A DNA stretch of 64,000 nucleotides from Ruegeria aquimaris (GTDB lineage Bacteria; Pseudomonadota; Alphaproteobacteria; Rhodobacterales; Rhodobacteraceae), in NCBI RefSeq assembly GCF_025751555.1, contig NZ_JAOWLB010000009.1, forward strand, positions 62,001 to 126,000. The letters are read 5' to 3'. The notes below the pieces were generated by a model. It saw only the letters and a program-made list of their open reading frames with translations. It was not told where the DNA came from and made no database searches. Below are positions 1-64,000 of the stretch, one piece after another. The number at the start of each line of letters is the position of its first letter. The first letter of the stretch is position 1. The translations under genes and the position numbers were made by a program.

Positions 1-334
1 CTTTCTCGGTGATCAGCAGCATCCGGGTGCCGTTCAGCACATAGAGGTCGCAGCGACCCAGACCGTTGCGGAAGCGGGTGCAGATGCTGCCATCCTCGGC
101 GATATGATAGGTGCCGAATACGGTACCGCCGCCATTGGCCAGGGAATAGGTATAGGAAAACGACCCCCCCGCCGAATAGGTCGAGCGGCCATCGTCGTAG
201 AAGGTCAGCGTGCGCCCGGCCAGCCCCGCCAACTCGGCAGCATTCAGGGGGCGGTCGCCCTCTTTCAGGCGCCATTCGGTGGCCATCAACGGTGTCGCGA
301 CAAGGGTGCAGGCAAGGGCAAGGCGCAGGATCAT
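1..334 (-). CDS. Secreted hypothetical protein, 3' end outside window
   Basis: An open frame begins at ATG 334 and runs off the left edge, so about 111 residues are visible. The N-terminus is a short basic/hydrophobic signal peptide ending near PLMA-TEW (about residue 19). The mature part is rich in Gly, Ser and Tyr and has two cysteines (SICTRF and GRCDLY), which suggests a small exported beta-rich protein. I do not recognise the family. The gene is transcribed in the same direction as the upstream smc, with 56 bp between smc's stop and this start, so it may be cotranscribed. Confidence 0.6.
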   Translation of the reverse strand, partial: MILRLALACTLVATPLMATEWRLKEGDRPLNAAELAGLAGRTLTFYDDGRSTYSAGGSFSYTYSLANGGGTVFGTYHIAEDGSICTRFRNGLGRCDLYVLNGTRMLLITEK

Positions 335-390
335 GGGCCAAACCTAGCCCGGCATCGCCCGCGCCCCCAGTCACGTTGCAGTGAGGCGGA

Positions 391-3300
391 TCAGGCGACC
401 AGCGCCTCGGCCTTCTTCAGGTCGACCGAGACCAGCTGGCTGACGCCCTTTTCCTGCATGGTCACGCCAAACAGCCTGTCCATCCGCGCCATAGTCACCG
501 CGTGGTGGGTGATGATCAGGAACCTTGTGTCGGTCTGGCGGCACATCTCGTCCAAGAGGTCGCAGAACCGGGTCACGTTGGCATCGTCAAGCGGCGCGTC
601 CACCTCGTCGAGCACGCAGATCGGCGCAGGGTTGGCCAGGAACACGGCAAAGATTAGCGCCATCGCAGTCAGCGTCTGCTCGCCGCCCGACAAAAGCGAC
701 AGGGTCGACAGTTTCTTGCCCGGCGGTTGGCACATGATTTCGAGGCCCGCATCCAGCGGGTCGTCGCTTTCGACCATGACCAGATTGGCCTCGCCGCCGC
801 CAAACAGGTGGCGGAACAGCATGGCAAAGTTCGAGTTGACCTGCTCAAACGCGGTAAGCAGCCGCTCGCGCCCCTCGCGGTTGAGGCTGGCAATGCCGCT
901 GCGCAAGGTCTTGACCGCCTCTTCCAGGTCGCTCTTTTCCTTGGACAGCGAGTCGAACTCTTCCTGCACCTCGCGTGCATCCTCTTCGGCGCGCAGGTTG
1001 ACCGCGCCCATCGCGTCGCGCTGGCGCTTGTGGCGGTTGACCTCGGCCTCGAGCGCATCGCTGTCGGGCATGGCATCGGGTTCCACGCCCAGCTTGGACA
1101 ACAACTGGTTCGGCGTCACCTGCTGTTCCTCGGCGATACGTTCGGCGGCGGCCTGCATGGTCTCGCGGGCGGCCTCGGCCCGGGCCTCGGCAGCCGCCCG
1201 GCCCTCGCGCGCCTCAGAGGCGAGGCGGGCAGCCTCGCGCTCGGCCAAAGCGGCCTCGCGGTGTTTCGTCTCGCCTGCGGCGAGCCGATCCGCGGCCTCG
1301 GCCCTGCGGGCCTCGGCCGTTTCCGTCTGTTCCGCCAGCTCCTCCCGCGCCTCGGCGATTTCGCCGGGCACCTGGATCGCTTCGGTCAGTTCCTCTTCCG
1401 AAGCGGCCTTACGTTCTTCCAGTTCGGCGATGCGCTTGCCCGCGGTCTCCAGCCGGTGGCGCCAGCCGCTGAGGTCCTTGGTCACCTCCTGCGCGCGCTT
1501 GGTGCGGGCCTCGCCCTCGCGGCGCACCTCGTCATGGTTGGAACGATGCGTCAGCATGGTGATCCGCGCCGCCTCGACCGCGTGGCGGATATCCTCGACC
1601 GAGGCGCGCGCGGTGTCGAGATCACCCAGGTCGGCCAACCCCGCCTCGGCCTCGCGCAGCTGCGCGCGGGCGGCCATCGCGTCTTCCTTGTGGCGGGTGA
1701 CGGCCAGGCCAAGCGTTTCCAGCCGGCCCTGGGCCAGGTTGCGCTCAGCCTCGGCCCGGCTTTGGGCGCGGGCGGCTTCGGCCATCCGCTGGTCGGCGGC
1801 GCGGCGGGCATCGCGGGCCTGACGGTCGGCCTCGGTCACCTCACGCAGGCGCTGCAACAGGCGGTTATGGGCGGCGCGCGCGCCTTCGGCGCGGGCACTG
1901 ACCTGCGCCATTTCCTGTTTCAGCGCCTCCAGCCGGTTGAGCTGTTCCAGCCGCATCGCCGCCGCACTGGGGGCGTCCTGCGCCCAGGCGCGGAACCCGT
2001 CCCAGCGCCACAGATCGCCTTCGAGACTGACCAGCCGCTGACCGGGTTTCAGCGCCGCCTGTAAGCGGGCCCCGGTGGCGGCATCGACCAGACCGATCTG
2101 CGCGATGCGGCGGCTCAGCCGGTCGGGGCCGGAGACATGCAGCGCCAGCGGCTCGGCGCCCTCGGGCAATGGCTGGCCGTGGTCGTAATCGGGAAGGTCG
2201 AGCCAGCCCGAGGGCCCCTCGCCCTCGACCAGCGGTGCGCGCAGGTCGTCGGCCAGCGCCGCGCCCAGCGCCTTTTCATAACCCGGCTGCACCCGCATCA
2301 GGTCGAGCACATGCCCGCCCTCGGCGGTATCGCGTTCGACCAGTTTGGACAGAGCGCCGGTTTCGGCGCGGATGGCACCCAGCTCGCCCTCGGCCTCGGA
2401 GAGCTGCGCGCGGGCTTCGGCCTCGCGCGCCTGTGTCTCGCCGCGCAACTCGTCAGCGGCGGCCAGCGCCTCTTCGGCAGCCTCGGCAGCCTCGGCAGCC
2501 TCTTCGGCGGCACTCTCGGCACCCTCATAGGCCTCGCCCGCGCGGCCCAGCGCCGAGTGGGCCTCCTCGACCGCGCCCCGGGCGCGGGTCTCCTCGGCCT
2601 CGGAGCGGGCCAGCGTCTTGCGGCTGTCCTCGACCAGACGCTGGGCCGATTGGTGGCGGGCCGCCAGCCGCGCCACGTCCTCGGTCACCTGGCTCAGATG
2701 ATCCTCGCGCTCTTGCAGGACGGCAGCCGCCTCTCGGGCCAGTTCCCCCGCCTCGGCCAGACGGTCGGCATGGCCGGCACCGGCCTTGGACAGCTCGCGC
2801 GCCTCCCATTCCAGCCGCTCGATCGTGTCGCCCGCGTCGCGGTTCAGCCCGGTCTCGCGCTCGATATCGCGGCCCAATTGCGCAATGCGCGCGGTCAGAA
2901 CCTCGATCTGCTGGCGGGCGCGCTGTTCCTGATCGTTGAGCGCGTCGCGCTGCACATGCAAACGCTGGAGCACGGCACCGGCAATTGCCTCTTCCTCGCG
3001 CAGTGCAGGCAGCGCCGCCTCGGTCTCGGCGCGCAATGTCTCGGCCTGCCGCGCGGCCGCCTCGGCCCGCGAGGCATCAAGCGTGCGATGGCGCAACACC
3101 TCTTCGGCCTTGGCGCGCGCCTCGTCGGCATCGCGCCAACGGCGATAGAGCAACTGCCCTTCGGCCAACCGCAACTGCTCACCGATCTCGCGATAGCGCG
3201 CCGCCTGCCGGGCCTGACGCGCCAGTTGCGCCAGTTGGGTGCCCAGTTGCTCCAGCACGTCATCAACACGGGTCAGGTTGGTCTCGGTGCCCTTCAGCTT

Positions 3301-3846
3301 CAACTCGGCCTCGTGCCGCCGCTGGTAAAGCCCGGAAATCCCCGCCGCCTCTTCCAGGATGCGGCGGCGCGAGGTGGGTTTGGCGTTGATCAGCTCGGCG
3401 ATCTGGCCCTGGCGCACCAGCGCCGGGGAATGCGCCCCGGTCGAGGCATCGGCGAACAGGATCTGGATGTCGCGGGCGCGCACGTCCTTGCCGTTGGCCT
3501 TGTAGGCGCTGCCCACATCGCGGGTGATACGGCGCACGATTTCCAGCTGGTCGGCATCGTTGAACCCCGAGGGCGCCAAGCGCTCGGAATTGTCCAAGAG
3601 CAGCGTGACCTCGGCAAAGTTGCGCGCCGGGCGCGAAGATGCCCCGGCAAAGATCACGTCCTCCATACCGCCGCCACGCATCGCCTTGGGGCGGTTCTCG
3701 CCCATCACCCAGCGCAGCGCCTCCAGCAGGTTGGATTTCCCGCACCCATTCGGCCCCACGACACCAGTCAACCCGTCCGCTATGATCAGATCGGTCGGGT
3801 CAACAAAGCTCTTGAAGCCGTTCAGTTTGAGGCGCGTGAAACGCAA
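391..3846 (-). CDS. smc: Chromosome segregation protein SMC
   Basis: The 1151-aa protein has the full SMC layout. An N-terminal ATPase half carries Walker A GPNGCGKS at residues 31-38. Two very long Ala/Glu/Arg-rich coiled coils flank a hinge at roughly residues 500-640. A C-terminal head carries the ABC signature LSGGEQ and the Walker B/D-loop CVLDEVDAPLDD. SMC entraps and organises DNA with ScpA/ScpB to resolve sister chromosomes; the length fits bacterial SMC. The start that gives the canonical MRFTRLKLNGFKSF N-terminus is a TTG codon (base 3846); no in-frame ATG fits better. scpA/scpB are not in the window. Confidence 0.97.
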   Translation of the reverse strand: MRFTRLKLNGFKSFVDPTDLIIADGLTGVVGPNGCGKSNLLEALRWVMGENRPKAMRGGGMEDVIFAGASSRPARNFAEVTLLLDNSERLAPSGFNDADQLEIVRRITRDVGSAYKANGKDVRARDIQILFADASTGAHSPALVRQGQIAELINAKPTSRRRILEEAAGISGLYQRRHEAELKLKGTETNLTRVDDVLEQLGTQLAQLARQARQAARYREIGEQLRLAEGQLLYRRWRDADEARAKAEEVLRHRTLDASRAEAAARQAETLRAETEAALPALREEEAIAGAVLQRLHVQRDALNDQEQRARQQIEVLTARIAQLGRDIERETGLNRDAGDTIERLEWEARELSKAGAGHADRLAEAGELAREAAAVLQEREDHLSQVTEDVARLAARHQSAQRLVEDSRKTLARSEAEETRARGAVEEAHSALGRAGEAYEGAESAAEEAAEAAEAAEEALAAADELRGETQAREAEARAQLSEAEGELGAIRAETGALSKLVERDTAEGGHVLDLMRVQPGYEKALGAALADDLRAPLVEGEGPSGWLDLPDYDHGQPLPEGAEPLALHVSGPDRLSRRIAQIGLVDAATGARLQAALKPGQRLVSLEGDLWRWDGFRAWAQDAPSAAAMRLEQLNRLEALKQEMAQVSARAEGARAAHNRLLQRLREVTEADRQARDARRAADQRMAEAARAQSRAEAERNLAQGRLETLGLAVTRHKEDAMAARAQLREAEAGLADLGDLDTARASVEDIRHAVEAARITMLTHRSNHDEVRREGEARTKRAQEVTKDLSGWRHRLETAGKRIAELEERKAASEEELTEAIQVPGEIAEAREELAEQTETAEARRAEAADRLAAGETKHREAALAEREAARLASEAREGRAAAEARAEAARETMQAAAERIAEEQQVTPNQLLSKLGVEPDAMPDSDALEAEVNRHKRQRDAMGAVNLRAEEDAREVQEEFDSLSKEKSDLEEAVKTLRSGIASLNREGRERLLTAFEQVNSNFAMLFRHLFGGGEANLVMVESDDPLDAGLEIMCQPPGKKLSTLSLLSGGEQTLTAMALIFAVFLANPAPICVLDEVDAPLDDANVTRFCDLLDEMCRQTDTRFLIITHHAVTMARMDRLFGVTMQEKGVSQLVSVDLKKAEALVA

Positions 3847-3922
3847 GGGCGTGCTTTCGTGATTCCTGTGTCGGATCAGACTGCATGCCCCGGTTGCCCT
3901 CTGTCAACGCCAGAGCCCTGCA

Positions 3923-3950
3923 TGTGGATGAATCTCAGAGGTTATCCACA
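3923..3950. promoter_or_regulatory. DnaA-box-like pair upstream of smc
   Basis: TTATCCACA at 3942-3950 is a perfect match to the bacterial DnaA 9-mer. TGTGGATGA at 3923-3931 is an opposed copy with one mismatch. Both lie in the 171-bp gap between smc and the aminotransferase gene. Two sites are too few for an origin; a role in regulation or DnaA titration is only a guess, and chance is possible. Confidence 0.3.
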
Positions 3951-4017
3951 ATATCTGGCGGTTCACTGCTCGATACGGCGGGTATTCGAAGCCGAAACAG
4001 AACGTTGAATGCGTTTT

Positions 4018-5238
4018 TCAGTCAGCACTTTGATTTGCCCGCAACAGAACACCCAGACGCTTCATCCCCTCCTCGATCATCGGCTCGGATGCGCACGAGA
4101 AACTGAGACGCAAGCTGTTCGCCCCGGACCCGTCGGCGAAAAAGGCGCGGCCCGGAACAAAGGCGACCTTCACCGTTTCCAGCGAGCGCGCCAACAGCGC
4201 TGCGCCGTCCTGCCCCTCTGGTAAGGTCAGCCAGACGAACATGCCGCCTTCGGGTCGGGTCCAGGTGACGCCAACCGGCATATGGCGCGCCAGCGCATCC
4301 AGCATGGCATCCCGCCTGCGCTGGTAGACGGCGCGTAGTTCGGCGACATGGCTGTCGAACAGGCGCTCTGCCACGGTATGAATGGCGATCTGGTTGATGC
4401 TGGACGAATGCAGGTCCGCCGCCTGTTTCATCAGCACCAGTTGCCGGATCACCGCTTGGGGGGCGACCACCCACCCCACCCGGAGGCCGGGTGACAAGGT
4501 CTTGGAGAACGAGCCGCAATAGATCGTCCTGCAGGCCTCGATCGTTCCCTTGCGCGCGATCTCCAATGATAGAATGGGGGGTACCGCCTCCCCATCATAG
4601 CGCAGCGCCTGATAGGCAGCGTCTTCTATGACCGCGCATCCCATCGCTTCGGCCTGATCCAGCAGGTGTTCACGCCCGGCCCGGTCGACCGTTTCACCGG
4701 TCGGGTTGGAGAAATCAGCCGAGAGATAGGCGAACTTGACACGCCCGCCCGCGGCTTCGGCCGCCGCGATGTAATCGGCCGGGGCACGATTTGTACCGAT
4801 CCGCAGGCGGTCATAGACCGGCTCATACGCGTTGAACGCCGCCAAAGCCCCCAGATAGGTCGGCCAGCCAACGAGCGCCGTATCGCCAGGCGAGAGGAAC
4901 AACTTGCCCAGGTAGTCCAGCGCCTGCTGAGAGCCAGAGGTGATCAGGATATTGTCCACTGTACATGGCACACCGATGGTTTCCATGTGATTGACAAGCC
5001 AGCGGCGCAACGGCAGGTATCCCTCGCTGACCGAATATTGCAGCGCCTGTGCCTGCCGGGCCGGTGTCAGTGCATCAGAGAAGGCCTGTGCAAAAGCTTC
5101 GGCGGGAAACAGCGACGGGTCAGGAATGCCACCGGCAAAGGACAGGATGTCGGGCTGGTCCAGCAGTTTCAGCAACTCGCGTATCTCTGATGCTTTCAGC
5201 CGCGCGGCGCGGGTTGCGAATATCTGTTCAAGGGTCAT
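4018..5238 (-). CDS. PLP-dependent aminotransferase (LysN/2-aminoadipate type, class I/II)
   Basis: The 406-aa fold-type I aminotransferase has FAGGIPDPSLFP near the N-terminus, an ITSGSQQALD segment, and SFSKTLSPGLRVGW, whose Lys is the expected PLP Schiff-base residue. This pattern is typical of the LysN/KAT-II/MocR-like branch acting on aromatic, aminoadipate or branched-chain amino acids; the substrate cannot be read here. ATG 5238 is preferred over an upstream GTG (5244) because GGAGG lies 7 nt before it. It is divergent from a FadR-type regulator across about 145 bp, so it is the likely target of that regulator. Confidence 0.85.
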   Translation of the reverse strand: MTLEQIFATRAARLKASEIRELLKLLDQPDILSFAGGIPDPSLFPAEAFAQAFSDALTPARQAQALQYSVSEGYLPLRRWLVNHMETIGVPCTVDNILITSGSQQALDYLGKLFLSPGDTALVGWPTYLGALAAFNAYEPVYDRLRIGTNRAPADYIAAAEAAGGRVKFAYLSADFSNPTGETVDRAGREHLLDQAEAMGCAVIEDAAYQALRYDGEAVPPILSLEIARKGTIEACRTIYCGSFSKTLSPGLRVGWVVAPQAVIRQLVLMKQAADLHSSSINQIAIHTVAERLFDSHVAELRAVYQRRRDAMLDALARHMPVGVTWTRPEGGMFVWLTLPEGQDGAALLARSLETVKVAFVPGRAFFADGSGANSLRLSFSCASEPMIEEGMKRLGVLLRANQSAD

Positions 5239-5383
5239 GGTCACTCCTCCACCATCGCCGCGAGCGTAAGACAGCGCAAAACAAAGTCAATATTGCTGAC
5301 CATTATTACAAGAGACGTGAACTTGCGTCGGTCATCCGCCATCAATATGTTTTCGGGCAAAGACAAAGGGACATTCGACGTAA

Positions 5384-6154
5384 ATGCCGTTTCAAAAGGT
5401 CCAGTCCGAGAAACTCTCGACCTCGGTGGTGCGCCAGATCGAACAGTTGATCCTTCGCGGCATCCTGCGGCCGGGCGAACGCCTGCCTGCCGAGCGTGAC
5501 CTGGCCGAGCGGTTGGGGGTCTCACGACCCTCGTTGCGCGACGCGGTGGCGGAACTGCAATGCGAAGGTCTCCTGACGACCAAGGCAGGCTCGGGGGTCT
5601 ATGTTGCCGAGGTGCTCGGGAATGCGTTTTCTCCCGCGCTGACCCGCCTCTTTGCCTCTCATGACGAGGCGATGTTCGACTACCTCTCGTTCCGCCGGGA
5701 TATGGAAGGGCTGGCAGCAGAGCGCGCCGCCCGGCTGGGATCGGAAAGTGACATGAAGGTGATCCAGACCATCTTTGACAAGATGGTCGAGGCCCATAAC
5801 CGCAACAAGGGCGACGAGGAAGCGCGCCTGGATGCCGAGTTTCACATGGCGATCATCGAAGCCAGCCACAACGTGGTGATGTTGCACATGTTGCGCTCGA
5901 TGTTCGATCTGCTCCGCCAGGGGGTTTTCTACAACAGGCAGATCATGTTCCACCAGCGCACCACGCGCGAGGCGATCCTGGATCAGCACCGGATGATCAA
6001 CAACGCACTTCAAGAGCGTGATCCCGCCGGCGCCCGGGCCGCGGTCGAGGCGCATCTGAGCTATGTCGAGACGTGTCTCTCCGACCAGAAAAAGGCGGAA
6101 AAGAACGAGGCCATTGCCCGCCAGCGCCTGGAACACGAAAACGCAAGGCTCTGA
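5384..6154 (+). CDS. FadR/PdhR-subfamily GntR transcriptional regulator
   Basis: 256 aa. The N-terminal winged helix-turn-helix (about residues 8-75) contains LRPGERLPAERDLAERLGVSR and SLRDAVAELQCEGL, the GntR signature. The C-terminal all-helical FCD domain has the metal/ligand histidines expected of this subfamily (EFHMAIIEASHN, DQHRMI, EAHLSYVE). Such proteins are usually repressors responding to carboxylates such as pyruvate, lactate or glycolate. The divergent aminotransferase is the obvious candidate target. It ends 15 bp before a strong bidirectional terminator. Confidence 0.88.
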   Translation: MPFQKVQSEKLSTSVVRQIEQLILRGILRPGERLPAERDLAERLGVSRPSLRDAVAELQCEGLLTTKAGSGVYVAEVLGNAFSPALTRLFASHDEAMFDYLSFRRDMEGLAAERAARLGSESDMKVIQTIFDKMVEAHNRNKGDEEARLDAEFHMAIIEASHNVVMLHMLRSMFDLLRQGVFYNRQIMFHQRTTREAILDQHRMINNALQERDPAGARAAVEAHLSYVETCLSDQKKAEKNEAIARQRLEHENARL

Positions 6155-6169
6155 TCCTGCTGTCACAAA

Positions 6170-6200
6170 AAGAAACCCGGCTCGATGAGCCGGGTTTCTT
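6170..6200. terminator. Bidirectional intrinsic terminator between fadR-type gene and atpF
   Basis: A perfect 14-bp inverted repeat (arms 6170-6183 and 6187-6200, loop GAT) has A-rich sequence on its left and T-rich sequence on its right. It therefore gives a GC stem followed by a U-tract in either direction. It sits between the convergent ends of the regulator gene and the F0 operon. Confidence 0.9.
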
Positions 6201-6221
6201 CAATGCCGATCATTACTGCGT

Positions 6222-6782
6222 TCAGTGCAGCTTCGCGCCAACGTCAGCGATCGAAGACTCAATCAGCTTGTTCGCTTCGGCGGCGGTCATCTGCTTGGCG
6301 ATGACGTCACCTGCTGCGGCGACGGCCACCGCGATGGCCCGGTCTCGCACGTCGCGGATCGCGGCCGCCTCGGCCGACGCGATCTGGTCCTGGGCTGCAG
6401 CCAACCGGCGGGCGATCGACGCTTCGAGGTCCACTTTGGCCTGTTCGGCCGCGCGCACAGCTTCGTCCTTGGCCGCGGCAACGATGGCATTGGCCTGTCC
6501 CTGGACTTCCTTCTGCTTGCGCTCGTACGACGCCAGAAGAGCCTGTGCCTCTTCCCGCAGTTTACGGGCCTCTTCCAGATCCGACTTGATGCCGTCAGAG
6601 CGCTTGTCCAGCGCGCCGCCGATCATCGAAGGCACCTTGAAGTAGAACAGCACCGCAACAAACACGAGGAACGCGATGGTCACCACGAAATCGGTGTTCT
6701 TCAGAGAAAAGAACGGACCGCTTGCGGCGAGCGCCGGGCTGGCGAAGCCTGTGGTCAGGACAAGGGCGAGAATGTTACGCAT
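6222..6782 (-). CDS. atpF: F0F1 ATP synthase subunit b
   Basis: The 186-aa protein has an N-terminal signal-like/hydrophobic stretch, a membrane segment (FVVTIAFLVFVAVLFYFKVP, about residues 32-51) and then a long charged Ala/Glu/Lys helix ending in VGAKLH. This is the peripheral stalk subunit that ties F1 to F0 subunit a. It is the last gene of the F0 operon and starts 5 bp after atpF'. Length and layout fit the alphaproteobacterial b subunit. Confidence 0.95.
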   Translation of the reverse strand: MRNILALVLTTGFASPALAASGPFFSLKNTDFVVTIAFLVFVAVLFYFKVPSMIGGALDKRSDGIKSDLEEARKLREEAQALLASYERKQKEVQGQANAIVAAAKDEAVRAAEQAKVDLEASIARRLAAAQDQIASAEAAAIRDVRDRAIAVAVAAAGDVIAKQMTAAEANKLIESSIADVGAKLH

Positions 6783-6787
6783 GTCGC

Positions 6788-7333
6788 TTATCCTTTCATC
6801 CGGGCTTCGACGGCGCCGGCAACGGTCGCGTCATCGGCCTGGCCACCCAGCACATTCACCAATTCGCCAGCGGTATCTTTGGCAACCGCCTCGATGCTTT
6901 CCAGCGCCCCTGCCCGGATCTCGGCAATAGCCTTCTCCGATTCAGCGGCTTTGGCGGCGATTTCCGCGTCTGCCTTGGCGATGGCGTCGTTCAGTTCGGC
7001 CTGAATCTCGGCCCGGGCTTCACCGGCGATGCGCTGTGCTTCGGCGCGGGCTTCGGCCAATGCTTTGGTATAGGCTTCTTCCGCTGCAAGCGCCTTGGCC
7101 TTAAGGTCTTCGGCAGCGGCGAGGTCGTTTGTGATGGTCCCCTGCCGTTCGGCCAGGATTGCCGCGATACGCGGCAGGGCCACGCGCGACAGGACCAGAA
7201 AGACGACGACCAGCGTGATGACAAGCCAGAAGATCTGGTTCGGGAACCAGTCGAAACAGAGCTGCGGCATACCGATGGCAGAGCCATGGGAATCGACGCA
7301 GGTGCTGACAGCTCCAGTTGTTTCAGTCGCCAT
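6788..7333 (-). CDS. atpF': F0F1 ATP synthase subunit b-prime
   Basis: 181 aa: a short cytosol-facing leader with two Cys, one membrane helix ([20 protein letters not shown], about residues 33-52), then a long Ala/Glu-rich amphipathic helix. The pair b plus b-prime as separate genes is typical of phototrophic and related alphaproteobacteria, where a b/b-prime heterodimer forms the stalk. It follows atpE after an 86-bp gap that carries a stem-loop. Confidence 0.94.
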
Positions 7334-7365
7334 GTTGTCCTCCGTCGGAACGTTGTCTTTACAAC

Positions 7366-7394
7366 AGGTGGGCCGCTATGGCCTGGGCCCACCT
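7366..7394 (-). promoter_or_regulatory. Stem-loop downstream of atpE
   Basis: AGGTGGGCC (7366-7374) and GGCCCACCT (7386-7394) form a perfect 9-bp stem with an 11-nt loop in the gap between atpE and atpF'. There is no U-run, so it is not a clear terminator. It may stabilise the 3' end of an atpE mRNA or give partial attenuation. Confidence 0.6.
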
Positions 7395-7419
7395 GCGCGT
7401 AAGGATCAGGTTCCGCGAA

Positions 7420-7644
7420 TTAGACGGCGAACATCAGCAGCAGAGCGACGAGGAATGCGAAGATCCCCAGAGCTTCTGCAAATGCGATGCCGATGAACAG
7501 GGTCGCGGTTTGCGACGCGGCGGCCGAGGGGTTGCGCAGGGCGCCGGCCAGGAAGTTGCCGGCCACGTTGCCCACACCGATTGCGGCTGCGCCGGAACCG
7601 ATTGCTGCCAGGCCTGCGCCGATATGTGCGAGATCGCCTTCCAT
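7420..7644 (-). CDS. atpE: F0F1 ATP synthase subunit c
   Basis: The 74-aa proteolipid has two transmembrane hairpin helices. The first is Gly/Ala-rich ([17 protein letters not shown]), followed by the polar loop ALRNPSAA. The second carries the proton-binding carboxylate Glu ([12 protein letters not shown]). It forms the rotating c-ring. ATG 7644 is chosen over longer in-frame upstream extensions, which read through atpB in another frame. Stem-loops lie on both sides of the cistron. Confidence 0.97.
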
Positions 7645-7696
7645 GATGTGTCTCCTTACGATTGGAAGTTGAATGTCAGGGTTATCAGGTGCGTAG

Positions 7697-7715
7697 GGTG
7701 GGCAGTTTGCCCACC
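7697..7715 (-). promoter_or_regulatory. Stem-loop between atpB and atpE
   Basis: GGTGGGCA (7697-7704), loop GTT, TGCCCACC (7708-7715) is a perfect 8-bp hairpin starting 6 bp after the atpB stop. It resembles a short REP-like palindrome and lies upstream of the atpE start. Confidence 0.6.
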
Positions 7716-7721
7716 GCTGCA

Positions 7722-8504
7722 TTAGTGATGCGGATGCAGTGCGTCCTTGAGGTAGACGCAGGTCAGGATGGTGAACACGTAGGCCTGGATAAAGGCGACC
7801 AGCACCTCGAGACCGTACATCGCGGTAATCGCCAGAACCGACACCGGGCTGATCGCGGCGATGGCGGCAAAGCCTGCGAACACCTTGATCACCGCGTGGC
7901 CCGCCATGACGTTGCCGGCAAGACGGATGGAGTGGCTGACCGGACGCACGAAGTAGGAGATCAGTTCGATGATCGCCAGGATGGGGCGCAGCGCCAGCGG
8001 CGCGCTCGACACCCAGAACAGGCTCAGGAACCCGGCGCCGTTCTTGACGAAGCCCAGGATGGTCACGGTCAGGAACACCGCCAGCGCCAGCACCATGGTC
8101 ACCGCGAAATGCGAGGTGGTGGTGAAGGACTTGGGCAGCAGGCCCAGGAAGTTGGCGGTCACGATGAACATGAACAGGGTCATGACATAAGGGAAGTACT
8201 TCACCCCGTCCTTGCCGCAGATGTCCTCGACCATCTTGTAGATGAAACCATAGGCAAGTTCCGCGATCGACTGCATGCGGCCCGGAACGATGGCGCGTTT
8301 CGAGGTACTCAGCACCAGCAGGCCGATGATCGCCAGCACCGCCAGACCCATCCACAGGGTCGAGTTGGTGATGGTGAACATGCCCACCGCGCCGTCGCCG
8401 AACAGCGGCTTGACGATGAACTGATCCATCGGGTGGAAGACCAGGCTACCACCCTCTGCCGCGTGTTCTGCTGCCTTGTCTGCGGCGTGTGCTTCGCTTG
8501 CCAC
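7722..8504 (-). CDS. atpB: F0F1 ATP synthase subunit a
   Basis: The 260-aa polytopic membrane protein carries the proton half-channels. The essential Arg lies in [16 protein letters not shown], and the C-terminal helix contains [18 protein letters not shown]. The start chosen is GTG 8504, two bases after the atpI stop, giving an N-terminus ASEAHAADK before the conserved [11 protein letters not shown]. The ATG of MDQF is an alternative. The open frame continues further upstream, but that part overlaps atpI and is not credible. Confidence 0.94.
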
Positions 8505-8506
8505 GT

Positions 8507-8851
8507 CTAGTCCCTCTCGTCTCTCTCGACCGTTGCCTTTGCGGCTTCGGCCTCTGTCTTCGCCTGTATCTCGCGCGCGCTGCGGAGCATGACATTCACC
8601 CCGGCGGCAAGACCCAGCAATGTGAACAGCACCAGGAAGATCGGGATTGTCCCGAACAGGCTGTCCAGCCCGTACCCGATGCCAAATCCGATCCCCAGAC
8701 CGGAAACCATCTCGATCACCATCCGCCAGGCCAATTCGCCTTGGGCATGGCTTGCATCCGCGCGTTTTTCGGCCTTGCTTCCGGCCTTCTTGGCCGCCGC
8801 GATCCGCGCCTCCAGCTGCGTCAGCCGCTGCTTTTGGTCGTCTTCGGTCAC
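8507..8851 (-). CDS. atpI: ATP synthase accessory protein AtpI
   Basis: 114 aa. A charged N-terminal coiled stretch is followed by two membrane helices ([20 protein letters not shown] and [20 protein letters not shown]), the AtpI/NCRA arrangement. AtpI helps assemble the c-ring and may handle Mg. GTG 8851 (MTEDDQK...) has GGGAG 8 nt upstream and is preferred; GTG 8866 would add five residues. First gene of the F0 operon. Confidence 0.88.
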
Positions 8852-8932
8852 GGGCGGAGCTCCCACGCAGTGTTGGCACTCTGCTAAGGGGCAAGCGCCT
8901 CAGAGTCAACGCCGCACCACCGACCTTCAAAA

Positions 8933-8961
8933 ATCATATAAGAGTTTGTTTTTATTGTAAA
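8933..8961 (-). promoter_or_regulatory. Sigma70-type promoter of the F0 ATP synthase operon
   Basis: Read on the minus strand, TTTACA (8961-8956), a 17-nt spacer and TATGAT (8938-8933) form a near-consensus -35/-10 pair in an AT-rich island that stands out from the GC-rich surroundings. It predicts a transcript start near 8926, about 75 nt before the atpI start. Confidence 0.65.
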
Positions 8962-9033
8962 TTATACATCTTCAAACTTGCCGCGCGAATGCGCCGCATC
9001 CGCTGTTAGCGCCAAACGGGCCAAAAGGCATAT

Positions 9034-9049
9034 TCAACCAAATGGTTGA
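9034..9049. promoter_or_regulatory. ArsR-family operator palindrome
   Basis: TCAACCA-AA-TGGTTGA is a perfect 7-bp inverted repeat directly upstream of the ArsR coding region, of the TCAAC...GTTGA form I recall for SdpR-like ArsR proteins. It overlaps an in-frame ATG at 9042, which argues that translation starts at the later ATG 9081 and that the protein represses its own gene. Confidence 0.6.
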
Positions 9050-9080
9050 CGATCGTTTCGCCATATGGTTCTGGCAAGAC

Positions 9081-9422
9081 ATGCCGGAACCGCTTGACGA
9101 CGTCTTTGCTGCCCTTGCCGACCCTACAAGGCGCGCCATCCTCGCGATGCTGCTCGAGGATGACATGGCCGTGACCGATGTCGCCGAACCCTTTGAGATG
9201 TCTCTGGCCGCGATCTCGAAGCATCTAGTCATCCTGACCCGCGCCGGGCTGATCAGCCAGGAGAAGCGGGGCCGGGTGAAATGGTGCAAGCTGGAGCCGG
9301 ACTCGCTGCGCGCGGCCAGCGTCTGGATGCAAGGATTCGGCCAGTTCGAACCGGTCAACCTGGATGCGTTCGAAAGGTTCCTGGAAACCGAGCTGGGCGA
9401 AGACGCCCAGCCCGACAGCTAG
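9081..9422 (+). CDS. ArsR/SdpR-family transcriptional regulator
   Basis: 113 aa. It begins MPEPLDDVFAALADPTRRAIL, the standard start of non-metal ArsR regulators, followed by the winged-helix recognition region (MSLAAISKHLVILTRAGLI) and the wing (KRGRVKWCKL). There is no CVC metal site, so it is likely a redox- or ligand-independent repressor of the SdpR kind. An in-frame ATG at 9042 would add 13 residues but lies inside the operator palindrome. The usual SRPBCC partner gene is absent; the next gene is convergent. Confidence 0.85.
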   Translation: MPEPLDDVFAALADPTRRAILAMLLEDDMAVTDVAEPFEMSLAAISKHLVILTRAGLISQEKRGRVKWCKLEPDSLRAASVWMQGFGQFEPVNLDAFERFLETELGEDAQPDS

Positions 9423-9434
9423 GTGCCAACCCGG

Positions 9435-10340
9435 TCAGACCGCCGCCTTGCGGACCGGGCTTTCCAGCAGCATGATCAGCGCGACCACCGTCATGGCGAT
9501 ACCGATCAGAACCAGACCCGTCGGCACACCATTGCCCAGCGCGGTCTCCCAGCAGATCACCCAGCTTGGCGTCAGATAGGTGTAGGCCATCACCTTGGCC
9601 GAAGGCAGCCGGAGCGTTGCGTATTGCAACAGCACAAATGTCATGGCGCTGGCGCAGATCGACACATAGAGAAGCCCAATCCAAACGATCGGGGGCAAAT
9701 GCATCCAATCGGTCGCACGGATGTCCTGCCATCCATAGACCGTCAGGATCACGCAGCCTGCGACCAGCATCCCCAGCGTGAAGACGACCGCTGGCTCACC
9801 ACGGTTCAGCTTGCGCACCATCGGCGTGTAGACTGCATGTGCGACGCAGCCCCAGAAATAGATGATTTCTCCCTGACCGATCTCAAAGGCACGAAAGGCG
9901 GCCCAATCGGCGCGAAAGATCACCCAAAGCGCCCCGGTTGCGCCGATGGCAAGCGCCAGCGCCATACGGGCGGTGGTGACCTGTTGCAGCAGAAACCACC
10001 CCGCCAGCGCCGAAAGGATCGGGGTCAGGGTAAAGACCGCCGCCGCGCTGACCGGAGGTGCGGTCTTCAAGCCTTCGAACATCATCACGAAATAGGCGGC
10101 AAAGAGGCCCCCCAGAACGAAGTAGCGCCAAGGCGCGCGCAGCGCGCCGCGTGGCACGCCGGTGGTGAGCGAAGCAACCGCCGCGATCACCATCGCGGCC
10201 AGGGCAAACCGGGCTGCGTTCAGGGCCGCTGGCGCAATCTCGTTGGCGACCATGGAACCGAGGGAAAAGCTGCCCGCGACCAGCGCCGAAAAGCACAACA
10301 TCGCAAGATGCCCGCGCCCTTCGGGGCTTAACCCACCCAA
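9435..10340 (-). CDS. EamA/DMT-superfamily transporter
   Basis: The 301-aa inner membrane protein has about ten hydrophobic segments in two EamA halves, as in RhaT/YdcZ-type metabolite exporters. The substrate is unknown. It starts with TTG 10340, exactly 7 nt after a perfect AGGAGG that lies inside the end of the upstream lysR gene. The 13-bp overlap implies translational coupling. A later ATG (10301) would lose part of the first helix leader. Confidence 0.85.
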   Translation of the reverse strand: MGGLSPEGRGHLAMLCFSALVAGSFSLGSMVANEIAPAALNAARFALAAMVIAAVASLTTGVPRGALRAPWRYFVLGGLFAAYFVMMFEGLKTAPPVSAAAVFTLTPILSALAGWFLLQQVTTARMALALAIGATGALWVIFRADWAAFRAFEIGQGEIIYFWGCVAHAVYTPMVRKLNRGEPAVVFTLGMLVAGCVILTVYGWQDIRATDWMHLPPIVWIGLLYVSICASAMTFVLLQYATLRLPSAKVMAYTYLTPSWVICWETALGNGVPTGLVLIGIAMTVVALIMLLESPVRKAAV

Positions 10341-11206
10341 GATTGCGCCTCCTGCTTAAGAAACTTGAGAAAGCTCTGAACCTTGGGCGTCCGATGCAGG
10401 TCGACATGCGTCACCAGCCAAAGCTTGCCCGCCCATTCGTCCTGGGGCGGCATCATCTCTATCAAATCGGGATGCCGCAGCGCCTCCCAGCGCGACACAA
10501 AGCCTATACCAGCCCCGGCAAGAACGGCCTGCTGGATCGCGGCATTGTCCGAACACCGGAACACGATCTTGTCCGCCGGAGCGTTCTGCCTAAGCCAGAT
10601 ATGGAACGGCGCCCGGCTGTTTTCATCATCGGTTCCGACAAAGACATGGTTCTTCATGTCTTCCGCTCCTCCAAGGCTGCCGTGGCGCTCGACATAATCC
10701 TTGCTGGCATAAAATCCCGCTTCCTGAGACACAAATGGCTGAACCACATTGTCCGGTTGGTCCGGCACCTTTCCGGCCCGGATCGCCACATGCGCCTCGC
10801 CATATTCCAGACGGAACAGTCTGGCCCCCGTCAGAAACCGCACGATCAATCCGGGATGCTGGCGCTGAAACGCGGTCAGCACCGGCACCACCAATGGCGC
10901 CAGCGACTCGAGCGATGTCACGACCAGTTCACCCGAGACATCGTCTCCGACTCCCTTCAGGCGGCCAACCAGCTGGTTGAACTGGTCATCCGTGGCCTGC
11001 GCCACCCGCAACAGATCCTGACCGGCCTCTGTCGGCGTGTAGCCCCGGGCATGCCGCTGGAACAGCTTTACGCCCAGCCGCGCCTCAAGCGCGTCGATAT
11101 GGCGGATGACGGTGGCGTGATGCACCCCCAACACCTCTGCCGCACCGCTTACCGTCCCCATCCGGGCCACCTGATAAGCGGTTCGAACCTCGTCCCAATT
11201 TTCCAT
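10328..11206 (-). CDS. LysR-family transcriptional regulator
   Basis: 292 aa with an N-terminal HTH (residues about 4-62: VRTAYQVARMGTVSGAAEVLGVHHATVIRHIDALE) and a periplasmic-binding-protein-like effector domain. It is divergent from the azoreductase gene (116-bp gap) and cotranscribed with an EamA exporter. This layout suggests control of both in response to a quinone, azo or related compound. Effector unknown. Confidence 0.88.
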   Translation of the reverse strand: MENWDEVRTAYQVARMGTVSGAAEVLGVHHATVIRHIDALEARLGVKLFQRHARGYTPTEAGQDLLRVAQATDDQFNQLVGRLKGVGDDVSGELVVTSLESLAPLVVPVLTAFQRQHPGLIVRFLTGARLFRLEYGEAHVAIRAGKVPDQPDNVVQPFVSQEAGFYASKDYVERHGSLGGAEDMKNHVFVGTDDENSRAPFHIWLRQNAPADKIVFRCSDNAAIQQAVLAGAGIGFVSRWEALRHPDLIEMMPPQDEWAGKLWLVTHVDLHRTPKVQSFLKFLKQEAQSWVG

Positions 11207-11322
11207 TCGACAATTTATCCATCTGTGCGCACATCAACATGTGATGTGATTTTTCACGCGTTGCGTTCACATTTGCAATAACCAATTTCCCCCTATCGCA
11301 TCTAAACCTCGAAGGGGTTCTC

Positions 11323-11904
11323 ATGACACAGACTGTTCTGCATATCGACGCATCCGCCCGCCGCCAGGGATCGACAACCCGAGAGCTCTCGGGAGACATC
11401 GTCAGGCGGCTTACCCCGGCGCGCATTATCCGCCGCGACTTGTCCACCCCCCTCCCCCTGCTGACCGAAGCTTGGGTGAACGCCAACTTTACCCCTGCTG
11501 ACAGCCGGACCGAAGAGCAGCGCAAGACACTGGCGCTGTCCGATCAGCTGGTACAGGAGTTGAAAGACGCCGACACGATCGTCATCGGCCTGCCTATCTA
11601 CAACTTCTCGGTTCCGGCCGCGTTCAAGGCCTGGATCGACCTTGTCGCGCGCGCAGGTGTGACCTTTGCCTACTCCGAAAACGGCCCCAAGGGTCTCTTG
11701 ACCGGGAAACGGGTGATCCTGGCGGTAGCGTCCGGCGGAACTCAGGTAGACTCCGACATCGACTTTGCCACGGGCTATGTCCGCCATGTGCTGGGGTTCA
11801 TCGGCATCACCGATGTTAGTGTAGTCGCCGCGGATCGCATGGCCGTGGATCCCGAGGCCGCGCTGACCGCAGCCCGGACCAAGATCGGTCAGCTCGCCGC
11901 CTGA
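11323..11904 (+). CDS. azoR: FMN-dependent NADH-azoreductase / flavodoxin-fold oxidoreductase
   Basis: 193 aa. The flavodoxin-like fold has the FMN phosphate loop near the N-terminus (IDASARRQGSTTREL), the catalytic-site motif LPIYNFSVPAAFKAWIDL, and the ASGGTQ loop. AzoR enzymes reduce quinones and azo dyes with NADH, giving protection from electrophiles. GAAGGGG precedes ATG 11323. The divergent LysR gene is the likely regulator. Confidence 0.85.
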   Translation: MTQTVLHIDASARRQGSTTRELSGDIVRRLTPARIIRRDLSTPLPLLTEAWVNANFTPADSRTEEQRKTLALSDQLVQELKDADTIVIGLPIYNFSVPAAFKAWIDLVARAGVTFAYSENGPKGLLTGKRVILAVASGGTQVDSDIDFATGYVRHVLGFIGITDVSVVAADRMAVDPEAALTAARTKIGQLAA

Positions 11905-11974
11905 CCGCTCTGGCAATTGTCGGCGCCGCGCGCAATGATCGCGTGCGGCGCAGATGATCCGAGAGGGAACGGGC

Positions 11975-12721
11975 ATGAAGAAGATAGGAATCCTGGGTGG
12001 CGTCGGCTGGCCCTCGACCATCGACTATTATCGCGCCATCGCCGAAGGTGCCGGACGGTTCTTTGCCAACCGGGGGCACACCGCGCCCCTGCCTATCCCG
12101 CGCATGACCATCGAATCGGTCACGCAATCCCAGACACGCGCCCTGCGCGGCCGCGCCGGTGACGAGCGCAGCTGGTCCGGCTTTGACGCGGTGTTCCGCG
12201 ATGCCTTGCTGACCCTCCAGACTGCCGGCTGCGATTTCGCCATCATCGCCTCGAACACGCCGCACGCCCGGCTGCACGCGATCCGGCTGGGGGTCTCTAT
12301 GCCGATCCTGTCGATACTCGACGCAACTGCCGAGGCCACGGCCCAAACCGGTCTGACCCGCGCGCTGGTTCTGGGAACGACCGTGACCATGCAGGCCCGT
12401 GACTATGCAAATACCTTGGCCCGCTTCGGCATCGTGGCCAATGACCCGTTGGATGACGCCGAGATTTCCGAGATGCAGGCCCTGATCGACGAAGACCTCT
12501 ATGCCGGTGTTTCACCGCGTGCGCGCGACAGGCTGCTTGCCTTTTGCGACCGCAATGCCGCTCCGGGCACCGCGATCCTGCTGGCCTGTACCGAATTGCC
12601 GCTGGCTTTTCCCGAACACACAGACGATGTGACCTTCAGCGCTGGAGGGCATCTGTTCGTCAACCCCTCGGCGGCACATGTTGCCGCCGCGTTGCAACTA
12701 GCTCTTGAAGACGAAGCCTGA
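11975..12721 (+). CDS. Aspartate/glutamate racemase-family protein
   Basis: 248 aa. The N-terminal MKKIGILGGVGWPSTIDYY and the C-terminal ACTELPL motif place it in the Asp/Glu/hydantoin racemase superfamily. Of the two catalytic Cys positions, the second is present (ACTEL). The first, usually CNT, reads ASNTPHA, so it has Ser before Asn-Thr. This is as in YgeA-like enzymes, in which one Cys is replaced. The start is ATG 11975 because GAGAGGGA lies 6 nt upstream; an ATG at 11954 has no such site. Confidence 0.8.
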   Translation: MKKIGILGGVGWPSTIDYYRAIAEGAGRFFANRGHTAPLPIPRMTIESVTQSQTRALRGRAGDERSWSGFDAVFRDALLTLQTAGCDFAIIASNTPHARLHAIRLGVSMPILSILDATAEATAQTGLTRALVLGTTVTMQARDYANTLARFGIVANDPLDDAEISEMQALIDEDLYAGVSPRARDRLLAFCDRNAAPGTAILLACTELPLAFPEHTDDVTFSAGGHLFVNPSAAHVAAALQLALEDEA

Positions 12722-12725
12722 TGGT

Positions 12726-13283
12726 TCAGGCATGCCCGGCGCTGGCCGAGAGCAGCAGCGCATCTATTCCCAGCGTCTTCAGCGCAGCCTCCCATTTATC
12801 CCCGTCCGGCGTGTTGAAAACCAGATCGCTGTCGGCATCGGCAGTAAGCCACCCATTGTCAGAGATTTCCGCCTCCAACTGCCCCGGACCCCAACCGGAA
12901 TAGCCAAGCATCAGCGCCTTTCGCGCCGGGCCCCGCCCGTTTGCAATGTCTTCCAGAATGTCGAGCGTCGCAGTCATGCTGAACCCGTCCGAAACCTTCA
13001 GAGAATGCAGGTTTGCCGCGTAGTCGGACGAGTGCAACACAAAACCCCGCCCGGTCTCGACCGGGCCACCGAACCGCACCGGAGACTTGGCGACGGCGGG
13101 GTCCTTGCAGGCCAGGTCCATCTGTTCCAAGAGTTCGGCCAGGCGCAGATCAGCGGGTTTGTTGACAATCAGACCCATTGCGCCATCCGTGTCATGGCTG
13201 CACATGAAGATGACCGAGCGGTCAAATCGAGGGTCGCCCATACCCGGCATGGCGATCAGCAGTTTTCCGGTCAGATCCAGCAT
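12726..13283 (-). CDS. YqgE/AlgH-family protein
   Basis: 185 aa. It has the family hallmarks LTGKLLIAMPGMGDPRF, FMCSHDTDGAMGLIVNKP, RFGGPVETGRGFVLHS and GYSGWGPGQLEAE. YqgE/AlgH proteins are small cytoplasmic proteins of unclear biochemical role, linked to alginate regulation in Pseudomonas. ATG 13283 gives the canonical start; the open frame extends upstream to 13370 but that part is not family-like. Confidence 0.93.
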   Translation of the reverse strand: MLDLTGKLLIAMPGMGDPRFDRSVIFMCSHDTDGAMGLIVNKPADLRLAELLEQMDLACKDPAVAKSPVRFGGPVETGRGFVLHSSDYAANLHSLKVSDGFSMTATLDILEDIANGRGPARKALMLGYSGWGPGQLEAEISDNGWLTADADSDLVFNTPDGDKWEAALKTLGIDALLLSASAGHA

Positions 13284-13424
13284 CGATAGTCGTGTCTCCT
13301 TGCCTGTCAACAATGGGGTCCGGGCGCGCGCGGCGCAAGCCGTTGCCTGACAGCCGCGCGGAAATTGCACAGCCTGAACCGATCGTGACTTGGCAAACGT
13401 CGGTTACGGGGCCATCTTTGCCGC

Positions 13425-14237
13425 ATGAACCGCATCTTGTTCGGCGCGCTCGCGCTTGCCTCGCTCAGCTTTTCGGTGGCTGGTACCTCCAGGGCGACCA
13501 GCCTTGACGATCTTGTGCAGGTCGAAATCCTCGACGGCGGCATGACCGCGCGCGGTACCGTTCTGGGCGCGATCCGGCTTACCCTTGCGGACGGCTGGAA
13601 AACCTATTGGCGCGCGCCGGGCGAGGCGGGCATTCCGCCCAGTTTCAACTGGCGCGGGTCGCGCAATGTCGGGGAGTTGACGATCACTTGGCCTGCGCCG
13701 CATGTGTTCGAGCAAAGCGGGCTGCGGTCGATCGGGTACAAGGATCAGGTGGTCCTGCCGATCGAGATCACCCCCCGGAAAGCGGGGCAACCGGTGCGTC
13801 TCAAGGGTGAGATGGAGTTTGGTGTCTGCAAGGACATTTGCGTGCCCGCAAGCCGGGGCATTGACCACACGCTTGATGCCGAGGCGCCGCGCAACCCGGC
13901 GATTGCCGCGGCGCTCGCGCAACGACCCTACTCGGCCAGCGAGGCCGGTGTCCGCTCTGCAACCTGTCGGCTGGTGCCCACCGGCAATGGCATGCAGATC
14001 GAGGCCGAGATCGCCTTGCCCGATACCGGCGGCAGCGAACTGGCCGTTTTCGAACCCAGCGATCCCTCCCTTTGGGCCACCGAGGCCGAGACGCGCCGTC
14101 AGGGAAACACGCTCTATGCCCGGTCCGAGATTCTGAACGCCACCGGCGGCGCCTTCGCGCTTGACCGGTCGCAGATGCGGATCACCGTGCTTGGCAGCAA
14201 ACATGCGGTCGACATCATCGGCTGTCAGCCGGGGTAA
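13425..14237 (+). CDS. Periplasmic DsbD N-terminal-domain-like protein
   Basis: 270 aa. A signal peptide (residues 1-24) is followed by a DsbD-alpha/DsbC-like immunoglobulin-type domain with the line GWKTYWRAPGEAGIPPSF and a cysteine pair GVCKDICVPA. This domain normally receives electrons from a transmembrane thiol transporter. Here it is a stand-alone exported protein without the membrane and thioredoxin domains of DsbD. A partner CcdA/DsbD membrane protein must be elsewhere. A Nudix gene follows after 3 bp. Confidence 0.82.
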   Translation: MNRILFGALALASLSFSVAGTSRATSLDDLVQVEILDGGMTARGTVLGAIRLTLADGWKTYWRAPGEAGIPPSFNWRGSRNVGELTITWPAPHVFEQSGLRSIGYKDQVVLPIEITPRKAGQPVRLKGEMEFGVCKDICVPASRGIDHTLDAEAPRNPAIAAALAQRPYSASEAGVRSATCRLVPTGNGMQIEAEIALPDTGGSELAVFEPSDPSLWATEAETRRQGNTLYARSEILNATGGAFALDRSQMRITVLGSKHAVDIIGCQPG

Positions 14238-14240
14238 CCT

Positions 14241-14660
14241 ATGCAGCAACGGCCGCTGATCGGCGCCCTCGCCGTTGTTCTTCATGACGATCATGTTCTG
14301 CTCGCCCAGCGCGGCAAGGATCCGGGCCGTGGCCTGTGGGGCTTCCCCGGCGGCCATGTGGAATGGGGCGAGACCGTGCGCGACGCCGCCATTCGCGAGC
14401 TGTTCGAGGAGACAGGTATCAGCGCCCGCCCACAGCGCTACCTTACGCATTTCGACCTGATCCGGCGCGGTGACAGTGGAGAGACGTTGGTGCACTACCT
14501 GTTGGTCAGTGTTCTATGCCGTTATGTCGAGGGCGACCCGCGCGGCGGCGACGACGCGCTGGATGCCAGATGGGTGCATGTCGAAGATGTCCGGCAAGGG
14601 ACATTGCCCTTGCTGGACCGGGTCGCAGAACTGTTGAGCATCGCCCAGCGCGAAGGATAA
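14241..14660 (+). CDS. Nudix hydrolase
   Basis: 139 aa. A full Nudix box (GX5EX7REUXEEXGU) spans residues 38-60, with G38, E44, R52, E53, E56, E57 and G59 in place. It hydrolyses nucleoside diphosphate-linked compounds, with Mg held by the box glutamates; the ADP-ribose/NUDT-like substrate is not deducible. It follows the DsbD-like gene after 3 bp, so it is likely in the same transcript. Confidence 0.9.
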   Translation: MQQRPLIGALAVVLHDDHVLLAQRGKDPGRGLWGFPGGHVEWGETVRDAAIRELFEETGISARPQRYLTHFDLIRRGDSGETLVHYLLVSVLCRYVEGDPRGGDDALDARWVHVEDVRQGTLPLLDRVAELLSIAQREG

Positions 14661-14670
14661 GTTCGGCGGT

Positions 14671-17600
14671 CTATTGCGGCTGGCGACCGCGCCGACGGGC
14701 GAACAATGCGCTCGAGACCGCCATCGTCAACAGCATCAAGGCAAATGCACCCGTCACGAACAGGGCCATGCCTGCCACCATGGGGGGCCGGTCCGCGATT
14801 TGCGGCAGCGATTCGACAAGGCGCTGAGGCAGGGTGCCAAAGACCACCGGCCAAACAACGGTTGCGCCAAGCCAGCCAAGCGTCGCGCCGCCGCAGGCGA
14901 CAACCGCCCAGCGCGCCAACCTGTCCGGTCCGCGCAGCGCACGCTTCAGCGCGGTCAGGGGCCGGACCACATCGCGCTGAATTGCCAGCAGGGCCGGCAC
15001 AACCAGCAGCACGAGCAGCACACCAAACCCCAGCCCGTAGACCAGAGTGATCACGGTCGGTTTCAGGAATTGCGCCTGTTGCGAGCTCTCATACAGCAGC
15101 GGCGCAAGGCCCAGCACCGTCGTGAGCGAGGTCAGCAGAACCGGCCGCAACCGATCCGCGGTACCGTCGATGATCGAGGGGATCAGTCCGCGCGTTTCGG
15201 CATATTCGTCAATCGTCGTCACCAGAACGATCGAGTCGTTGATGATGATCCCGGTCATCCCCAACAACCCTACCACCGTGAACATGCTGAGCGGAACCTC
15301 CCAGATGTAATGACCCCAGATCGTGCCGACCAGCCCGAAGGGAATGATCGCCATCACCACCAGTGGCCGGGTCCAGCTGGCAAAGACCCAGGCCAGTACC
15401 AGGTAGATGCCGGTCAGGCACAGGATCAGGCCCGAGGCCGCCTCGGTCAGGAAGGTATCCTCTTGTTCGCTCAACCCCGCCAGCCGCCACTCGACCTGAC
15501 GTTCGCTGGCGATCCGTGGCAGGATCTCGGTTTCCAGCGCCGTCGAGATCTCGGCCGCCCGCGCCGGATCGTCTTCGGAAACATCCCCGGTTACCGAGAC
15601 AACCCGAATGCCGTTTTCCCGTTTCACGGTGGAAAACCCGGTGCGCTGAGTGACCGAAACGATATCGGCCAACGGAACATAGGTACCTTGCGGCGTCCGC
15701 ATCAAAGTCCGCTCCAGGAAATCGGCGGTCAGCTCGTTCTCTGGCAGCTCGACCCGGATCTGCGCGCTGCGTGGCCCGTCGGGATAGGTTGCCGCCTCGA
15801 TCCCGTTCAGCCGCGCCCTCAGCGCCCGGCCCAGCGCATCGACGGTAAAGCCCAGCGCCTGACCCTGCGCCGTCAGGTCCAATACGATCTCTTCCTTGTC
15901 ATAGCTCAGATCGTCCTCGACCGCCGAAACCTCCGGGTACCGCGACAGCGCGGTTTGCAGATCCTCAGCGGCCGATTTCAGCACCTGCGCCGAGGCGCCA
16001 TAGAACTGCACGTCAAGCGCATCGCCACCCGGCCCCGAACGCCAGCCACGAAAGCTCAGCGTCTCGACCTTGGGGTGGCGGTTCACGAAATCCTGCAACT
16101 CTCCGACAAAAGCAAAGCTGGAATAGGGGCGCTCATCGGCGTCGATCAATTCGATCGAGATCCCGCCCAGCAGATCCGCATCCTTGGTGTCGGCACCGGC
16201 CAGCCCGGGCCCCGCATTGCCGCCGATCTCGGCCATCACAAAGTCTATCGGGTTGCGGCCGTGGCGCTCTTCGTAGATGCGGCCAAGTTCCTCGGTGGCG
16301 CGCTGCAACTCGCGCATCATCGCCATCGTGTCGTCGCGGGTGGCGCCTTCAACCATGCTGAAATTACCGGTGACCGAGCCGCGTTCGGGCGCATTGAAAA
16401 ACCGCCATTGCACATCGCCGGTGATGAACAGCGCCGCCTGGCTGGCAAGAACCGTCACCGTGCCCGCCAGAACGACATAGCGCGCCCGCACGACCCAGCC
16501 CACGAAACGGCGGAACAGATGGTCGCGCAGCCAGCGAAACCCCCTGTTCACCACCCGGTTCGGCCAGTCGTACCAGTGCTCCTTGGCTGAATGCGCAATG
16601 GCATGGGACATGTGGTTGGGCAGGATCAGGAAACATTCAACCAGCGACGCGGCCAGCACGGCGATCACGGTAAAGGGGATATCCTTTATCAGATCGCCGA
16701 ACCGCCCTCCGATGAACACGAGGCCGAAAAACGCGATGATCGTGGTCAGCGTCGCGGCAAAGACCGGCATCGCCATGCGTCTTGCGGCGGTTTCCGCGGC
16801 CACGACCGGATGCTCCCCCAGCCTCCGCGCCCGGAAATCGGCATGCTCCCCGACCACGATGGCATCATCCACCACGATACCCAGCGTGATGATCAGCCCG
16901 AACAGCGACACCATGTTGATCGTGAGCCCGGCTGCATACATCAGGGCCACCGCCGCGAACATCGAGGCCGGGATACCCGCCGCCACCCAGAACGCCGTCC
17001 GCGCGTTCAGGAACAAGAACAGCAGCAGAACGACCAGTCCCAACCCGACAAGCCCGTTGTCGACCAGAATGTTCAGACGGTCGGTGATCGCTTCGGCCCG
17101 GGTCCGGATCAGATCCATGGTCACGCCCTGCGGCAGACCTGCCTCCATCACCTCGACCAGCTCTTCGACCTGATGCTGAACCTTGATCGCATCGCCCTGA
17201 TCCGACCGATCCACCCGGACCGACATCGCGGGCTGGTCCCCGACCCAATAGCTCCGGTTGCGCGTGACCCCTTCGACCCGGATCGTCGCCACATCCGAAA
17301 CACGCAGCTTGGACCCATCGGGGTTCGAGCGCAGGACGATCCCGCCGATCTCTTCGGGGCTGCGTTTTTCCACCCCGGTGCGGATGCGCGCGTTTGCTCC
17401 GGCCACATCGCCCGCCGGATCACCCGTGACCTCGGCCTCAATCGCCGTCGCGATTTCGGACATGGACACATCATTGGCGATCAGCTTGGCCGATGGCACT
17501 TCGACGACCGTGCGCGGCGCGGCCAGACCCCGGATCGTGGTCCGCGTCACCCCGATCTCGAACAGCCGGACGATCAGTTCATCGGTAAATCGCGCCAACT

Positions 17601-18072
17601 GCTCGGGCGAGACGGGCCCGGTGATGACAACATCGGTTACCCGATCCCGCCAGACCCCACGACGCACCGAGGGCTCCTCGGCATCCTCCGGCAATGTCGT
17701 TATTGCATCCACCGCCGCCTGCACGTCATCGGCGGCCTGCGCCATGTCCCAGCCGGGTTCGAATTCCAGCGTGACATCGGCGCGCCCCTCACGCGAGGTG
17801 GCTGTCGAGCTTTCCACGCCGTCGACCGCCAGCAAGGCAGGTTCCAGAACCTGCACGATGGCGCTGTCCACATCTTCGGGCCCGGCCCCTTCCCATTCGA
17901 CATTGACCGTCACGTTCTGCACGATCACATCGGGAAAGAACTGCGCCCGCATGTTCGGAATGGCCGCGGCGCCCAGCACCAGAAGGACCATAAGCAGCAG
18001 ATTCGCGGCAGTCCGATGGCGCGTGAAGTAGCTCAGAAGCCCGCCAGCGGCTTTGGGGATATCGCGGACCAT
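14671..18072 (-). CDS. RND-family efflux permease (AcrB/MdtF-like)
   Basis: The 1133-aa inner-membrane protein has the RND layout: one N-terminal helix, a large periplasmic loop, six helices, a second loop and six helices. Motifs include FGLIITLGIVVDDAIVVGEH (TM4, the proton relay Asp pair) and FTVVGLLGMTGIIINDSIVL in the second half. The C-terminus has an extra roughly 100-residue region with two further hydrophobic stretches, longer than classic AcrB. Encoded 5 bp after its membrane fusion protein. It probably exports hydrophobic compounds or drugs; no outer membrane gene is nearby. Confidence 0.93.
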   Translation of the reverse strand: MVRDIPKAAGGLLSYFTRHRTAANLLLMVLLVLGAAAIPNMRAQFFPDVIVQNVTVNVEWEGAGPEDVDSAIVQVLEPALLAVDGVESSTATSREGRADVTLEFEPGWDMAQAADDVQAAVDAITTLPEDAEEPSVRRGVWRDRVTDVVITGPVSPEQLARFTDELIVRLFEIGVTRTTIRGLAAPRTVVEVPSAKLIANDVSMSEIATAIEAEVTGDPAGDVAGANARIRTGVEKRSPEEIGGIVLRSNPDGSKLRVSDVATIRVEGVTRNRSYWVGDQPAMSVRVDRSDQGDAIKVQHQVEELVEVMEAGLPQGVTMDLIRTRAEAITDRLNILVDNGLVGLGLVVLLLFLFLNARTAFWVAAGIPASMFAAVALMYAAGLTINMVSLFGLIITLGIVVDDAIVVGEHADFRARRLGEHPVVAAETAARRMAMPVFAATLTTIIAFFGLVFIGGRFGDLIKDIPFTVIAVLAASLVECFLILPNHMSHAIAHSAKEHWYDWPNRVVNRGFRWLRDHLFRRFVGWVVRARYVVLAGTVTVLASQAALFITGDVQWRFFNAPERGSVTGNFSMVEGATRDDTMAMMRELQRATEELGRIYEERHGRNPIDFVMAEIGGNAGPGLAGADTKDADLLGGISIELIDADERPYSSFAFVGELQDFVNRHPKVETLSFRGWRSGPGGDALDVQFYGASAQVLKSAAEDLQTALSRYPEVSAVEDDLSYDKEEIVLDLTAQGQALGFTVDALGRALRARLNGIEAATYPDGPRSAQIRVELPENELTADFLERTLMRTPQGTYVPLADIVSVTQRTGFSTVKRENGIRVVSVTGDVSEDDPARAAEISTALETEILPRIASERQVEWRLAGLSEQEDTFLTEAASGLILCLTGIYLVLAWVFASWTRPLVVMAIIPFGLVGTIWGHYIWEVPLSMFTVVGLLGMTGIIINDSIVLVTTIDEYAETRGLIPSIIDGTADRLRPVLLTSLTTVLGLAPLLYESSQQAQFLKPTVITLVYGLGFGVLLVLLVVPALLAIQRDVVRPLTALKRALRGPDRLARWAVVACGGATLGWLGATVVWPVVFGTLPQRLVESLPQIADRPPMVAGMALFVTGAFALMLLTMAVSSALFARRRGRQPQ

Positions 18073-18077
18073 GCCGG

Positions 18078-19535
18078 TCAGCCCCCAGCCCGCTCTTCCA
18101 GCCGCTGCACCAGGCGTGCGGGCACGTGGGTTTCGCCAAGCTGGCCCAGCAGCCGCTGTTTCACATCCGCCGGCATCCGGTCATTTCCTTCGACAAACGC
18201 GACCAGGCGCGCCCGGCGTTCGTCGGACAGTTCCAGCAGCGAGACATCCGGTTCACCGACCTCCGCTTCGACCCGCAGCGGGCGAACCTTGATTCCCGGC
18301 CCCAGCAATGGCGTGCGGCCGATCACCACCTCGCGCCCCTCCAGCCCTTCGCCCCGGACCAGAACATGGTCGCCCTGGCGCCGCAGCAACGTCACTGACA
18401 GAACCTCCAGACGGTCTTCGGCACCCAGCACCAGCACTGTCCCCGATGCATCCAGCGCCGAGGCGGGCAGTTGCACGACATTGGCAAGCGGGGGTTCTTC
18501 GACCCGAACCGTTACGAAATCGCCCGGCTTGAACCCCGGCGCCGCATCCAGCCCGGCATAGATGACGCGACCCGACTGGCCTTCGCCCGCCGCCGCGCTG
18601 TCACGACTGATGCTGCCCTTGGCGACCAGATCGGCGCCGGTTACATCCAACTCGACGGTGACGGGGGCACCGATCAACCTGCCGGAAACGTCAAGCAAGC
18701 GCGCATATTGCGCCGTCGAAATCCGAAAGGCCACTTCCAATGCGGTCGGGTCGATCAGTTCGGCCAGTTTCTCGTTCACCGAGACCAACCTCCCCTTGAC
18801 CAGCGTTACTCCGCTGAGCGTGCCGTCAAAGCTCGCGAACACTTCGGTTTCAGCCAGATCGCGCCCGGCCATATCCAGCGCCAGCCGCGCCCGCGCCAGC
18901 CGGGTCGCGGCCTGATCCACCCGCGCCTCGGCCTGGGCCACCGCGATCCGGCGGGACAGAACCGCCTGACGTGCCTGGGCATCCGCCAGTTCGGCGGATT
19001 CCGCCGTGGCGGCACTGCCCACCCCGCGCTCGACCAGATCCTGCTGACGCTTCATCGCCTGCGCGCGCAGGGCGGCCTGATCCTCGGCCGCCTGTAACTC
19101 GTGGCCTGCAAGGACCAGGGCCCGGGCGGCATCGCGCGCCTCGGCCTCGGCATCCATCAGATCCGAGCGTGCCCGGTCCAGTTCGGTCTGCGCCTTGGCC
19201 GGGTCTATCTGCATCAGAACCTCGCCCGCACGAACCGCGCCGCCCTCGACAAAATTGTCGGATAGGCTGACGACCCGCCCGCCCATGGCGCTGCGCAATT
19301 CAAGCGTTCGGCGGCTTTGTACCTTGCCAAATGCTTCCAGAACCGGCGTGACAGTGCCGGTTTGTGCGGTTTGTACATTGACCGCAAACACCCGTTCACG
19401 GGCTGCGGGCGGTTTCTTGTCGGCGTTCATCCGGGATTGCACGGCGTCCGACACCAATTGCCCAGCCCAGATCAGCAGGGCCAGGGCGATCGAGGCAAGA
19501 AAGACACCAAGCAGGCTTTGCCGAAGAAATCGCAT
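18078..19535 (-). CDS. RND efflux periplasmic adaptor (membrane fusion protein)
   Basis: 485 aa. It has an N-terminal membrane anchor (LLGVFLASIALALLIWAG), lipoyl-like half motifs, an Ala-rich alpha-hairpin of about 100 residues (coiled coil), then beta-barrel and C-terminal domains. It links the RND pump to an outer-membrane channel. First gene of a two-gene operon with the permease; no local regulator. Confidence 0.92.
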   Translation of the reverse strand: MRFLRQSLLGVFLASIALALLIWAGQLVSDAVQSRMNADKKPPAARERVFAVNVQTAQTGTVTPVLEAFGKVQSRRTLELRSAMGGRVVSLSDNFVEGGAVRAGEVLMQIDPAKAQTELDRARSDLMDAEAEARDAARALVLAGHELQAAEDQAALRAQAMKRQQDLVERGVGSAATAESAELADAQARQAVLSRRIAVAQAEARVDQAATRLARARLALDMAGRDLAETEVFASFDGTLSGVTLVKGRLVSVNEKLAELIDPTALEVAFRISTAQYARLLDVSGRLIGAPVTVELDVTGADLVAKGSISRDSAAAGEGQSGRVIYAGLDAAPGFKPGDFVTVRVEEPPLANVVQLPASALDASGTVLVLGAEDRLEVLSVTLLRRQGDHVLVRGEGLEGREVVIGRTPLLGPGIKVRPLRVEAEVGEPDVSLLELSDERRARLVAFVEGNDRMPADVKQRLLGQLGETHVPARLVQRLEERAGG

Positions 19536-19630
19536 CGTTTACCGGGTTCCGGTCGCAAGTGACAGTATCATAACAAGCTAGGAGGCCCGGGAAAATTGCC
19601 AAGCCTCACATGCTTGAACGTGATCCTGAC

Positions 19631-20173
19631 CTATTTCCGTCGCAGATGCTCATCCAATCGTGGCATGATCTCGACAAAGTTGCAGGGACGATGGCGGTAA
19701 TCGAGCTGTTTTTCCAGGATCGCGTCCCAGGCATCCTTGCAGGCGCCCGGGCTGCCGGGCAGCGCAAACAGGTAAGTGCCCCCCGCAACCCCGCCCGTGG
19801 CGCGCGACTGAACCGCCGACGTTCCGATCTTTTCCATCGAGATCAGGGTAAAGACGGTGGCGAATGCCTCGATCTCTTTTTCATAGACATCGCGATGCGC
19901 CTCGACCGTCACGTCGCGCCCGGTCAGGCCGGTGCCGCCGGTCGATATGATGACATCGACACCCGGATCGGCGACCCAGGCACGCAGCTGGTCGGCGATC
20001 TGGGCGCGTTCGTCGCGAATGATGCGCCGGTCGGCCAGCACATGCCCCGCCCGCGCAATCCGGTCGACCAGGGTCTGGCCCGAACGGTCCTCTTCCAGCG
20101 AGCGGGTATCGGACACGGTCAGCACCGCGATGCGGACAGGAATGAATTCGAGGCTTTCGTCGATGCGCGGCAT
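19631..20173 (-). CDS. moaB: Molybdenum cofactor biosynthesis protein B
   Basis: 180 aa. The MoaB/MogA fold carries VLTVSDTRS, the substrate loop ISTGGTGLTGRDVT (with the acidic residue pattern of molybdopterin binding) and FALPGSPGACKDAWD. It adenylylates or binds molybdopterin during Moco synthesis. It is the last gene of a minus-strand run with LysE, a phosphoesterase and a UDG-like gene, starting 6 bp after lysE. Confidence 0.93.
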   Translation of the reverse strand: MPRIDESLEFIPVRIAVLTVSDTRSLEEDRSGQTLVDRIARAGHVLADRRIIRDERAQIADQLRAWVADPGVDVIISTGGTGLTGRDVTVEAHRDVYEKEIEAFATVFTLISMEKIGTSAVQSRATGGVAGGTYLFALPGSPGACKDAWDAILEKQLDYRHRPCNFVEIMPRLDEHLRRK

Positions 20174-20179
20174 GGCGGA

Positions 20180-20800
20180 TCAGGTCCTTTCAAGAATGGC
20201 GAGCCGCAGCGCCAGCGCGGCAAAGATGCCCGCCGTCACCCGGCCCAGGATGCGGGCCAGGCGCGGATTGCCTGTTAGCTGGCGCCCGAGGCCGCCCGCA
20301 AAAAGCCCCACCAACCCGTTGATGACAAACCCGCCGACCCCGATGATGGCACCGAAGACCAGAAACTGTGGCAGGATCGGGTCCGCCTCGGGCGATACGA
20401 ATTGAGGGATAAAGGCCAGCACAAACAGGATCACCTTGGGGTTGGTCAGGTTCACCAGCATCCCGTCGCGAAAGGCATGCCGCGCGGCACGCGGCGGGGT
20501 ATCGGCGGCAACGGCCCCTTGCCGCAGCGCCCCCCAGGCCAGCCACAGCAGATAGGCCACGCCGACCCAGCGGATGGCGTCGAACAGCCAGGGCATCGCC
20601 TGCACGGCAGCCCCCAGACCCAGCCCGGCCACCGCGACATGCACCATGCCGCCCGCCGAGATACCGGCGCTGGCCGCCCAGGCGGCACGCGGACCAGATC
20701 GCAACCCTTGGCCGAGGCAGAACATCATGTCGGCACCCGGCGTCAGGTTCAGCGCCAGCGCGGCAGGCAAAAACGTCAAGAGCGTGATAGGGTCGATCAT
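20180..20800 (-). CDS. LysE-family amino-acid exporter
   Basis: 206 aa with about six membrane helices and the LysE/RhtB signature near the N-terminus (ALALNLTPGADMMFCLGQGLR) and NLTNPKVILFVLAFIPQFV in the middle. The start is ATG 20800, which overlaps the upstream phosphoesterase stop as ATGA; an upstream ATG (20809) adds three residues. Exports an amino acid or derivative; substrate unknown. Confidence 0.88.
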   Translation of the reverse strand: MIDPITLLTFLPAALALNLTPGADMMFCLGQGLRSGPRAAWAASAGISAGGMVHVAVAGLGLGAAVQAMPWLFDAIRWVGVAYLLWLAWGALRQGAVAADTPPRAARHAFRDGMLVNLTNPKVILFVLAFIPQFVSPEADPILPQFLVFGAIIGVGGFVINGLVGLFAGGLGRQLTGNPRLARILGRVTAGIFAALALRLAILERT

Positions 20801-21396
20801 TGCGGCCACTCGAACCAGTTCACGGTGGGACCCAGGTTTGCAAGCCGCGTCCGCCCCATGCTGCCCCGCGCGCCCCAGCTGTCATGGATATGACCACACA
20901 GCGCCAGTTGCGGCTGCACCCGTTCGATCGCGTCGCGGATCGCGGTCGACCCGACCGACTTGCCATCCGAGGTGACATCCCCGAACCCCTTTGGCGGCGA
21001 ATGGGTGATCAGGATATCGGCAGCGGTGCAGCGCGCCAGCATCTCCGAGGCCTCGCCCTCGGTCATGTCGCAGGACCAGGCGCCAAAGGGCGTGGGCGGC
21101 ACGCCATAGCCCAGCCCGAACATCCGTATTCCGTCCACCGTGGCCGAAGTGCCGTGCAGCACATGCACGCCTTCGGGTGCGGCGGCCTCCAGTTCGGCAG
21201 CGCTTTCGGCGTTTCCCGGAACCAGGACCAGCGGCACCATGATCCCGGCCAGCATCGCCATCGCCTGATCCAACCCCTGTCTGCCGTTGCAGAAATCCCC
21301 TGCCCCGATCACGATATCGGCTTCCAGGCTGGCCTCAACCAAGGCGGCGGCCCGGGCGCGCGCCATGTGCAGATCGGAAAAGGCCAGTATGCGCAT
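20797..21396 (-). CDS. Calcineurin-like metallophosphoesterase
   Basis: 199 aa. It has metal-binding motifs in order: FSDLH (D-x-H), GAGDFCN (GD), VPGNAE (GN), THSPP (H) and GHIH (GHxH). This is a compact YfcE/icc-like phosphodiesterase; substrate not known. ATG 21396 overlaps the stop of the UDG gene (TGATG), showing tight operon coupling. The longer frame up to 21525 overlaps UDG and is rejected. Confidence 0.88.
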   Translation of the reverse strand: MRILAFSDLHMARARAAALVEASLEADIVIGAGDFCNGRQGLDQAMAMLAGIMVPLVLVPGNAESAAELEAAAPEGVHVLHGTSATVDGIRMFGLGYGVPPTPFGAWSCDMTEGEASEMLARCTAADILITHSPPKGFGDVTSDGKSVGSTAIRDAIERVQPQLALCGHIHDSWGARGSMGRTRLANLGPTVNWFEWPQ

Positions 21397-22172
21397 CACT
21401 GCTCCCTCAATTTTGCCTTGAGTTCCAGAAGATCGGCCCAGGCCTGCCGCTTCATCTGCGGCTGGCGCAGCAGATAGGCGGGATGGAACATCGGCATGAC
21501 CGGCAGGTTCATCGCCTGGGTCCATTGGCCCCTGAGCCGGGTTATGCCCCGTTTTCCCAGCACCGCGTCACAGCTGATATTGCCCATCAGCACCAGAACC
21601 TGTGGCTGTGCCAGCGCCACATGCCGTTCCAGGAACGGTTTCATCATGCCGATCTCGAGCGGCAGCGGGTCGCGGTTCTGCGGCGGCCGCCAGGGCAGGA
21701 CATTGGTGATATAGACGTTTTTCTGCCGGTCGAGGCCAATGGCCGCCAGCATCCGGTCCAGAAGTTGCCCGGCCCGGCCGACAAAGGGCCGGCCCTCGCG
21801 GTCCTCGTCCCGGCCCGGCGCCTCGCCAATGATCATCACCCGCGATCCCGGCATCCCGTCGGCAAAGACAAGGTTGCGCGCGCCCTTCTTCAACTCGCAA
21901 TCGTCGAACTCCGCCAGTGCCTGGCGCAGCGACGGCAGCGCGGTCGCGCTGGCCGCAGCCTTGCGCGCCTCTTGCACCGGATCCATTGCAGGCGCCTTTT
22001 GCGGCACGGCTGGGGCGGTAGACGCCACGACAGCAGCGCGGTCCAGGCGCGGCGCGGTATCGGCCAAGGCATAGCGATCCACCGGCGCGTCGCCGATCGC
22101 TTCGGTCACGCCCAGTTCCACCTGCCATTCCAGCAGGGCCAGCGCCGCATGAGGATCAAGTGCCGATTCCAT
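21396..22172 (-). CDS. Uracil-DNA glycosylase-like protein (family 4 fold)
   Basis: 258 aa. After an about 80-residue variable N-terminus comes the UDG superfamily core: IIGEAPGRDEDREGRPFVGRAG (motif A), NVLPWRPPQNRDP and MFHPAYLLRQP (motif B with His). These enzymes excise uracil from DNA. Family 4 enzymes hold a 4Fe-4S cluster with four Cys. Here only the Cys before EL (DDCELK) remains, and the other three positions read Phe, Trp and Met, so the cluster is probably absent. First gene of the operon. Confidence 0.87.
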   Translation of the reverse strand: MESALDPHAALALLEWQVELGVTEAIGDAPVDRYALADTAPRLDRAAVVASTAPAVPQKAPAMDPVQEARKAAASATALPSLRQALAEFDDCELKKGARNLVFADGMPGSRVMIIGEAPGRDEDREGRPFVGRAGQLLDRMLAAIGLDRQKNVYITNVLPWRPPQNRDPLPLEIGMMKPFLERHVALAQPQVLVLMGNISCDAVLGKRGITRLRGQWTQAMNLPVMPMFHPAYLLRQPQMKRQAWADLLELKAKLREQ

Positions 22173-22253
22173 GCCCCCAATCTAACCGTCTGCGCGGCAA
22201 GGGAAAGCGGATTGCCGCTGGACAGCGCGCGACGCGCAGCCGAGCATGGCAAC

Positions 22254-22838
22254 ATGTTTCGCCTGTTACCACTATGCCTGATCATCTTGTTTGTCGCCGC
22301 GTTTCATGACGCTCGGGCAGCAGAATGTCCGGCAGGTACCGCCCAATGTGGGGCGTCAAACTGCTGCGGCCTGTCGCAGAGTTGCAGCTGGGACGGGTAT
22401 TGCGTGCCCTTGGGTGGCATCTATTGCGGCGGCGGCCGGTCCTGCGGGCCATTCGAGGATTGCGTCGCCGGGGGCACCCGATGCGCGCCCAAGGGCGTGG
22501 GCAAATGCCAGACAGGCCTGACCTGCGGGCCCGGGATGACCTGTTCGGTTTCCGGCGATTGTATCCCCCTGCCGAAACCGGAGCTGACCCTGCCCCAGAG
22601 CCCACCCTGCAAGGACGGGCGGGTCTGTCCGGCGGGGACTCAGTGCCTGCCCGGGGGAGGGTGCAGCCGCGTCGGCTGGTACCTGTGCGAAGAGACCGGA
22701 TCGCAATGCAGGCCCGGCTTCAAATGTTCGGCCGAACGGGGCTGCGTGCCGCAACTGGCGGTCGATTGCGGACGCGGCGCCTGGTGCAAGCCCGGCGAGA
22801 CCTGCCTGCCCGAAGGCGGCTGCGCCCCAGCCAACTGA
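22254..22838 (+). CDS. Secreted cysteine-rich repeat protein
   Basis: 194 aa. A signal peptide (about residues 1-22, ending ARA) is followed by 26 cysteines spaced in repeating C-x2-G-x-x-C-x-x-x-G-x-C-x-P units (for example CPAGTQCLPGGGC and CKPGETCLPEGGC). This resembles disulfide-rich granulin or EGF-like knots, so the protein is likely folded by disulfides in the periplasm or outside. The function is unknown. ATG 22254 is chosen because it begins the signal peptide; the frame stays open far upstream only as a shadow of UDG. Confidence 0.75.
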   Translation: MFRLLPLCLIILFVAAFHDARAAECPAGTAQCGASNCCGLSQSCSWDGYCVPLGGIYCGGGRSCGPFEDCVAGGTRCAPKGVGKCQTGLTCGPGMTCSVSGDCIPLPKPELTLPQSPPCKDGRVCPAGTQCLPGGGCSRVGWYLCEETGSQCRPGFKCSAERGCVPQLAVDCGRGAWCKPGETCLPEGGCAPAN

Positions 22839-22909
22839 GGCGACGGGCCGTATTGCCCCCGGCCCGCGCGCTTTCTATAAGCGGCGCAATCGCCTGACCG
22901 GAGCCGCCC

Positions 22910-23845
22910 ATGTCATTTGCCCACCGACACCTGCTTGGCATCGAACAGCTGTCTCCCGCCGATATCACCGCCATTCTGGACCTGGCCGAGACCTATGTGG
23001 ATCTGAACCGGCAATCGGCCAAGCATTCCGACGTGCTGTCGGGGCTGACCCAGATCAACATGTTCTTTGAAAACTCGACCCGCACACAGGCCAGTTTCGA
23101 ACTGGCGGGCAAGCGGCTGGGCGCGGATGTGATGAACATGTCGATGCAGGCCAGCTCGATCAAGAAGGGCGAGACCCTGATCGACACCGCGATGACGCTG
23201 AACGCCATGCATCCCGACCTGCTCGTGGTACGGCACCCCCATTCGGGCGCGGTGGACCTGCTGGCGCAGAAGGTCAATTGCGCGGTGCTGAATGCGGGCG
23301 ACGGGCGGCACGAACACCCGACCCAGGCGCTTTTGGATGCGCTGACGATCCGCCGGGCGAAAGGGCGGCTGCACCGGCTGAACATCGCCATCTGCGGCGA
23401 CATCGCGCACAGCCGCGTGGCGCGTTCCAATTTGATTCTGCTAGGAAAAATGGAAAACCGCATCCGCCTGATCGGGCCGCCGACGCTGGTTCCCGCGCAG
23501 TTCGCCGCGTTCGGCGCCGAGGTCTATGACGACATGCGAGAGGGTCTGAAAGACGTCGATGTGGTGATGATGCTGCGGCTTCAGAAAGAGCGGATGGATG
23601 GCGGTTTCATCCCGTCCGAGCGCGAGTATTACCACCGCTACGGGCTGGACCGCGAGAAGCTGGGACTGGCCAAGGCGGATGCGATTGTGATGCATCCGGG
23701 GCCGATGAATCGGGGGGTCGAGATTGATGGGACCCTGGCGGATGACATCAACCGGTCGGTGATCCAGGAGCAGGTGGAGATGGGTGTCGCCGTGCGCATG
23801 GCGGCGATGGAGCTGTTGGCGCGCAACCTGCGCGGGGCGGCATGA
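22910..23845 (+). CDS. pyrB: Aspartate carbamoyltransferase catalytic subunit
   Basis: 311 aa. The carbamoyl-phosphate loop [13 protein letters not shown] lies near residue 55, with [42 protein letters not shown] and [11 protein letters not shown] in canonical order. It catalyses the first committed step of pyrimidine synthesis. No pyrI is present. It is followed, with an ATGA overlap, by a small membrane protein, then by a dihydroorotase-like gene, as in class A ATCases that associate with PyrC or PyrC-prime. Confidence 0.97.
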
Positions 23846-24366
23846 CCCGGCTGAGCGTCCCCCGGAACGAGAGCGGCCTGATCCGCCTCTACGCCCTGAA
23901 CATGCGGCCCGAGGAGGCGCGGTTCCTGCGCGAGCCGGGGGCGGTGGCGCAACTCCTGGGGCTCGATGCGCTCGACATGGATCATGTCGAGGTCTTCCCG
24001 GTCTCCGACCTCGAAGACCTCGGTCTTTATGTTTATCTTACAGAGGGTTGCGGGATATCCGAGGACCATCTGGACCGCGCAGAACTGGCCGCGCACAAGG
24101 GCTGGATACTGCTTTTGAGAAGCCGGGCGTTCGGCGGGAACCCGGTCGAAATTACCTTGCCCGAAACGCTGGAGCCGGTGGGAGAATATCGCGAAGAAGA
24201 CACCGATTGGAGCGGGACACCGATCGAGACGGCGAGCGCCCTGCCCCATTCCGCGCCGCGTCTGCCGCCGCGCGAGGCGAGGCGCAAGGCGCGTAATATC
24301 GGGTTTACGCTTTTTGCCGTCGTCATGTCGCTGATCATCGGGGGGCTGGCATGGCTGATCTTTTGA
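23842..24366 (+). CDS. Hypothetical protein with C-terminal membrane anchor
   Basis: 174 aa; starts in an ATGA overlap with the pyrB stop. The soluble acidic N-terminal part (about 145 residues) has no motif I recognise. The C-terminus is a single membrane helix ([22 protein letters not shown]) after an Arg/Lys-rich stretch. Tight coupling to pyrB suggests a conserved pyr-cluster partner, but the role is unknown. Confidence 0.7.
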
Positions 24367-24378
24367 CCCGCGAATTGA

Positions 24379-24426
24379 CCGTTTTGTACCGGCCCCAGAC
24401 GGCGAATGTGCCGTTTTGTACAACGG
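24379..24426. repeat. Tandem CCGTTTTGTAC repeats with palindromic core
   Basis: The 11-mer CCGTTTTGTAC occurs at 24379-24389 and again at 24411-24421, 32 bp apart (three helical turns). The second copy extends to CCGTTTTGTACAACGG, an inverted repeat centred on TTGTACAA. They lie in the 118-bp gap inside the pyr cluster and could be operators for the downstream genes. Confidence 0.45.
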
Positions 24427-24484
24427 CAATTTCATCATCTGTTAACGGCTTCGGCGGCCTGACCGCCGTCCGGGGGGCACGGAC

Positions 24485-24871
24485 ATGAGCGGCGCGACAC
24501 TCCGCTTTCCCGCCGACCGTGGGGCCTATATCCGCAACCACACCTGGATGGCGGCGATTGCCATGGGCGGCGCCATGGCGGTGCTCTGGGCGATGGACAA
24601 CCCCTATGTCTGGACCGGTGCGCCGGCGGGCCTCGCCGCGATTGCGCTGAGGGGCTGGTACCTGGCGTCGGAGGAACTGGCGGTGGTCTGGGAAATCTCG
24701 GACGGCATTCTGAGCGGCCCGGGTCACCGGGTGCCGCTCGGCCAGATCGAGATGGTGCGGACCATGGGCAGCTATGTGCAGGTGATCACCAGGGGTGGTG
24801 ACAAGCACCTGATCAAGTACCAGGCGGACCCGGCCGCCACCAAGGCCGCCATCGAAAGGGCGATGACATGA
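24485..24871 (+). CDS. Small membrane protein, PH-like domain
   Basis: 128 aa: a short N-terminal soluble part, two adjacent hydrophobic helices (about residues 20-60), then a beta-rich tail (EISDGILSGPGHRVPLGQIEMV... GGDKHLIKYQ) that resembles a bacterial PH (bPH2-type) domain. Function unknown. Its stop overlaps the start of the dihydroorotase-like gene (ATGA), so the two are cotranslated. Confidence 0.7.
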   Translation: MSGATLRFPADRGAYIRNHTWMAAIAMGGAMAVLWAMDNPYVWTGAPAGLAAIALRGWYLASEELAVVWEISDGILSGPGHRVPLGQIEMVRTMGSYVQVITRGGDKHLIKYQADPAATKAAIERAMT

Positions 24872-26148
24872 GTAACATCCTTTTCACCAATGCCCGGCTG
24901 ATCGACCCCGAGGCGGGCACCGATGAACGCGGCGCGCTGCTGGTCGAAGGCGGGCGGATCGTGGCGCAGGGCCACGAGATCGGCGTGCCCGACAATGTCG
25001 AGGTGGTCGATTGCGGCGGCAAATGCCTGGCCCCCGGTATCGTCGATATCGGCGTCAAGGTGGGCGAGCCGGGCGAGCGCCACAAGGAGAGCTATAAATC
25101 CGCAGGACAGGCTGCGGCGGCGGGCGGTGTCACCACCATCGTCACCCGGCCCGACACCAACCCCGCCATCGACACGCCCGAGGCGCTGGAGTTTGTCACC
25201 CGCCGGGCGCAGGCCGATACGCCGGTCAACGTGCTGCCTATGGCGGCGCTGACCAAGGGGCGGCAGGGGCGCGAGATGACCGAGATCGGCTTCCTGCTGG
25301 ATGCGGGCGCGGTGGCGTTTACCGATTGCGACCATGTGGTTGCCAATACCAAGGTGTTTTCCCGCGCGCTGACCTATGCCCGGTCGTTGGGCGCGCTGGT
25401 CATCGCGCATCCGCAGGAGCCGGGGCTGAGCGAGGGGGCGGCGGCCACCAGCGGCAAGTTCGCAGCGCTCTATGGCCTGCCCGCCGTGTCGCCCATGGCC
25501 GAGCGGATGGGTCTGGACCGCGATATCGCGTTGCTGGAAATGACCGGGGCGAAGTATCACGCCGACCAGATCACCACCGCGCGCGCCCTGCCTGCGCTGG
25601 AACGCGCCAAGCGCAATGGGCTGGACATTACCGCCGGTACCTCGATCCACCATCTGACCCTGAACGAGCTGGATGTGTCGGGCTATCGCACCTTTTTCAA
25701 GGTCAAGCCTCCCTTGCGGTCTGAGGATGACCGGCAGGCGGTGATCGAGGCCGTGCGCACGGGCCTGATCGACACGATCAGTTCCATGCACACGCCACAG
25801 GACGAGGAAAGCAAGCGGCTGCCGTTCGAGGAGGCCGCGAGCGGGGCGGTGGCGCTGGAAACGCTGCTTCCGGCGGCGCTGCGGCTTTATCATGCAGGCC
25901 AGCTCGACCTGCCCACCCTGTTCCGCGCCATGGCGCTGAACCCGGCGCGGCGGTTGGGGCTGGCCTCGGGGCGGCTGAGCGCGGGGGCGCCCGCCGATCT
26001 GGTGCTGTTCGACCCGGATGTGCCCTTTGTGCTGGACCGGTTCACGCTCAGGTCAAAATCGCAGAACACCCCGTTTGACGGCCAGCGGATGCAAGGTAGG
26101 GTGCTGGCGACCTATGTGGCCGGACAGGCCGTCTACCGGAGAGACTGA
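24868..26148 (+). CDS. pyrC: Dihydroorotase-like protein PyrC', probably inactive
   Basis: 426 aa with the amidohydrolase fold of type I dihydroorotase: PGIVDIGVKVGEPGERHKES, TRPDTNP, HPQEP, TSIHHLTLNELD and a C-terminal NPARRLGL segment. The metal-binding D-x-H-x-H of active enzymes reads D-I-G-V-K here, and the catalytic TDHAPH region reads SSMHTPQ, so the binuclear centre cannot form normally. This matches PyrC-prime of Pseudomonas-type ATCase, a structural subunit that holds PyrB. A functional pyrC elsewhere is predicted. Confidence 0.88.
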   Translation: MSNILFTNARLIDPEAGTDERGALLVEGGRIVAQGHEIGVPDNVEVVDCGGKCLAPGIVDIGVKVGEPGERHKESYKSAGQAAAAGGVTTIVTRPDTNPAIDTPEALEFVTRRAQADTPVNVLPMAALTKGRQGREMTEIGFLLDAGAVAFTDCDHVVANTKVFSRALTYARSLGALVIAHPQEPGLSEGAAATSGKFAALYGLPAVSPMAERMGLDRDIALLEMTGAKYHADQITTARALPALERAKRNGLDITAGTSIHHLTLNELDVSGYRTFFKVKPPLRSEDDRQAVIEAVRTGLIDTISSMHTPQDEESKRLPFEEAASGAVALETLLPAALRLYHAGQLDLPTLFRAMALNPARRLGLASGRLSAGAPADLVLFDPDVPFVLDRFTLRSKSQNTPFDGQRMQGRVLATYVAGQAVYRRD

Positions 26149-26759
26149 TGCCCGCTTTCGACACGCCCGTGATGTTGCTGATCCTGTGGGCCGCGGTCGG
26201 CTACGGTCTGGGCTCGGTACCGTTTGGCCTGATTCTGACCCGCGCCATGGGGTTGGGCGATCTGCGCAAGATCGGCTCGGGCAATATCGGCACCACCAAT
26301 GTGCTGCGCACCGGCAACAAGGGGGCGGCGGCGCTGACCCTGCTTTTGGATGGTGGCAAGGGGGCGGTGGCGGTGCTGCTGGCGCGGCTGTTCGCGGGCG
26401 AGGACGCGGCACAGGTGGCGGCGCTGGCGGCGTTCATCGGCCATTGCTATCCGGTCTGGCTGGGGTTCAAGGGCGGCAAGGGGGTTGCGACCTTTCTGGG
26501 GTTATGGCTGGCGCTGGCCTGGCCGGTCGGCATCGCCTGCTGCCTGAGCTGGCTGGCAGGGGCGGCGGTGACGCGGATCTCGTCCATGGGGGCGCTGGTG
26601 GCGGCGGCCAGCTCGACCTTCTGGCTGGTGGCTCTGGGTCATGGCAGCGGATTTGCTCTGGGCGTCGTACTGACGCTGATGGTGTTCTGGCGGCACCGGG
26701 CCAATATCGCGCGGCTGAGGGCCGGGACCGAGCCGAAGATCGGCCAGAAATCGGCGTGA
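26148..26759 (+). CDS. plsY: Glycerol-3-phosphate acyltransferase PlsY
   Basis: 203 aa with five membrane segments and the three PlsY motifs: GSGNIGTTNVLRTGNKG (motif 1), GHCYPVWLGFKGGKGVAT (motif 2, the GGKG acyl-phosphate loop) and a C-terminal FWRHRANIARLRAGTEPK (motif 3). It transfers acyl from acyl-phosphate to G3P, the first step of phospholipid synthesis. ATG 26148 overlaps the pyrC-prime stop by one base. Confidence 0.96.
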   Translation: MPAFDTPVMLLILWAAVGYGLGSVPFGLILTRAMGLGDLRKIGSGNIGTTNVLRTGNKGAAALTLLLDGGKGAVAVLLARLFAGEDAAQVAALAAFIGHCYPVWLGFKGGKGVATFLGLWLALAWPVGIACCLSWLAGAAVTRISSMGALVAAASSTFWLVALGHGSGFALGVVLTLMVFWRHRANIARLRAGTEPKIGQKSA

Positions 26760-27013
26760 GGGATCAGGCGCTGGCGCGGTTGCGCGCCTGGCCCATTGGC
26801 ACGAATACTGGCCGGTCCGGCGGGCGGCGGTATTCCGTGTCCAAATCCGTGTTTGCCGGGGGGCGGTCGGTCAAGCTGGTGGCGACCGAGCTGGGCGGCC
26901 GCGATTACATCAGCCTCAACCTGTATGACCTGAGCGGCGGCGCGCGGCTGTTTCCCTGCGAGATGCCGGTTGCAAAGGTCGTGGCCTTTCTCGCCGATCT
27001 GGTGGAAGACTGA
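26756..27013 (+). CDS. Small hypothetical protein downstream of plsY
   Basis: 85 aa. It starts with GTG 26756 overlapping the plsY stop (GTGA). The sequence is basic at the N-terminus (RLRAWPIGTNTGRSGGRRYSV), then has beta-like segments (KLVATELGGRDYISLNLYDL) and ends VVAFLADLVED. No known motif. The tight overlap and biased codon use support a real gene. A much longer in-frame extension upstream is a shadow of plsY. Confidence 0.6.
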   Translation: MRDQALARLRAWPIGTNTGRSGGRRYSVSKSVFAGGRSVKLVATELGGRDYISLNLYDLSGGARLFPCEMPVAKVVAFLADLVED

Positions 27014-27207
27014 TCATTTACCGATCTGTCAACCCGGAATTTTCGCACAGGCGCTCTGGACCTGCGCACGATCAACTTGAGTTGCTTTGAACGTGATCGG
27101 GTGGCTGCCCATCTGGGGATCACCGCGGCGAGATTGCGCCGTGCAGGATCCAACAGGCCCGGCCGGAAATTGCGCCGACGGGTCAGCCAAAAACGAAAGG
27201 CATGACA

Positions 27208-27681
27208 ATGAACACCTTCAAGACCTTCCTGGGCGGCGTCGCCCTGTCCGTCGCGCTGGCCACCTCGGCCCTGGCCGCCGGTGTCGAGCTGAACGCAAGC
27301 TCGACCGGCCTGGCGATGCAGGGCTATGACCCGGTGGCCTATTTCACCGACGGTCACCCGGTCAAAGGCAGCTACAAGATCACCACGCTTCACAACGAGG
27401 CGCTGTACCGCTTTGCATCCGAAGAGCACAAGGCCGCGTTCGAGGCCAACCCGGAAGCCTACCTGCCGGCCTATGGCGGCTATTGCGCCTTTGGCGCGGC
27501 GCTGGGCTTCAAGTTCGATGGCGACCCGAACAACTGGAAAATCGTCGACAACCAGCTGTACCTGAACCTGTCGGACGAGATCCAGGCCAAGTGGGAAGAG
27601 GACGTCCCCGGCTATATCGTGAAGGCCGACGCCAACTGGACCGACATCGCCGACAAGGCCCCGGCGGAACTGCAGAAGTAA
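27208..27681 (+). CDS. Exported YHS-domain protein
   Basis: 157 aa. A signal peptide (to about residue 22, ALAAG) is followed by a YHS-type domain: MQGYDPVAYFTDGHPVKGS, a helix SEEHKAAFEANPEAYLPAYGGYCAFG, then a basic beta stretch. YHS domains often bind metal or sit near copper proteins; the function here is unknown. ATG 27208 is preferred over 27202 because GAAAGG lies 7 nt upstream. It is followed by a strong terminator. Confidence 0.85.
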   Translation: MNTFKTFLGGVALSVALATSALAAGVELNASSTGLAMQGYDPVAYFTDGHPVKGSYKITTLHNEALYRFASEEHKAAFEANPEAYLPAYGGYCAFGAALGFKFDGDPNNWKIVDNQLYLNLSDEIQAKWEEDVPGYIVKADANWTDIADKAPAELQK

Positions 27682-27697
27682 GCCGATTGACACTCGG

Positions 27698-27738
27698 GAA
27701 ACCGGCGGCAGAGCGATCTGCCGCCGGTTTTCTTTTTG
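27698..27738 (+). terminator. Intrinsic terminator after the YHS gene
   Basis: A perfect GC-rich stem (arms 27698-27712 and 27717-27731, loop GCGA) is followed by a T-rich tail (TTTTCTTTTT), 16 bp after the YHS stop. Confidence 0.9.
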
Positions 27739-28195
27739 GAACGGTGGTGAGCAGAGATACGTTTCGGCCCTGTGTTGGATTTGCTGTGCGGGGAAATGCG
27801 GCGCCGGATACCGGGATTCCCATCGCACACCGAATGCCTGTCAAACTGTCAGCAAAAGACACAAACCACGAGGGCGGCGGGCACAATTGTGGCGAGGACT
27901 GCCAAATATGGAAGCCGCCTGCGCCGCGTGATTTTTAATCTTTCGGAGGGCTCTGAAACACGTGGGACATATGCATTGGTATGTTCATTCAACAAATCGA
28001 AGCGAGCCATCTGAACATTCCCTGGAGTTGTTGCCATTCATCCGGGATCGGGCCGGATGCTCCCAGTTTGCGTTTGCGCCGCGAAAGGATCGCTTACCGA
28101 ACATCAGGGCGATTGTGGAAATCGATAACGCGCCGTGAAAAAAGCGCTTATTGTCCCAAGGACAACGTCAATTCGACGACTGGGAACGTGGCGAG
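27739..28195 (+). other. Non-coding gap between YHS gene and regulator remnant
   Basis: About 460 bp with no credible gene on either strand; short open frames show no recognisable protein character. The base composition falls relative to the flanks (for example around 27945-28010), consistent with the edge of a region of foreign or decayed DNA. Confidence 0.5.
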
Positions 28196-28460
28196 GTGGC
28201 TGACCCAGGAAAGGTCAAAGCGCGGATACGTTTGTTGGGCGGCTTCGAGATGACTGCGCCCGATGGGGTTCCTGTGGCGATCTCCGGGCGCAAGATCCAG
28301 GGGCTTCTTTCCATCCTTGCCTTGTCGCCGGGTCTGACGGCGAGCCGCGACCGGCTGGTCGGGCTGTTATGGTCGGATCGTGACGACGACCATTCGCGCG
28401 CAGCCTGCGTCAGGCGCTTGTTGTGCTGAGTGGAATGCCCCAGCTGACTAGGTCCACCGT
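28196..28460 (+). pseudogene. Truncated, frameshifted SARP/BTAD-type regulator
   Basis: From GTG 28196 the frame encodes KARIRLLGGFEMTAPDG, ISGRKIQGLLSILALSPG and RDRLVGLLWSDRDDDHSRA, the start of a SARP (OmpR-like HTH plus BTAD) regulator. The next residues in this frame (ACVRRLLC, stop) are wrong, but one base over the sequence reads SLRQALVVLSGMPQLTR, the normal continuation. So there is one frameshift near 28399, and then the gene is cut off by an IS3-type fragment at about 28450. Confidence 0.75.
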
Positions 28461-28723
28461 TATGTCTAGGGAACGGAGGACAAAGAATGGCAAACAAGCG
28501 GCACAAGCCCGAGGAGATAGTTCAGAAGTTACGTCAGGTTGATGTGCTTGTCGGCCAGGGGATGCAGCGTGTGGATGCGATCCGCGAAGTGCACATTACC
28601 GAGCAGACCTATTACCGATGGCGCAAGCAGTATGGCGGTATGGGAAGCGACAAACTCAAGGAACTCAAACGGCTCCAGAAAGAGAATGAACGGCTTCGGA
28701 AAGCCGTGTCGGACCTGACCCTA
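28450..28723 (+). mobile_element. IS3-family orfA fragment (truncated)
   Basis: ATG 28487 opens MANKRHKPEEIVQKLRQVDV... with ITEQTYYRWRKQYGGM and a leucine-rich tail (LKELKRLQKENERLRKAVSDLTL). This is the HTH plus leucine zipper of IS3-group OrfA. GGAGGA precedes the start. The homology stops at about 28723, before the normal C-terminus, where phage sequence begins in another frame; orfB is missing. The frame continues to 29020 only as a chimera. Confidence 0.8.
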
Positions 28724-29009
28724 CCAGCCGCAGGAACGTCAGCTTGCGATCCAGAAGAAGAAAGGCACGCTGGTCGATCGGGCGCGGGCGGGAACGCTGG
28801 TGTTTCGGCTCGCGCGGCAGGAGCGGGATGTCTGGGTCACCCGGCCCGGACGGGTGGCGGCCCTGTTGGCGGCGCAGATCTCGGCAGAGGTGGAACGACA
28901 GACCGGGGCATCGGTCACGATCGAAACCGCGATCCTGCAGAGGGTGCTGGAAGCCCATGTCCGAGACCAGCTCGACGCCCTCGCAGATCTCCGGGTCTCC
29001 CTCGGATGA
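28724..29009 (+). pseudogene. Phage terminase small-subunit (Nu1-like) 3' fragment
   Basis: In the frame ending at TGA 29007-29009 the sequence reads QLAIQKKKGTLVDRARAGTL, VFRLARQERDVWVTRPGRVA, ALLAAQISAEVERQTG and VLEAHVRDQLDALADL. This matches the C-terminal part of Nu1/GpNu1-type DNA packaging proteins. The N-terminal HTH part is missing because of the junction with IS3 sequence. It overlaps the start of the large-subunit fragment by 53 bp, the normal phage order. Confidence 0.6.
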
Positions 29010-29595
29010 TGGTGATCTGACCGACACCGACCTGACCAAAGGTCTCGACCTCAGCTTCGATGGCGCCGCGGACATTCTGCGCGCCTGGTCCAGGGGTTTG
29101 CGGCCCGACCCGAACCTGACGGTGTCGGAATGGGCAGATCAGCACCGCTGGCTCAGTTCCCGCGCTTCGGCCGAGCCGGGACGGTACCGGACCGCCCGCA
29201 CGCCCTATCTGCGGGCCATCATGGATGCGCTGAGCCCGGGCCATCCGGCGCAGCGCATCAGCTTCATGAAGGCCGCACAGGTCGGGGCCACAGAGGCTGG
29301 CAACAACTGGATCGGCTTTGTCATCCATCATGCACCCGGCCCGATGCTGGCTGTGCTGCCGATGGTCGAGATGGCCAAGCGCTCCTCGCGCGGTCGGATT
29401 GATCCGCTCATCGCTGACAGCCCGGCGCTGCGAGACCGGGTCAACCCGGCCCGGTCGCGTGACGCGGGCAATTCGATGCTGTCGAAGGGTATTGTCGATT
29501 GTGCGGTTTCCCGCTCATTTCGGACCGAGCGGGTTGATCCTACACCCTCGTTTCGTATTCAGGAACGAACGAAGTTAAAATTGGATTTGTCCTGA
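28957..29595 (+). pseudogene. Truncated phage terminase large subunit (GpA family)
   Basis: From ATG 28957 the frame encodes the N-terminal segment of a GpA-type terminase: WADQHRWLSSRASAEPGRYR, TPYLRAIMDALSPGHPAQRI, SFMKAAQVGATEAGNNWIGF (Walker A-like) and PMLAVLPMVEMAKRSSRGRI. Homology ends near 29488 (GNSMLSKG). The last about 35 residues are unrelated, and about three quarters of the protein is missing. It cannot package DNA; it marks a dead prophage remnant. Confidence 0.75.
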
Positions 29596-30498
29596 ATGGA
29601 TAACCAAAATACACGCATTCGCATAGTTCGCGCGCTATGCTTGGCGCTTGTCTGCCTTTGGATCTCCGGTGCAACCACTATGGCAGCTGTCTCCTGCAAT
29701 GCGTCACTTGTGCAGGGATCGTCTGTTCATACAGCCCACGCAATGCCAGCCAGCAGCGTCATGCCCAAGATTGGCGAAGCCGCCGGACCGAGCCGGGATC
29801 GGGCGATCGTCAAGGAAATCCTGAAGGGAAACTTTCCCAGTTTCATAAAGGATCTGGTGCCTTTGACGCTCACAGGTATTGGATCGACCGGCAAGAAGAT
29901 CTCAGTCACCTTGTGCGTCACACCTGAATACCTCGCCGTTGGCAACGACCGGGACTTCATTCGGGTTCCACTGGGGTTGCCTGCAGCCGCACATCTTGCC
30001 ATGGAAATGGGATATGTGCTTCCCACAACCAAGATTGTCGATGCGATTTACCAGCAGGCAGCGGCGCGTGTTTCGCCCAGTCCCATGAACCCGACATCGC
30101 AGATGACGACGACGTCGTACTTCGTCGACCACAACCGGACAATTGAAAAACAACTGTCCGAAGTAAGGGGATCGATGCACGTGCTTTCGGCTGGGCACAA
30201 GAAGGATCTGGTGCTGTCCAACCGGCTCAAATCCAAGCCGGGGAGTGTGGCAATTTATGGTTGGCACCGAAAGAACGGCAAGCCTATCCAGCCGCTCAGT
30301 ACGGTACATGGAGCAGAATATGCCGATTACAGCCACGGCGTCCGGCTGATTAGCAAAATGGCCTACGTGGATGGTCGCCCCGTTTTGCTGAGCGAAATCA
30401 TGCGTGATCGAGAACTTTCACAACTGATCAGCAACGAAGGACCTATCGAAGACATCGTGGCCCTGATGCAAAGCTACGCACGGATCGCGGCAAACTAG
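29596..30498 (+). CDS. Secreted hypothetical protein
   Basis: 300 aa. A signal peptide (residues about 1-31: RIVRALCLALVCLWISGATTMAA) is followed by a mature domain of about 265 residues with mixed alpha/beta character, three Cys in total outside the leader at most, and HGAEYADYSHGVRLISKMAYVDG near the end. I do not recognise the family. No good Shine-Dalgarno precedes ATG 29596. GC is lower than the core genes, and it directly abuts phage debris, suggesting acquisition. It ends 5 bp from the convergent SUMF1-type gene. Confidence 0.7.
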   Translation: MDNQNTRIRIVRALCLALVCLWISGATTMAAVSCNASLVQGSSVHTAHAMPASSVMPKIGEAAGPSRDRAIVKEILKGNFPSFIKDLVPLTLTGIGSTGKKISVTLCVTPEYLAVGNDRDFIRVPLGLPAAAHLAMEMGYVLPTTKIVDAIYQQAAARVSPSPMNPTSQMTTTSYFVDHNRTIEKQLSEVRGSMHVLSAGHKKDLVLSNRLKSKPGSVAIYGWHRKNGKPIQPLSTVHGAEYADYSHGVRLISKMAYVDGRPVLLSEIMRDRELSQLISNEGPIEDIVALMQSYARIAAN

Positions 30499-30503
30499 AC
30501 CTG

Positions 30504-31487
30504 CTAGTCGATCGTCTTGCAGCATCTGAATCCGAGGTGATAGTTCGCGTGGCTTGAAGGGCTCATGACCCGCGTCCCATGCCAGTAGGGTGCGCGCCAA
30601 CGACACCAATCGGGATGGGCATAGTAGCGATCGAAGATAAACCAGCTGCCTTTCATCTCGGTCACGCCCAAGGTACGGCTGCCGGCACTGGCCATCTGGT
30701 CCGGCGACAACGGCAGGTTCATGTGTTCGGCCGCGTTGCCATGTTGGTCATAGACCCCCAAGGGACTCTTGCAGCCCGGGAAACTGCCTGTCGGATAAGT
30801 ATTCGATCCGCAACTGTTGAACCCGCCCCCGCCGCAAGACGCGCTTTTCTGGCTTGCGGCAGCACAGATGCCCCGTTGATAGGCGTTGCCATAGGCCCAG
30901 TTCTTGCTGGCGCCATATTGGGCATTATGCGCCTTTTGCATCGCCGCCACGGACCCCAGTCCGAACCGGTAGTCAGGGGGTTCGAGCGCCCCTGCACAAG
31001 CCCCCTCCCATTCATGCGCATCGCATAGCCGCTTGCCGACCGCCGCGCAGATCTCTGCCGCTTCCCGCGCCTTGACCCAGACCACGGGATAGGTGCAGGG
31101 GATGTTGGGAAATTCGAACTGGTCGATGCAGACCTTTGCGTCAGACGGTTTCTCTCGCCGCGGATCATAGAGCGGTGCCATGTAGCGGTCGCCGCAGATG
31201 CGGCGGTTCTGTGCATTCTCGTATCCCGATGCTCCTCCGGGTACCCGCGCCTGACAGTCCTGTGGTGTCATCGGGTGCTTCGTGATCCGGGGATTTCCCT
31301 GACCGATGTAACCGGATCTTTGAAAGATCGCCCGAACCTCCTGCATCTGCGCGGAAGTCAATCGGTGCACATTTGCCAGCTGGCTGAACAGTGTCTCGTT
31401 GGCCTCCTGCAATGTCTCGCCATTCATCACAGACGCAAGCGAGAACAGAAAGCCCGCCGCGACGAGAGACAGCCTGCGCGGTTTCAT
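30504..31487 (-). CDS. Secreted SUMF1/FGE-type (formylglycine-generating-enzyme-like) protein
   Basis: 327 aa. A signal peptide (about 23 residues) is followed by an about 100-residue helical linker and a SUMF1/EgtB/PvdO-type fold: VCIDQFEFPNIPCTYPVVWV, AAEICAAVGKRLCDAHEWEG, GVYDQHGNAAEHMNLPL and GFRCCKTID at the end, the typical FGE closing motif. It is rich in Cys. Active FGE uses a copper-binding Cys pair; whether it is catalytic or a structural relative is unknown. Start 31487 overlaps the stop of the upstream gene (ATGA), so the two are coupled. Confidence 0.82.
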   Translation of the reverse strand: MKPRRLSLVAAGFLFSLASVMNGETLQEANETLFSQLANVHRLTSAQMQEVRAIFQRSGYIGQGNPRITKHPMTPQDCQARVPGGASGYENAQNRRICGDRYMAPLYDPRREKPSDAKVCIDQFEFPNIPCTYPVVWVKAREAAEICAAVGKRLCDAHEWEGACAGALEPPDYRFGLGSVAAMQKAHNAQYGASKNWAYGNAYQRGICAAASQKSASCGGGGFNSCGSNTYPTGSFPGCKSPLGVYDQHGNAAEHMNLPLSPDQMASAGSRTLGVTEMKGSWFIFDRYYAHPDWCRWRAPYWHGTRVMSPSSHANYHLGFRCCKTID

Positions 31488-33244
31488 TTCACGGCCTCCT
31501 TCTTCATTACGTAGAACAGGTCCCTGTTGTCGGGATATCCGATGAACCGTGGCAGGACCTTTCCGCCGGGCATCTTCTTGTCGATCAATCCCATACCGGG
31601 CACGATGTGAGCGACATGGATCTTGCCTCCGCGCGGCACGTAGAGGCCGAGATAGGTATGCTCCAGCGCATTCATGTCCAGCAACATGGCATAGCGGCAC
31701 CCATAGGCCTGAAATGTACGCGTCATGGCTGAAGGCGTCGCCGTTGAAAAATAGCCGTACAAGAGGTATTGCGTCTGCCCGGTCTCGACGAGGCACCCCC
31801 CTGCGCGCAGCGTGCGCAACTGGGCATCGGCCGACCCCGACCAGTTGCCGCCCCCCCATTGCGTCACGAGGTTTCCGGGCACGCCCTGCCCCGTTGCCGC
31901 ATCGAACTCCACAAGTGGTACGCCGTTCTGGCGGGCAAACCGGATCAGCGGCAGCAGAGCATTGTCCGCCTCCTGCCAGGTCTTCATGTGAACCGTGCCG
32001 TCATTCAGCACGATAATCGTCGAGAGATCGGGCTGCAACTTGCTGAAGATCACACCGTTCTCGATGAAGCCATAGTGGTGGCCCATGTTGTAGGTGGCCA
32101 TCTCTCCGAACTTGAAGGCGCCATGCTGCCGCTTGAAGCCACCGGTGAAGGTGGCGATGGTCCGGTTCGCCGCGACCGGGTTGACCATGCCCAGACGCAC
32201 CAGAGGGGCTGTAGAGGATATCCCGTCAGGCCCCGGCAGGCCGCGCGGACGCGCCGATGCAGAGGGACGGGGCGACCAGCCAACGCCCGGATGATCCGTG
32301 CCCAGCGCAAAACCGATGTCGAAGGCCGACAAGTCAAAGGCGACCATGTACCCCGTAGCGTTGGCTTCGACTGCATCGAGCCGATTCACCTTTCCCGGGC
32401 CACTCAAAACCGAACGCGCTATGGCGCCCGGTTGGAACGCGCTGGCAAACACGCCGTGCAGGCCGGTCACCGGATACCAAGCGCCAACTGCCATGCGGCC
32501 GTTCTCGGCCCCGGTCACGGCTATGTCCAGAAGTGTACCTATCACCGGTCTCTGATCCTCGGGGGCTTCGATCAGCATCGGCGGTGGGCCGACAGGGTTC
32601 ACCGAGCCACCGTTTCCGGCCTCGACCGGGCTGACCTCGAGCTCGGAATCCTTGAAGAAGGTTCCGCGCACGAAACCGACAATGGTTTCGCCGCCCCAGA
32701 TATTGTCGCGCAGGAACTCTGCCGTCGCTTCCAGACTGGTGCGGGCTCCGGTCGACTTGACCCGAAGGAACGCCGCTCCCCCACAGACCGGAGCATAGGG
32801 CAACCCGGTCCGTCTTGCGGCTTCCAGCTCGGCCAGCCCGAAATTGCAGGACACGGCCCCCTCTGGTCCGGCCAGAACCAGTGCATGTCCTTGGTTGTTC
32901 AAAGACAGGGACATGTCGTCCGGCACGGGGATTTCAATGTGGTAGCTCTGAAGCGGAGTGCCCTTGGCATCGACCTTCTGCAACAGGTACCAAGCGCCGA
33001 TCGCGGGGTTGAGCGATACCAGTACAAGGCTGCCTGCGCCGTCCGGCAAGGAGACAGACCTGGTTTCGCGGAAGGGCTGCAAATCAAGCACTGTCTTGGG
33101 CGCTACCGCTTCGTAGTCCGCACGCTGCCTGGCGAGCGCCTCGGGGGGGGATTGGGCAAAGACGGGTACCGCATCCCAGGCCAACGCCAAAAGCGCAGCC
33201 ATTGCCAACAGCCTTTTGGGGTCGGATCTGAGAAACAGGGTCAT
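31484..33244 (-). CDS. Large exported protein, possibly phosphodiester-glycosidase-like
   Basis: 586 aa. ATG 33244 follows a perfect AGGAGG; a signal peptide ends near FAQS. The C-terminal half has TFTGGFKRQHGAFKFGEMATYNMG, IIVLNDGTVHMKTWQ, a TGQTQYLLYGYFST segment and DMNALEHTYLGLYV. This Gly-rich pattern is faintly like NAGPA/phosphodiester glycosidase (DUF2233) proteins, but I cannot claim it. Acts in the periplasm or at the surface. Coupled to the SUMF1-type gene by an ATGA overlap, and located in a glycan cluster. Confidence 0.6.
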   Translation of the reverse strand: MTLFLRSDPKRLLAMAALLALAWDAVPVFAQSPPEALARQRADYEAVAPKTVLDLQPFRETRSVSLPDGAGSLVLVSLNPAIGAWYLLQKVDAKGTPLQSYHIEIPVPDDMSLSLNNQGHALVLAGPEGAVSCNFGLAELEAARRTGLPYAPVCGGAAFLRVKSTGARTSLEATAEFLRDNIWGGETIVGFVRGTFFKDSELEVSPVEAGNGGSVNPVGPPPMLIEAPEDQRPVIGTLLDIAVTGAENGRMAVGAWYPVTGLHGVFASAFQPGAIARSVLSGPGKVNRLDAVEANATGYMVAFDLSAFDIGFALGTDHPGVGWSPRPSASARPRGLPGPDGISSTAPLVRLGMVNPVAANRTIATFTGGFKRQHGAFKFGEMATYNMGHHYGFIENGVIFSKLQPDLSTIIVLNDGTVHMKTWQEADNALLPLIRFARQNGVPLVEFDAATGQGVPGNLVTQWGGGNWSGSADAQLRTLRAGGCLVETGQTQYLLYGYFSTATPSAMTRTFQAYGCRYAMLLDMNALEHTYLGLYVPRGGKIHVAHIVPGMGLIDKKMPGGKVLPRFIGYPDNRDLFYVMKKEAVK

Positions 33245-33267
33245 CAAGCCTCCTTTCCCGCTTGAAT

Positions 33268-34302
33268 CTAGAGCACCAAACGAAGCAGCTTCAGAGCGCC
33301 GCGCTTCCACGGGACGCGGTGGGTCACGCCCGATGTCGTAGATATCCTGTCATGGTTTTCCACGTACCAGTCGTAGTTGCGGATCAGCGCCTCTTCGTTC
33401 GAGTAGCGCGGTGCATAGCCCAACCGGTCGGTGATCTTGTCGATGCTGACGAAACTGTCCTTGCCGGCGGTCTCGTAGATCCACTTGTAGAGCGGCGACA
33501 GGCCCACGGCTTCGAGCGCCCGCAACGTCCAGATGGCCGGAGCGGAAGGTAGGCCGACGATCCGCTTGCCATGCCCCGCACGGTCGAGTACCGCCTGAAA
33601 GCTTTCGCGCAGGCTGCCATAGCGCGCGGCACCTACGTTGAACGTGTCGTTGACGCGATCCTCGTCTGCCGTGGCGCACAGGAGCACCGCCTGATTCAGG
33701 TCTTCGACATCCAGCAGTTGATACAGATTGTTGCCCGATCCCAGAACCGGAAAGCCATGCCCCCCATAGGCGAAATCATAAAGGAGCTCGAAGGCGCCCA
33801 GTCGCTCGGGACCGACAAAGGATTTGGGCCGCAGCACCGGCAGACACAGCCCCCTTTTTCGGAACTCGGAGCACGCTTTTTCGGCCAGAACCTTGGACTC
33901 ACCATAAGGCCCGACCCCGTGCATCGGGTCATCCTCGGTCAATGGATGATGGTCAGGGACCCCATAGACAGCCGTGCTGGAGATGTGAATAAAGCGACTG
34001 ATGCCTTTCTGAATCGCCGTTTCCAGAAGCATGCGGGTTCCATCGACATTGGTAGAACGTATCTCTGATGGTATGCTCAGCGGCAAGGCCGCGGCGCAGT
34101 GGACAACCACGTCCACATCTTCGAAAGCTTCGTCGTGACGGCCTTGATCACGAATGTCGGCTTGCAAGACGCAGATCCGATCCGCTTCGGGGTAGTTGAA
34201 GGGGGCAATGTCGTAGCTGCGCACCCGATGCCCGCCAGCCAGTAGGTGGCGAACTAGATTGATACCCATGAAACCGGCACCGCCGGTGACGAGAAAGTTC
34301 AT
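33268..34302 (-). CDS. NAD-dependent epimerase/dehydratase
   Basis: 344 aa, extended SDR. Residues 7-13 have GGAGFMG (NAD loop), ISSTAVYG and YGESK (catalytic Tyr-x3-Lys), then a substrate domain. Converts a nucleotide sugar or polyprenyl-linked sugar (UDP-glucose 4-epimerase-like). It lies upstream of the two secreted-protein genes with 23 bp between, so it is likely the first gene of that operon, and is divergent from the HAD-UbiA fusion. Confidence 0.88.
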   Translation of the reverse strand: MNFLVTGGAGFMGINLVRHLLAGGHRVRSYDIAPFNYPEADRICVLQADIRDQGRHDEAFEDVDVVVHCAAALPLSIPSEIRSTNVDGTRMLLETAIQKGISRFIHISSTAVYGVPDHHPLTEDDPMHGVGPYGESKVLAEKACSEFRKRGLCLPVLRPKSFVGPERLGAFELLYDFAYGGHGFPVLGSGNNLYQLLDVEDLNQAVLLCATADEDRVNDTFNVGAARYGSLRESFQAVLDRAGHGKRIVGLPSAPAIWTLRALEAVGLSPLYKWIYETAGKDSFVSIDKITDRLGYAPRYSNEEALIRNYDWYVENHDRISTTSGVTHRVPWKRGALKLLRLVL

Positions 34303-34399
34303 CTTTTCCCTTTTCGACCGGCCCTATCCGAAAAACCGATCTGCAACAGCAACGCTCGTTTTCGTCGTCAAGCCTGACGCACGCACCCATCTTGAAAAC

Positions 34400-34413
34400 A
34401 TGATCTGAATCAA
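34400..34413. promoter_or_regulatory. Probable FNR/FnrL box between epimerase and HAD-UbiA genes
   Basis: ATGAT-CTGA-ATCAA matches 9 of 10 bases of TTGAT-N4-ATCAA. It lies 98 bp before the epimerase start and 102 bp before ATG 34515. Activation geometry (start about 41 bp from the box centre) would allow either gene to use it, and would exclude the earlier ATG at 34437. Confidence 0.45.
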
Positions 34414-34514
34414 GAACAGGACGAGAATATCCGAAGATGGTGTCAATTAAGGAAGGGAAGCGAAAGATACCGCGAGGCCAGCGACAGGAAACATTCGGGG
34501 AGAAACAGCGGTCA

Positions 34515-35948
34515 ATGGAAGGACAGATCAAGGACCAGAACTCCGAGACGACTCCGCTTGTACTGGATGTCGATGGAACGCTCCTGCGCACCGACCTGCT
34601 GCTCGAGACAATCTGGGCCGCGCTGGCGCACAACACCGTTGCTGCCTTGCGGATCATCTTCCGGAACCTTGCAAAACCCCAGTTGTTGAAAAGGGAGCTC
34701 CTGACCATTGCCCGCCCGGACATCGCCCTTTTGCCCGCAAGGCAGGAGGTTCTGGACATGGCGCAAGCGGTGAAATCGCAGGGAGGCACGGTGCACCTGG
34801 CCTCGGGAGCGGACAAGGAATTGGTCGACGCCGTCGCAGAACGTTTCGACATTCAGGGACCCAACTGGGGGACGACCCCGGAACGAAACCTGACACTCGA
34901 AGAAAAGGCGGCACTGATTTGCGACAGGCTTGGTCCCGAAGGGTATGATTATGCGGGAAACTCCTGGGCCGACCTGCCGTCCTGGAAATCCGCGAGGCGG
35001 ATCATCGCGGTTGCGCCCGGCGCGCGGTTGAAGGCCGAAATCGACCGGATAGGCAAGCCAATTCAGATTTTGGTGGACGGTTGGACTCTGCGGGACGCGC
35101 TTGGCGAAATGCGATTGTTGCAGTGGATCAAGAACCTGCTTGTTTTGCTTCCGATGCTGGCCAGCCTGCCGGCAAGTCCACATGTCGTTCTAAAGGTACT
35201 TGCCGCGACCCTGAGCTTTGGCTTGGCGGCCTCTGCAATTTACATCTTCAATGATCTGACCGATCTGGACTCCGATCGCCGTCATCCGGAAAAAAAGGAA
35301 CGTCCAATAGCCTCGGGGCGATTGCCGATCTCCGTGGCAATGGGGCTCGGCATCGTCTTGGTTGTCCTGTCTTGGAGCCTGGCGCTTGCGGTGGGTCCAT
35401 GGGTCTGGGCCACGATCGTCCTCTACATGGTGCTCAACCTGGCCTATTCCCTGTCCCTGAAAAGGAAGCGCTGGATCGACGTCGTCGTGCTGGCAGCGTT
35501 CTTTCTGATCCGCTTTTTGACGGGCGCAATTGCCGCCGATGTAGTTGTTCCCCCGCTGTTTCTTGGCTTCGTGTTCGCAGTCTTTCTATCGCTTGCCTGC
35601 GTCAAACGACTGACCGCACTTGCTCGAAGTCGGAGCAAAGAGCGTCTGCCCGGCCGCGGGTATCGGCCGGCGGACGCGCGCAACCTGCAGATCCTCGCTT
35701 ACGGCAGTGCCCTTTTTTCCATTGTCCTTTTTCTTTTGGCCACCTTGCCAGCAGGAGCAGTGCCGGATGTCAGCACACCACTGTTGATGTCACTCTCCAT
35801 GCTACCGTTCGGTGTTTGGCTTGTCCGGATAATCTGGCTCAGTTTCCAGGGCCGCGAAGACTATGATCCTGTGGTCTTCGTCACCCACGACAGGGTCGGA
35901 TTGGGCATGCTGGCCCTCTCAATACTCATCGTTCTAATTTCTCTTTGA
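34515..35948 (+). CDS. HAD-domain/UbiA prenyltransferase fusion (DPPR-synthase-like)
   Basis: 477 aa from ATG 34515. The N-terminal HAD phosphatase-like domain has LVLDVDGTLLRTD (residues 15-27, nucleophile Asp18) and SGADKELVDAVAE. It is followed by a UbiA-type transferase with about nine helices and the polyprenyl-binding motifs NDLTDLDSDRRHP and YSLSLKRKRWIDV...RFLTGAIAADV. The second half resembles decaprenyl-phosphate phosphoribosyltransferase. It probably makes and dephosphorylates a polyprenyl-phospho-ribose donor for envelope arabinose/ribose. ATG 34437 would add 26 residues. Confidence 0.85.
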   Translation: MEGQIKDQNSETTPLVLDVDGTLLRTDLLLETIWAALAHNTVAALRIIFRNLAKPQLLKRELLTIARPDIALLPARQEVLDMAQAVKSQGGTVHLASGADKELVDAVAERFDIQGPNWGTTPERNLTLEEKAALICDRLGPEGYDYAGNSWADLPSWKSARRIIAVAPGARLKAEIDRIGKPIQILVDGWTLRDALGEMRLLQWIKNLLVLLPMLASLPASPHVVLKVLAATLSFGLAASAIYIFNDLTDLDSDRRHPEKKERPIASGRLPISVAMGLGIVLVVLSWSLALAVGPWVWATIVLYMVLNLAYSLSLKRKRWIDVVVLAAFFLIRFLTGAIAADVVVPPLFLGFVFAVFLSLACVKRLTALARSRSKERLPGRGYRPADARNLQILAYGSALFSIVLFLLATLPAGAVPDVSTPLLMSLSMLPFGVWLVRIIWLSFQGREDYDPVVFVTHDRVGLGMLALSILIVLISL

Positions 35949-36347
35949 GGTCTCGACCTGGAACACGTAGGCAAGGTCCAACCGGTACTTTATCGAATAC
36001 CCTAGAACGAGCCCCAAAATCGCTCCGACCTCGCGCATCCGCTCGGTCTGCCAGACAATCAGGAACAACGTTTCGGTGCCCCAGAACAATAGCGTCGTGG
36101 CGACGCCAGTCAGGGTATAAAGCGAGAATTTCCCTACCTCTCTGCGGAAATCTTGCGGCTGGTCGAAAAATATCCACTTCTTGTCAAGCATGTATTTCAC
36201 GACAAGCCCGGCTCCGGTTCCCAAGACCAGAGCCAGAACATACCCGGACACACCTACGAATTCTGTCAGCACCAAACGCTGAATACCGAGGTTGACCAGC
36301 ACCGCGACAATCGCAAAAATAGCGTAGCTAATTGCCCTGACTGCCAA
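35934..36347 (-). CDS. GtrA-family membrane protein
   Basis: 137 aa with four membrane helices and the GtrA signature (NLGIQRLVLTEFVGVSGYVLA, KYMLDKKWIFFD, SLYTLTGVATTLLFW). GtrA proteins flip or handle polyprenyl-linked sugars. It starts with TTG 36347 (GAGGGA shortly upstream). Its 3' end overlaps the HAD-UbiA gene by 15 bp on the opposite strand. The pairing with a UbiA-type transferase fits lipid-linked pentose transport. Confidence 0.87.
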   Translation of the reverse strand: MAVRAISYAIFAIVAVLVNLGIQRLVLTEFVGVSGYVLALVLGTGAGLVVKYMLDKKWIFFDQPQDFRREVGKFSLYTLTGVATTLLFWGTETLFLIVWQTERMREVGAILGLVLGYSIKYRLDLAYVFQVETSKRN

Positions 36348-36885
36348 ACGTTCCCTCTCTTCCGGTTATCTGAAACGGCCGATCCTGAGATAATGGGCCC
36401 GACGACCCGCAAATGCCAACCCTGATCGCGCGAGAAGCTCCGGTCCCAGGTTCAAGGGCGCACGCTCAGCCGGTTCGTCGCCGCCGGGCAAGTCAGCGGC
36501 GACATCAGTGGGCGGGCTTTGCCGAGCAGCCTGCCCAAGGTCAAATAGCGGATCGGGGATTGTTGCTATGCCTTGGAGCCATCGAGGGAGTGGCACGCGG
36601 AAACCAACCGGGGCTCGCTACGACGACGTATCAGGCCGCTCTTGAAAGCCGGGTATCCGTCAGCAATAGTGATCATCGAACCGGACCCAATAAGACCGTT
36701 GCAATCTGGCGGGTTCCATTTGCGTCCACACATAGCAAGTTCGGCAACGCCATTCAGGTCGGTGCTCCACCGCAAGTGAGCTTGCTCTGACAAGCCCCTC
36801 TGCCACCGTGTTCCCGGTTGGCGACGGTACGCCGGTGATGCCATAGTAGTGTCGTCACAAGTGCGCAGACACAACGGAAGGCTTC
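36348..36885 (+). other. Gene-free stretch before the COG2187 gene
   Basis: About 540 bp without a credible coding sequence. Short frames on both strands (to about 125 codons) have Arg/Ala-rich shadow-like composition and no recognisable motif. A decayed gene is possible but I cannot name it. Confidence 0.4.
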
Positions 36886-37962
36886 ATGTCAACACATCCC
36901 CGCTCCGAGCAGAATCGTTTTCCGATTTCGGAGAAAGTTCGGTTCCTATCCGGGGTTGCCGCATATCCTCATGGGCCGAAATCCGTGGAAGTGATTGAAA
37001 CGCACATGTCATGGGTCTTTCTCGCAGATGAATTGGTCTACAAGCTGAAGAAGCCGGTAAGATACGATTTTCTCGATTTCAGCACGGTTGAAAAACGCTG
37101 CGCCGCTGTCGCCGACGAAGTTCGCCTCAACCGTCGACTTGCCAGTGATGTTTACCTTTCAGAGCGTCCCCTACGGATTGGCACCGATGGAAGACTTACG
37201 CTGAACGGGTACGGGCAGGCCATCGACTGGATGGTGGAAATGCGAAGGTTGGCGCAAGAACAAGATCTCGAACACGTGATTGCATCTGGTGGTCCGAGGC
37301 AAGTCGACCTTTCCCGTTTGACGGATCTTCTTGCCGAGTTCTATCTAGGGCTTCCGCCCGCAGATATCGATCAGGACACCTATTGCTCTCAGTTCGCCGA
37401 CGAGGCCCAATTGACCGAGAATGTCCTCACCGACCGCACACTCAAGCTGGACGAACCGTTGCTGGCATCCGCTCTCGATGGTTTCCGGCGCGCCTTCGAA
37501 ACGGCGACTCCACTGCTGCGTCACCGGGTCCAGAAGGGTTGTATCGTCGAGGGGCACGGGGACCTGCGCCCGCAGCATGTTTTTATGAGCGAGCCACCGG
37601 TCATCATTGACTGTATCGAGTTCAACCTTCGCCTTCGTCTTGTCGATCCCCTGGACGAGATCGTCTTTCTGGGCATGGAATGTGCGCATCTCGGTGCAAG
37701 TTGGGTTGCGGGAAAGCTTGTGCGAAGGTTGAACTCGGTGATTGGCGAACCGTCGGCCGATCTAGCCGACTTCTACTGGCGCTACCGCGCACTTTTGCGC
37801 GCGAGACTGGCGCTTTTGCACTTGGTTCTTCAGCCCGGCCGCACTCCTGAAAAATGGCGACCACTGGCGGGGGCTTATGTTGCTTTGTCGACCAGACCAG
37901 ACCTCATGCGCCGGCAGCCGGGAGGTCTACAATCGGACGACAGTTGTGCAGGCACTGGATAG
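36886..37962 (+). CDS. COG2187 aminoglycoside-phosphotransferase-like protein
   Basis: 358 aa. The N-terminal part has the family line YPHGPKSVEVIETHMSWVFL, VYKLKKPVRYDFLDFST and EVRLNRRLASDVYL. The C-terminal kinase-like loop VEGHGDLRPQHVFM ... IIDCIEFN contains the catalytic Asp and metal ligand. The usual C-terminal ATPase domain of some members is absent. The family is often found with universal stress and PRPP genes, but its substrate is unknown. CGGAAGG precedes ATG 36886. The 3' end overlaps the convergent PRPP synthetase by 59 bp. Confidence 0.8.
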   Translation: MSTHPRSEQNRFPISEKVRFLSGVAAYPHGPKSVEVIETHMSWVFLADELVYKLKKPVRYDFLDFSTVEKRCAAVADEVRLNRRLASDVYLSERPLRIGTDGRLTLNGYGQAIDWMVEMRRLAQEQDLEHVIASGGPRQVDLSRLTDLLAEFYLGLPPADIDQDTYCSQFADEAQLTENVLTDRTLKLDEPLLASALDGFRRAFETATPLLRHRVQKGCIVEGHGDLRPQHVFMSEPPVIIDCIEFNLRLRLVDPLDEIVFLGMECAHLGASWVAGKLVRRLNSVIGEPSADLADFYWRYRALLRARLALLHLVLQPGRTPEKWRPLAGAYVALSTRPDLMRRQPGGLQSDDSCAGTG

Positions 37963-38914
37963 CCTGTCCGAACAACGGAGCTGCGGATACGATCTCTATC
38001 CGGCTCGCAACATCACTGGTCAGGCGGAACGGCGGCACCGTGTCGGTAATCACCCAACCTTTGATAGCGGGGTCCGACAAAGCCTCGGTTGCGCCGCTGG
38101 TGAACAATCCGTGGGCAGCCAAAGCCCACACGTCGCGGGCTCCGCGACGCATGATTTCTCGGGCAGCGCGAACCATGGTCCCGCCAGAGGCGATCAGGTC
38201 ATCGACTATCAGAACGCGCGCGCCCTCGACCTGCCCTGCAAAAAGCTCTCCTGTGACCACTCCCGCGCTGCGTCGTTTTTCCATGAGAGCAAAACCGACC
38301 TCGCGCTGAAGTTTTTCTTCAAGCGCCTCTCGAAACAGCTGAGCACGTTTTACTCCGCCGGGATCTGGCGAAGCGACGCAGATTGGTGCGTCCGAGGCCA
38401 GTTCGATTGAGCGGTCCAACAAGACCCCACGCGTATCAAGCGCAACGGTCTCGCAGCGGAAGGAATTCTGGAATGCAGCGATGTTGTGAAGTTCCATCGC
38501 CACAACACGATCCGTCCCGACCGCCTCAGTCAGTTGCGCGACATAGCGCGCCGTCACCGGATCGCGCGGCTTTGTCTGCCGATCTTTTCGCGCGTAGGCG
38601 AGATAAGGCAGTACCGCCGTCACGCGGCCCGCACCACTTGCACGAAGTGCTCCGATGAAAAACAGCAGTTTGCACAGCTTGTCGTTTGGACTTTCATCCG
38701 GTCCGCCATGAAGCCCCTGGATCACGTAAACGTCCGCGCCGCGCACCTCTTCTAGAGGGCGCGCCTTGTGTTCCCCGTCTTCAAAGTTGCGCTCTTCCAT
38801 GGTGGCCAGTGACGTACCCGCCTCCTTTGCCACGGCGAGGCCAAAGGGCCGAGTAGCATTGAGAGCAAAAATCTTGAGTTCCAATGATAGGTCACTCCTT
38901 GATGGATTATCCAT
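37904..38914 (-). CDS. prs: Ribose-phosphate pyrophosphokinase
   Basis: 336 aa. PRPP synthetase fold: LNATRPFGLAVAKEAG, RNFEDGEHKARP, LPYLAYARKDRQTKPRDPVT (ATP flexible loop), the PDPGGVKRAQLF motif and the PRPP loop VLIVDDLIASGGTM. Makes PRPP from ribose-5-phosphate and ATP. It is a divergent type, not the housekeeping Prs length or sequence start. ATG 38914 has no good ribosome site. TTG 38884 has AAGGAG 10 nt upstream and may be the real start. A 6-bp inverted repeat (ATGGAT-A-ATCCAT on the coding strand) covers the ATG. Confidence 0.85.
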   Translation of the reverse strand: MDNPSRSDLSLELKIFALNATRPFGLAVAKEAGTSLATMEERNFEDGEHKARPLEEVRGADVYVIQGLHGGPDESPNDKLCKLLFFIGALRASGAGRVTAVLPYLAYARKDRQTKPRDPVTARYVAQLTEAVGTDRVVAMELHNIAAFQNSFRCETVALDTRGVLLDRSIELASDAPICVASPDPGGVKRAQLFREALEEKLQREVGFALMEKRRSAGVVTGELFAGQVEGARVLIVDDLIASGGTMVRAAREIMRRGARDVWALAAHGLFTSGATEALSDPAIKGWVITDTVPPFRLTSDVASRIEIVSAAPLFGQAIQCLHNCRPIVDLPAAGA

Positions 38915-39079
38915 GATCAGGCGTGCGCCAAACCTACCCGCGAATCTAATGCTGTGTCACCGTTCGAGGATTTTTTTCGAGACGGAGGTGTTAGCCAGGC
39001 TGTGTCTTTTGAGAGGCGTCGGACAGCTTCTGACCAGTTTCAGTTTCCCAATCACTGAGACAACCCAGTCGGAAAACAG

Positions 39080-39628
39080 CTAACGCACCACAGAAAAAGC
39101 ATCGGCGCGGTTGGGCTTGAAATTTGCTGGGGTGTAAAGGCCGCGCGCCTTGACTTAAATGTTTGTAGACCGACGAATAAACAGCGACGATTTTCTGCAA
39201 ACTTCACATCTGCCTTTAGCGCAGCATCCCCCGATCTTGCAGTCGGAACGGCAAGGGTGGATTCTCTGTGCAGTTGTTGAACCATTGGCCGGATTTCTGT
39301 CAGTCGGCATTGCCGATATCTTTCATCGCCGCGCCGTAGGAGCGGAGCGTGTCGGTAACCTGGACAAGAGATCGACCGTGGCGTTTCACTGATTTTCCGA
39401 GGAATTTCAATACGGCCAATTTGTCTCTCGTCTTCGCCACGAAGCTTTCCACGACCTCACCTTCGCGATAGGCGTCGCGCCAAGGATAGCACCGTACTCC
39501 ATTGATATTTATGACACTGCGGCCAGGTGCCGACGCCACTGCGACCAGGGCCGACGCAGATCGGCGCGTTTCTTGCGGACCTCGGAGGTGAAGATCGGGC
39601 CGAAACGCGGCCACCAGATTCGGGCCCG
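39080..39628 (-). pseudogene. Degraded IS6-family transposase
   Basis: Pieces of one IS6/IS26-type DDE transposase appear in order on the minus strand but in different frames: [86 protein letters not shown], then NPPLPFRLQDRGMLR, LQKIVAVYSSVYKHL and ANFKPNRADAFSVVR. Frameshifts and stops break it, and no terminal repeats were found. It is dead. Confidence 0.75.
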
Positions 39629-39630
39629 TT

Positions 39631-39644
39631 TTGATATGGATCAT
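39631..39644 (+). promoter_or_regulatory. FNR/FnrL box upstream of the acyl-CoA synthetase operon
   Basis: TTGAT-ATGG-ATCAT matches 9 of 10 bases of the FNR consensus. The box centre is about 53 bp before ATG 39691, so class II activation (start about 41 bp from the centre) leaves a short leader with the ribosome site intact. Confidence 0.6.
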
Positions 39645-39690
39645 TGCGTGCCAGTCAACCGCTCCAGCAAGGTCAACGTGGGAGGGGGCC

Positions 39691-41436
39691 ATGATGCAGA
39701 ACATCATCAGAAAGCGCCCGCAGCATTTGGGAAACTCGAAGTCGACGCCCGACGTCGGGGCCGTTCGGTTGGATGCCTACGAGATGGGACGCGTGCTGGT
39801 TACGGGTCTGCCGGATGGGGCGCTAAACATCGGGTTCGAAGCGGTGGACCGGCATGTGGCGCAGGGGCATGGCAATCAAACAGCGATAATCTGGTTGTCA
39901 AAAGATGGTCGGCGCGAGGTCATCAGCTATCGGTACCTTGCCGAACTTTCCTCCCGATTTGCCAATGTGCTGAAATCGCATGGCATAGAGCAAGGAGCCC
40001 GCGTCTTTTCCGCCATGAGCCGCGAACCAGAACTGTACGCGGCGGCGCTGGGCACCTGGAAGGCGGGCATGGTGTTCACGCCGCTCTTCGCCGCCTTCGG
40101 ACCCGAGCCGTTCAGAACCCGGATGGAGATCGGAGAGGCGAACGTTCTGGTCACCAGCCGGTCACTCTATGAACGCAAGATCGTCGCCTGGCGGGAGGAC
40201 ATCCCGACGCTGCGTCTTGTGTTGATCGTTGGCGATGAGGCGCCCGAGGGATGTGTCGCGCTGGGTCCGGCGTTGCGCGCAGCCTCGCCGGAATACGAGA
40301 CGCTCCACACCCGGCCCGAAGACCCGGCTCTGATCCATTTCACCTCGGGCACCACCGGCAAGCCCAAGGGTGCCTTGCATGTTCACCAGGCGGTTCTCTA
40401 CCACGCCCTGTCCGGGCGCCATGCGCTGGGGTTGCGACCCGGCATTCGCTACTGGTGCACCGCCGATCCCGGCTGGGTCACGGGGACGACCTATGGCATC
40501 ATCGCCCCGCTGGTGAACCGGGCCACGATGATCGTTGACGAGGCGGAGTTCGATCTTGACCGCTGGTACGGGACGATTCAGCGGGAAAAGGTCCAGATCT
40601 GGTATTCCGCCCCGACCGCGATACGGATGATGATGAGAGCAGGCAAGGACGCCGCGGAACCCTTTGATTTTTCCTCCCTCGAGTTTCTGGCCAGTGTTGG
40701 CGAGCCGCTGAACCCCGAGGCGGTGATCTGGTCGAACGAGGTGTTCGGGCTGCCGTTCCACGACAACTGGTGGCAGACCGAAACCGGCGGGATCATGATC
40801 GCCAACACGCAGGACGCGGACATCAAGCCCGGTTCGATGGGCAAGCCGCTGCCGGGGATCATCGCCGGGATCGTCGAAAACACGGGCGATGGCCTGCGTG
40901 AACTGCCGGATGGCGAGATCGGCGAACTGGCGCTGCGGCCGGGCTGGCCGTCGATGATGCGGGCCTATCTGAATGAGCAGGCGCGCTATGACAAATGCTT
41001 TGCCGATGGCTGGTACCTGTCCGGCGACCTGGCCATGCGCGATGCCGACGGGTATTACTGGTTCGTCGGGCGGGCCGACGACCTGATCAAGTCCTCGGGC
41101 CACCTGATCGGACCATTCGAGGTGGAAAGCGCGCTGATCGAACATGATGCCGTGGCCGAAGCGGCGGTGATCGGCGTTCCCGACGAAACCGCCGGCGAGG
41201 TGGTCAAGGCTTTCGTCACGCTCAATCGCGGTGCGGAACCCGGCCCCGAACTTGAACGCGACATTCGCGGTTTTGCCCGCAAACGCCTGGGGGCCGCCGT
41301 GGCCCCGCGCGAGATCGTGTTCCGCAACACGCTGCCGAAAACGAGATCGGGCAAGATCATGCGCCGCCTGTTGAAGGCGCGCGAACTGGGGTTGCCCGAA
41401 GGAGACACCTCGACACTGGAGACGGAGGAGACATGA
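39691..41436 (+). CDS. AMP-forming acyl-CoA (acetate-CoA) synthetase
   Basis: 581 aa from ATG 39691 (GGAGGGGG just before; ATG 39694 is equivalent). ANL-family motifs: [20 protein letters not shown] (ATP loop), [40 protein letters not shown] and the acetylatable lysine in [12 protein letters not shown]. Makes acyl-AMP then acyl-CoA; the sequence is AcsA-like (acetate or short chain). First gene of a four-gene operon whose next start overlaps its stop. The FNR-type box upstream points to low-oxygen control. Confidence 0.9.
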
Positions 41437-43430
41437 GCGCGGAGGAAAAACCGAAACTCGGTCGCGACGCTGTCCGGCGGCTTCTCGGGGACATGATCCG
41501 GATCAGGCGCTTCGAAGAAAAATGCGCGGAACTCTATACCGAGGAAAAGATCCGGGGGTTCCTGCATCTCTACGATGGTGAAGAGGCGATTGCCGCCGGG
41601 ATAATCCCGCTGCTGGACGAGAAGGACCGGGTTGTCGCCACCTATCGCGAACATGGCCACGCCCTGATGCGCGGTGTGCCGATGACAACTGTCATGGCCG
41701 AGATGTATGGCAAGGCCGAGGGCTGCTCCGGCGGTCGCGGCGGCTCCATGCACCTGTTCGATGACACGCGCAACTTCTACGGGGGAAACGCCATCGTGGG
41801 CGGCGGCCTGCCGCTGGCCGCCGGACTTGCGCTGGCTGACAGGATGCGGGGCGACGACACGGTCACCGCCTGTTTCTTTGGCGAAGGCGCGGTGGCCGAA
41901 GGCGAGTTTCACGAGGCGATGAACCTTGCCGCGCTCTGGACCCTGCCAGTTCTGTTCGTCTGCGAGAACAATGGCTATGCCATGGGAACCGCGTTGGACC
42001 GGTCCGAGTCGGAAACAGATATCGGCCGCAAGGCTGCCGTCTTTGGCATCGAAACGCAGGTTGTCGACGGCATGGATGTCGTTGCTGTCGAGGTGGCCGC
42101 AGCGAAGGCGCTGCGCCGGATACGCGCGGGCGAAGGCCCTGTGTTCCTTGAATGCCGGACCTATCGGTTCCGGGCGCATTCGATGTTCGACGCCCAGCTC
42201 TATCGCGACAAGGCCGAGGTTGAAGCGTGGAGGCAAAAAGGGCCGATCCTGCGATTCCAGTCCTGGCTCTTGGACAACGGTCTGATCCATGACGAGGAGA
42301 TCATGGCGATCGAGGCCCGTGCCGAGGCCGAGATCGCCGAGGCGGTACAGTTCGCCGAGGCAGGCACCTGGGAGCCGGTCGAAAGCCTGACCCGCGACGT
42401 GGTGGCCGCCGAGACGCCACCGGTCGCAGCATCCCAACCCACCGGGGAGAAGATCGAGACCACCTATCGAGAAGCCATTCGCGCGGCGATTTCCGAAGCG
42501 ATGCGACGCGATGAACGGGTGTTCCTGATGGGAGAGGACGTGGGCGCCTATGGGGGCTGCTATGCGGTGTCCAAGGGGTTGATGGACGAATTCGGCGAGG
42601 CCCGCGTGCGCGATACCCCGCTGTCGGAATCCGGCTTTACCGGCGCCGGGATCGGGGCAGCCTGCGCCGGCATGCGCCCCATCGTAGAGCTGATGACGGT
42701 GAATTTCAGCCTGCTCGCTCTGGACCAGATCCTGAACACCGCAGCGACGCTCAGGCATATGTCCGGCGGGCAGTTCAACGTGCCCGTGGTGATCCGCATG
42801 GCAACTGGCGCGGGCAAGCAATTGGCCGCGCAGCATTCCCACAGCCTCGAAGGCTGGTACGCGCATATTCCGGGGCTCAGGGTGCTCGCCCCCGCCACGC
42901 TGGAGGATGCGCGCGGCATGCTGTGGACGGCGCTGGAAGATCCCGACCCGGTGCTGATCTTCGAAAACGTGATGCTCTACAATCGCAGCGGCGAGATCGA
43001 CGCGGGCGTAGGTGCCGTCGACATCTCGCGCGCGGCGATCCGGCGCGAGGGCGGAGACATCACCCTGATCACCTATGGCGGCTCGCTCTACAAGACGCTG
43101 GAGGCCGCCGAAGCGCTGGCCGGCGACGGGATCGCGGCCGAAGTGATCGATCTGCGCGTGTTGCGACCACTTGACGATGAAACCATCATGGCCTCGGTCG
43201 CGCGGACACGGAGGGCGGTCATCGTCGACGAGGGCTGGCGCAGCGGCTCGCTGGCGGCAGAGCTATCGGCGCGCATCATGGAACAGGTGTTCTGGACACT
43301 CGACGCACCGGTCGGGCGGGTCTGTTCGGCAGAGGTGCCGATCCCCTATCCGAAACATCTGGAAGATGCCGCGATCCCGCAGGTTTCGACCATTGTCGCC
43401 GCCGCCAAAACGGCATTGGGGCGCGGCTGA
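41433..43430 (+). CDS. 2-oxoacid dehydrogenase E1, alpha-beta fusion
   Basis: 665 aa. The N-terminal half (to about residue 330) is E1-alpha: [25 protein letters not shown] and the thiamine-diphosphate motif GEG...ENN ([25 protein letters not shown]). The C-terminal half is E1-beta: [48 protein letters not shown] and [15 protein letters not shown]. Pyruvate/acetoin dehydrogenase type. Its start overlaps the synthetase stop (ATGA). The E1 alpha and beta parts are usually two genes. Confidence 0.92.
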
Positions 43431-43431
43431 G

Positions 43432-44628
43432 ATGGGTGTTTTCCGAATGCCATCGCTGGGGGCCGACATGGAGGCCGGGACACTGGTCGAATGGCTGGTG
43501 AACCCCGGTGACACGGTCGCGCGCGGTGATGTGGTCGCCGTGGTCGAGACCCAGAAGGGCGCGATCGAGATCGAGGTTTTCGAGGCAGGTACGGTCACGG
43601 AACTCTTGGCGGAGATCGGGCAGACCCTGCCGGTTGGTGCCCCCATGGCCCGGATCGGCGACGACGAAGAAACGGGTGCGGAGCCAAAGCCGCCGGAAGA
43701 GGAAACACGACCGGCGCCGAAGGAGCGGAGCGCCCCTACCCCGCCAGCAGAAGCCGAAGCGCCCTCGGAAAAGCCCGCGCAGCCCCGGCAAGAGCCACCA
43801 GCGTCCGCCGCCGGTGCAAGCCCGGCGGCCCGCCGCGCTGCGCAAGAGGCCGGGATCGACCTCGTCCAGGTCAAGGGCTCGGGCCCCCAAGGCGCAATTG
43901 TTCTGGCTGATGTCGAGGCGCAAATGGGACAGGCCACGCCCACCAGCCGGCCAGCCGGAGAAGGCCTGTCGGACATGCGCCAGGCCGTCGCCGCCGCGAT
44001 GAGCCGGTCCAAGCGCGAGATACCGCATTTCTATGTCTCGCACACGGTCGAAACCCAACCGGTTTCGGAATGGCTCGCGCAGCAGAACGCCGAGCGACCG
44101 CCAGCCGAACGAATTTTGCTGGGAGCCGTCCTTGTCAAGGCGGCGGCCATGGCGGCCCGGCAGGTCGCGGCTCTCAACGGTCATTTCACAGAGGGTGGTT
44201 TTGTCCCCTCGGAAACGGCGAACATCGGCGTGGTCATTTCCCTGCGCGGTGGCGGGTTGGTGGCCCCTGCGCTGGCCGATGTCGACAAGATGAGCTTGTC
44301 GGATGTCATGGCCGGGCTGCGCGACATGGTCACGCGGGCGCGTTCCGGACGCTTGCGCGGTTCCGAGCTGACACGCGGCACCCTGACCGTGTCGAGCCTG
44401 GGCGAGGATGGCGCAGAGGGCATGACCGGAGTGATCTTTCCCCCGCAGGTCGGGCTTCTTGCCGTGGGCGCGCCACAGATACGACCATGGGTAACCGGGG
44501 CCGGGGTGGAACCGCGCCAGGTCACGACCCTTGTTCTGTCCGCCGACCACCGTGTTTGCGACGGGCGGCAGGCGTCCCGGTTTCTCGTCGCCATCCAAGA
44601 CTGCCTTGCCAGACCGGAGGAGCTATGA
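43432..44628 (+). CDS. 2-oxoacid dehydrogenase E2 (dihydrolipoamide acyltransferase)
   Basis: 398 aa. Residues 1-76 form one lipoyl domain with the modified Lys in VETQKGAIEIEV. A Pro/Glu/Ala-rich linker follows, then a peripheral subunit-binding domain (ARRAAQEAGIDLVQVKGSG) and a catalytic domain ending with the active-site ADHRVCDG. It takes the acyl group from E1 to CoA. No E3 gene follows. ATG 43432 lies one base after the E1 stop; the open frame upstream is a shadow of E1. Confidence 0.92.
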   Translation: MGVFRMPSLGADMEAGTLVEWLVNPGDTVARGDVVAVVETQKGAIEIEVFEAGTVTELLAEIGQTLPVGAPMARIGDDEETGAEPKPPEEETRPAPKERSAPTPPAEAEAPSEKPAQPRQEPPASAAGASPAARRAAQEAGIDLVQVKGSGPQGAIVLADVEAQMGQATPTSRPAGEGLSDMRQAVAAAMSRSKREIPHFYVSHTVETQPVSEWLAQQNAERPPAERILLGAVLVKAAAMAARQVAALNGHFTEGGFVPSETANIGVVISLRGGGLVAPALADVDKMSLSDVMAGLRDMVTRARSGRLRGSELTRGTLTVSSLGEDGAEGMTGVIFPPQVGLLAVGAPQIRPWVTGAGVEPRQVTTLVLSADHRVCDGRQASRFLVAIQDCLARPEEL

Positions 44629-44879
44629 ACGAAACCGAAACGAGGGCGATCTTTCTGGAGGAGCTCAACCGGGTCGCGCCCGACATAGACCCGGCAACGG
44701 TAAGGGACACAGACCATCTTCAGGATGATCTGGACCTGGATTCCATGGATATCCTCAATCTCGTGACGGCGCTGCATGCGCGTCTCGACGTTTCAATCCC
44801 CGAGTCCGACTACAAGGAGATTGAAACGCCACGGAAAGCCAGCGGATATCTTGCCAGACGGCTGCGCGAGCCGGAGTAA
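44625..44879 (+). CDS. Acyl carrier protein
   Basis: 84 aa, acidic helical protein with a phosphopantetheine site DSMD (LDLDSMDILNLVTALHARL), where DSL is more usual. Its start overlaps the E2 stop (ATGA). A dedicated carrier protein in an operon with an acyl-CoA synthetase and a 2-oxoacid dehydrogenase is unusual. It may accept the acyl group made by either enzyme, but nothing here proves it. Confidence 0.88.
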   Translation: MNETETRAIFLEELNRVAPDIDPATVRDTDHLQDDLDLDSMDILNLVTALHARLDVSIPESDYKEIETPRKASGYLARRLREPE

Positions 44880-44902
44880 CGGGCGCTGCTGCCAGCGCGT
44901 CA

Positions 44903-47593
44903 TCAATCCGCTTGCGTGGTGCTTCGGCCTGCGCGCAACCACACGCCCCCGACCACAATGGGAAACAGGCTCGCACCGACCGCCAGCGCCATTTGCCGCC
45001 AGCCCAGCGGCGTCAGTTGCAACGCCTCTGAAACGGCCGGGATCTGGAACGCGGCCACCAGCAAACCCATGCAGAACGCCAACGCGGCATAGACCCAAGG
45101 GTTTCTGGTGATGCTGTTGACCAAGCCACGTTCGCCCCGGTCACGCATGTTGAACACGTGCCACAGCTGCGCAAGAGCAAGGGTCAGAAACGCGACGGAC
45201 ACGGCATCACGAGCATCCATGTCCAGCCGGGCTAGCGCAATCCAGAACGCCCCCAGCGTGGCAATGGTGATGGCAAGGCCGAAGACGACGATATCAACCC
45301 ATTGCAGCATTCCGACGATCGGCTCTTTCGGGTTGCGCGGCGGGCGTTTCATGACGCTGCGATCCCCCTCGCCCAGACCCAGTGCAAAGGCGGGAAAGAC
45401 ATCCGTCACGATGTTCAGGAACAGGATCTGAAGTGGCAGCAGCGGCGCGGGCAGCCCCGCGGCAATGGCCAGCCCGACGATCAGTATCTCACTGAAATTG
45501 CAGGACATGAGGTAGATGACAAAGCGTCGGATATTGCTAAAGATGACACGCCCCTGCCACATTGCCGCAACGATCGATGAGAAAGCATCATCCTTGAGAA
45601 TGACATCCGCCGCATCGCGTGCGACCTGAGTGCCGCGCTGACCCATGGCGATACCGATATCGGATTTCTTCAGAGCGGGCGCATCGTTCACACCGTCACC
45701 GGTCATCGCAACGATATGACCGGCGTCCTGGTAGTGGGCGACCAGCTTCAGCTTGGTTTCCGGAGCAACGCGGGCGAAAACATCGACCTGTTCCAGCTGA
45801 TCCCGCATCTCGGCATCGTTGCCCCCCGTTTTCAGACCTTCGAGAGAATTTTCTGAAAGCGCGACGATACGGCCATCCTCCCCGAGACCGGCCTGAAACG
45901 CGATTTGCTTGGCGGTCGCGATATGGTCACCGGTCATCATGACAACGCGCACACCGGCGCCACGGCACTCTGCTATCGCGGTGGGCACATCCGGGCGCAG
46001 CGGATCCAGAAGCATGACGAACCCGACAAGGATCAGCGACTGATAGAACGGCGCGCCATCGGTGTTCTTCTGCTTATAGGCCAGCCCGATCAGGCGATAG
46101 CCCATGCCTGCGGCATCCTCGACCCGTTTCAGCCATTCCTGCCGCTGTGCCTCCGACAACTCTCGGACGCCTTCGGCCGTCAACACCCGATCCGAGGCTT
46201 CGATGACCGCTTCGGGCGCCCCCTTTACCGCTGTGAAGACGTCGCGGCCTGCGGAATGCAGTGTCGCCATCATCTTGAACTCCGGATCATAGGGATGCTT
46301 GGCGATTTCCGGCCGGTCCTCGGCGTCGAGGTCGGGACGAACGCCAAGCAGTTCGGCAAAATGCAGCAACGCGATTTCCATCGGGTCGCCGACACCGTGT
46401 TGCGTGCCGGCCTGGCCGATCTCCGCGGTATTGCACAGCACTCCGATTTCCAGAGCGAGGCGCAGATCGGGCTCGGATAACGCCGCCCCTGCCTCCAGCA
46501 AGTCGGCAGCCGCCACATCGCGCCCGTCCAGCAGGAAACCGGCGACGGTCATCCGGTTCTCGGTCAGGGTACCGGTCTTGTCCGTCAGGATCAACGTCGT
46601 CGCGCCCAGGGTCTCGACTGCGGAAAGCCGCTCAATCAGCGTGTTCCGCCGCGCCATCCGCAACATGCCGCGGGCAAGCGCAAGGGTAGCGACGACCGGC
46701 AACCCCTCGGGTACCGCCGCAACGGCCAGCGCGATTGCGGTCTCTATCATGTCTACCAGCACAAGGCCGCGCGCGAACCCGATAGCGGCGATCAGGGTGG
46801 ACAAAGCGATGGTGAGCAAAACCAGGGTGCGCCCCAACCTGTCCAGCCGTTTTTCCAGGGGATGCGCGGCGGCCTCGGCGGTCTGGACCAATGTCGATAT
46901 CCGGCCCAGCTCCGTTTCCGATCCGATCATCGTCACCATACCGACACCGGCGCCGCGCGTCACGCCTGTGCCCTTGAAGGCCATGTTGGTCCTGTCCGCA
47001 ACGGCGGTTGCCGCAGGAAGGGCTGCGGCACTCTTCGAGACGGGGGCCGATTCACCGGTGAGCGCGGACTCATTGCACTGCAGGTTCTCGACTTGGATCA
47101 GCCGCAAGTCTGCCGGCACGACATCGCCAGCCTCGACGACAACGATGTCACCCGGCGTGATCTCGTTTACCGGCAACATGACCGAATGCCCGTCGCGCCG
47201 AATCCGTGCCGTTGCAACGGTAAGGCTGAACAGCGCCTCCATCGAGCGCAGGGCCTTCCAGCTGGTGAAGAAGCCGATGGCTGTATTGATGGCCAGCACA
47301 AAGAGGATCGCAACCGCCTCGCGGTAGTCGCCCACCGCTACCGACAACAATGCAGCGGCGCTCAGCAGCCAGACGATTACGCTGCGAAACTGGTCGAGCA
47401 GAAGGGCAAAGGGAGAGGTACTCTTGACCCGGTCAAGCCGGTTTTCCCCATAGATCTGTTGCCGCAGAGCGGCTTCATCCGAGTTCAGCCCGGTTTCCAC
47501 ATGAACGCCGAGAAGGCGGAGCACCTCCTCGGCGCTGCGCGCGTGGAGCTGTGATCGTTTCTCGTACTCTGCACCGCTATCAGACATGGGCAT
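44903..47593 (-). CDS. Type II P-type cation-transporting ATPase
   Basis: 896 aa. It has an actuator TGES (ALTGESAPVSKS), TM4 VPEGLPVVATLALARGM, the phosphorylated Asp in LTDKTGTLTENRM, the nucleotide-domain motif KGAPE, and the hinge TGDGVNDAPALKKSDIGIAMG. The P2 subfamily includes Ca and Na pumps; VPEGLP and NESALTG are SERCA/PMR1-like. It has about ten membrane helices. Starts at ATG 47593 or 47587. Divergent from oleate hydratase. Confidence 0.93.
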   Translation of the reverse strand: MPMSDSGAEYEKRSQLHARSAEEVLRLLGVHVETGLNSDEAALRQQIYGENRLDRVKSTSPFALLLDQFRSVIVWLLSAAALLSVAVGDYREAVAILFVLAINTAIGFFTSWKALRSMEALFSLTVATARIRRDGHSVMLPVNEITPGDIVVVEAGDVVPADLRLIQVENLQCNESALTGESAPVSKSAAALPAATAVADRTNMAFKGTGVTRGAGVGMVTMIGSETELGRISTLVQTAEAAAHPLEKRLDRLGRTLVLLTIALSTLIAAIGFARGLVLVDMIETAIALAVAAVPEGLPVVATLALARGMLRMARRNTLIERLSAVETLGATTLILTDKTGTLTENRMTVAGFLLDGRDVAAADLLEAGAALSEPDLRLALEIGVLCNTAEIGQAGTQHGVGDPMEIALLHFAELLGVRPDLDAEDRPEIAKHPYDPEFKMMATLHSAGRDVFTAVKGAPEAVIEASDRVLTAEGVRELSEAQRQEWLKRVEDAAGMGYRLIGLAYKQKNTDGAPFYQSLILVGFVMLLDPLRPDVPTAIAECRGAGVRVVMMTGDHIATAKQIAFQAGLGEDGRIVALSENSLEGLKTGGNDAEMRDQLEQVDVFARVAPETKLKLVAHYQDAGHIVAMTGDGVNDAPALKKSDIGIAMGQRGTQVARDAADVILKDDAFSSIVAAMWQGRVIFSNIRRFVIYLMSCNFSEILIVGLAIAAGLPAPLLPLQILFLNIVTDVFPAFALGLGEGDRSVMKRPPRNPKEPIVGMLQWVDIVVFGLAITIATLGAFWIALARLDMDARDAVSVAFLTLALAQLWHVFNMRDRGERGLVNSITRNPWVYAALAFCMGLLVAAFQIPAVSEALQLTPLGWRQMALAVGASLFPIVVGGVWLRAGRSTTQAD

Positions 47594-47682
47594 TCGCGAT
47601 CTGTAGGCAGGGGGACGCCCACCTGAAAATCTCTGGTCGCATCCCCGTCGCGCGTTGTGTCCAGTGATTTATACATGCTGGA

Positions 47683-47695
47683 ATTGTGATACAAT
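47683..47695. promoter_or_regulatory. Inverted repeat before the oleate hydratase gene
   Basis: ATTGT-GAT-ACAAT is a perfect 5-bp inverted repeat 19 bp before ATG 47714, in the divergent gap with the P-type ATPase. It is not an FNR site by sequence; an operator is possible. Confidence 0.3.
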
Positions 47696-47713
47696 CTGGT
47701 GAAAGGTCACGCC

Positions 47714-49291
47714 ATGCCAACTGTTACGCGGTCAGAAACTCATCATATTGTCGGGGCCGGCATCGCGGGGCTGGCGACGGCAGTGTATCTGTGCCGTGAT
47801 ACAGGATTTTCGGGGCGGAACATCCATATCTACGAAGCCTCTGAATCAGCCGGTGGTTCGCTTGACGGGGCCGGCAGCGCCGAGACCGGATACGTGGTCC
47901 GGGGCGGGCGCATGTTCGAGGAACAGTTTCTCTGCACGCTGGACCTGCTCGACAGCATTCCATTGCCGAGCGATCCGGCGGTGTCTCTCAAGGATGATCT
48001 GTTTGCCTTCAACCTAATGGTCCCGGGATCGTCCAATTGCAGGCTGGTCCGGGATGGCAAGCCAGCCGAGGACCGCAGTGACCTGACGCTAAGCGCACGC
48101 GACATCGTCGACATCAACAGGCTGTTTCTGCATGGCGAACGGGGTCTTGGTGGCGAATCCATCGAAGACTGGTTTCGTCCTACTTTCTTTGACAGCAATT
48201 TCTGGCTGATGTGGTCTACGATGTTCTCGTTCCAGCCGTGGCATTCGCTGACCGAAATGCAGCGCTACCTGTGGCGTTTCATTCACCTGTTCCCCGGCTT
48301 CACCCGGATCGCCGGCATATTGCGGACGCGCCATAACCAGTACGATTCAATTGTCGCTCCGATCCTGGCATGGCTGAAAGACCGCGGCGTCCGGCTCGAA
48401 ACCAAAACACATGTCGAGGAGGTCACGATAAATGGCACGAAACTGGATCGTCGGGTCACCGCTCTTGGTCTGAGCAACGGCAAGACGGTAGTAGTCGGAG
48501 CAAGCGATTTTGTCTATCTGACCCTTGGGTCGATGACCGAGGGTTCCACTCTGGGCTCCCGCGACCGTGCACCTGACTGCGGGACCAGCTTCGGGGCAAG
48601 CTGGAGCCTTTGGCGCAAACTGGCAAAAGCGCATGAGGGTCTCGGAAATCCCGACGTTTTCGTGGACCATTCACGCCATACCGCGTGGACGTCCTTTACG
48701 GTCACGATGGATGGCCCGGATTTCTTCGAGTTCATGGAGGATTTCACCAACAACCGCACCGGAACCGGCGGACTTGTGACCTTTGCTGGTTCTGGCTGGA
48801 CGCTTTCGCTCGTGATGTTCCACCAGCCGCATTTCCGCTCACAAAGGCACGGAACCTATACCTTCTGGGGCTACGGGCTGCGGGGAGACCGGGCGGGCGA
48901 TTTCGTGAAAAAGCCGATGTGGGAGGCCACAGGCGCAGAGATCGTCGAGGAACTGTGCGGGCAGCTGCGCCTGACCGAAGAACAGAGAACCTGGTTTGCC
49001 TCGGCGCGTATCGTTCCCTGCCGGATGCCCTTCATCACCAGCCAGTTCATGCCGCGCAAACCCGGTGATCGTCCCGATGTACGCCCACCCGGTGCGCGAA
49101 ACTTTGCGATCATCGGGCAATATTGCGAGTTGCCCCGCGATTGCGTCTTCACAGTGGAGTATTCCGTGCGATCTGCTCGTAGCGCGGTATCGCAATTGAC
49201 TGGCCTTGTCGACGAGCCACCACCTGTGGTACGTACCGATCTTGATCCGATTGTATTGGGCCGAGCGGCCAGAGTATTGCTGGGAATTTAA
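47714..49291 (+). CDS. ohyA: Oleate hydratase (myosin-cross-reactive-antigen family)
   Basis: 525 aa. An N-terminal FAD-binding HHIVGAGIAGLATAVYL is followed by the family blocks NIHIYEASESAGGSLDGAG, GYVVRGGRMFEEQF, TMFSFQPWHSLTEMQRYLWR, YDSIVAPILAWLKDRGV and the late FVEYSVRSA-type segment (VFTVEYSVRSARSAV). It adds water to cis-9 double bonds of free fatty acids, detoxifying or altering them. ATG 47714 has GAAAGG 7 nt upstream; GTG 47699 is the alternative. Confidence 0.94.
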   Translation: MPTVTRSETHHIVGAGIAGLATAVYLCRDTGFSGRNIHIYEASESAGGSLDGAGSAETGYVVRGGRMFEEQFLCTLDLLDSIPLPSDPAVSLKDDLFAFNLMVPGSSNCRLVRDGKPAEDRSDLTLSARDIVDINRLFLHGERGLGGESIEDWFRPTFFDSNFWLMWSTMFSFQPWHSLTEMQRYLWRFIHLFPGFTRIAGILRTRHNQYDSIVAPILAWLKDRGVRLETKTHVEEVTINGTKLDRRVTALGLSNGKTVVVGASDFVYLTLGSMTEGSTLGSRDRAPDCGTSFGASWSLWRKLAKAHEGLGNPDVFVDHSRHTAWTSFTVTMDGPDFFEFMEDFTNNRTGTGGLVTFAGSGWTLSLVMFHQPHFRSQRHGTYTFWGYGLRGDRAGDFVKKPMWEATGAEIVEELCGQLRLTEEQRTWFASARIVPCRMPFITSQFMPRKPGDRPDVRPPGARNFAIIGQYCELPRDCVFTVEYSVRSARSAVSQLTGLVDEPPPVVRTDLDPIVLGRAARVLLGI

Positions 49292-49334
49292 CTCCTTCCG
49301 CCGTTCTGGTTGCCGAAACCAACGCCCCCGGCAG

Positions 49335-50041
49335 TCAGGTAACGGGCCGGTCCCCTTGATCACCAGTCCGCTTGAGATTCTTGGCCCCAATCACGATCAC
49401 CGGACAGCGCGCTGCCGAGAAAAGGTGCCTCAGGTCCGCTTCGCTTCTCAATGGGCCCAGGTTGAGATCGACGACAATCGCCGTGACGCGACTGCGATCA
49501 ACCCGTTTGAAAACCGCTGCAACTTCTTCGGTGGATTGCACTTCGAATATCCTTGCCAAGACCGCATCTGAAAGCGCGCGCACCATGGTCCGGACCGCGG
49601 TCGAGTGTAAGTTGGCCGAGCCGATCAATAGCACATTGCCATGGAACCCAAACAAAGGACGTTGGCAGAGCAACAAGATATCTTCGTCGGCAGCGGCGGC
49701 GCATGCACATGTGACCAGGTCACCTTCGGCCACCTCGCAACTCCAGAGCTTAGATCGTCCTGATGCCAATTCGGCGATGAGCGTCCCCAGCGCGCTTGCC
49801 TCCCTTTTCATGGTCCGCTGCAACTGCGCGTCAGTTGGTATCTCCCGAAGCGTCCCGTTGCTGGCGACGATCCTGTGCCCCGCACCAATAGCCAGACCCG
49901 AAATCCGCGTATCCACCAGCAGCCCCTTCGGGACGGCTGACAGCGTGTCGAGCAGGATACGCGCATATGACAGCGTGGCCTTGACATCGGAACTGCTCAT
50001 GCCAACGACCAGCAAATGAGGTTCAGGACGCGGGGCCCGGC

Positions 50042-50045
<4 letters not shown>
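49335..50045 (-). CDS. Unknown protein coupled to lon
   Basis: 236 aa. It starts in an ATGA overlap with the lon stop. The alternating hydrophobic beta strands (HLLVVGMSSSD, DILLLCQRPLFGFHGNVLLI, TAIVVDLNLGP, RCPVIVIGA) suggest an alpha/beta Rossmann-like fold such as a two-domain universal-stress relative, but the ATP loop GxxG is not clear. No signal peptide or membrane helix. The overlap implies a role with the protease. Convergent with oleate hydratase (43 bp). Confidence 0.6.
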
Positions 50046-52483
<2,438 letters not shown>

Positions 52484-52541
52484 GATAGCCACCTCGCGTG
52501 CTCCAGTTGCCTCCAATCTAGGCATCGAGGAAAAGCGCGCG

Positions 52542-52555
52542 TTGATCTCTATCAA
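52542..52555. promoter_or_regulatory. Perfect FNR/FnrL box upstream of lon
   Basis: TTGAT-CTCT-ATCAA, 10/10 match to the FNR consensus. The box centre is about 65 bp before the lon ATG (52483) on the minus strand, so a class II start near 52507 would leave a 24-nt leader. Confidence 0.75.
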
Positions 52556-52656
52556 GCGTTTGCGGCTTCTCTATACTGGTCCTTTGTCCCGCCAATCATG
52601 CGGCCGAGGGCTCCATATGCTGGCAAGCGAAATCAAGCCGGGATGCTGCAGTATCC

Positions 52657-52848
52657 CTACTCCTCCAGCCCTTGGATCTTGCCGAGCAACATATCGATGT
52701 CTTCGCTTTCGTGCAGTTTAATTTCCCGACCGGTCGAAAGCAGCAGAACTCGGTCGCCGGAGTTGTTGCCAGTGATTGCAACAATGTGCTGGACATTGAC
52801 TACATGTCCGGTGAGTTCCTCATCTATGATTTCGATCATCTGCAACAT
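52657..52848 (-). CDS. Small FlbD-like protein
   Basis: 63 aa. The sequence VVNVQHIVAITGNNSGDRVL followed by LLSTGREIKLHESEDIDMLL looks like the small FlbD/LytTR-like beta-rich domain seen in flagellar FlbD proteins (strand-loop-LSTGREI then an acidic helix). It lies upstream of lon on the same strand with the FNR box between, so it has its own transcript. Role unknown. Confidence 0.6.
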   Translation of the reverse strand: MLQMIEIIDEELTGHVVNVQHIVAITGNNSGDRVLLLSTGREIKLHESEDIDMLLGKIQGLEE

Positions 52849-53154
52849 TTCATAACCTAAGCTTTCTTCTCGTTCGCGCGACCCAGGCCCGCAGCCAGAC
52901 AGACAATAACCGGTCTACATAAACTCAGAAAGAAAGACCCAGGGGTGCTGTAAAACAGACTCGAACTGATCTCACCTCGGGCACCTGCGGGCCATGAATT
53001 CAGGCAATTGCTTTCGTCGGTGACCTGCCGCTGCCTGCGTTTTCGTGATTTTACCCACGGTTGCTGGTTTTGGGATTTGGCGTTGATGTAAACGCGGGAG
53101 AGCGTGTGGTATGGGAATACCATCGGCCTATGCGTTTGATCTTGTTTGACAAAA
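52849..53154 (-). other. Gene-free stretch before the tRNA fragment
   Basis: About 300 bp with no credible gene; an 88-codon minus frame has no recognisable character. This is probably native sequence downstream of the initiator tRNA locus where the element integrated. Confidence 0.4.
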
Positions 53155-53201
53155 TGGTTGCGGGAGCAGGATTTGAACCTGCGACCTTCAGGTTATGAGC
53201 C
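53155..53201 (-). other. Initiator tRNA 3' fragment (attachment-site scar)
   Basis: Read on the minus strand, the 47 nt run from GGCTCATAACC (anticodon CAU) through the T-arm GGTTCAAATCC to CGCAACCA. They match the 3' part of an alphaproteobacterial tRNA-fMet including CCA. The D-arm and acceptor 5' strand are missing, so it is not a tRNA gene. Such fragments mark one end of an element that integrated into a tRNA 3' end; here the element lies to the right and the intact tRNA should be at its far end. Confidence 0.75.
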
Positions 53202-53571
53202 GAAGCCTCTGCATTTCGCCATCCCAATAATTTCAATGACTTATATCGCAAGCCTTTGAAATGGCGCATTCTTTGACCTGCTCCTAACCGTTTTCGCCGT
53301 CTTTCGCCGGAGCAGATCCTTCTCGAAACCGCATTCACGGGTTGACCAGACGTTGACAAGAAGAAGGGCGCCAAACTCACGACTACGATCACGTGCGTTT
53401 CGGTAACTGCGCATTCACCCACACGAAGGGCGGAAGCCGGGCCTTTGCTGCGAAGAGCATGAGCGTCACTCCATCAACCGTTGCGCTTTTGGGGGTATGC
53501 CGCTCAAGGGTAGAAATGGGTGTTCAAATGCTTGATAAAGGCCGCAAAGCTGCCTGAGGGGACGTATTCTC
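53202..53571 (+). other. Junction between tRNA fragment and DUF262 gene
   Basis: 370 bp without a recognisable gene. It contains GTTGACC and CGTTGAC close together at 53341-53357, possible integrase arm-type sites, and the promoter region of the next gene. AT content is higher than in the core genome. Confidence 0.4.
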
Positions 53572-54678
53572 ATGAGCCTAGAATCGGAAATCAAAGAAGC
53601 GCGACAAACCGTCGTTACCGACGGCTACGACATGTCTATCGGCGAGGTCATCAATCTTTACAAAAATGAAGAGCTCGTGATCGCACCCGCATTCCAGCGG
53701 CTCTTCCGCTGGGACGACGAACGCAAAACTCGTTTTATCGAGTCCATTATTCTTGGTATCCCCTTCCCCCCAATATTTGTTCATCAAGATTCCGAAGGGG
53801 TGTGGGAACTTATCGACGGTCTCCAGAGGGTCTCCACGATTCTCCAACTGACAGGAGACCTTCAAGGTGAACGTGCCGATCAACTAGGCCCGCTGGTACT
53901 AAATGGTACAAAGTTTCTCCCTAGCCTGAGCGGAAAACGCTGGACTGAATCGGCTGAAGGTGCAGGCGACGGTCTGGGAACGTCCATCCAACTCGCTATC
54001 AAGCGCTCCCGAGTAAGAGTTGAAATCCTGCAAGCTGGAAGCTCTAAGACCGCTAAGTACGAGTTGTTTCAACGATTAAACACTGGTGGCGCCGACCTGA
54101 GTCCCCAAGAGGTCCGGAACAGCATCGCCGTCTCGATCAATAACGACTTCTTCAATTGGCTCGTTCAGCTCGCAAGCAGCCCGTCTTTCGTGGCGACCAC
54201 ACGCCAGACTCAGGCCGCTCTAGAGTCTCAAGCAGGTGTCGAACTTGCTCTACGCTTCATCGCCTTCCGCAACATTCCATATCAAAGCGGAATGGATGTT
54301 CATGAGTATCTGGATGACGCTTTGATCAATCTCGCCAGCGACGAGAACTTCGACAAGGATGCTGAAGAGGAAAATTTCAATAGGACGTTCGAGTTTTTGA
54401 ATGCAGCGCTTGGTGACAAGGCATTTCAACGTTGGGACGGCCAGAATTTCTCTGGAAAGTTCCTGATGTCGATTTTCGAAGTACTTGCGATCGGGCTCTC
54501 CAAGAACCTCGCATCTTACGAGGCGATGGGGGAAGTCGAACGAAATCATTCAATTGAGACAAAGGCGCAATCACTAAACGGCATACCGGTTTTCGTCGAA
54601 AATTCTGGTGCAGGAATAAGGGGCACCACGCGCTTGTCCAAACTGCTCCCAGTGGCGGAAGCTCTAATCAAGCCGTGA
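53572..54678 (+). CDS. DUF262 (ParB/Srx-fold) protein
   Basis: 368 aa. The N-terminal DUF262 domain has FQRLFRW (residues 41-47), DGLQR (82-86, the DGQQR-type catalytic/NTP motif) and a later FQRLNTGGADLSPQEVRN. The C-terminal part is helical. DUF262 proteins (for example GmrS-type) can use NTP to restrict modified DNA or act as nucleases in defence. GC is lower than in the core genes. It precedes, by 7 bp, a HEPN protein. Start ATG 53572. Confidence 0.85.
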   Translation: MSLESEIKEARQTVVTDGYDMSIGEVINLYKNEELVIAPAFQRLFRWDDERKTRFIESIILGIPFPPIFVHQDSEGVWELIDGLQRVSTILQLTGDLQGERADQLGPLVLNGTKFLPSLSGKRWTESAEGAGDGLGTSIQLAIKRSRVRVEILQAGSSKTAKYELFQRLNTGGADLSPQEVRNSIAVSINNDFFNWLVQLASSPSFVATTRQTQAALESQAGVELALRFIAFRNIPYQSGMDVHEYLDDALINLASDENFDKDAEEENFNRTFEFLNAALGDKAFQRWDGQNFSGKFLMSIFEVLAIGLSKNLASYEAMGEVERNHSIETKAQSLNGIPVFVENSGAGIRGTTRLSKLLPVAEALIKP

Positions 54679-54685
54679 GGTTGGT

Positions 54686-55330
54686 ATGGCCGCTACACGA
54701 ACGTTGGATCAGTTGCAGGACGCCATGGACCAAGAATTGTCTTGGCGCATCAAAGAGATTAGCACCTTCCGCGTTGAATCTGCAAAGGGCGGGCAAAAGA
54801 GCAAGGCGTTCACTCGCGCTGGCGTCGCCCTGCTGTACGCCCACTGGGAAGGTTTCGTAAAACGATCGGCAGAGCTCTACCTTGAATACGTTTCGAACCG
54901 AGGTCTCAAATACGAAGAACTCACAACTTGTTTCGTCCTCTTTGGACTTAAAGGAAAGTTGAACACCCTTGTCGACTCGCGAAAATCGGCGCCAAATATC
55001 GAAGCTATCGAGTTCATCCGCAGTTCTCTTGGCGAGGTAGCCGCCTTGAAATTAGCGGGTGCAGTAAACACAGAGTCTAATCTCTCTTCGAGCGTCTTCG
55101 AAAACATTGCCAACTCTGTCGGAGTGTCCACCGCCCCCTACAAAACAAAATTCAATCTGATTGATTCAAGTCTCGTAGATCGACGAAACAAGATAGCCCA
55201 CGGAGAGTATCTCGATCTGAAATCCGGCGACTTTGGCCCACTTGTCGACGAAGTCTTGAACCTCATGCGTTCGTTTAAGAACGATTTGCTCAATGCCGCC
55301 GCGACCGAGGCATACAAGAAAACCGCCTAG
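54686..55330 (+). CDS. HEPN-domain protein (MAE_28990/MAE_18760 type)
   Basis: 214 aa, all-helical. The HEPN ribonuclease motif R-x4-H lies at Arg167-His172 in DRRNKIAHGEY. The N-terminal helix ALLYAHWEGFVKRSAELYL is typical of the MAE_28990/MAE_18760 branch. HEPN proteins are usually RNases that kill or stop growth on phage infection. Paired 7 bp downstream of a DUF262 gene, in line with reported DUF262-HEPN defence pairs, where one partner senses and the other cleaves RNA. Confidence 0.85.
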   Translation: MAATRTLDQLQDAMDQELSWRIKEISTFRVESAKGGQKSKAFTRAGVALLYAHWEGFVKRSAELYLEYVSNRGLKYEELTTCFVLFGLKGKLNTLVDSRKSAPNIEAIEFIRSSLGEVAALKLAGAVNTESNLSSSVFENIANSVGVSTAPYKTKFNLIDSSLVDRRNKIAHGEYLDLKSGDFGPLVDEVLNLMRSFKNDLLNAAATEAYKKTA

Positions 55331-55505
55331 CAGTGTGTCGGAGAATTCCTGAGTCGATGCAGGCTACACTGGGCCTGAAGGCCTGCTTTCGGCTGACCTG
55401 GACATTCATTGGCCTAGGCGCGAATGACCGCTCTGGGTCACAAGCTATCATAATAAACCTGTTTGAACGGTGCTCCAGCGGGACAACCCTATGACCCGAT
55501 TGACC

Positions 55506-55550
55506 GGAATTGCCCTCCCCGACCCAATTCCACCTTCCGCCTGTATTCCG
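55506..55550. repeat. Bipartite direct repeat, copy A
   Basis: GGAATTG (55506-55512), a 12-nt spacer and CAATTCCACCTTCCGCCTGT (55525-55544), then TTCCG. It has the same arrangement, with the same spacer length, as copy B at 58016-58060. The two flank the integrase and the next gene. Confidence 0.6.
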
Positions 55551-55623
55551 GTCCCAGCCTTGTGATCCGACTTGATCGTGGCGCGGGTCTAGGCCTGTGT
55601 CGGAGGACAAGGAGGTGAGTTGC

Positions 55624-56895
55624 ATGGTCAAGAGGCTGAAACTGAATGAGAAAACCCTGCGCGAGGCCGAGCCGAGGGCGGGCGCCAGCTATCAGATCTT
55701 CGACACCGAGGTGATCGGTTTCGCCGCCCGGGTCCAGGCCTCCGGCGCGCGGACCTTCACCATCGACTATCGCCATGCCGGACGGCAGCGGCGGATGACC
55801 ATCGGTCGCTGGCCCGAATGGAGCGTGACAGCCGCGCGCGAACGCGCCAAGGAGCTGCGCCGCGCAATCGATGACGGACAGGATCCGCTGGCGGCTCGGG
55901 AAGAGATCCGCGGCGCCCCGCGCGTCACGGACATGATCGACCGCTACATCGCCGAGCATCTGCCGAAGCTGTCCAAGACCAACGCGGGCGATCAGATCTC
56001 GATGCTGAAGAAAATGGTCGAACCTGCCTGGGGCACCAAGCTCGTGACGGAGATCACCAAACCCGACGTGGCGCGGTTCCTGGATGTCGTGGCCGAAGGC
56101 CGTCCCCGCCCCTGCAAGCAAAAACCCAACAACCGGGCGCGCAAGCTGCAGGGCCACAAACCCACCCCGATCCGCGCCAACCGAATGGGCGAGGTGCTGC
56201 GCAAGATGTTCACACTGGCGATGGAATGGGAGTGGCGGCAGGATAATCCGGCACAAGGTTTTCACCGGCGCATCGAGCATGCCCGTGAACGCTTCCTCTC
56301 CCCCGAAGAACTGATCCGTCTGGCAACCGTACTCGACGGCGCCGAGGATCAGCGGGCAGCCGCGATCATCCGCATGTGCATGCTGACCGGCGCCCGGGTC
56401 GGAGAGGTCCGGACAGCACGGTTCGAACAGTTCAACCTCGACTATGCCATCTGGTCGAAACCTGCCTCGACCACGAAACAACGCAAGATCCATCGCGTGC
56501 CGGTCTCGCAGGAAGTCGTGGCCATCGTGCGTCAGCGCCAGCTTGTCGTGCCGAGGGGCAATCCCTGGCTCTTCCCCGGCGATATTGTCGGCCAGCCGGT
56601 GCGGGAAATCCGGCGGTTCTGGGCGAGGGTCCAGAAAGATGCCAGTCTGGCCGATGTCCGTATCCATGACCTGCGCCATACCTTCGCCTCGCTGCTGGTA
56701 AGCGGTGGCTCTTCCCTGGAAATGATCGGCAAGCTCTTGGGTCACAGCCAGATGCAGACGACGCAGCGCTATGCGCATCTGATGGATTCCCCATTGCGCG
56801 CAGGGGTTGATACGGTGGCCAGCCTCCTGCGCCCGCGGCCGCGCCTCGTGCATGACGCCGCGCTGGACGAAGCCGATCTCCCGAAATCGGCCTGA
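55624..56895 (+). CDS. P4-type tyrosine integrase
   Basis: 423 aa from ATG 55624 (GGAGGT 7 nt upstream; the frame extends to GTG 55597). It has an N-terminal DUF4102-type arm-binding domain, a core SAM-like domain (about residues 95-200) and a catalytic domain with Arg about 258 (TGARVGE), His-x-x-Arg about 348-351 (HDLRHTF), GHSQMQTTQ and Tyr about 383 (QRYAH). It integrates the element, typically at a tRNA 3' end. It reads away from the tRNA scar, with the DUF262-HEPN pair between. Confidence 0.95.
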   Translation: MVKRLKLNEKTLREAEPRAGASYQIFDTEVIGFAARVQASGARTFTIDYRHAGRQRRMTIGRWPEWSVTAARERAKELRRAIDDGQDPLAAREEIRGAPRVTDMIDRYIAEHLPKLSKTNAGDQISMLKKMVEPAWGTKLVTEITKPDVARFLDVVAEGRPRPCKQKPNNRARKLQGHKPTPIRANRMGEVLRKMFTLAMEWEWRQDNPAQGFHRRIEHARERFLSPEELIRLATVLDGAEDQRAAAIIRMCMLTGARVGEVRTARFEQFNLDYAIWSKPASTTKQRKIHRVPVSQEVVAIVRQRQLVVPRGNPWLFPGDIVGQPVREIRRFWARVQKDASLADVRIHDLRHTFASLLVSGGSSLEMIGKLLGHSQMQTTQRYAHLMDSPLRAGVDTVASLLRPRPRLVHDAALDEADLPKSA

Positions 56896-56898
56896 CTG

Positions 56899-57501
56899 TC
56901 AGGCCGGCTCCTCGCCCCGCAACCGGTGCCAGAGCGAGGTCAGGCGCTTGCGGATGGTGCTTTCATCCGGAACCTCGCCGGACTTCGAGTTCTGCACGAA
57001 CCAGTCCTGAACCAGAACGATCAGAGCGGTCTTTGTATCGGGAATCCCCTTCTCGTAGAGGAACCAGGTCAGCCAGGCATACATCGCATCCCATTCATAG
57101 CGCGGGCTGGCTCCGGTACTCATGGCCGGGCGACGCAACAGGTCCCGCTCTTCTTCGAACTGCTGCAATGTCCCGGCATCGACCAGTAGGTCTGAGGACC
57201 GGACCAGTACACCATCGGCGGGGTCCGTGACCCTGAGCCAGGTATTGGAGCCCAGCGGCATGACCCGCCTGAGCCTGGCCTGCTCGTCGCTGGGACCAAT
57301 TCTTCGGAACATCGGCATCAGCTCGGCGATCGGCACTGCAACCAGCCCGGCGATTGTCTCCTCGCCGCAGCTGACCGGAGGGATACCGGCCAGAACCTGC
57401 AAATGCCCTGCCGCCGCCCAGCCTGCAACATCGGCCGGATGGCATCCCCAGCGAACAGCGATCTCGTAAATGGAATAGAAGGCAATGGGCGGTAGGGGCA
57501 T
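56899..57501 (-). CDS. Hypothetical element protein, HTH-like N-terminus
   Basis: 200 aa from ATG 57501. The N-terminal IYEIAVRWGCHPADVAGWAA resembles a MerR/AlpA-like helix-turn-helix; the rest is helical and acidic, ending in STIRKRLTSLWHRLRGEEPA. Convergent with the integrase (3 bp). It is probably an element regulator or accessory protein; the family was not recognised. The open frame to 57660 upstream is not credible. Confidence 0.6.
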   Translation of the reverse strand: MPLPPIAFYSIYEIAVRWGCHPADVAGWAAAGHLQVLAGIPPVSCGEETIAGLVAVPIAELMPMFRRIGPSDEQARLRRVMPLGSNTWLRVTDPADGVLVRSSDLLVDAGTLQQFEEERDLLRRPAMSTGASPRYEWDAMYAWLTWFLYEKGIPDTKTALIVLVQDWFVQNSKSGEVPDESTIRKRLTSLWHRLRGEEPA

Positions 57502-58015
57502 GCGGAAACTCCATTTGGCATGCGGCATCCCGCGGCCAGAGCCGTCGGCATGCAGATTACAAAACCCGCTGTGCCAGGCACGCGGGCGGATTTGGGGTGC
57601 AGAGCTGGTGTTCGAGGATACCCATCGCCAAACCAGACCATCCCACCAACGGGAGTGCAAGCTGCTGGCATGGTTCGTGTTTTTGATTCTGTTCGACTGC
57701 TCGCCGGGACGCTACGCAACTTCAGGATGCGCCTCAAGACTGCAGGTAGTGACGTGCCGCGCGGTCAACTCCAACCCAGCGCTACGCCGCCGAATGTCGG
57801 CGGAACACGACCGGAATAACCCTTTCCGGCAATTCCGGTCCCTGTAAATCCCGCCGATCCGTCTGAATACCGGCCAATCGGCCCAACTTTGATGAGGCGG
57901 CGCCAATCGCGCCAGTATCGGCGCTCTGAAACGACCCAGCCCGGCGCCGATATTTGCGGTGACCTCTCTCGTCTAACCCTGCCCCGCGCCACGAAACCCC
58001 AATGAAACATGGGGC

Positions 58016-58060
58016 GGAATTGAGAGGCGGTGTTCAATTCCACCTTCCGCCTGTCTTCCG
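58016..58060. repeat. Bipartite direct repeat, copy B
   Basis: GGAATTG (58016-58022), 12-nt spacer, CAATTCCACCTTCCGCCTGT (58035-58054) and TTCCG. The 26 bp from CAATTCC differ from copy A at one position; the spacer differs in sequence but not in length. Copies are 2510 bp apart in the same orientation. Confidence 0.6.
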
Positions 58061-58088
58061 CCCCCAAGGCTCTGCTTCGCTGGCCCCG

Positions 58089-58107
58089 CGCCCCGAGTAT
58101 CGGGGCG
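58089..58107. promoter_or_regulatory. Hairpin upstream of the HTH gene
   Basis: CGCCCCGA-GTA-TCGGGGCG is a perfect 8-bp stem 20 bp before ATG 58128. Possible operator or mRNA leader structure; without a U-run it is not a clear terminator. Confidence 0.4.
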
Positions 58108-58127
58108 GATGTTGAACGGAGCAGATC

Positions 58128-58376
58128 ATGAACGACCCCCTTCCGGATACCCCAGAGGATATCCCCGACCTTCTGGCCGACTGGATCAGTCGCGAGCAGC
58201 TGGCCTACGCGCTCGGTCTCACCACGGATACGCTCTCCCGATGGGAGGCACGTCGCAAGGGGCCGCCCTGCACCCGCATAGGCAGAAAGGTCTACTATCG
58301 CCGGGCCGCCGTGCAGGACTGGATCCGGGCACAGGAACAGGCGCATCCGGTCCGCAAATCACGGGGGCGGGCATGA
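58128..58376 (+). CDS. AlpA/MerR-like HTH protein (excisionase-like)
   Basis: 82 aa. Residues about 20-66 form a winged HTH: ISREQLAYALGLTTDTLSRW, then RKGPPCTRIGRKVYYRRAAVQDWI, the usual excisionase/AlpA DNA-binding pattern. Probably directs excision or switches element genes. First of a set of overlapping rightward genes. Confidence 0.8.
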   Translation: MNDPLPDTPEDIPDLLADWISREQLAYALGLTTDTLSRWEARRKGPPCTRIGRKVYYRRAAVQDWIRAQEQAHPVRKSRGRA

Positions 58377-58612
58377 CGGCCCGGCCCAATGGCCCCACCT
58401 GGCCGGCCGAGCGCCTTACCGAGGCCCGCGCCGTCCTGGCCGATGTCGCCCATCATTCCGACCCCCTGATCCGGCTCGCCTGTGGCGTGCTGATCCGGCA
58501 TGGCGAAACCGCGGACGAGCGTGAAGCTGCACAGCGGCTCCTCGTGGTCGTCGATGCCCGGCGGCCGGTTCAGCGCGCCCAGCGCGAGGATGCCGGGAGG
58601 GTGCGCTCATGA
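58373..58612 (+). CDS. Small hypothetical element protein
   Basis: 79 aa starting in an ATGA overlap with the HTH gene and ending in an ATGA overlap with the nuclease gene. Helical and charged (ERLTEARAVLADVAHHSDPL; ADEREAAQRLLVVVDARRPV), no known motif. Coupling on both sides supports a real gene. Confidence 0.65.
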   Translation: MTARPNGPTWPAERLTEARAVLADVAHHSDPLIRLACGVLIRHGETADEREAAQRLLVVVDARRPVQRAQREDAGRVRS

Positions 58613-59004
58613 AGCGCCGTGGCACACCTGAGGCTGATCTACAGCGGGCGGTCGTGCAGGCGCTGCGCTTCGCCCTGCCCCGCACCGCCATTATCCATCA
58701 CTGCGCCAACGAGGTGACCAAGGCCGGTCCCCGCGGAGCAAAGCGCCAGGCCATCCTGGTCGGCATGGGTGTCCATGCCGGCTTTGCCGATCTGGTGGTG
58801 CTCTGCGACGGGCGCGTGCTGTTCCTGGAACTGAAGTCGGTCAAGGGCAAGCTCAGCCCGGCGCAGGTGGCGTTCCGCGATGCGGTGCTGGCGCAGGGCT
58901 TTGGCTGGGCGCTGGTCCGCAGTCTTGACGATGCGCTGGGCGCACTGGCTGATCATGGATTCACCACCCGTATTGCAGCACCTGCCCGGAGTCCGTTTCC
59001 ATGA
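58609..59004 (+). CDS. VRR-NUC domain nuclease
   Basis: 131 aa. PD-(D/E)xK VRR-NUC fold: TPEADLQRAVVQALRF (Glu), GFADLVVLCDGRVLFLELKSVKG (Asp and Glu-x-Lys) and SPAQVAFRDAVLAQG. VRR-NUC nucleases (Holliday-junction or flap type) are common in phage replication modules. Overlaps neighbours on both sides by ATGA. Confidence 0.87.
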   Translation: MKRRGTPEADLQRAVVQALRFALPRTAIIHHCANEVTKAGPRGAKRQAILVGMGVHAGFADLVVLCDGRVLFLELKSVKGKLSPAQVAFRDAVLAQGFGWALVRSLDDALGALADHGFTTRIAAPARSPFP

Positions 59005-60011
59005 GTCATGAGGCGACGAACTGGGCAATCCGGCAGCGCGGACTCAAACCCACCACCAAGATCGTGCTCTGGCATCTCTGCGACCGGTTCAACCCGGACT
59101 ATGGGTGTTTTCCATCACAGGCCCGGCTGGCACATGACTGCGAGATCAGCCGCTCCACCCTGAACGATCATCTCGGCCGGCTTGAAGCGGCCGGGCTGTT
59201 GCGCCGTGTGCCGCGGATCGACCCGGCGACAAAGCGCCAGCTGCCCACCCGCTACATCCTGGGGTTTGAGCCGGGCTTTACGCCGTCGGATGGGACCCCG
59301 CGTCCGAAAACCGGACACGGTGAAACGACGCCCGTGGACGTCATGGATGATGCAACTTGCATGCCCTTCGCCGAGGATGTCGATGCCCTGCCGTGTCCGG
59401 AATTCGGACATAGAATTGAGGCAAAAGCCGTGTCCGGTTTTTTTCCAAAGCCGTGTCCGGAAAATCGGGAATCCCGTGTCCGAAATCCGGACACTAACCT
59501 TGTAAGAGAACCACTAAGTAAACCAGTAAAGGAGGAGGAGGGCGCGCAAGCGCGCGCGGCGATCTCTGATCAATTTTTTGGGGAGCTGCTCGCAGCATTG
59601 CGCCTCGACCCTGCCGCCCTGCCCGGCTGGTGGCAAGGCTGGCCGCCCCGGCAACACGTTCAGCGCTGGCGAGACGAGCTGGGCCTCACAGAGGCCGAGA
59701 TCATCGCCACGGCCCAGGCCACCCGCCAGGACCATCCCGAACCACCCGATGGGCCGAAAGCGCTCGACCGCGCCATGCAGCGCGCCGCCCAGCGCAAGTC
59801 AGATGATGCCGGACGGAAACGCCGACGAGGGAAACCCGACGACTCGGTTCCGGCGGCAACGCCCAGCGCCGATGTGCCGGCCTTTTACGCGGCTTGGGTG
59901 AACTCCGACAGCCACCTGCCGGCCTGCGCCATCAGCAGCTCCATGCGCAACACCATGCTGGACCGCGGCCTCGTGACCGCGGACCGGATGCGGGACCGCG
60001 GGGTGCTGTGA
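59001..60011 (+). CDS. HTH replication/regulatory protein with internal repeats
   Basis: 336 aa. The N-terminal winged HTH (about residues 14-75: KIVLWHLCDRFNPDYGCFPS, LAHDCEISRSTLNDHLGRLE) is of the kind found in phage replication initiators. Residues about 95-172 are low-complexity and encode repeated CPEFGH/PCPENRE/RNPDT-like units from the DNA repeats at 59301-59494. The helical C-terminal region is basic (GRKRRRGKPDD). ATGA overlap with the nuclease gene. Confidence 0.8.
   Translation: MSHEATNWAIRQRGLKPTTKIVLWHLCDRFNPDYGCFPSQARLAHDCEISRSTLNDHLGRLEAAGLLRRVPRIDPATKRQLPTRYILGFEPGFTPSDGTPRPKTGHGETTPVDVMDDATCMPFAEDVDALPCPEFGHRIEAKAVSGFFPKPCPENRESRVRNPDTNLVREPLSKPVKEEEGAQARAAISDQFFGELLAALRLDPAALPGWWQGWPPRQHVQRWRDELGLTEAEIIATAQATRQDHPEPPDGPKALDRAMQRAAQRKSDDAGRKRRRGKPDDSVPAATPSADVPAFYAAWVNSDSHLPACAISSSMRNTMLDRGLVTADRMRDRGVL
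59301..59494 (+). repeat. GTGTCCGG palindromic repeat cluster inside the HTH gene
   Basis: Five units of a GTGTCCGG-AAW-CGGACAC type palindrome occur within 194 bp: 59301-59320 (inverted), 59391-59410, 59428-59445, 59450-59469 and 59473-59494. Complete ones (for example CCGTGTCCGGAATTCGGACA) have opposed arms; others are half units. They are in coding sequence and resemble iterons. Confidence 0.7.
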
Positions 60012-60037
60012 ATGACCAAACTCAAGGGACCAAAACC

Positions 60038-60700
60038 ATGAGTTACCAGGGACGGATCAACCGCACGGGCGGCACGAGAGTGAAACGGGCGCTGGGCGTG
60101 CAGGCGGCGCTGGAATGGGCCTTCCGGGTCGAGAAGGCGCAGCTTGAGCTGCCGGCGCCACAGGACGCAAACGAAGAGGGATTTGGCTTCGGCCTCGAAT
60201 ATGTCCTGCTGCACCGCGCGGCGCTGGGCTGCAAGATCGACGGCGGTCAGCACAAGATCGGTACATACACCCATGAGGACGCAGAAGTGATCGCCGCAAC
60301 CGTGGCCGGGATGCCGGACAGTCTCGGCGGCAAGCGAATGGCCATCCGCGTGGCGGAGCTGGCGCGGGCCGGACTAACGCCCGACTGGATGCCTGGTGCT
60401 GTCCCGCGCTGCGTCCCGGTGGAGGTGAAGCGCAATCAGCATGGGGAGCGGGCAATCACAGTCGTGGTTGGTACCGAGCGTGTGCTGTCTCGTGGCAAGT
60501 GGCGCACAGTGGATGTGCTGGCATGCCCGGTGACCTACGTTCCGCACCCGCAGCAGATCGAAGCCGCGCGGCGTGCCTACGCGGATTGGTGGCAGGCGCT
60601 GGGCTGGGTGCGGGATGGGTTGTGTGAAGGAGGGTGCCTGAAGGATCTGGAACTAAAACCAGATATGCCCAGGCCCGATCCTTGGGTTCGCTGCAGGTAA
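60038..60700 (+). CDS. Hypothetical phage-type protein
   Basis: 220 aa from ATG 60038 (AAGGGACC upstream). Begins MSYQGRINRTGGTRVKRALG; the middle has a GTYTHEDAEVIAATVAGMPD segment, and near the C-terminus DGLCEGGCLKDLEL has two Cys. No motif I can name. Its place just after the replication-type genes matches late-regulator/antiterminator positions in phages, but that is only positional. Confidence 0.6.
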   Translation: MSYQGRINRTGGTRVKRALGVQAALEWAFRVEKAQLELPAPQDANEEGFGFGLEYVLLHRAALGCKIDGGQHKIGTYTHEDAEVIAATVAGMPDSLGGKRMAIRVAELARAGLTPDWMPGAVPRCVPVEVKRNQHGERAITVVVGTERVLSRGKWRTVDVLACPVTYVPHPQQIEAARRAYADWWQALGWVRDGLCEGGCLKDLELKPDMPRPDPWVRCR

Positions 60701-60765
60701 AAAAGCTCGGGAGTTAGTGGAATGTTCTTGCTTTCGGGAAATCAATTCAACACAGTGTCAGAAAA

Positions 60766-62031
60766 ATGCCCAGGGACAGAGCAGAAATGACTGAGTTTGA
60801 AGAACTGCTGATGAAGGCAGGATACACGGTGCCGGAAGCGGCAAAAGCGCTCGGTTACTCAGAAGGTCATATCTACCGGTTCAAACGAGGGGAAGATACA
60901 CCACGGGAAAGCGTTCTCGAATTACTCCGCATGAAGGTTGCTGCGCGTTCTGCGGGTTCCGGCGAGCCTGCGTCGTTTACTTTCGTTGATCTTTTTGCCG
61001 GAATAGGCGGGCTTCGGAAGGCTATGGAATCCAACGACGGAAGATGTGTATTCACCTCCGAATGGGACCGTTTTGCGCAACAGACCTACCTCGCAAATTT
61101 TCCCGACAACCGACCAATCGCCGGTGACATCCGGGAGGTAACTGCCGATGACATTCCTGGCCATGATGTACTAGTAGCCGGTTTCCCCTGCCAGCCATTC
61201 TCGATTGCCGGCGTCTCCAAGAAAAACGCGCTGGGCAGGCTGCACGGGTTTCAGGACGAAACGCAGGGAACTCTGTTTTTTGATGTCCTTCGCATCCTGA
61301 AGGCCCATCGCCCTGCAGCGTTCCTGCTGGAAAACGTCAAGAACCTGAAAAGCCATGACAAAGGCAGGACTTTTGAGGTCATAAAGCGAAAGCTGACCGA
61401 AGAGCTCGGCTACACTTTGCACACGATGATCATCGACGCCGCGCACTTTGTGCCACAGCACCGTGAGCGTATCGTTATGGTCGGCTTCCGTGAACAGACG
61501 GGATTTTGCTGGGATGACCTCGAGTTACCTGTGCGCGGTCACCGCCGCATGCGGGACATTCTGCACCCCGAAAACGGAACCGAAGTCTCGGAGGGGCATT
61601 ACACATTAGGTGATGAAGCCCGGGTGAACGACAAGTACACGCTGACCGACAAACTCTGGAAGTACCTTCAGGACTACGCCGCCAAACACAAGGCCAAGGG
61701 CAACGGATTCGGGTTCGGGCTGGTTGACGGAGAAAGCATCGCGCGGACCCTGTCGGCCCGGTATTTCAAAGACGGCTCCGAGATACTCGTCAGCCGGGGC
61801 GCCGGGAACAACCCCCGCCGCCTGACGCCGCGCGAATGCGCGCGCCTGATGGGATACGGTGAAGAGTTCCGGATTCCGGTTTCCGACACGCAGGCCTACA
61901 AACAGTTCGGAAACTCGGTCGCGGTGCCGGTTTTCGCTGAGGTGGCCCGGATCATGAAACCGCACATCCTGGAGATCCTTGGGCGGTCCGGAACTGAGCA
62001 AATACCGGAACCGGCGCGCCAGGTTGGCTGA
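60766..62031 (+). CDS. Dcm-like DNA cytosine-5 methyltransferase
   Basis: 421 aa. An N-terminal HTH extension (residues about 9-55: VPEAAKALGYSEGHIYRFKRG) is followed by FVDLFAGIGG (motif I), GFPCQPFS with catalytic Cys about 142 (motif IV), LLENVKNL (VI), PQHRERIVMVGFR (VIII) and YKQFGNSVAVPVF (X). Blocks such as GVSKKNALGRLHGFQDETQG and LWKYLQDYAAKHKAKGNGFG closely resemble E. coli Dcm, so CCWGG is the likely target. Followed by vsr with overlap. Confidence 0.93.
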   Translation: MPRDRAEMTEFEELLMKAGYTVPEAAKALGYSEGHIYRFKRGEDTPRESVLELLRMKVAARSAGSGEPASFTFVDLFAGIGGLRKAMESNDGRCVFTSEWDRFAQQTYLANFPDNRPIAGDIREVTADDIPGHDVLVAGFPCQPFSIAGVSKKNALGRLHGFQDETQGTLFFDVLRILKAHRPAAFLLENVKNLKSHDKGRTFEVIKRKLTEELGYTLHTMIIDAAHFVPQHRERIVMVGFREQTGFCWDDLELPVRGHRRMRDILHPENGTEVSEGHYTLGDEARVNDKYTLTDKLWKYLQDYAAKHKAKGNGFGFGLVDGESIARTLSARYFKDGSEILVSRGAGNNPRRLTPRECARLMGYGEEFRIPVSDTQAYKQFGNSVAVPVFAEVARIMKPHILEILGRSGTEQIPEPARQVG

Positions 62032-62551
62032 CGTACACGACAGCGAAACCCGCCGCCGCAACATGGCGGCAATACGAGGTGCCGACACGAAACCTGAACT
62101 GGAGATCAGGCGGCGGCTGCATGCGCTTGGGTTTCGGTATCGCCTGCACGACAGGAAGCTGCCTGGCCGCCCCGATCTGGTTTTCCCGATGTACCGGGCC
62201 GCCCTGTTCGTCAACGGCTGTTTCTGGCATGGGCATGATTGCGATCGGTTTCGCTGGCCGAAAACCAGCCCGGAATTCTGGCATGCGAAGATCTGCAGCA
62301 ACGTGGGCCGCGATTTGCGGAATGAGAAGGCACTTGGCCAGCTGGGCTGGCGAGTAGGTATTGTATGGGAATGCGCCATAAAAGGTCCCGGCCGTCTTCC
62401 CCCTGAAAACCTAGACAAAAAAGTTGCTGTTTTTCTGACAGGGACGGAACAGTCACTCTGGGTTCAGGGGAGCGTTAATTTAGGTCTCCGCGGGCATGAT
62501 GAGTTGCGAGGAGACCCGAACATTTTGCGTCGCGCATCCCAGTCTGCCTGA
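62024..62551 (+). CDS. vsr: Very short patch repair endonuclease
   Basis: 175 aa. ADVHDSETRRRNMAAIRG, DTKPELEIRRRLHALGFRYR, LPGRPDLVFPMYRAALFVNG (catalytic Asp) and CFWHGHDC (metal His/Cys) are diagnostic. Nicks at T:G mismatches arising when 5-methylcytosine in Dcm sites deaminates. The natural N-terminus is at TTG 62024, overlapping the methylase stop by 8 bp; the C-terminus has about 30 extra residues. Confidence 0.92.
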   Translation: MADVHDSETRRRNMAAIRGADTKPELEIRRRLHALGFRYRLHDRKLPGRPDLVFPMYRAALFVNGCFWHGHDCDRFRWPKTSPEFWHAKICSNVGRDLRNEKALGQLGWRVGIVWECAIKGPGRLPPENLDKKVAVFLTGTEQSLWVQGSVNLGLRGHDELRGDPNILRRASQSA

Positions 62552-62556
62552 ATTGG

Positions 62557-63933
62557 TCAGCCAGCCAATTCGTCGGAAAGAGCAATGATCCGGACATCGG
62601 TGTAGAGGTCGTGTGCAGCCGCTGCGATGTCATTTACCCTCCACTGTGAACGGCGCTTATTCAGCTTTGGGTTTCCCGGGCAGAACTTCGGCGCAGGATC
62701 AAGAAAAAGCGTCCCATTGTACAGCGCCTCGAACAATTGCTCGGCAGATGTTTCGCGGCACCACATCACCTGATCCGAGAATTCGACAAGATGCCCGTAG
62801 CCTTCCGCCTTGAGATCTTTGTCGGTGCATTTCGACTTCGTAGCCGGAATGTAAACGGCTTCGTTGTGTTTTGAAGTCCAGCAGTTGAGGATCCGGTCCA
62901 GCGACCATCCGGCAGCAAGTTCGTCATTGTCATCGGTCAGAGCAAGGTGGACGCCCTTGTCGGCACTTGACGCAAGTGTTGTGCCCCGATCGTGATTTTT
63001 GACCTCAAGCGTCAGGCCACTCTTGTCGCAGCGGATACCTACACGGTGTATCCCGGTCAAACGGTAGTGACCGCTACCATCCAGATACCCATGTTTTTCC
63101 ATGAACCTGTCGAAGTTTTCCGAATAGAGACCCATATCAGGCTCAGGTGTGAAGAGAGTAACCTTTTTCTGGGTATGGGTTTTGAGTTCAATCCCCTCAA
63201 AATCGCCGTGCTTGTCGCTGTTCGGGACAATGCCCAAAGCATGCTCGAGTGTGTAGCCACAAACCTGCGTTCCGTTGAATGGTAACGTCCGGCCAGCTGA
63301 ATCCAGCCTACATCCCGGCATAGGCCTTCCGGCAGCTCCGGCAAGCATTGAAATGAGCCGGGCAGGCGCTGTAGCGCGGAGCCGGAGGTGTTTCCAGACG
63401 CGCGATCCGGTGGCATTCGGCAGCTCCGCAACCTCATCCATGAAGGTGTTGGCTGGGTCTGCAACCATGACGGCAACGGCTTCACCACTCCCCCGCCGGC
63501 CAAGTACAAGATAACGTGGGACGTCTGGATAGCGCTTGGTGAATTCCACCGACATTGCTTCGGGCATAGTGTTATCGACGGTCTGGAAACCGCTCAGCCT
63601 GGTTTCCGGGTACTGAGCGTAAATGATCATTTTGACGTTGCGGGCCGGTATTTCCCGACCGGAAGCGTCTACCCAGACAAACCGCCGGAAGACAGCTTCG
63701 GGAATAGCCTGGCCCTTAGTCTTTGAACCCTTTTTCCGGCTGGTCGACGCACCCCTGAAGCTGAACTTCATATCAAACGTGGGAAACAACGGGCGGAAGT
63801 CTGAACCGGAGTAGATCTGGTTCTTGTCGTTGTGGTTTTTACTGAGAGGTTTGATGAGTGCCTCGTGCGCGCCGTGGGAAGCGAGCAAGGTTTCGACCTC
63901 TTTCAGTGAAGCTGGCGACCGTTCAAAAAACAT
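62557..63933 (-). CDS. MvaI/BcnI-family restriction endonuclease with N-terminal extension
   Basis: 458 aa. The C-terminal about 250 residues have the MvaI/BcnI core: GYTLEHALGIVPNSDKHGDF then GIELKTH, giving the Asp and Glu-x-Lys catalytic set. MvaI cuts CCWGG, in line with the Dcm-like methylase next to it. The N-terminal about 200 residues are additional to the about 250-aa canonical enzyme and have no motif I recognise. Convergent with vsr (5 bp). Confidence 0.87.
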   Translation of the reverse strand: MFFERSPASLKEVETLLASHGAHEALIKPLSKNHNDKNQIYSGSDFRPLFPTFDMKFSFRGASTSRKKGSKTKGQAIPEAVFRRFVWVDASGREIPARNVKMIIYAQYPETRLSGFQTVDNTMPEAMSVEFTKRYPDVPRYLVLGRRGSGEAVAVMVADPANTFMDEVAELPNATGSRVWKHLRLRATAPARLISMLAGAAGRPMPGCRLDSAGRTLPFNGTQVCGYTLEHALGIVPNSDKHGDFEGIELKTHTQKKVTLFTPEPDMGLYSENFDRFMEKHGYLDGSGHYRLTGIHRVGIRCDKSGLTLEVKNHDRGTTLASSADKGVHLALTDDNDELAAGWSLDRILNCWTSKHNEAVYIPATKSKCTDKDLKAEGYGHLVEFSDQVMWCRETSAEQLFEALYNGTLFLDPAPKFCPGNPKLNKRRSQWRVNDIAAAAHDLYTDVRIIALSDELAG

Positions 63934-64000
63934 TCAGATACCTCTTTTTTGGGTGAGTACCTGAAGGATCTATAGAAGCGGAGTTGGGATTACAATCCCA

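Follow-up and report, generated by a model that had tools for sequence, protein, structure and literature searches.

A tightly linked DUF262-HEPN gene pair at a displaced tRNA-fMet fragment in Ruegeria aquimaris, very probably an antiviral switch related to PD-T4-2

Described systems and the two genes of this locus

Among tested systems, PD-T4-2 comes nearest; protection of E. coli against T4 was seen both with the cloned system and in its strain of origin (Vassallo et al, 2022, PMC9519451, in the part on this system). The section of a review that deals with it gives its composition as DUF262 plus HEPN and files it under PF18735 (PMC10952713). The pairing of the two families was recorded earlier, when Anantharaman et al (2013; PMC3710099) listed, from gene neighbourhoods, operons of ParB/DUF262 with a RiboL-PSP-HEPN or a MAE_28990 HEPN, the latter in operons with a "ParB nuclease" and a DNA methylase; the relevant table entry comes without linkage statistics. 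Other DUF262 proteins act with different partners. In Menshen (NsnABC) the DUF262 protein is the first gene and is accompanied by an AAA/DUF3696 ATPase and a third gene, and in GmrSD, BrxU, SspE and DndI (the DUF262-DUF1524 group) a DUF1524/HNH nuclease is fused in cis. HEPN proteins are also found in the HEPN-MNT toxin-antitoxin systems (HepT-MntA and kin), two-gene operons in which a HEPN-fold protein with an R-x4-H motif is partnered by a minimal nucleotidyltransferase.

Here we describe a DUF262-HEPN pair of Ruegeria aquimaris, located in a stretch of 64,000 nucleotides (the window; positions 62001-126000 of contig C61). The pair very probably acts as an alarm-and-kill switch against viruses, akin to the system tested in E. 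coli. No test of this pair appears in the portions covered of PMC10952713, PMC3710099, PMC12839542, PMC10853773 and PMC9519451, in a search covering mainly open-access journal papers. Its features, in window coordinates, are:

53572..54678, + strand: gene A, DUF262/GmrSD_N protein (ParB/Srx-fold, NTPase-like) of 368 aa, predicted sensor or switch (Pfam GmrSD_N, PF03235, E 1.2e-23; model pLDDT 92.4)
53815..53829, + strand: DGLQR motif, residues 82-86 of gene A (alignment and motif counts)
54686..55330, + strand: gene B, HEPN protein (RiboL-PSP/MAE_28990 type) of 214 aa, predicted RNase effector (PF18735, E 2.2e-36, and PF18737, E 6.7e-34, both above cut-off; model pLDDT 96.4)
55184..55201, + strand: putative catalytic R-x4-H motif of gene B, RNKIAH, R167-H172 (alignment and motif counts)

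The original prediction had proposed a DUF262 gene with a DGLQR motif and, 7 bp further on, a HEPN gene with R-x4-H, both from families known in defence and already reported as pairs. All of this was borne out: the stop of gene A ends at 54678, the ATG of gene B lies at 54686, and PD-T4-2 and the 2013 operons provide the reported pairings. The two genes span about 1.8 kb, and by eye a GAGG-type ribosome site stands directly 5' of both ATGs. A promoter scan found none upstream of gene A, and the region contains one promoter-like site against 1.4 expected. Both motifs are strongly conserved. DGxQR was present in all 178 retained pairs (see below) and R-x4-H in 176, the two misses being a HEPN cut by the record end (L160) and a weak 137-aa match (L041). 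In an alignment of 71 sequences, window included, D82, G83, Q85 and R86 of gene A and R167 and H172 of gene B were invariant. Neither gene had a Pfam match to a DUF1524/HNH nuclease domain, and neither was named by NCBIfam, both at E<=1.

The structure predicted for gene A (pTM 0.84) was closest to BrxU (Z 9.3 over 294 aligned residues, with a large rmsd of 13.6 A), SspE (Z 8.3, 150 aligned, 4.7 A), DndI (Z 7.2, 290 aligned, 5.7 A) and ParB with a CTP analogue (Z 6.4, 94 aligned, 3.0 A). Because these are its best structural matches, gene A is, on the model, a ParB/Srx domain followed by a helical part as in the GmrSD group, with the same DGxQR motif, but the nuclease that this group carries in cis is absent and a HEPN protein stands in trans instead. 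For gene B, the first eight VIA-align matches, two of which we presume to be HEPN proteins, were HEPN proteins and HEPN toxins, including toxins of the HEPN-MNT kind, at Z 8.5-10.2, all of these values lying below the Z of 13 that is reachable by chance for helical bundles. Since the eighth match (Z 8.5) was tied with a designed helical bundle (8.4), Pfam and the motif carry as much weight as Z in the HEPN fold call. Foldseek gave no match for gene B at E<=0.001, and matches to AbiV (Z 6.4 and 6.2) were too low for use.

Comparison with PD-T4-2 revealed the same two-gene layout, with DUF262 first and a HEPN with R-x4-H second in a small operon. PD-T4-2_A and gene A are homologous over residues 22-368 (hhalign E 2.6e-39), although in the 2023 PADLOC library gene A scored higher with NsnA (1.6e-57) than with PD-T4-2_A (2.4e-31), which was followed by ten far weaker families. 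The HEPN partners differ more. PD-T4-2_B proteins are shorter (165-169 aa), and the three that we scanned had no Pfam HEPN match and thus none to PF18735. Their alignment with gene B reached an hhalign probability of only 9.8% (three PD-T4-2_B sequences), so that the two are not recognisably the same family. No PADLOC model matched gene B at E<=1, and the PD-T4-2_B model found nothing in this genome and eight plasmid records with the window's kind of pair (0/9). The three comparison loci were identified by the PADLOC PD-T4-2_B model and are distinct from the original E. coli genes, and the composition of the system was taken from the review and from loci matching its PADLOC models. By these sequence comparisons the pair is not PD-T4-2 as PADLOC defines it, since gene B fails the HEPN family test; the review's listing of PD-T4-2 under PF18735, in the section concerned, speaks against drawing a sharp line between the two (PMC10952713). 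By analogy the pair should work like PD-T4-2, although the phenotype need not carry over because the HEPN is not recognisably of the same family.

The high NsnA score raises the question of whether the pair is a Menshen system whose other genes have been lost or not yet assigned. NsnA was the best PADLOC match of gene A, and the same held for the nine further DUF262 proteins with a HEPN partner that were tested. However, NsnB is an ATPase-like model, and four plasmid loci do have a DUF262 gene, a DUF3696 ATPase and a third gene, whereas neither an ATPase nor a third gene adjoins the present pair, in which the next gene is the HEPN. The genome has two NsnB matches (2.5e-12 and 5.4e-4), both on contigs other than this one. 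In the DUF262 tree, the Menshen-type and PD-T4-2-type proteins formed separate clades with support of 1.0 each (five ATPase-linked and three sequences only), the Menshen identity of the comparison loci being deduced from PADLOC models and the review. With no NsnB next to gene A and a separate DUF262 clade, we rejected a Menshen identity of the pair and regard this explanation as extremely improbable.

Linkage, joint inheritance and neighbouring genes

The linkage of the two genes was examined from both sides. Starting from DUF262, and taking in each set the best 80 loci by DUF262 similarity, we found that the next gene downstream, on the same strand, was a HEPN gene in 77/80 genome loci and 78/80 viral loci, some of the latter being repeated prophages. 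Starting from HEPN, a DUF262 gene lay directly upstream in 16/16 viral loci and in all five genomes with a match (299 sampled, own genome excepted), so that none of these 21 HEPN-first loci had a HEPN of this type without DUF262. The five DUF262 loci lacking HEPN comprised three whose records end at DUF262 or within 45 bp (L129, L154 and L188), a fragmentary DUF262 (L092), and an intact DUF262 of Intrasporangium (L130, 4927-6613) with no HEPN in the 547 bp left on the record, the sole clear solo case. Among plasmids, the six records with a HEPN match were also the best six DUF262 records; the genes were adjacent in the five opened, in one of them across the record start (L016) and in another with a split DUF262 (L015), and the sixth (H5/H44, a near-duplicate of H4) was left out. 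A DNA-level search for the pair in plasmids gave no match, and nor did gene A alone, searched with strict patterns, in viral contigs.

After dropping 17 rows with a short or absent partner and omitting duplicate loci, we retained 178 pairs (77 from genomes, 77 viral, 14 from plasmids or phages, nine from sampled genomes, and the window). Pairs of this kind are present in at least nine phyla, as judged from record titles, and occur on plasmids and prophages. Tree distances of A and B were correlated (Pearson 0.895 for the 136 pairs below 95% identity, out of 151 passing the length limits), a value reached in none of 999 permutations. This shows joint inheritance and not contact, because permutation also breaks shared descent. 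Residue co-variation between A and B was considered as a possible interface signal (best z 6.6 against 4.3-4.9 in shuffles) and set aside, since the signals joined near-invariant columns and resemble subfamily splits. DUF262-HEPN is a near-obligate two-gene module; a two-gene module had been proposed for this locus. Another pairing variant was seen on a Hymenobacter plasmid (L045:3458-5520), where a longer DUF262 (525-aa frame) accompanies a short HEPN of 163 aa.

Tight linkage, the A-B order in a small operon, the occurrence on plasmids and prophages and the HEPN-MNT-kind toxins among the best structural matches of gene B would also suit a toxin-antitoxin system, in which the HEPN is a constitutive RNase toxin held by a DUF262 antitoxin and kept for the stability of the element instead of phage defence, any release by phage shut-off being a by-product. 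We consider this unlikely. The DUF262 protein is large, enzyme-like and common to Menshen and PD-T4-2. In addition, three loci combine a broken DUF262 with an intact HEPN ORF that includes R-x4-H:

L015 (Leptospira plasmid), 5971-7733: in-frame stop in DUF262, HEPN ORF intact
L096 (Klebsiella michiganensis), 6998-8645: frame change in DUF262 beside a C-run, possibly a sequencing error
L216 (viral contig), 6872-8697: in-frame stop in DUF262, HEPN ORF intact

No clear example emerged of the opposite arrangement, in which HEPN is broken and DUF262 intact; the nearest cases are the truncated L160, the weak L041 and L130, which has no HEPN. As a constitutive RNase without its antitoxin should not survive, the three loci appear to speak mildly against DUF262 as a plain antitoxin; they are only a hint, because there are three cases and one may be a sequencing error.

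We also asked what else accompanies the pair. Among 140 of the 144 immediate neighbours of genome pairs (those below 900 aa, chosen by a longest-ORF rule), the commonest Pfam family was Phage_integrase, with four, and the commonest PADLOC model, among the models listed, was found in three. No defence family among those listed exceeded 3/140 neighbours, and a defence-island context for the group is therefore not demonstrated. A C5 methyltransferase was found once, and no methyltransferase family in more than 1/140 neighbours, again among the families listed. There is no recurrent third gene, so the module is two genes.

Methyltransferases deserve separate treatment, as they bear on the possibility that DUF262 itself cuts or nicks modified phage DNA in the manner of the GmrSD group, a type IV restriction-like activity for which the HEPN would be a backup suicide effector. 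A fixed methyltransferase partner was rejected for the window's branch: a motif test found an adjacent same-strand methyltransferase in 0/38 loci at >=50% identity and in 0/66 at 40-50%, this test being insensitive, as it missed N4/N6 enzymes that phmmer found upstream of the divergent loci named below and Eco57I-type enzymes downstream of three others. In this the branch, as far as tested, differs from the MAE_28990 entry of 2013, which includes a DNA methylase (PMC3710099, in the entry concerned). In divergent branches, an N4/N6 methyltransferase lies upstream of the pair on a Roseomonas plasmid (L018) and in nine viral loci (L176, L179-L182, L185-L187 and L194); an Eco57I-type enzyme lies downstream in a Terrisporobacter phage (L035) and two viral loci (L173 and L174), and a C5 enzyme overlaps the downstream end in Rhodococcus (L046). 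All of these same-strand, methyltransferase-bearing pairs are at most 37% identical to that of the window. In four further loci (L122, L152, L153 and L164) a same-strand Eco57I-like methyltransferase ORF begins roughly 3.6 kb upstream of the DUF262 end, and opposite-strand methyltransferases follow the pair in L013, L014, L036 and L039. The divergent pairs with a same-strand methyltransferase, of three unrelated kinds, are candidate restriction-modification systems with a predicted RNase arm, and they echo the remark of 2013 on MAE_28990 HEPN, ParB nuclease and DNA methylase (PMC3710099, in the same entry).

These branches, the kinship of DUF262 to BrxU, SspE and DndI, and the name "ParB nuclease" given to the partner in the 2013 entry (PMC3710099) argue for a DNA-cutting DUF262. 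Against it, gene A has no DUF1524/HNH domain, an intact DUF262 without HEPN was seen in one case only (L130), and the neighbour counts and the 0/38 result give the window's branch, as far as tested, no methyltransferase companion; we judge this type IV-like explanation to be quite improbable.

The tRNA-fMet site and the island

ARAGORN found no complete tRNA within the window, but a fragment of tRNA-fMet precedes the pair and an integrase gene follows it:

53067..53154, no strand assigned: probable original downstream flank of tRNA-fMet, on the chromosomal side of the scar (84% match to congener G003)
53155..53201, - strand: 47-nt 3' fragment of tRNA-fMet, from anticodon loop to CCA, a displaced att copy (scar), identical to the intact copies
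55597..56895, + strand: tyrosine integrase with a P4-like arm domain, outside the two-gene module (PF00589, E 5.4e-22; PF13356, Arm-DNA-bind_3, E 1.8e-17)

Two intact tRNA-Met(CAT) copies of the same genome end in exactly these 47 nt. One closes contig C61 (156660-156736, shared part 156660-156706), and the other opens contig C42 (shared part C42:1-47), which carries 16S-tRNA-tRNA-23S-5S-tRNA. As the whole 77-nt tRNA is present on both contig ends, C61 probably continues into the rRNA operon. Searches with words down to 13 nt found only two copies of the core in C61:111001-156736, and these two copies therefore bound a stretch of about 41.5 kb. An identical 47-nt direct repeat of a tRNA 3' end, with its copies 41.5 kb apart and an integrase 2.4 kb from one of them, is the pattern expected of a tRNA-integrated island. 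The position originally assigned to the pair, between an initiator-tRNA scar and an integrase at the tRNA edge of an integrated element, was accordingly correct; as for the att sites placed next to it, one is the scar, whereas the second is not beside the pair and lies outside the window, about 41.5 kb away.

The gene pair is foreign by composition, its G+C being 51% in gene A and 50% in gene B, whereas the integrase has 64% and the window 62%. Window positions 53067-53201 are matched at 84% by an intact tRNA-Met of the congener G003 together with the sequence downstream of it, which fits the scar side being the original flank; in G003 the tRNA and near flank are intact, the farther left flank lies elsewhere in the genome, and a clean empty site was not found. 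DUF262 of this kind was absent from all four congeners searched (G001-G004, E<=1e-20) and present in five other genomes of 147 searched, the best at 65% identity and belonging to the window's family. Because of this distribution, the pair looks like a recent arrival.

The stretch of about 41.5 kb starts with the gene pair, the integrase and a restriction-modification cluster. Its far part (C61:128-144 kb, ten ORFs scanned) encodes FtsX/MacB, OprB, three amidohydrolases, an AraC regulator and a phospholipase-D-like protein. The stretch may be composite, since its integrase sits at the end with the scar, away from the intact tRNA, and its far part resembles chromosomal DNA. The restriction-modification cluster (window 60766-63933) includes a Dcm-like C5 methyltransferase with weak N-terminal helix-turn-helix matches, a Vsr nickase and a convergent restriction enzyme of the MvaI/BcnI family, and it is followed by an N4/N6 methyltransferase at C61:126607. 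To the left of the scar, a LonB-like AAA protease is encoded at window 50042-52555.

The pair was also found next to a tRNA-fMet in a tailed prophage (L140). There an intact tRNA-Met (1434-1510) is followed about 450 bp later by the pair (1967-3714), in the same edge position as in the window, and then by portal-, capsid- and terminase-like ORFs identified by eye; the element is unrelated to that of the window. In a Sphingobium locus (L063) the pair lies 4 kb from a tRNA-Met, and any tRNA was found in 10 of the 86 loci examined.

Proposed mechanism and significance

We think it likely that the pair is a self-contained antiphage module in which DUF262 senses infection and activates the HEPN RNase, leading to dormancy or death. 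The original prediction had left open which partner senses and which kills; a direction can now be proposed from partner exchange. Menshen-type loci combine DUF262 of this kind with an AAA ATPase plus a third gene, and PD-T4-2-type loci combine it with a different HEPN. As DUF262 has these other partners, and no HEPN of the present type was seen lacking it, the effector would be what is exchanged and DUF262 the shared sensor or switch.

HEPN RNases usually act as dimers. In the proposed mechanism, gene A would be an NTP-binding switch of ParB/Srx fold whose helical C-terminal half resembles the part of BrxU/GmrSD outside the nuclease. Judging from GmrSD, BrxU, SspE and DndI, the cue of infection that it senses would most likely be phage DNA or a modification of that DNA; on sensing it, gene A would bind or hydrolyse an NTP and thereby activate gene B. 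Gene B, as a putative metal-independent R-x4-H RNase acting as a dimer, would then cut host and/or phage RNA, so that growth of the infected cell stops, in an abortive outcome. What this scheme adds to the parts, folds, motifs and linkage is drawn from the accounts of GmrSD, BrxU and SspE in the relevant section of PMC10952713 and of PD-T4-2 in that of PMC9519451.

A variant of this scheme, to which we give tentative and rather low credence, is a restriction system armed by RNA cleavage, in which DUF262 would read the modification of incoming DNA as GmrSD does and, leaving that DNA uncut, switch on the HEPN RNase. If so, the methyltransferase of the divergent branches would mark self in a methyltransferase-DUF262-HEPN arrangement with the RNase as the restriction arm, and in the window's branch the cue for self and non-self would come from a phage modification or from the Dcm-like methylation of the island itself.

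Whichever cue DUF262 may respond to, the family pairing as such was already listed in 2013 (PMC3710099, in its table). What is added here is that it forms a tight two-gene unit across many phyla, that the window's branch has no methyltransferase partner as far as tested, that its best PADLOC label is NsnA, and that it recurs at tRNA-fMet in an unrelated prophage. The antiphage module proposed here is a compact, widespread and tightly linked pair whose two genes are not recognised together by the 2023 PADLOC library. It would make DUF262 an exchangeable sensor that works with different effectors, HNH in cis, AAA in Menshen and HEPNs of unlike sequence, and DUF262 sensing and effector switching in trans would be directly testable in a 1.8-kb system.
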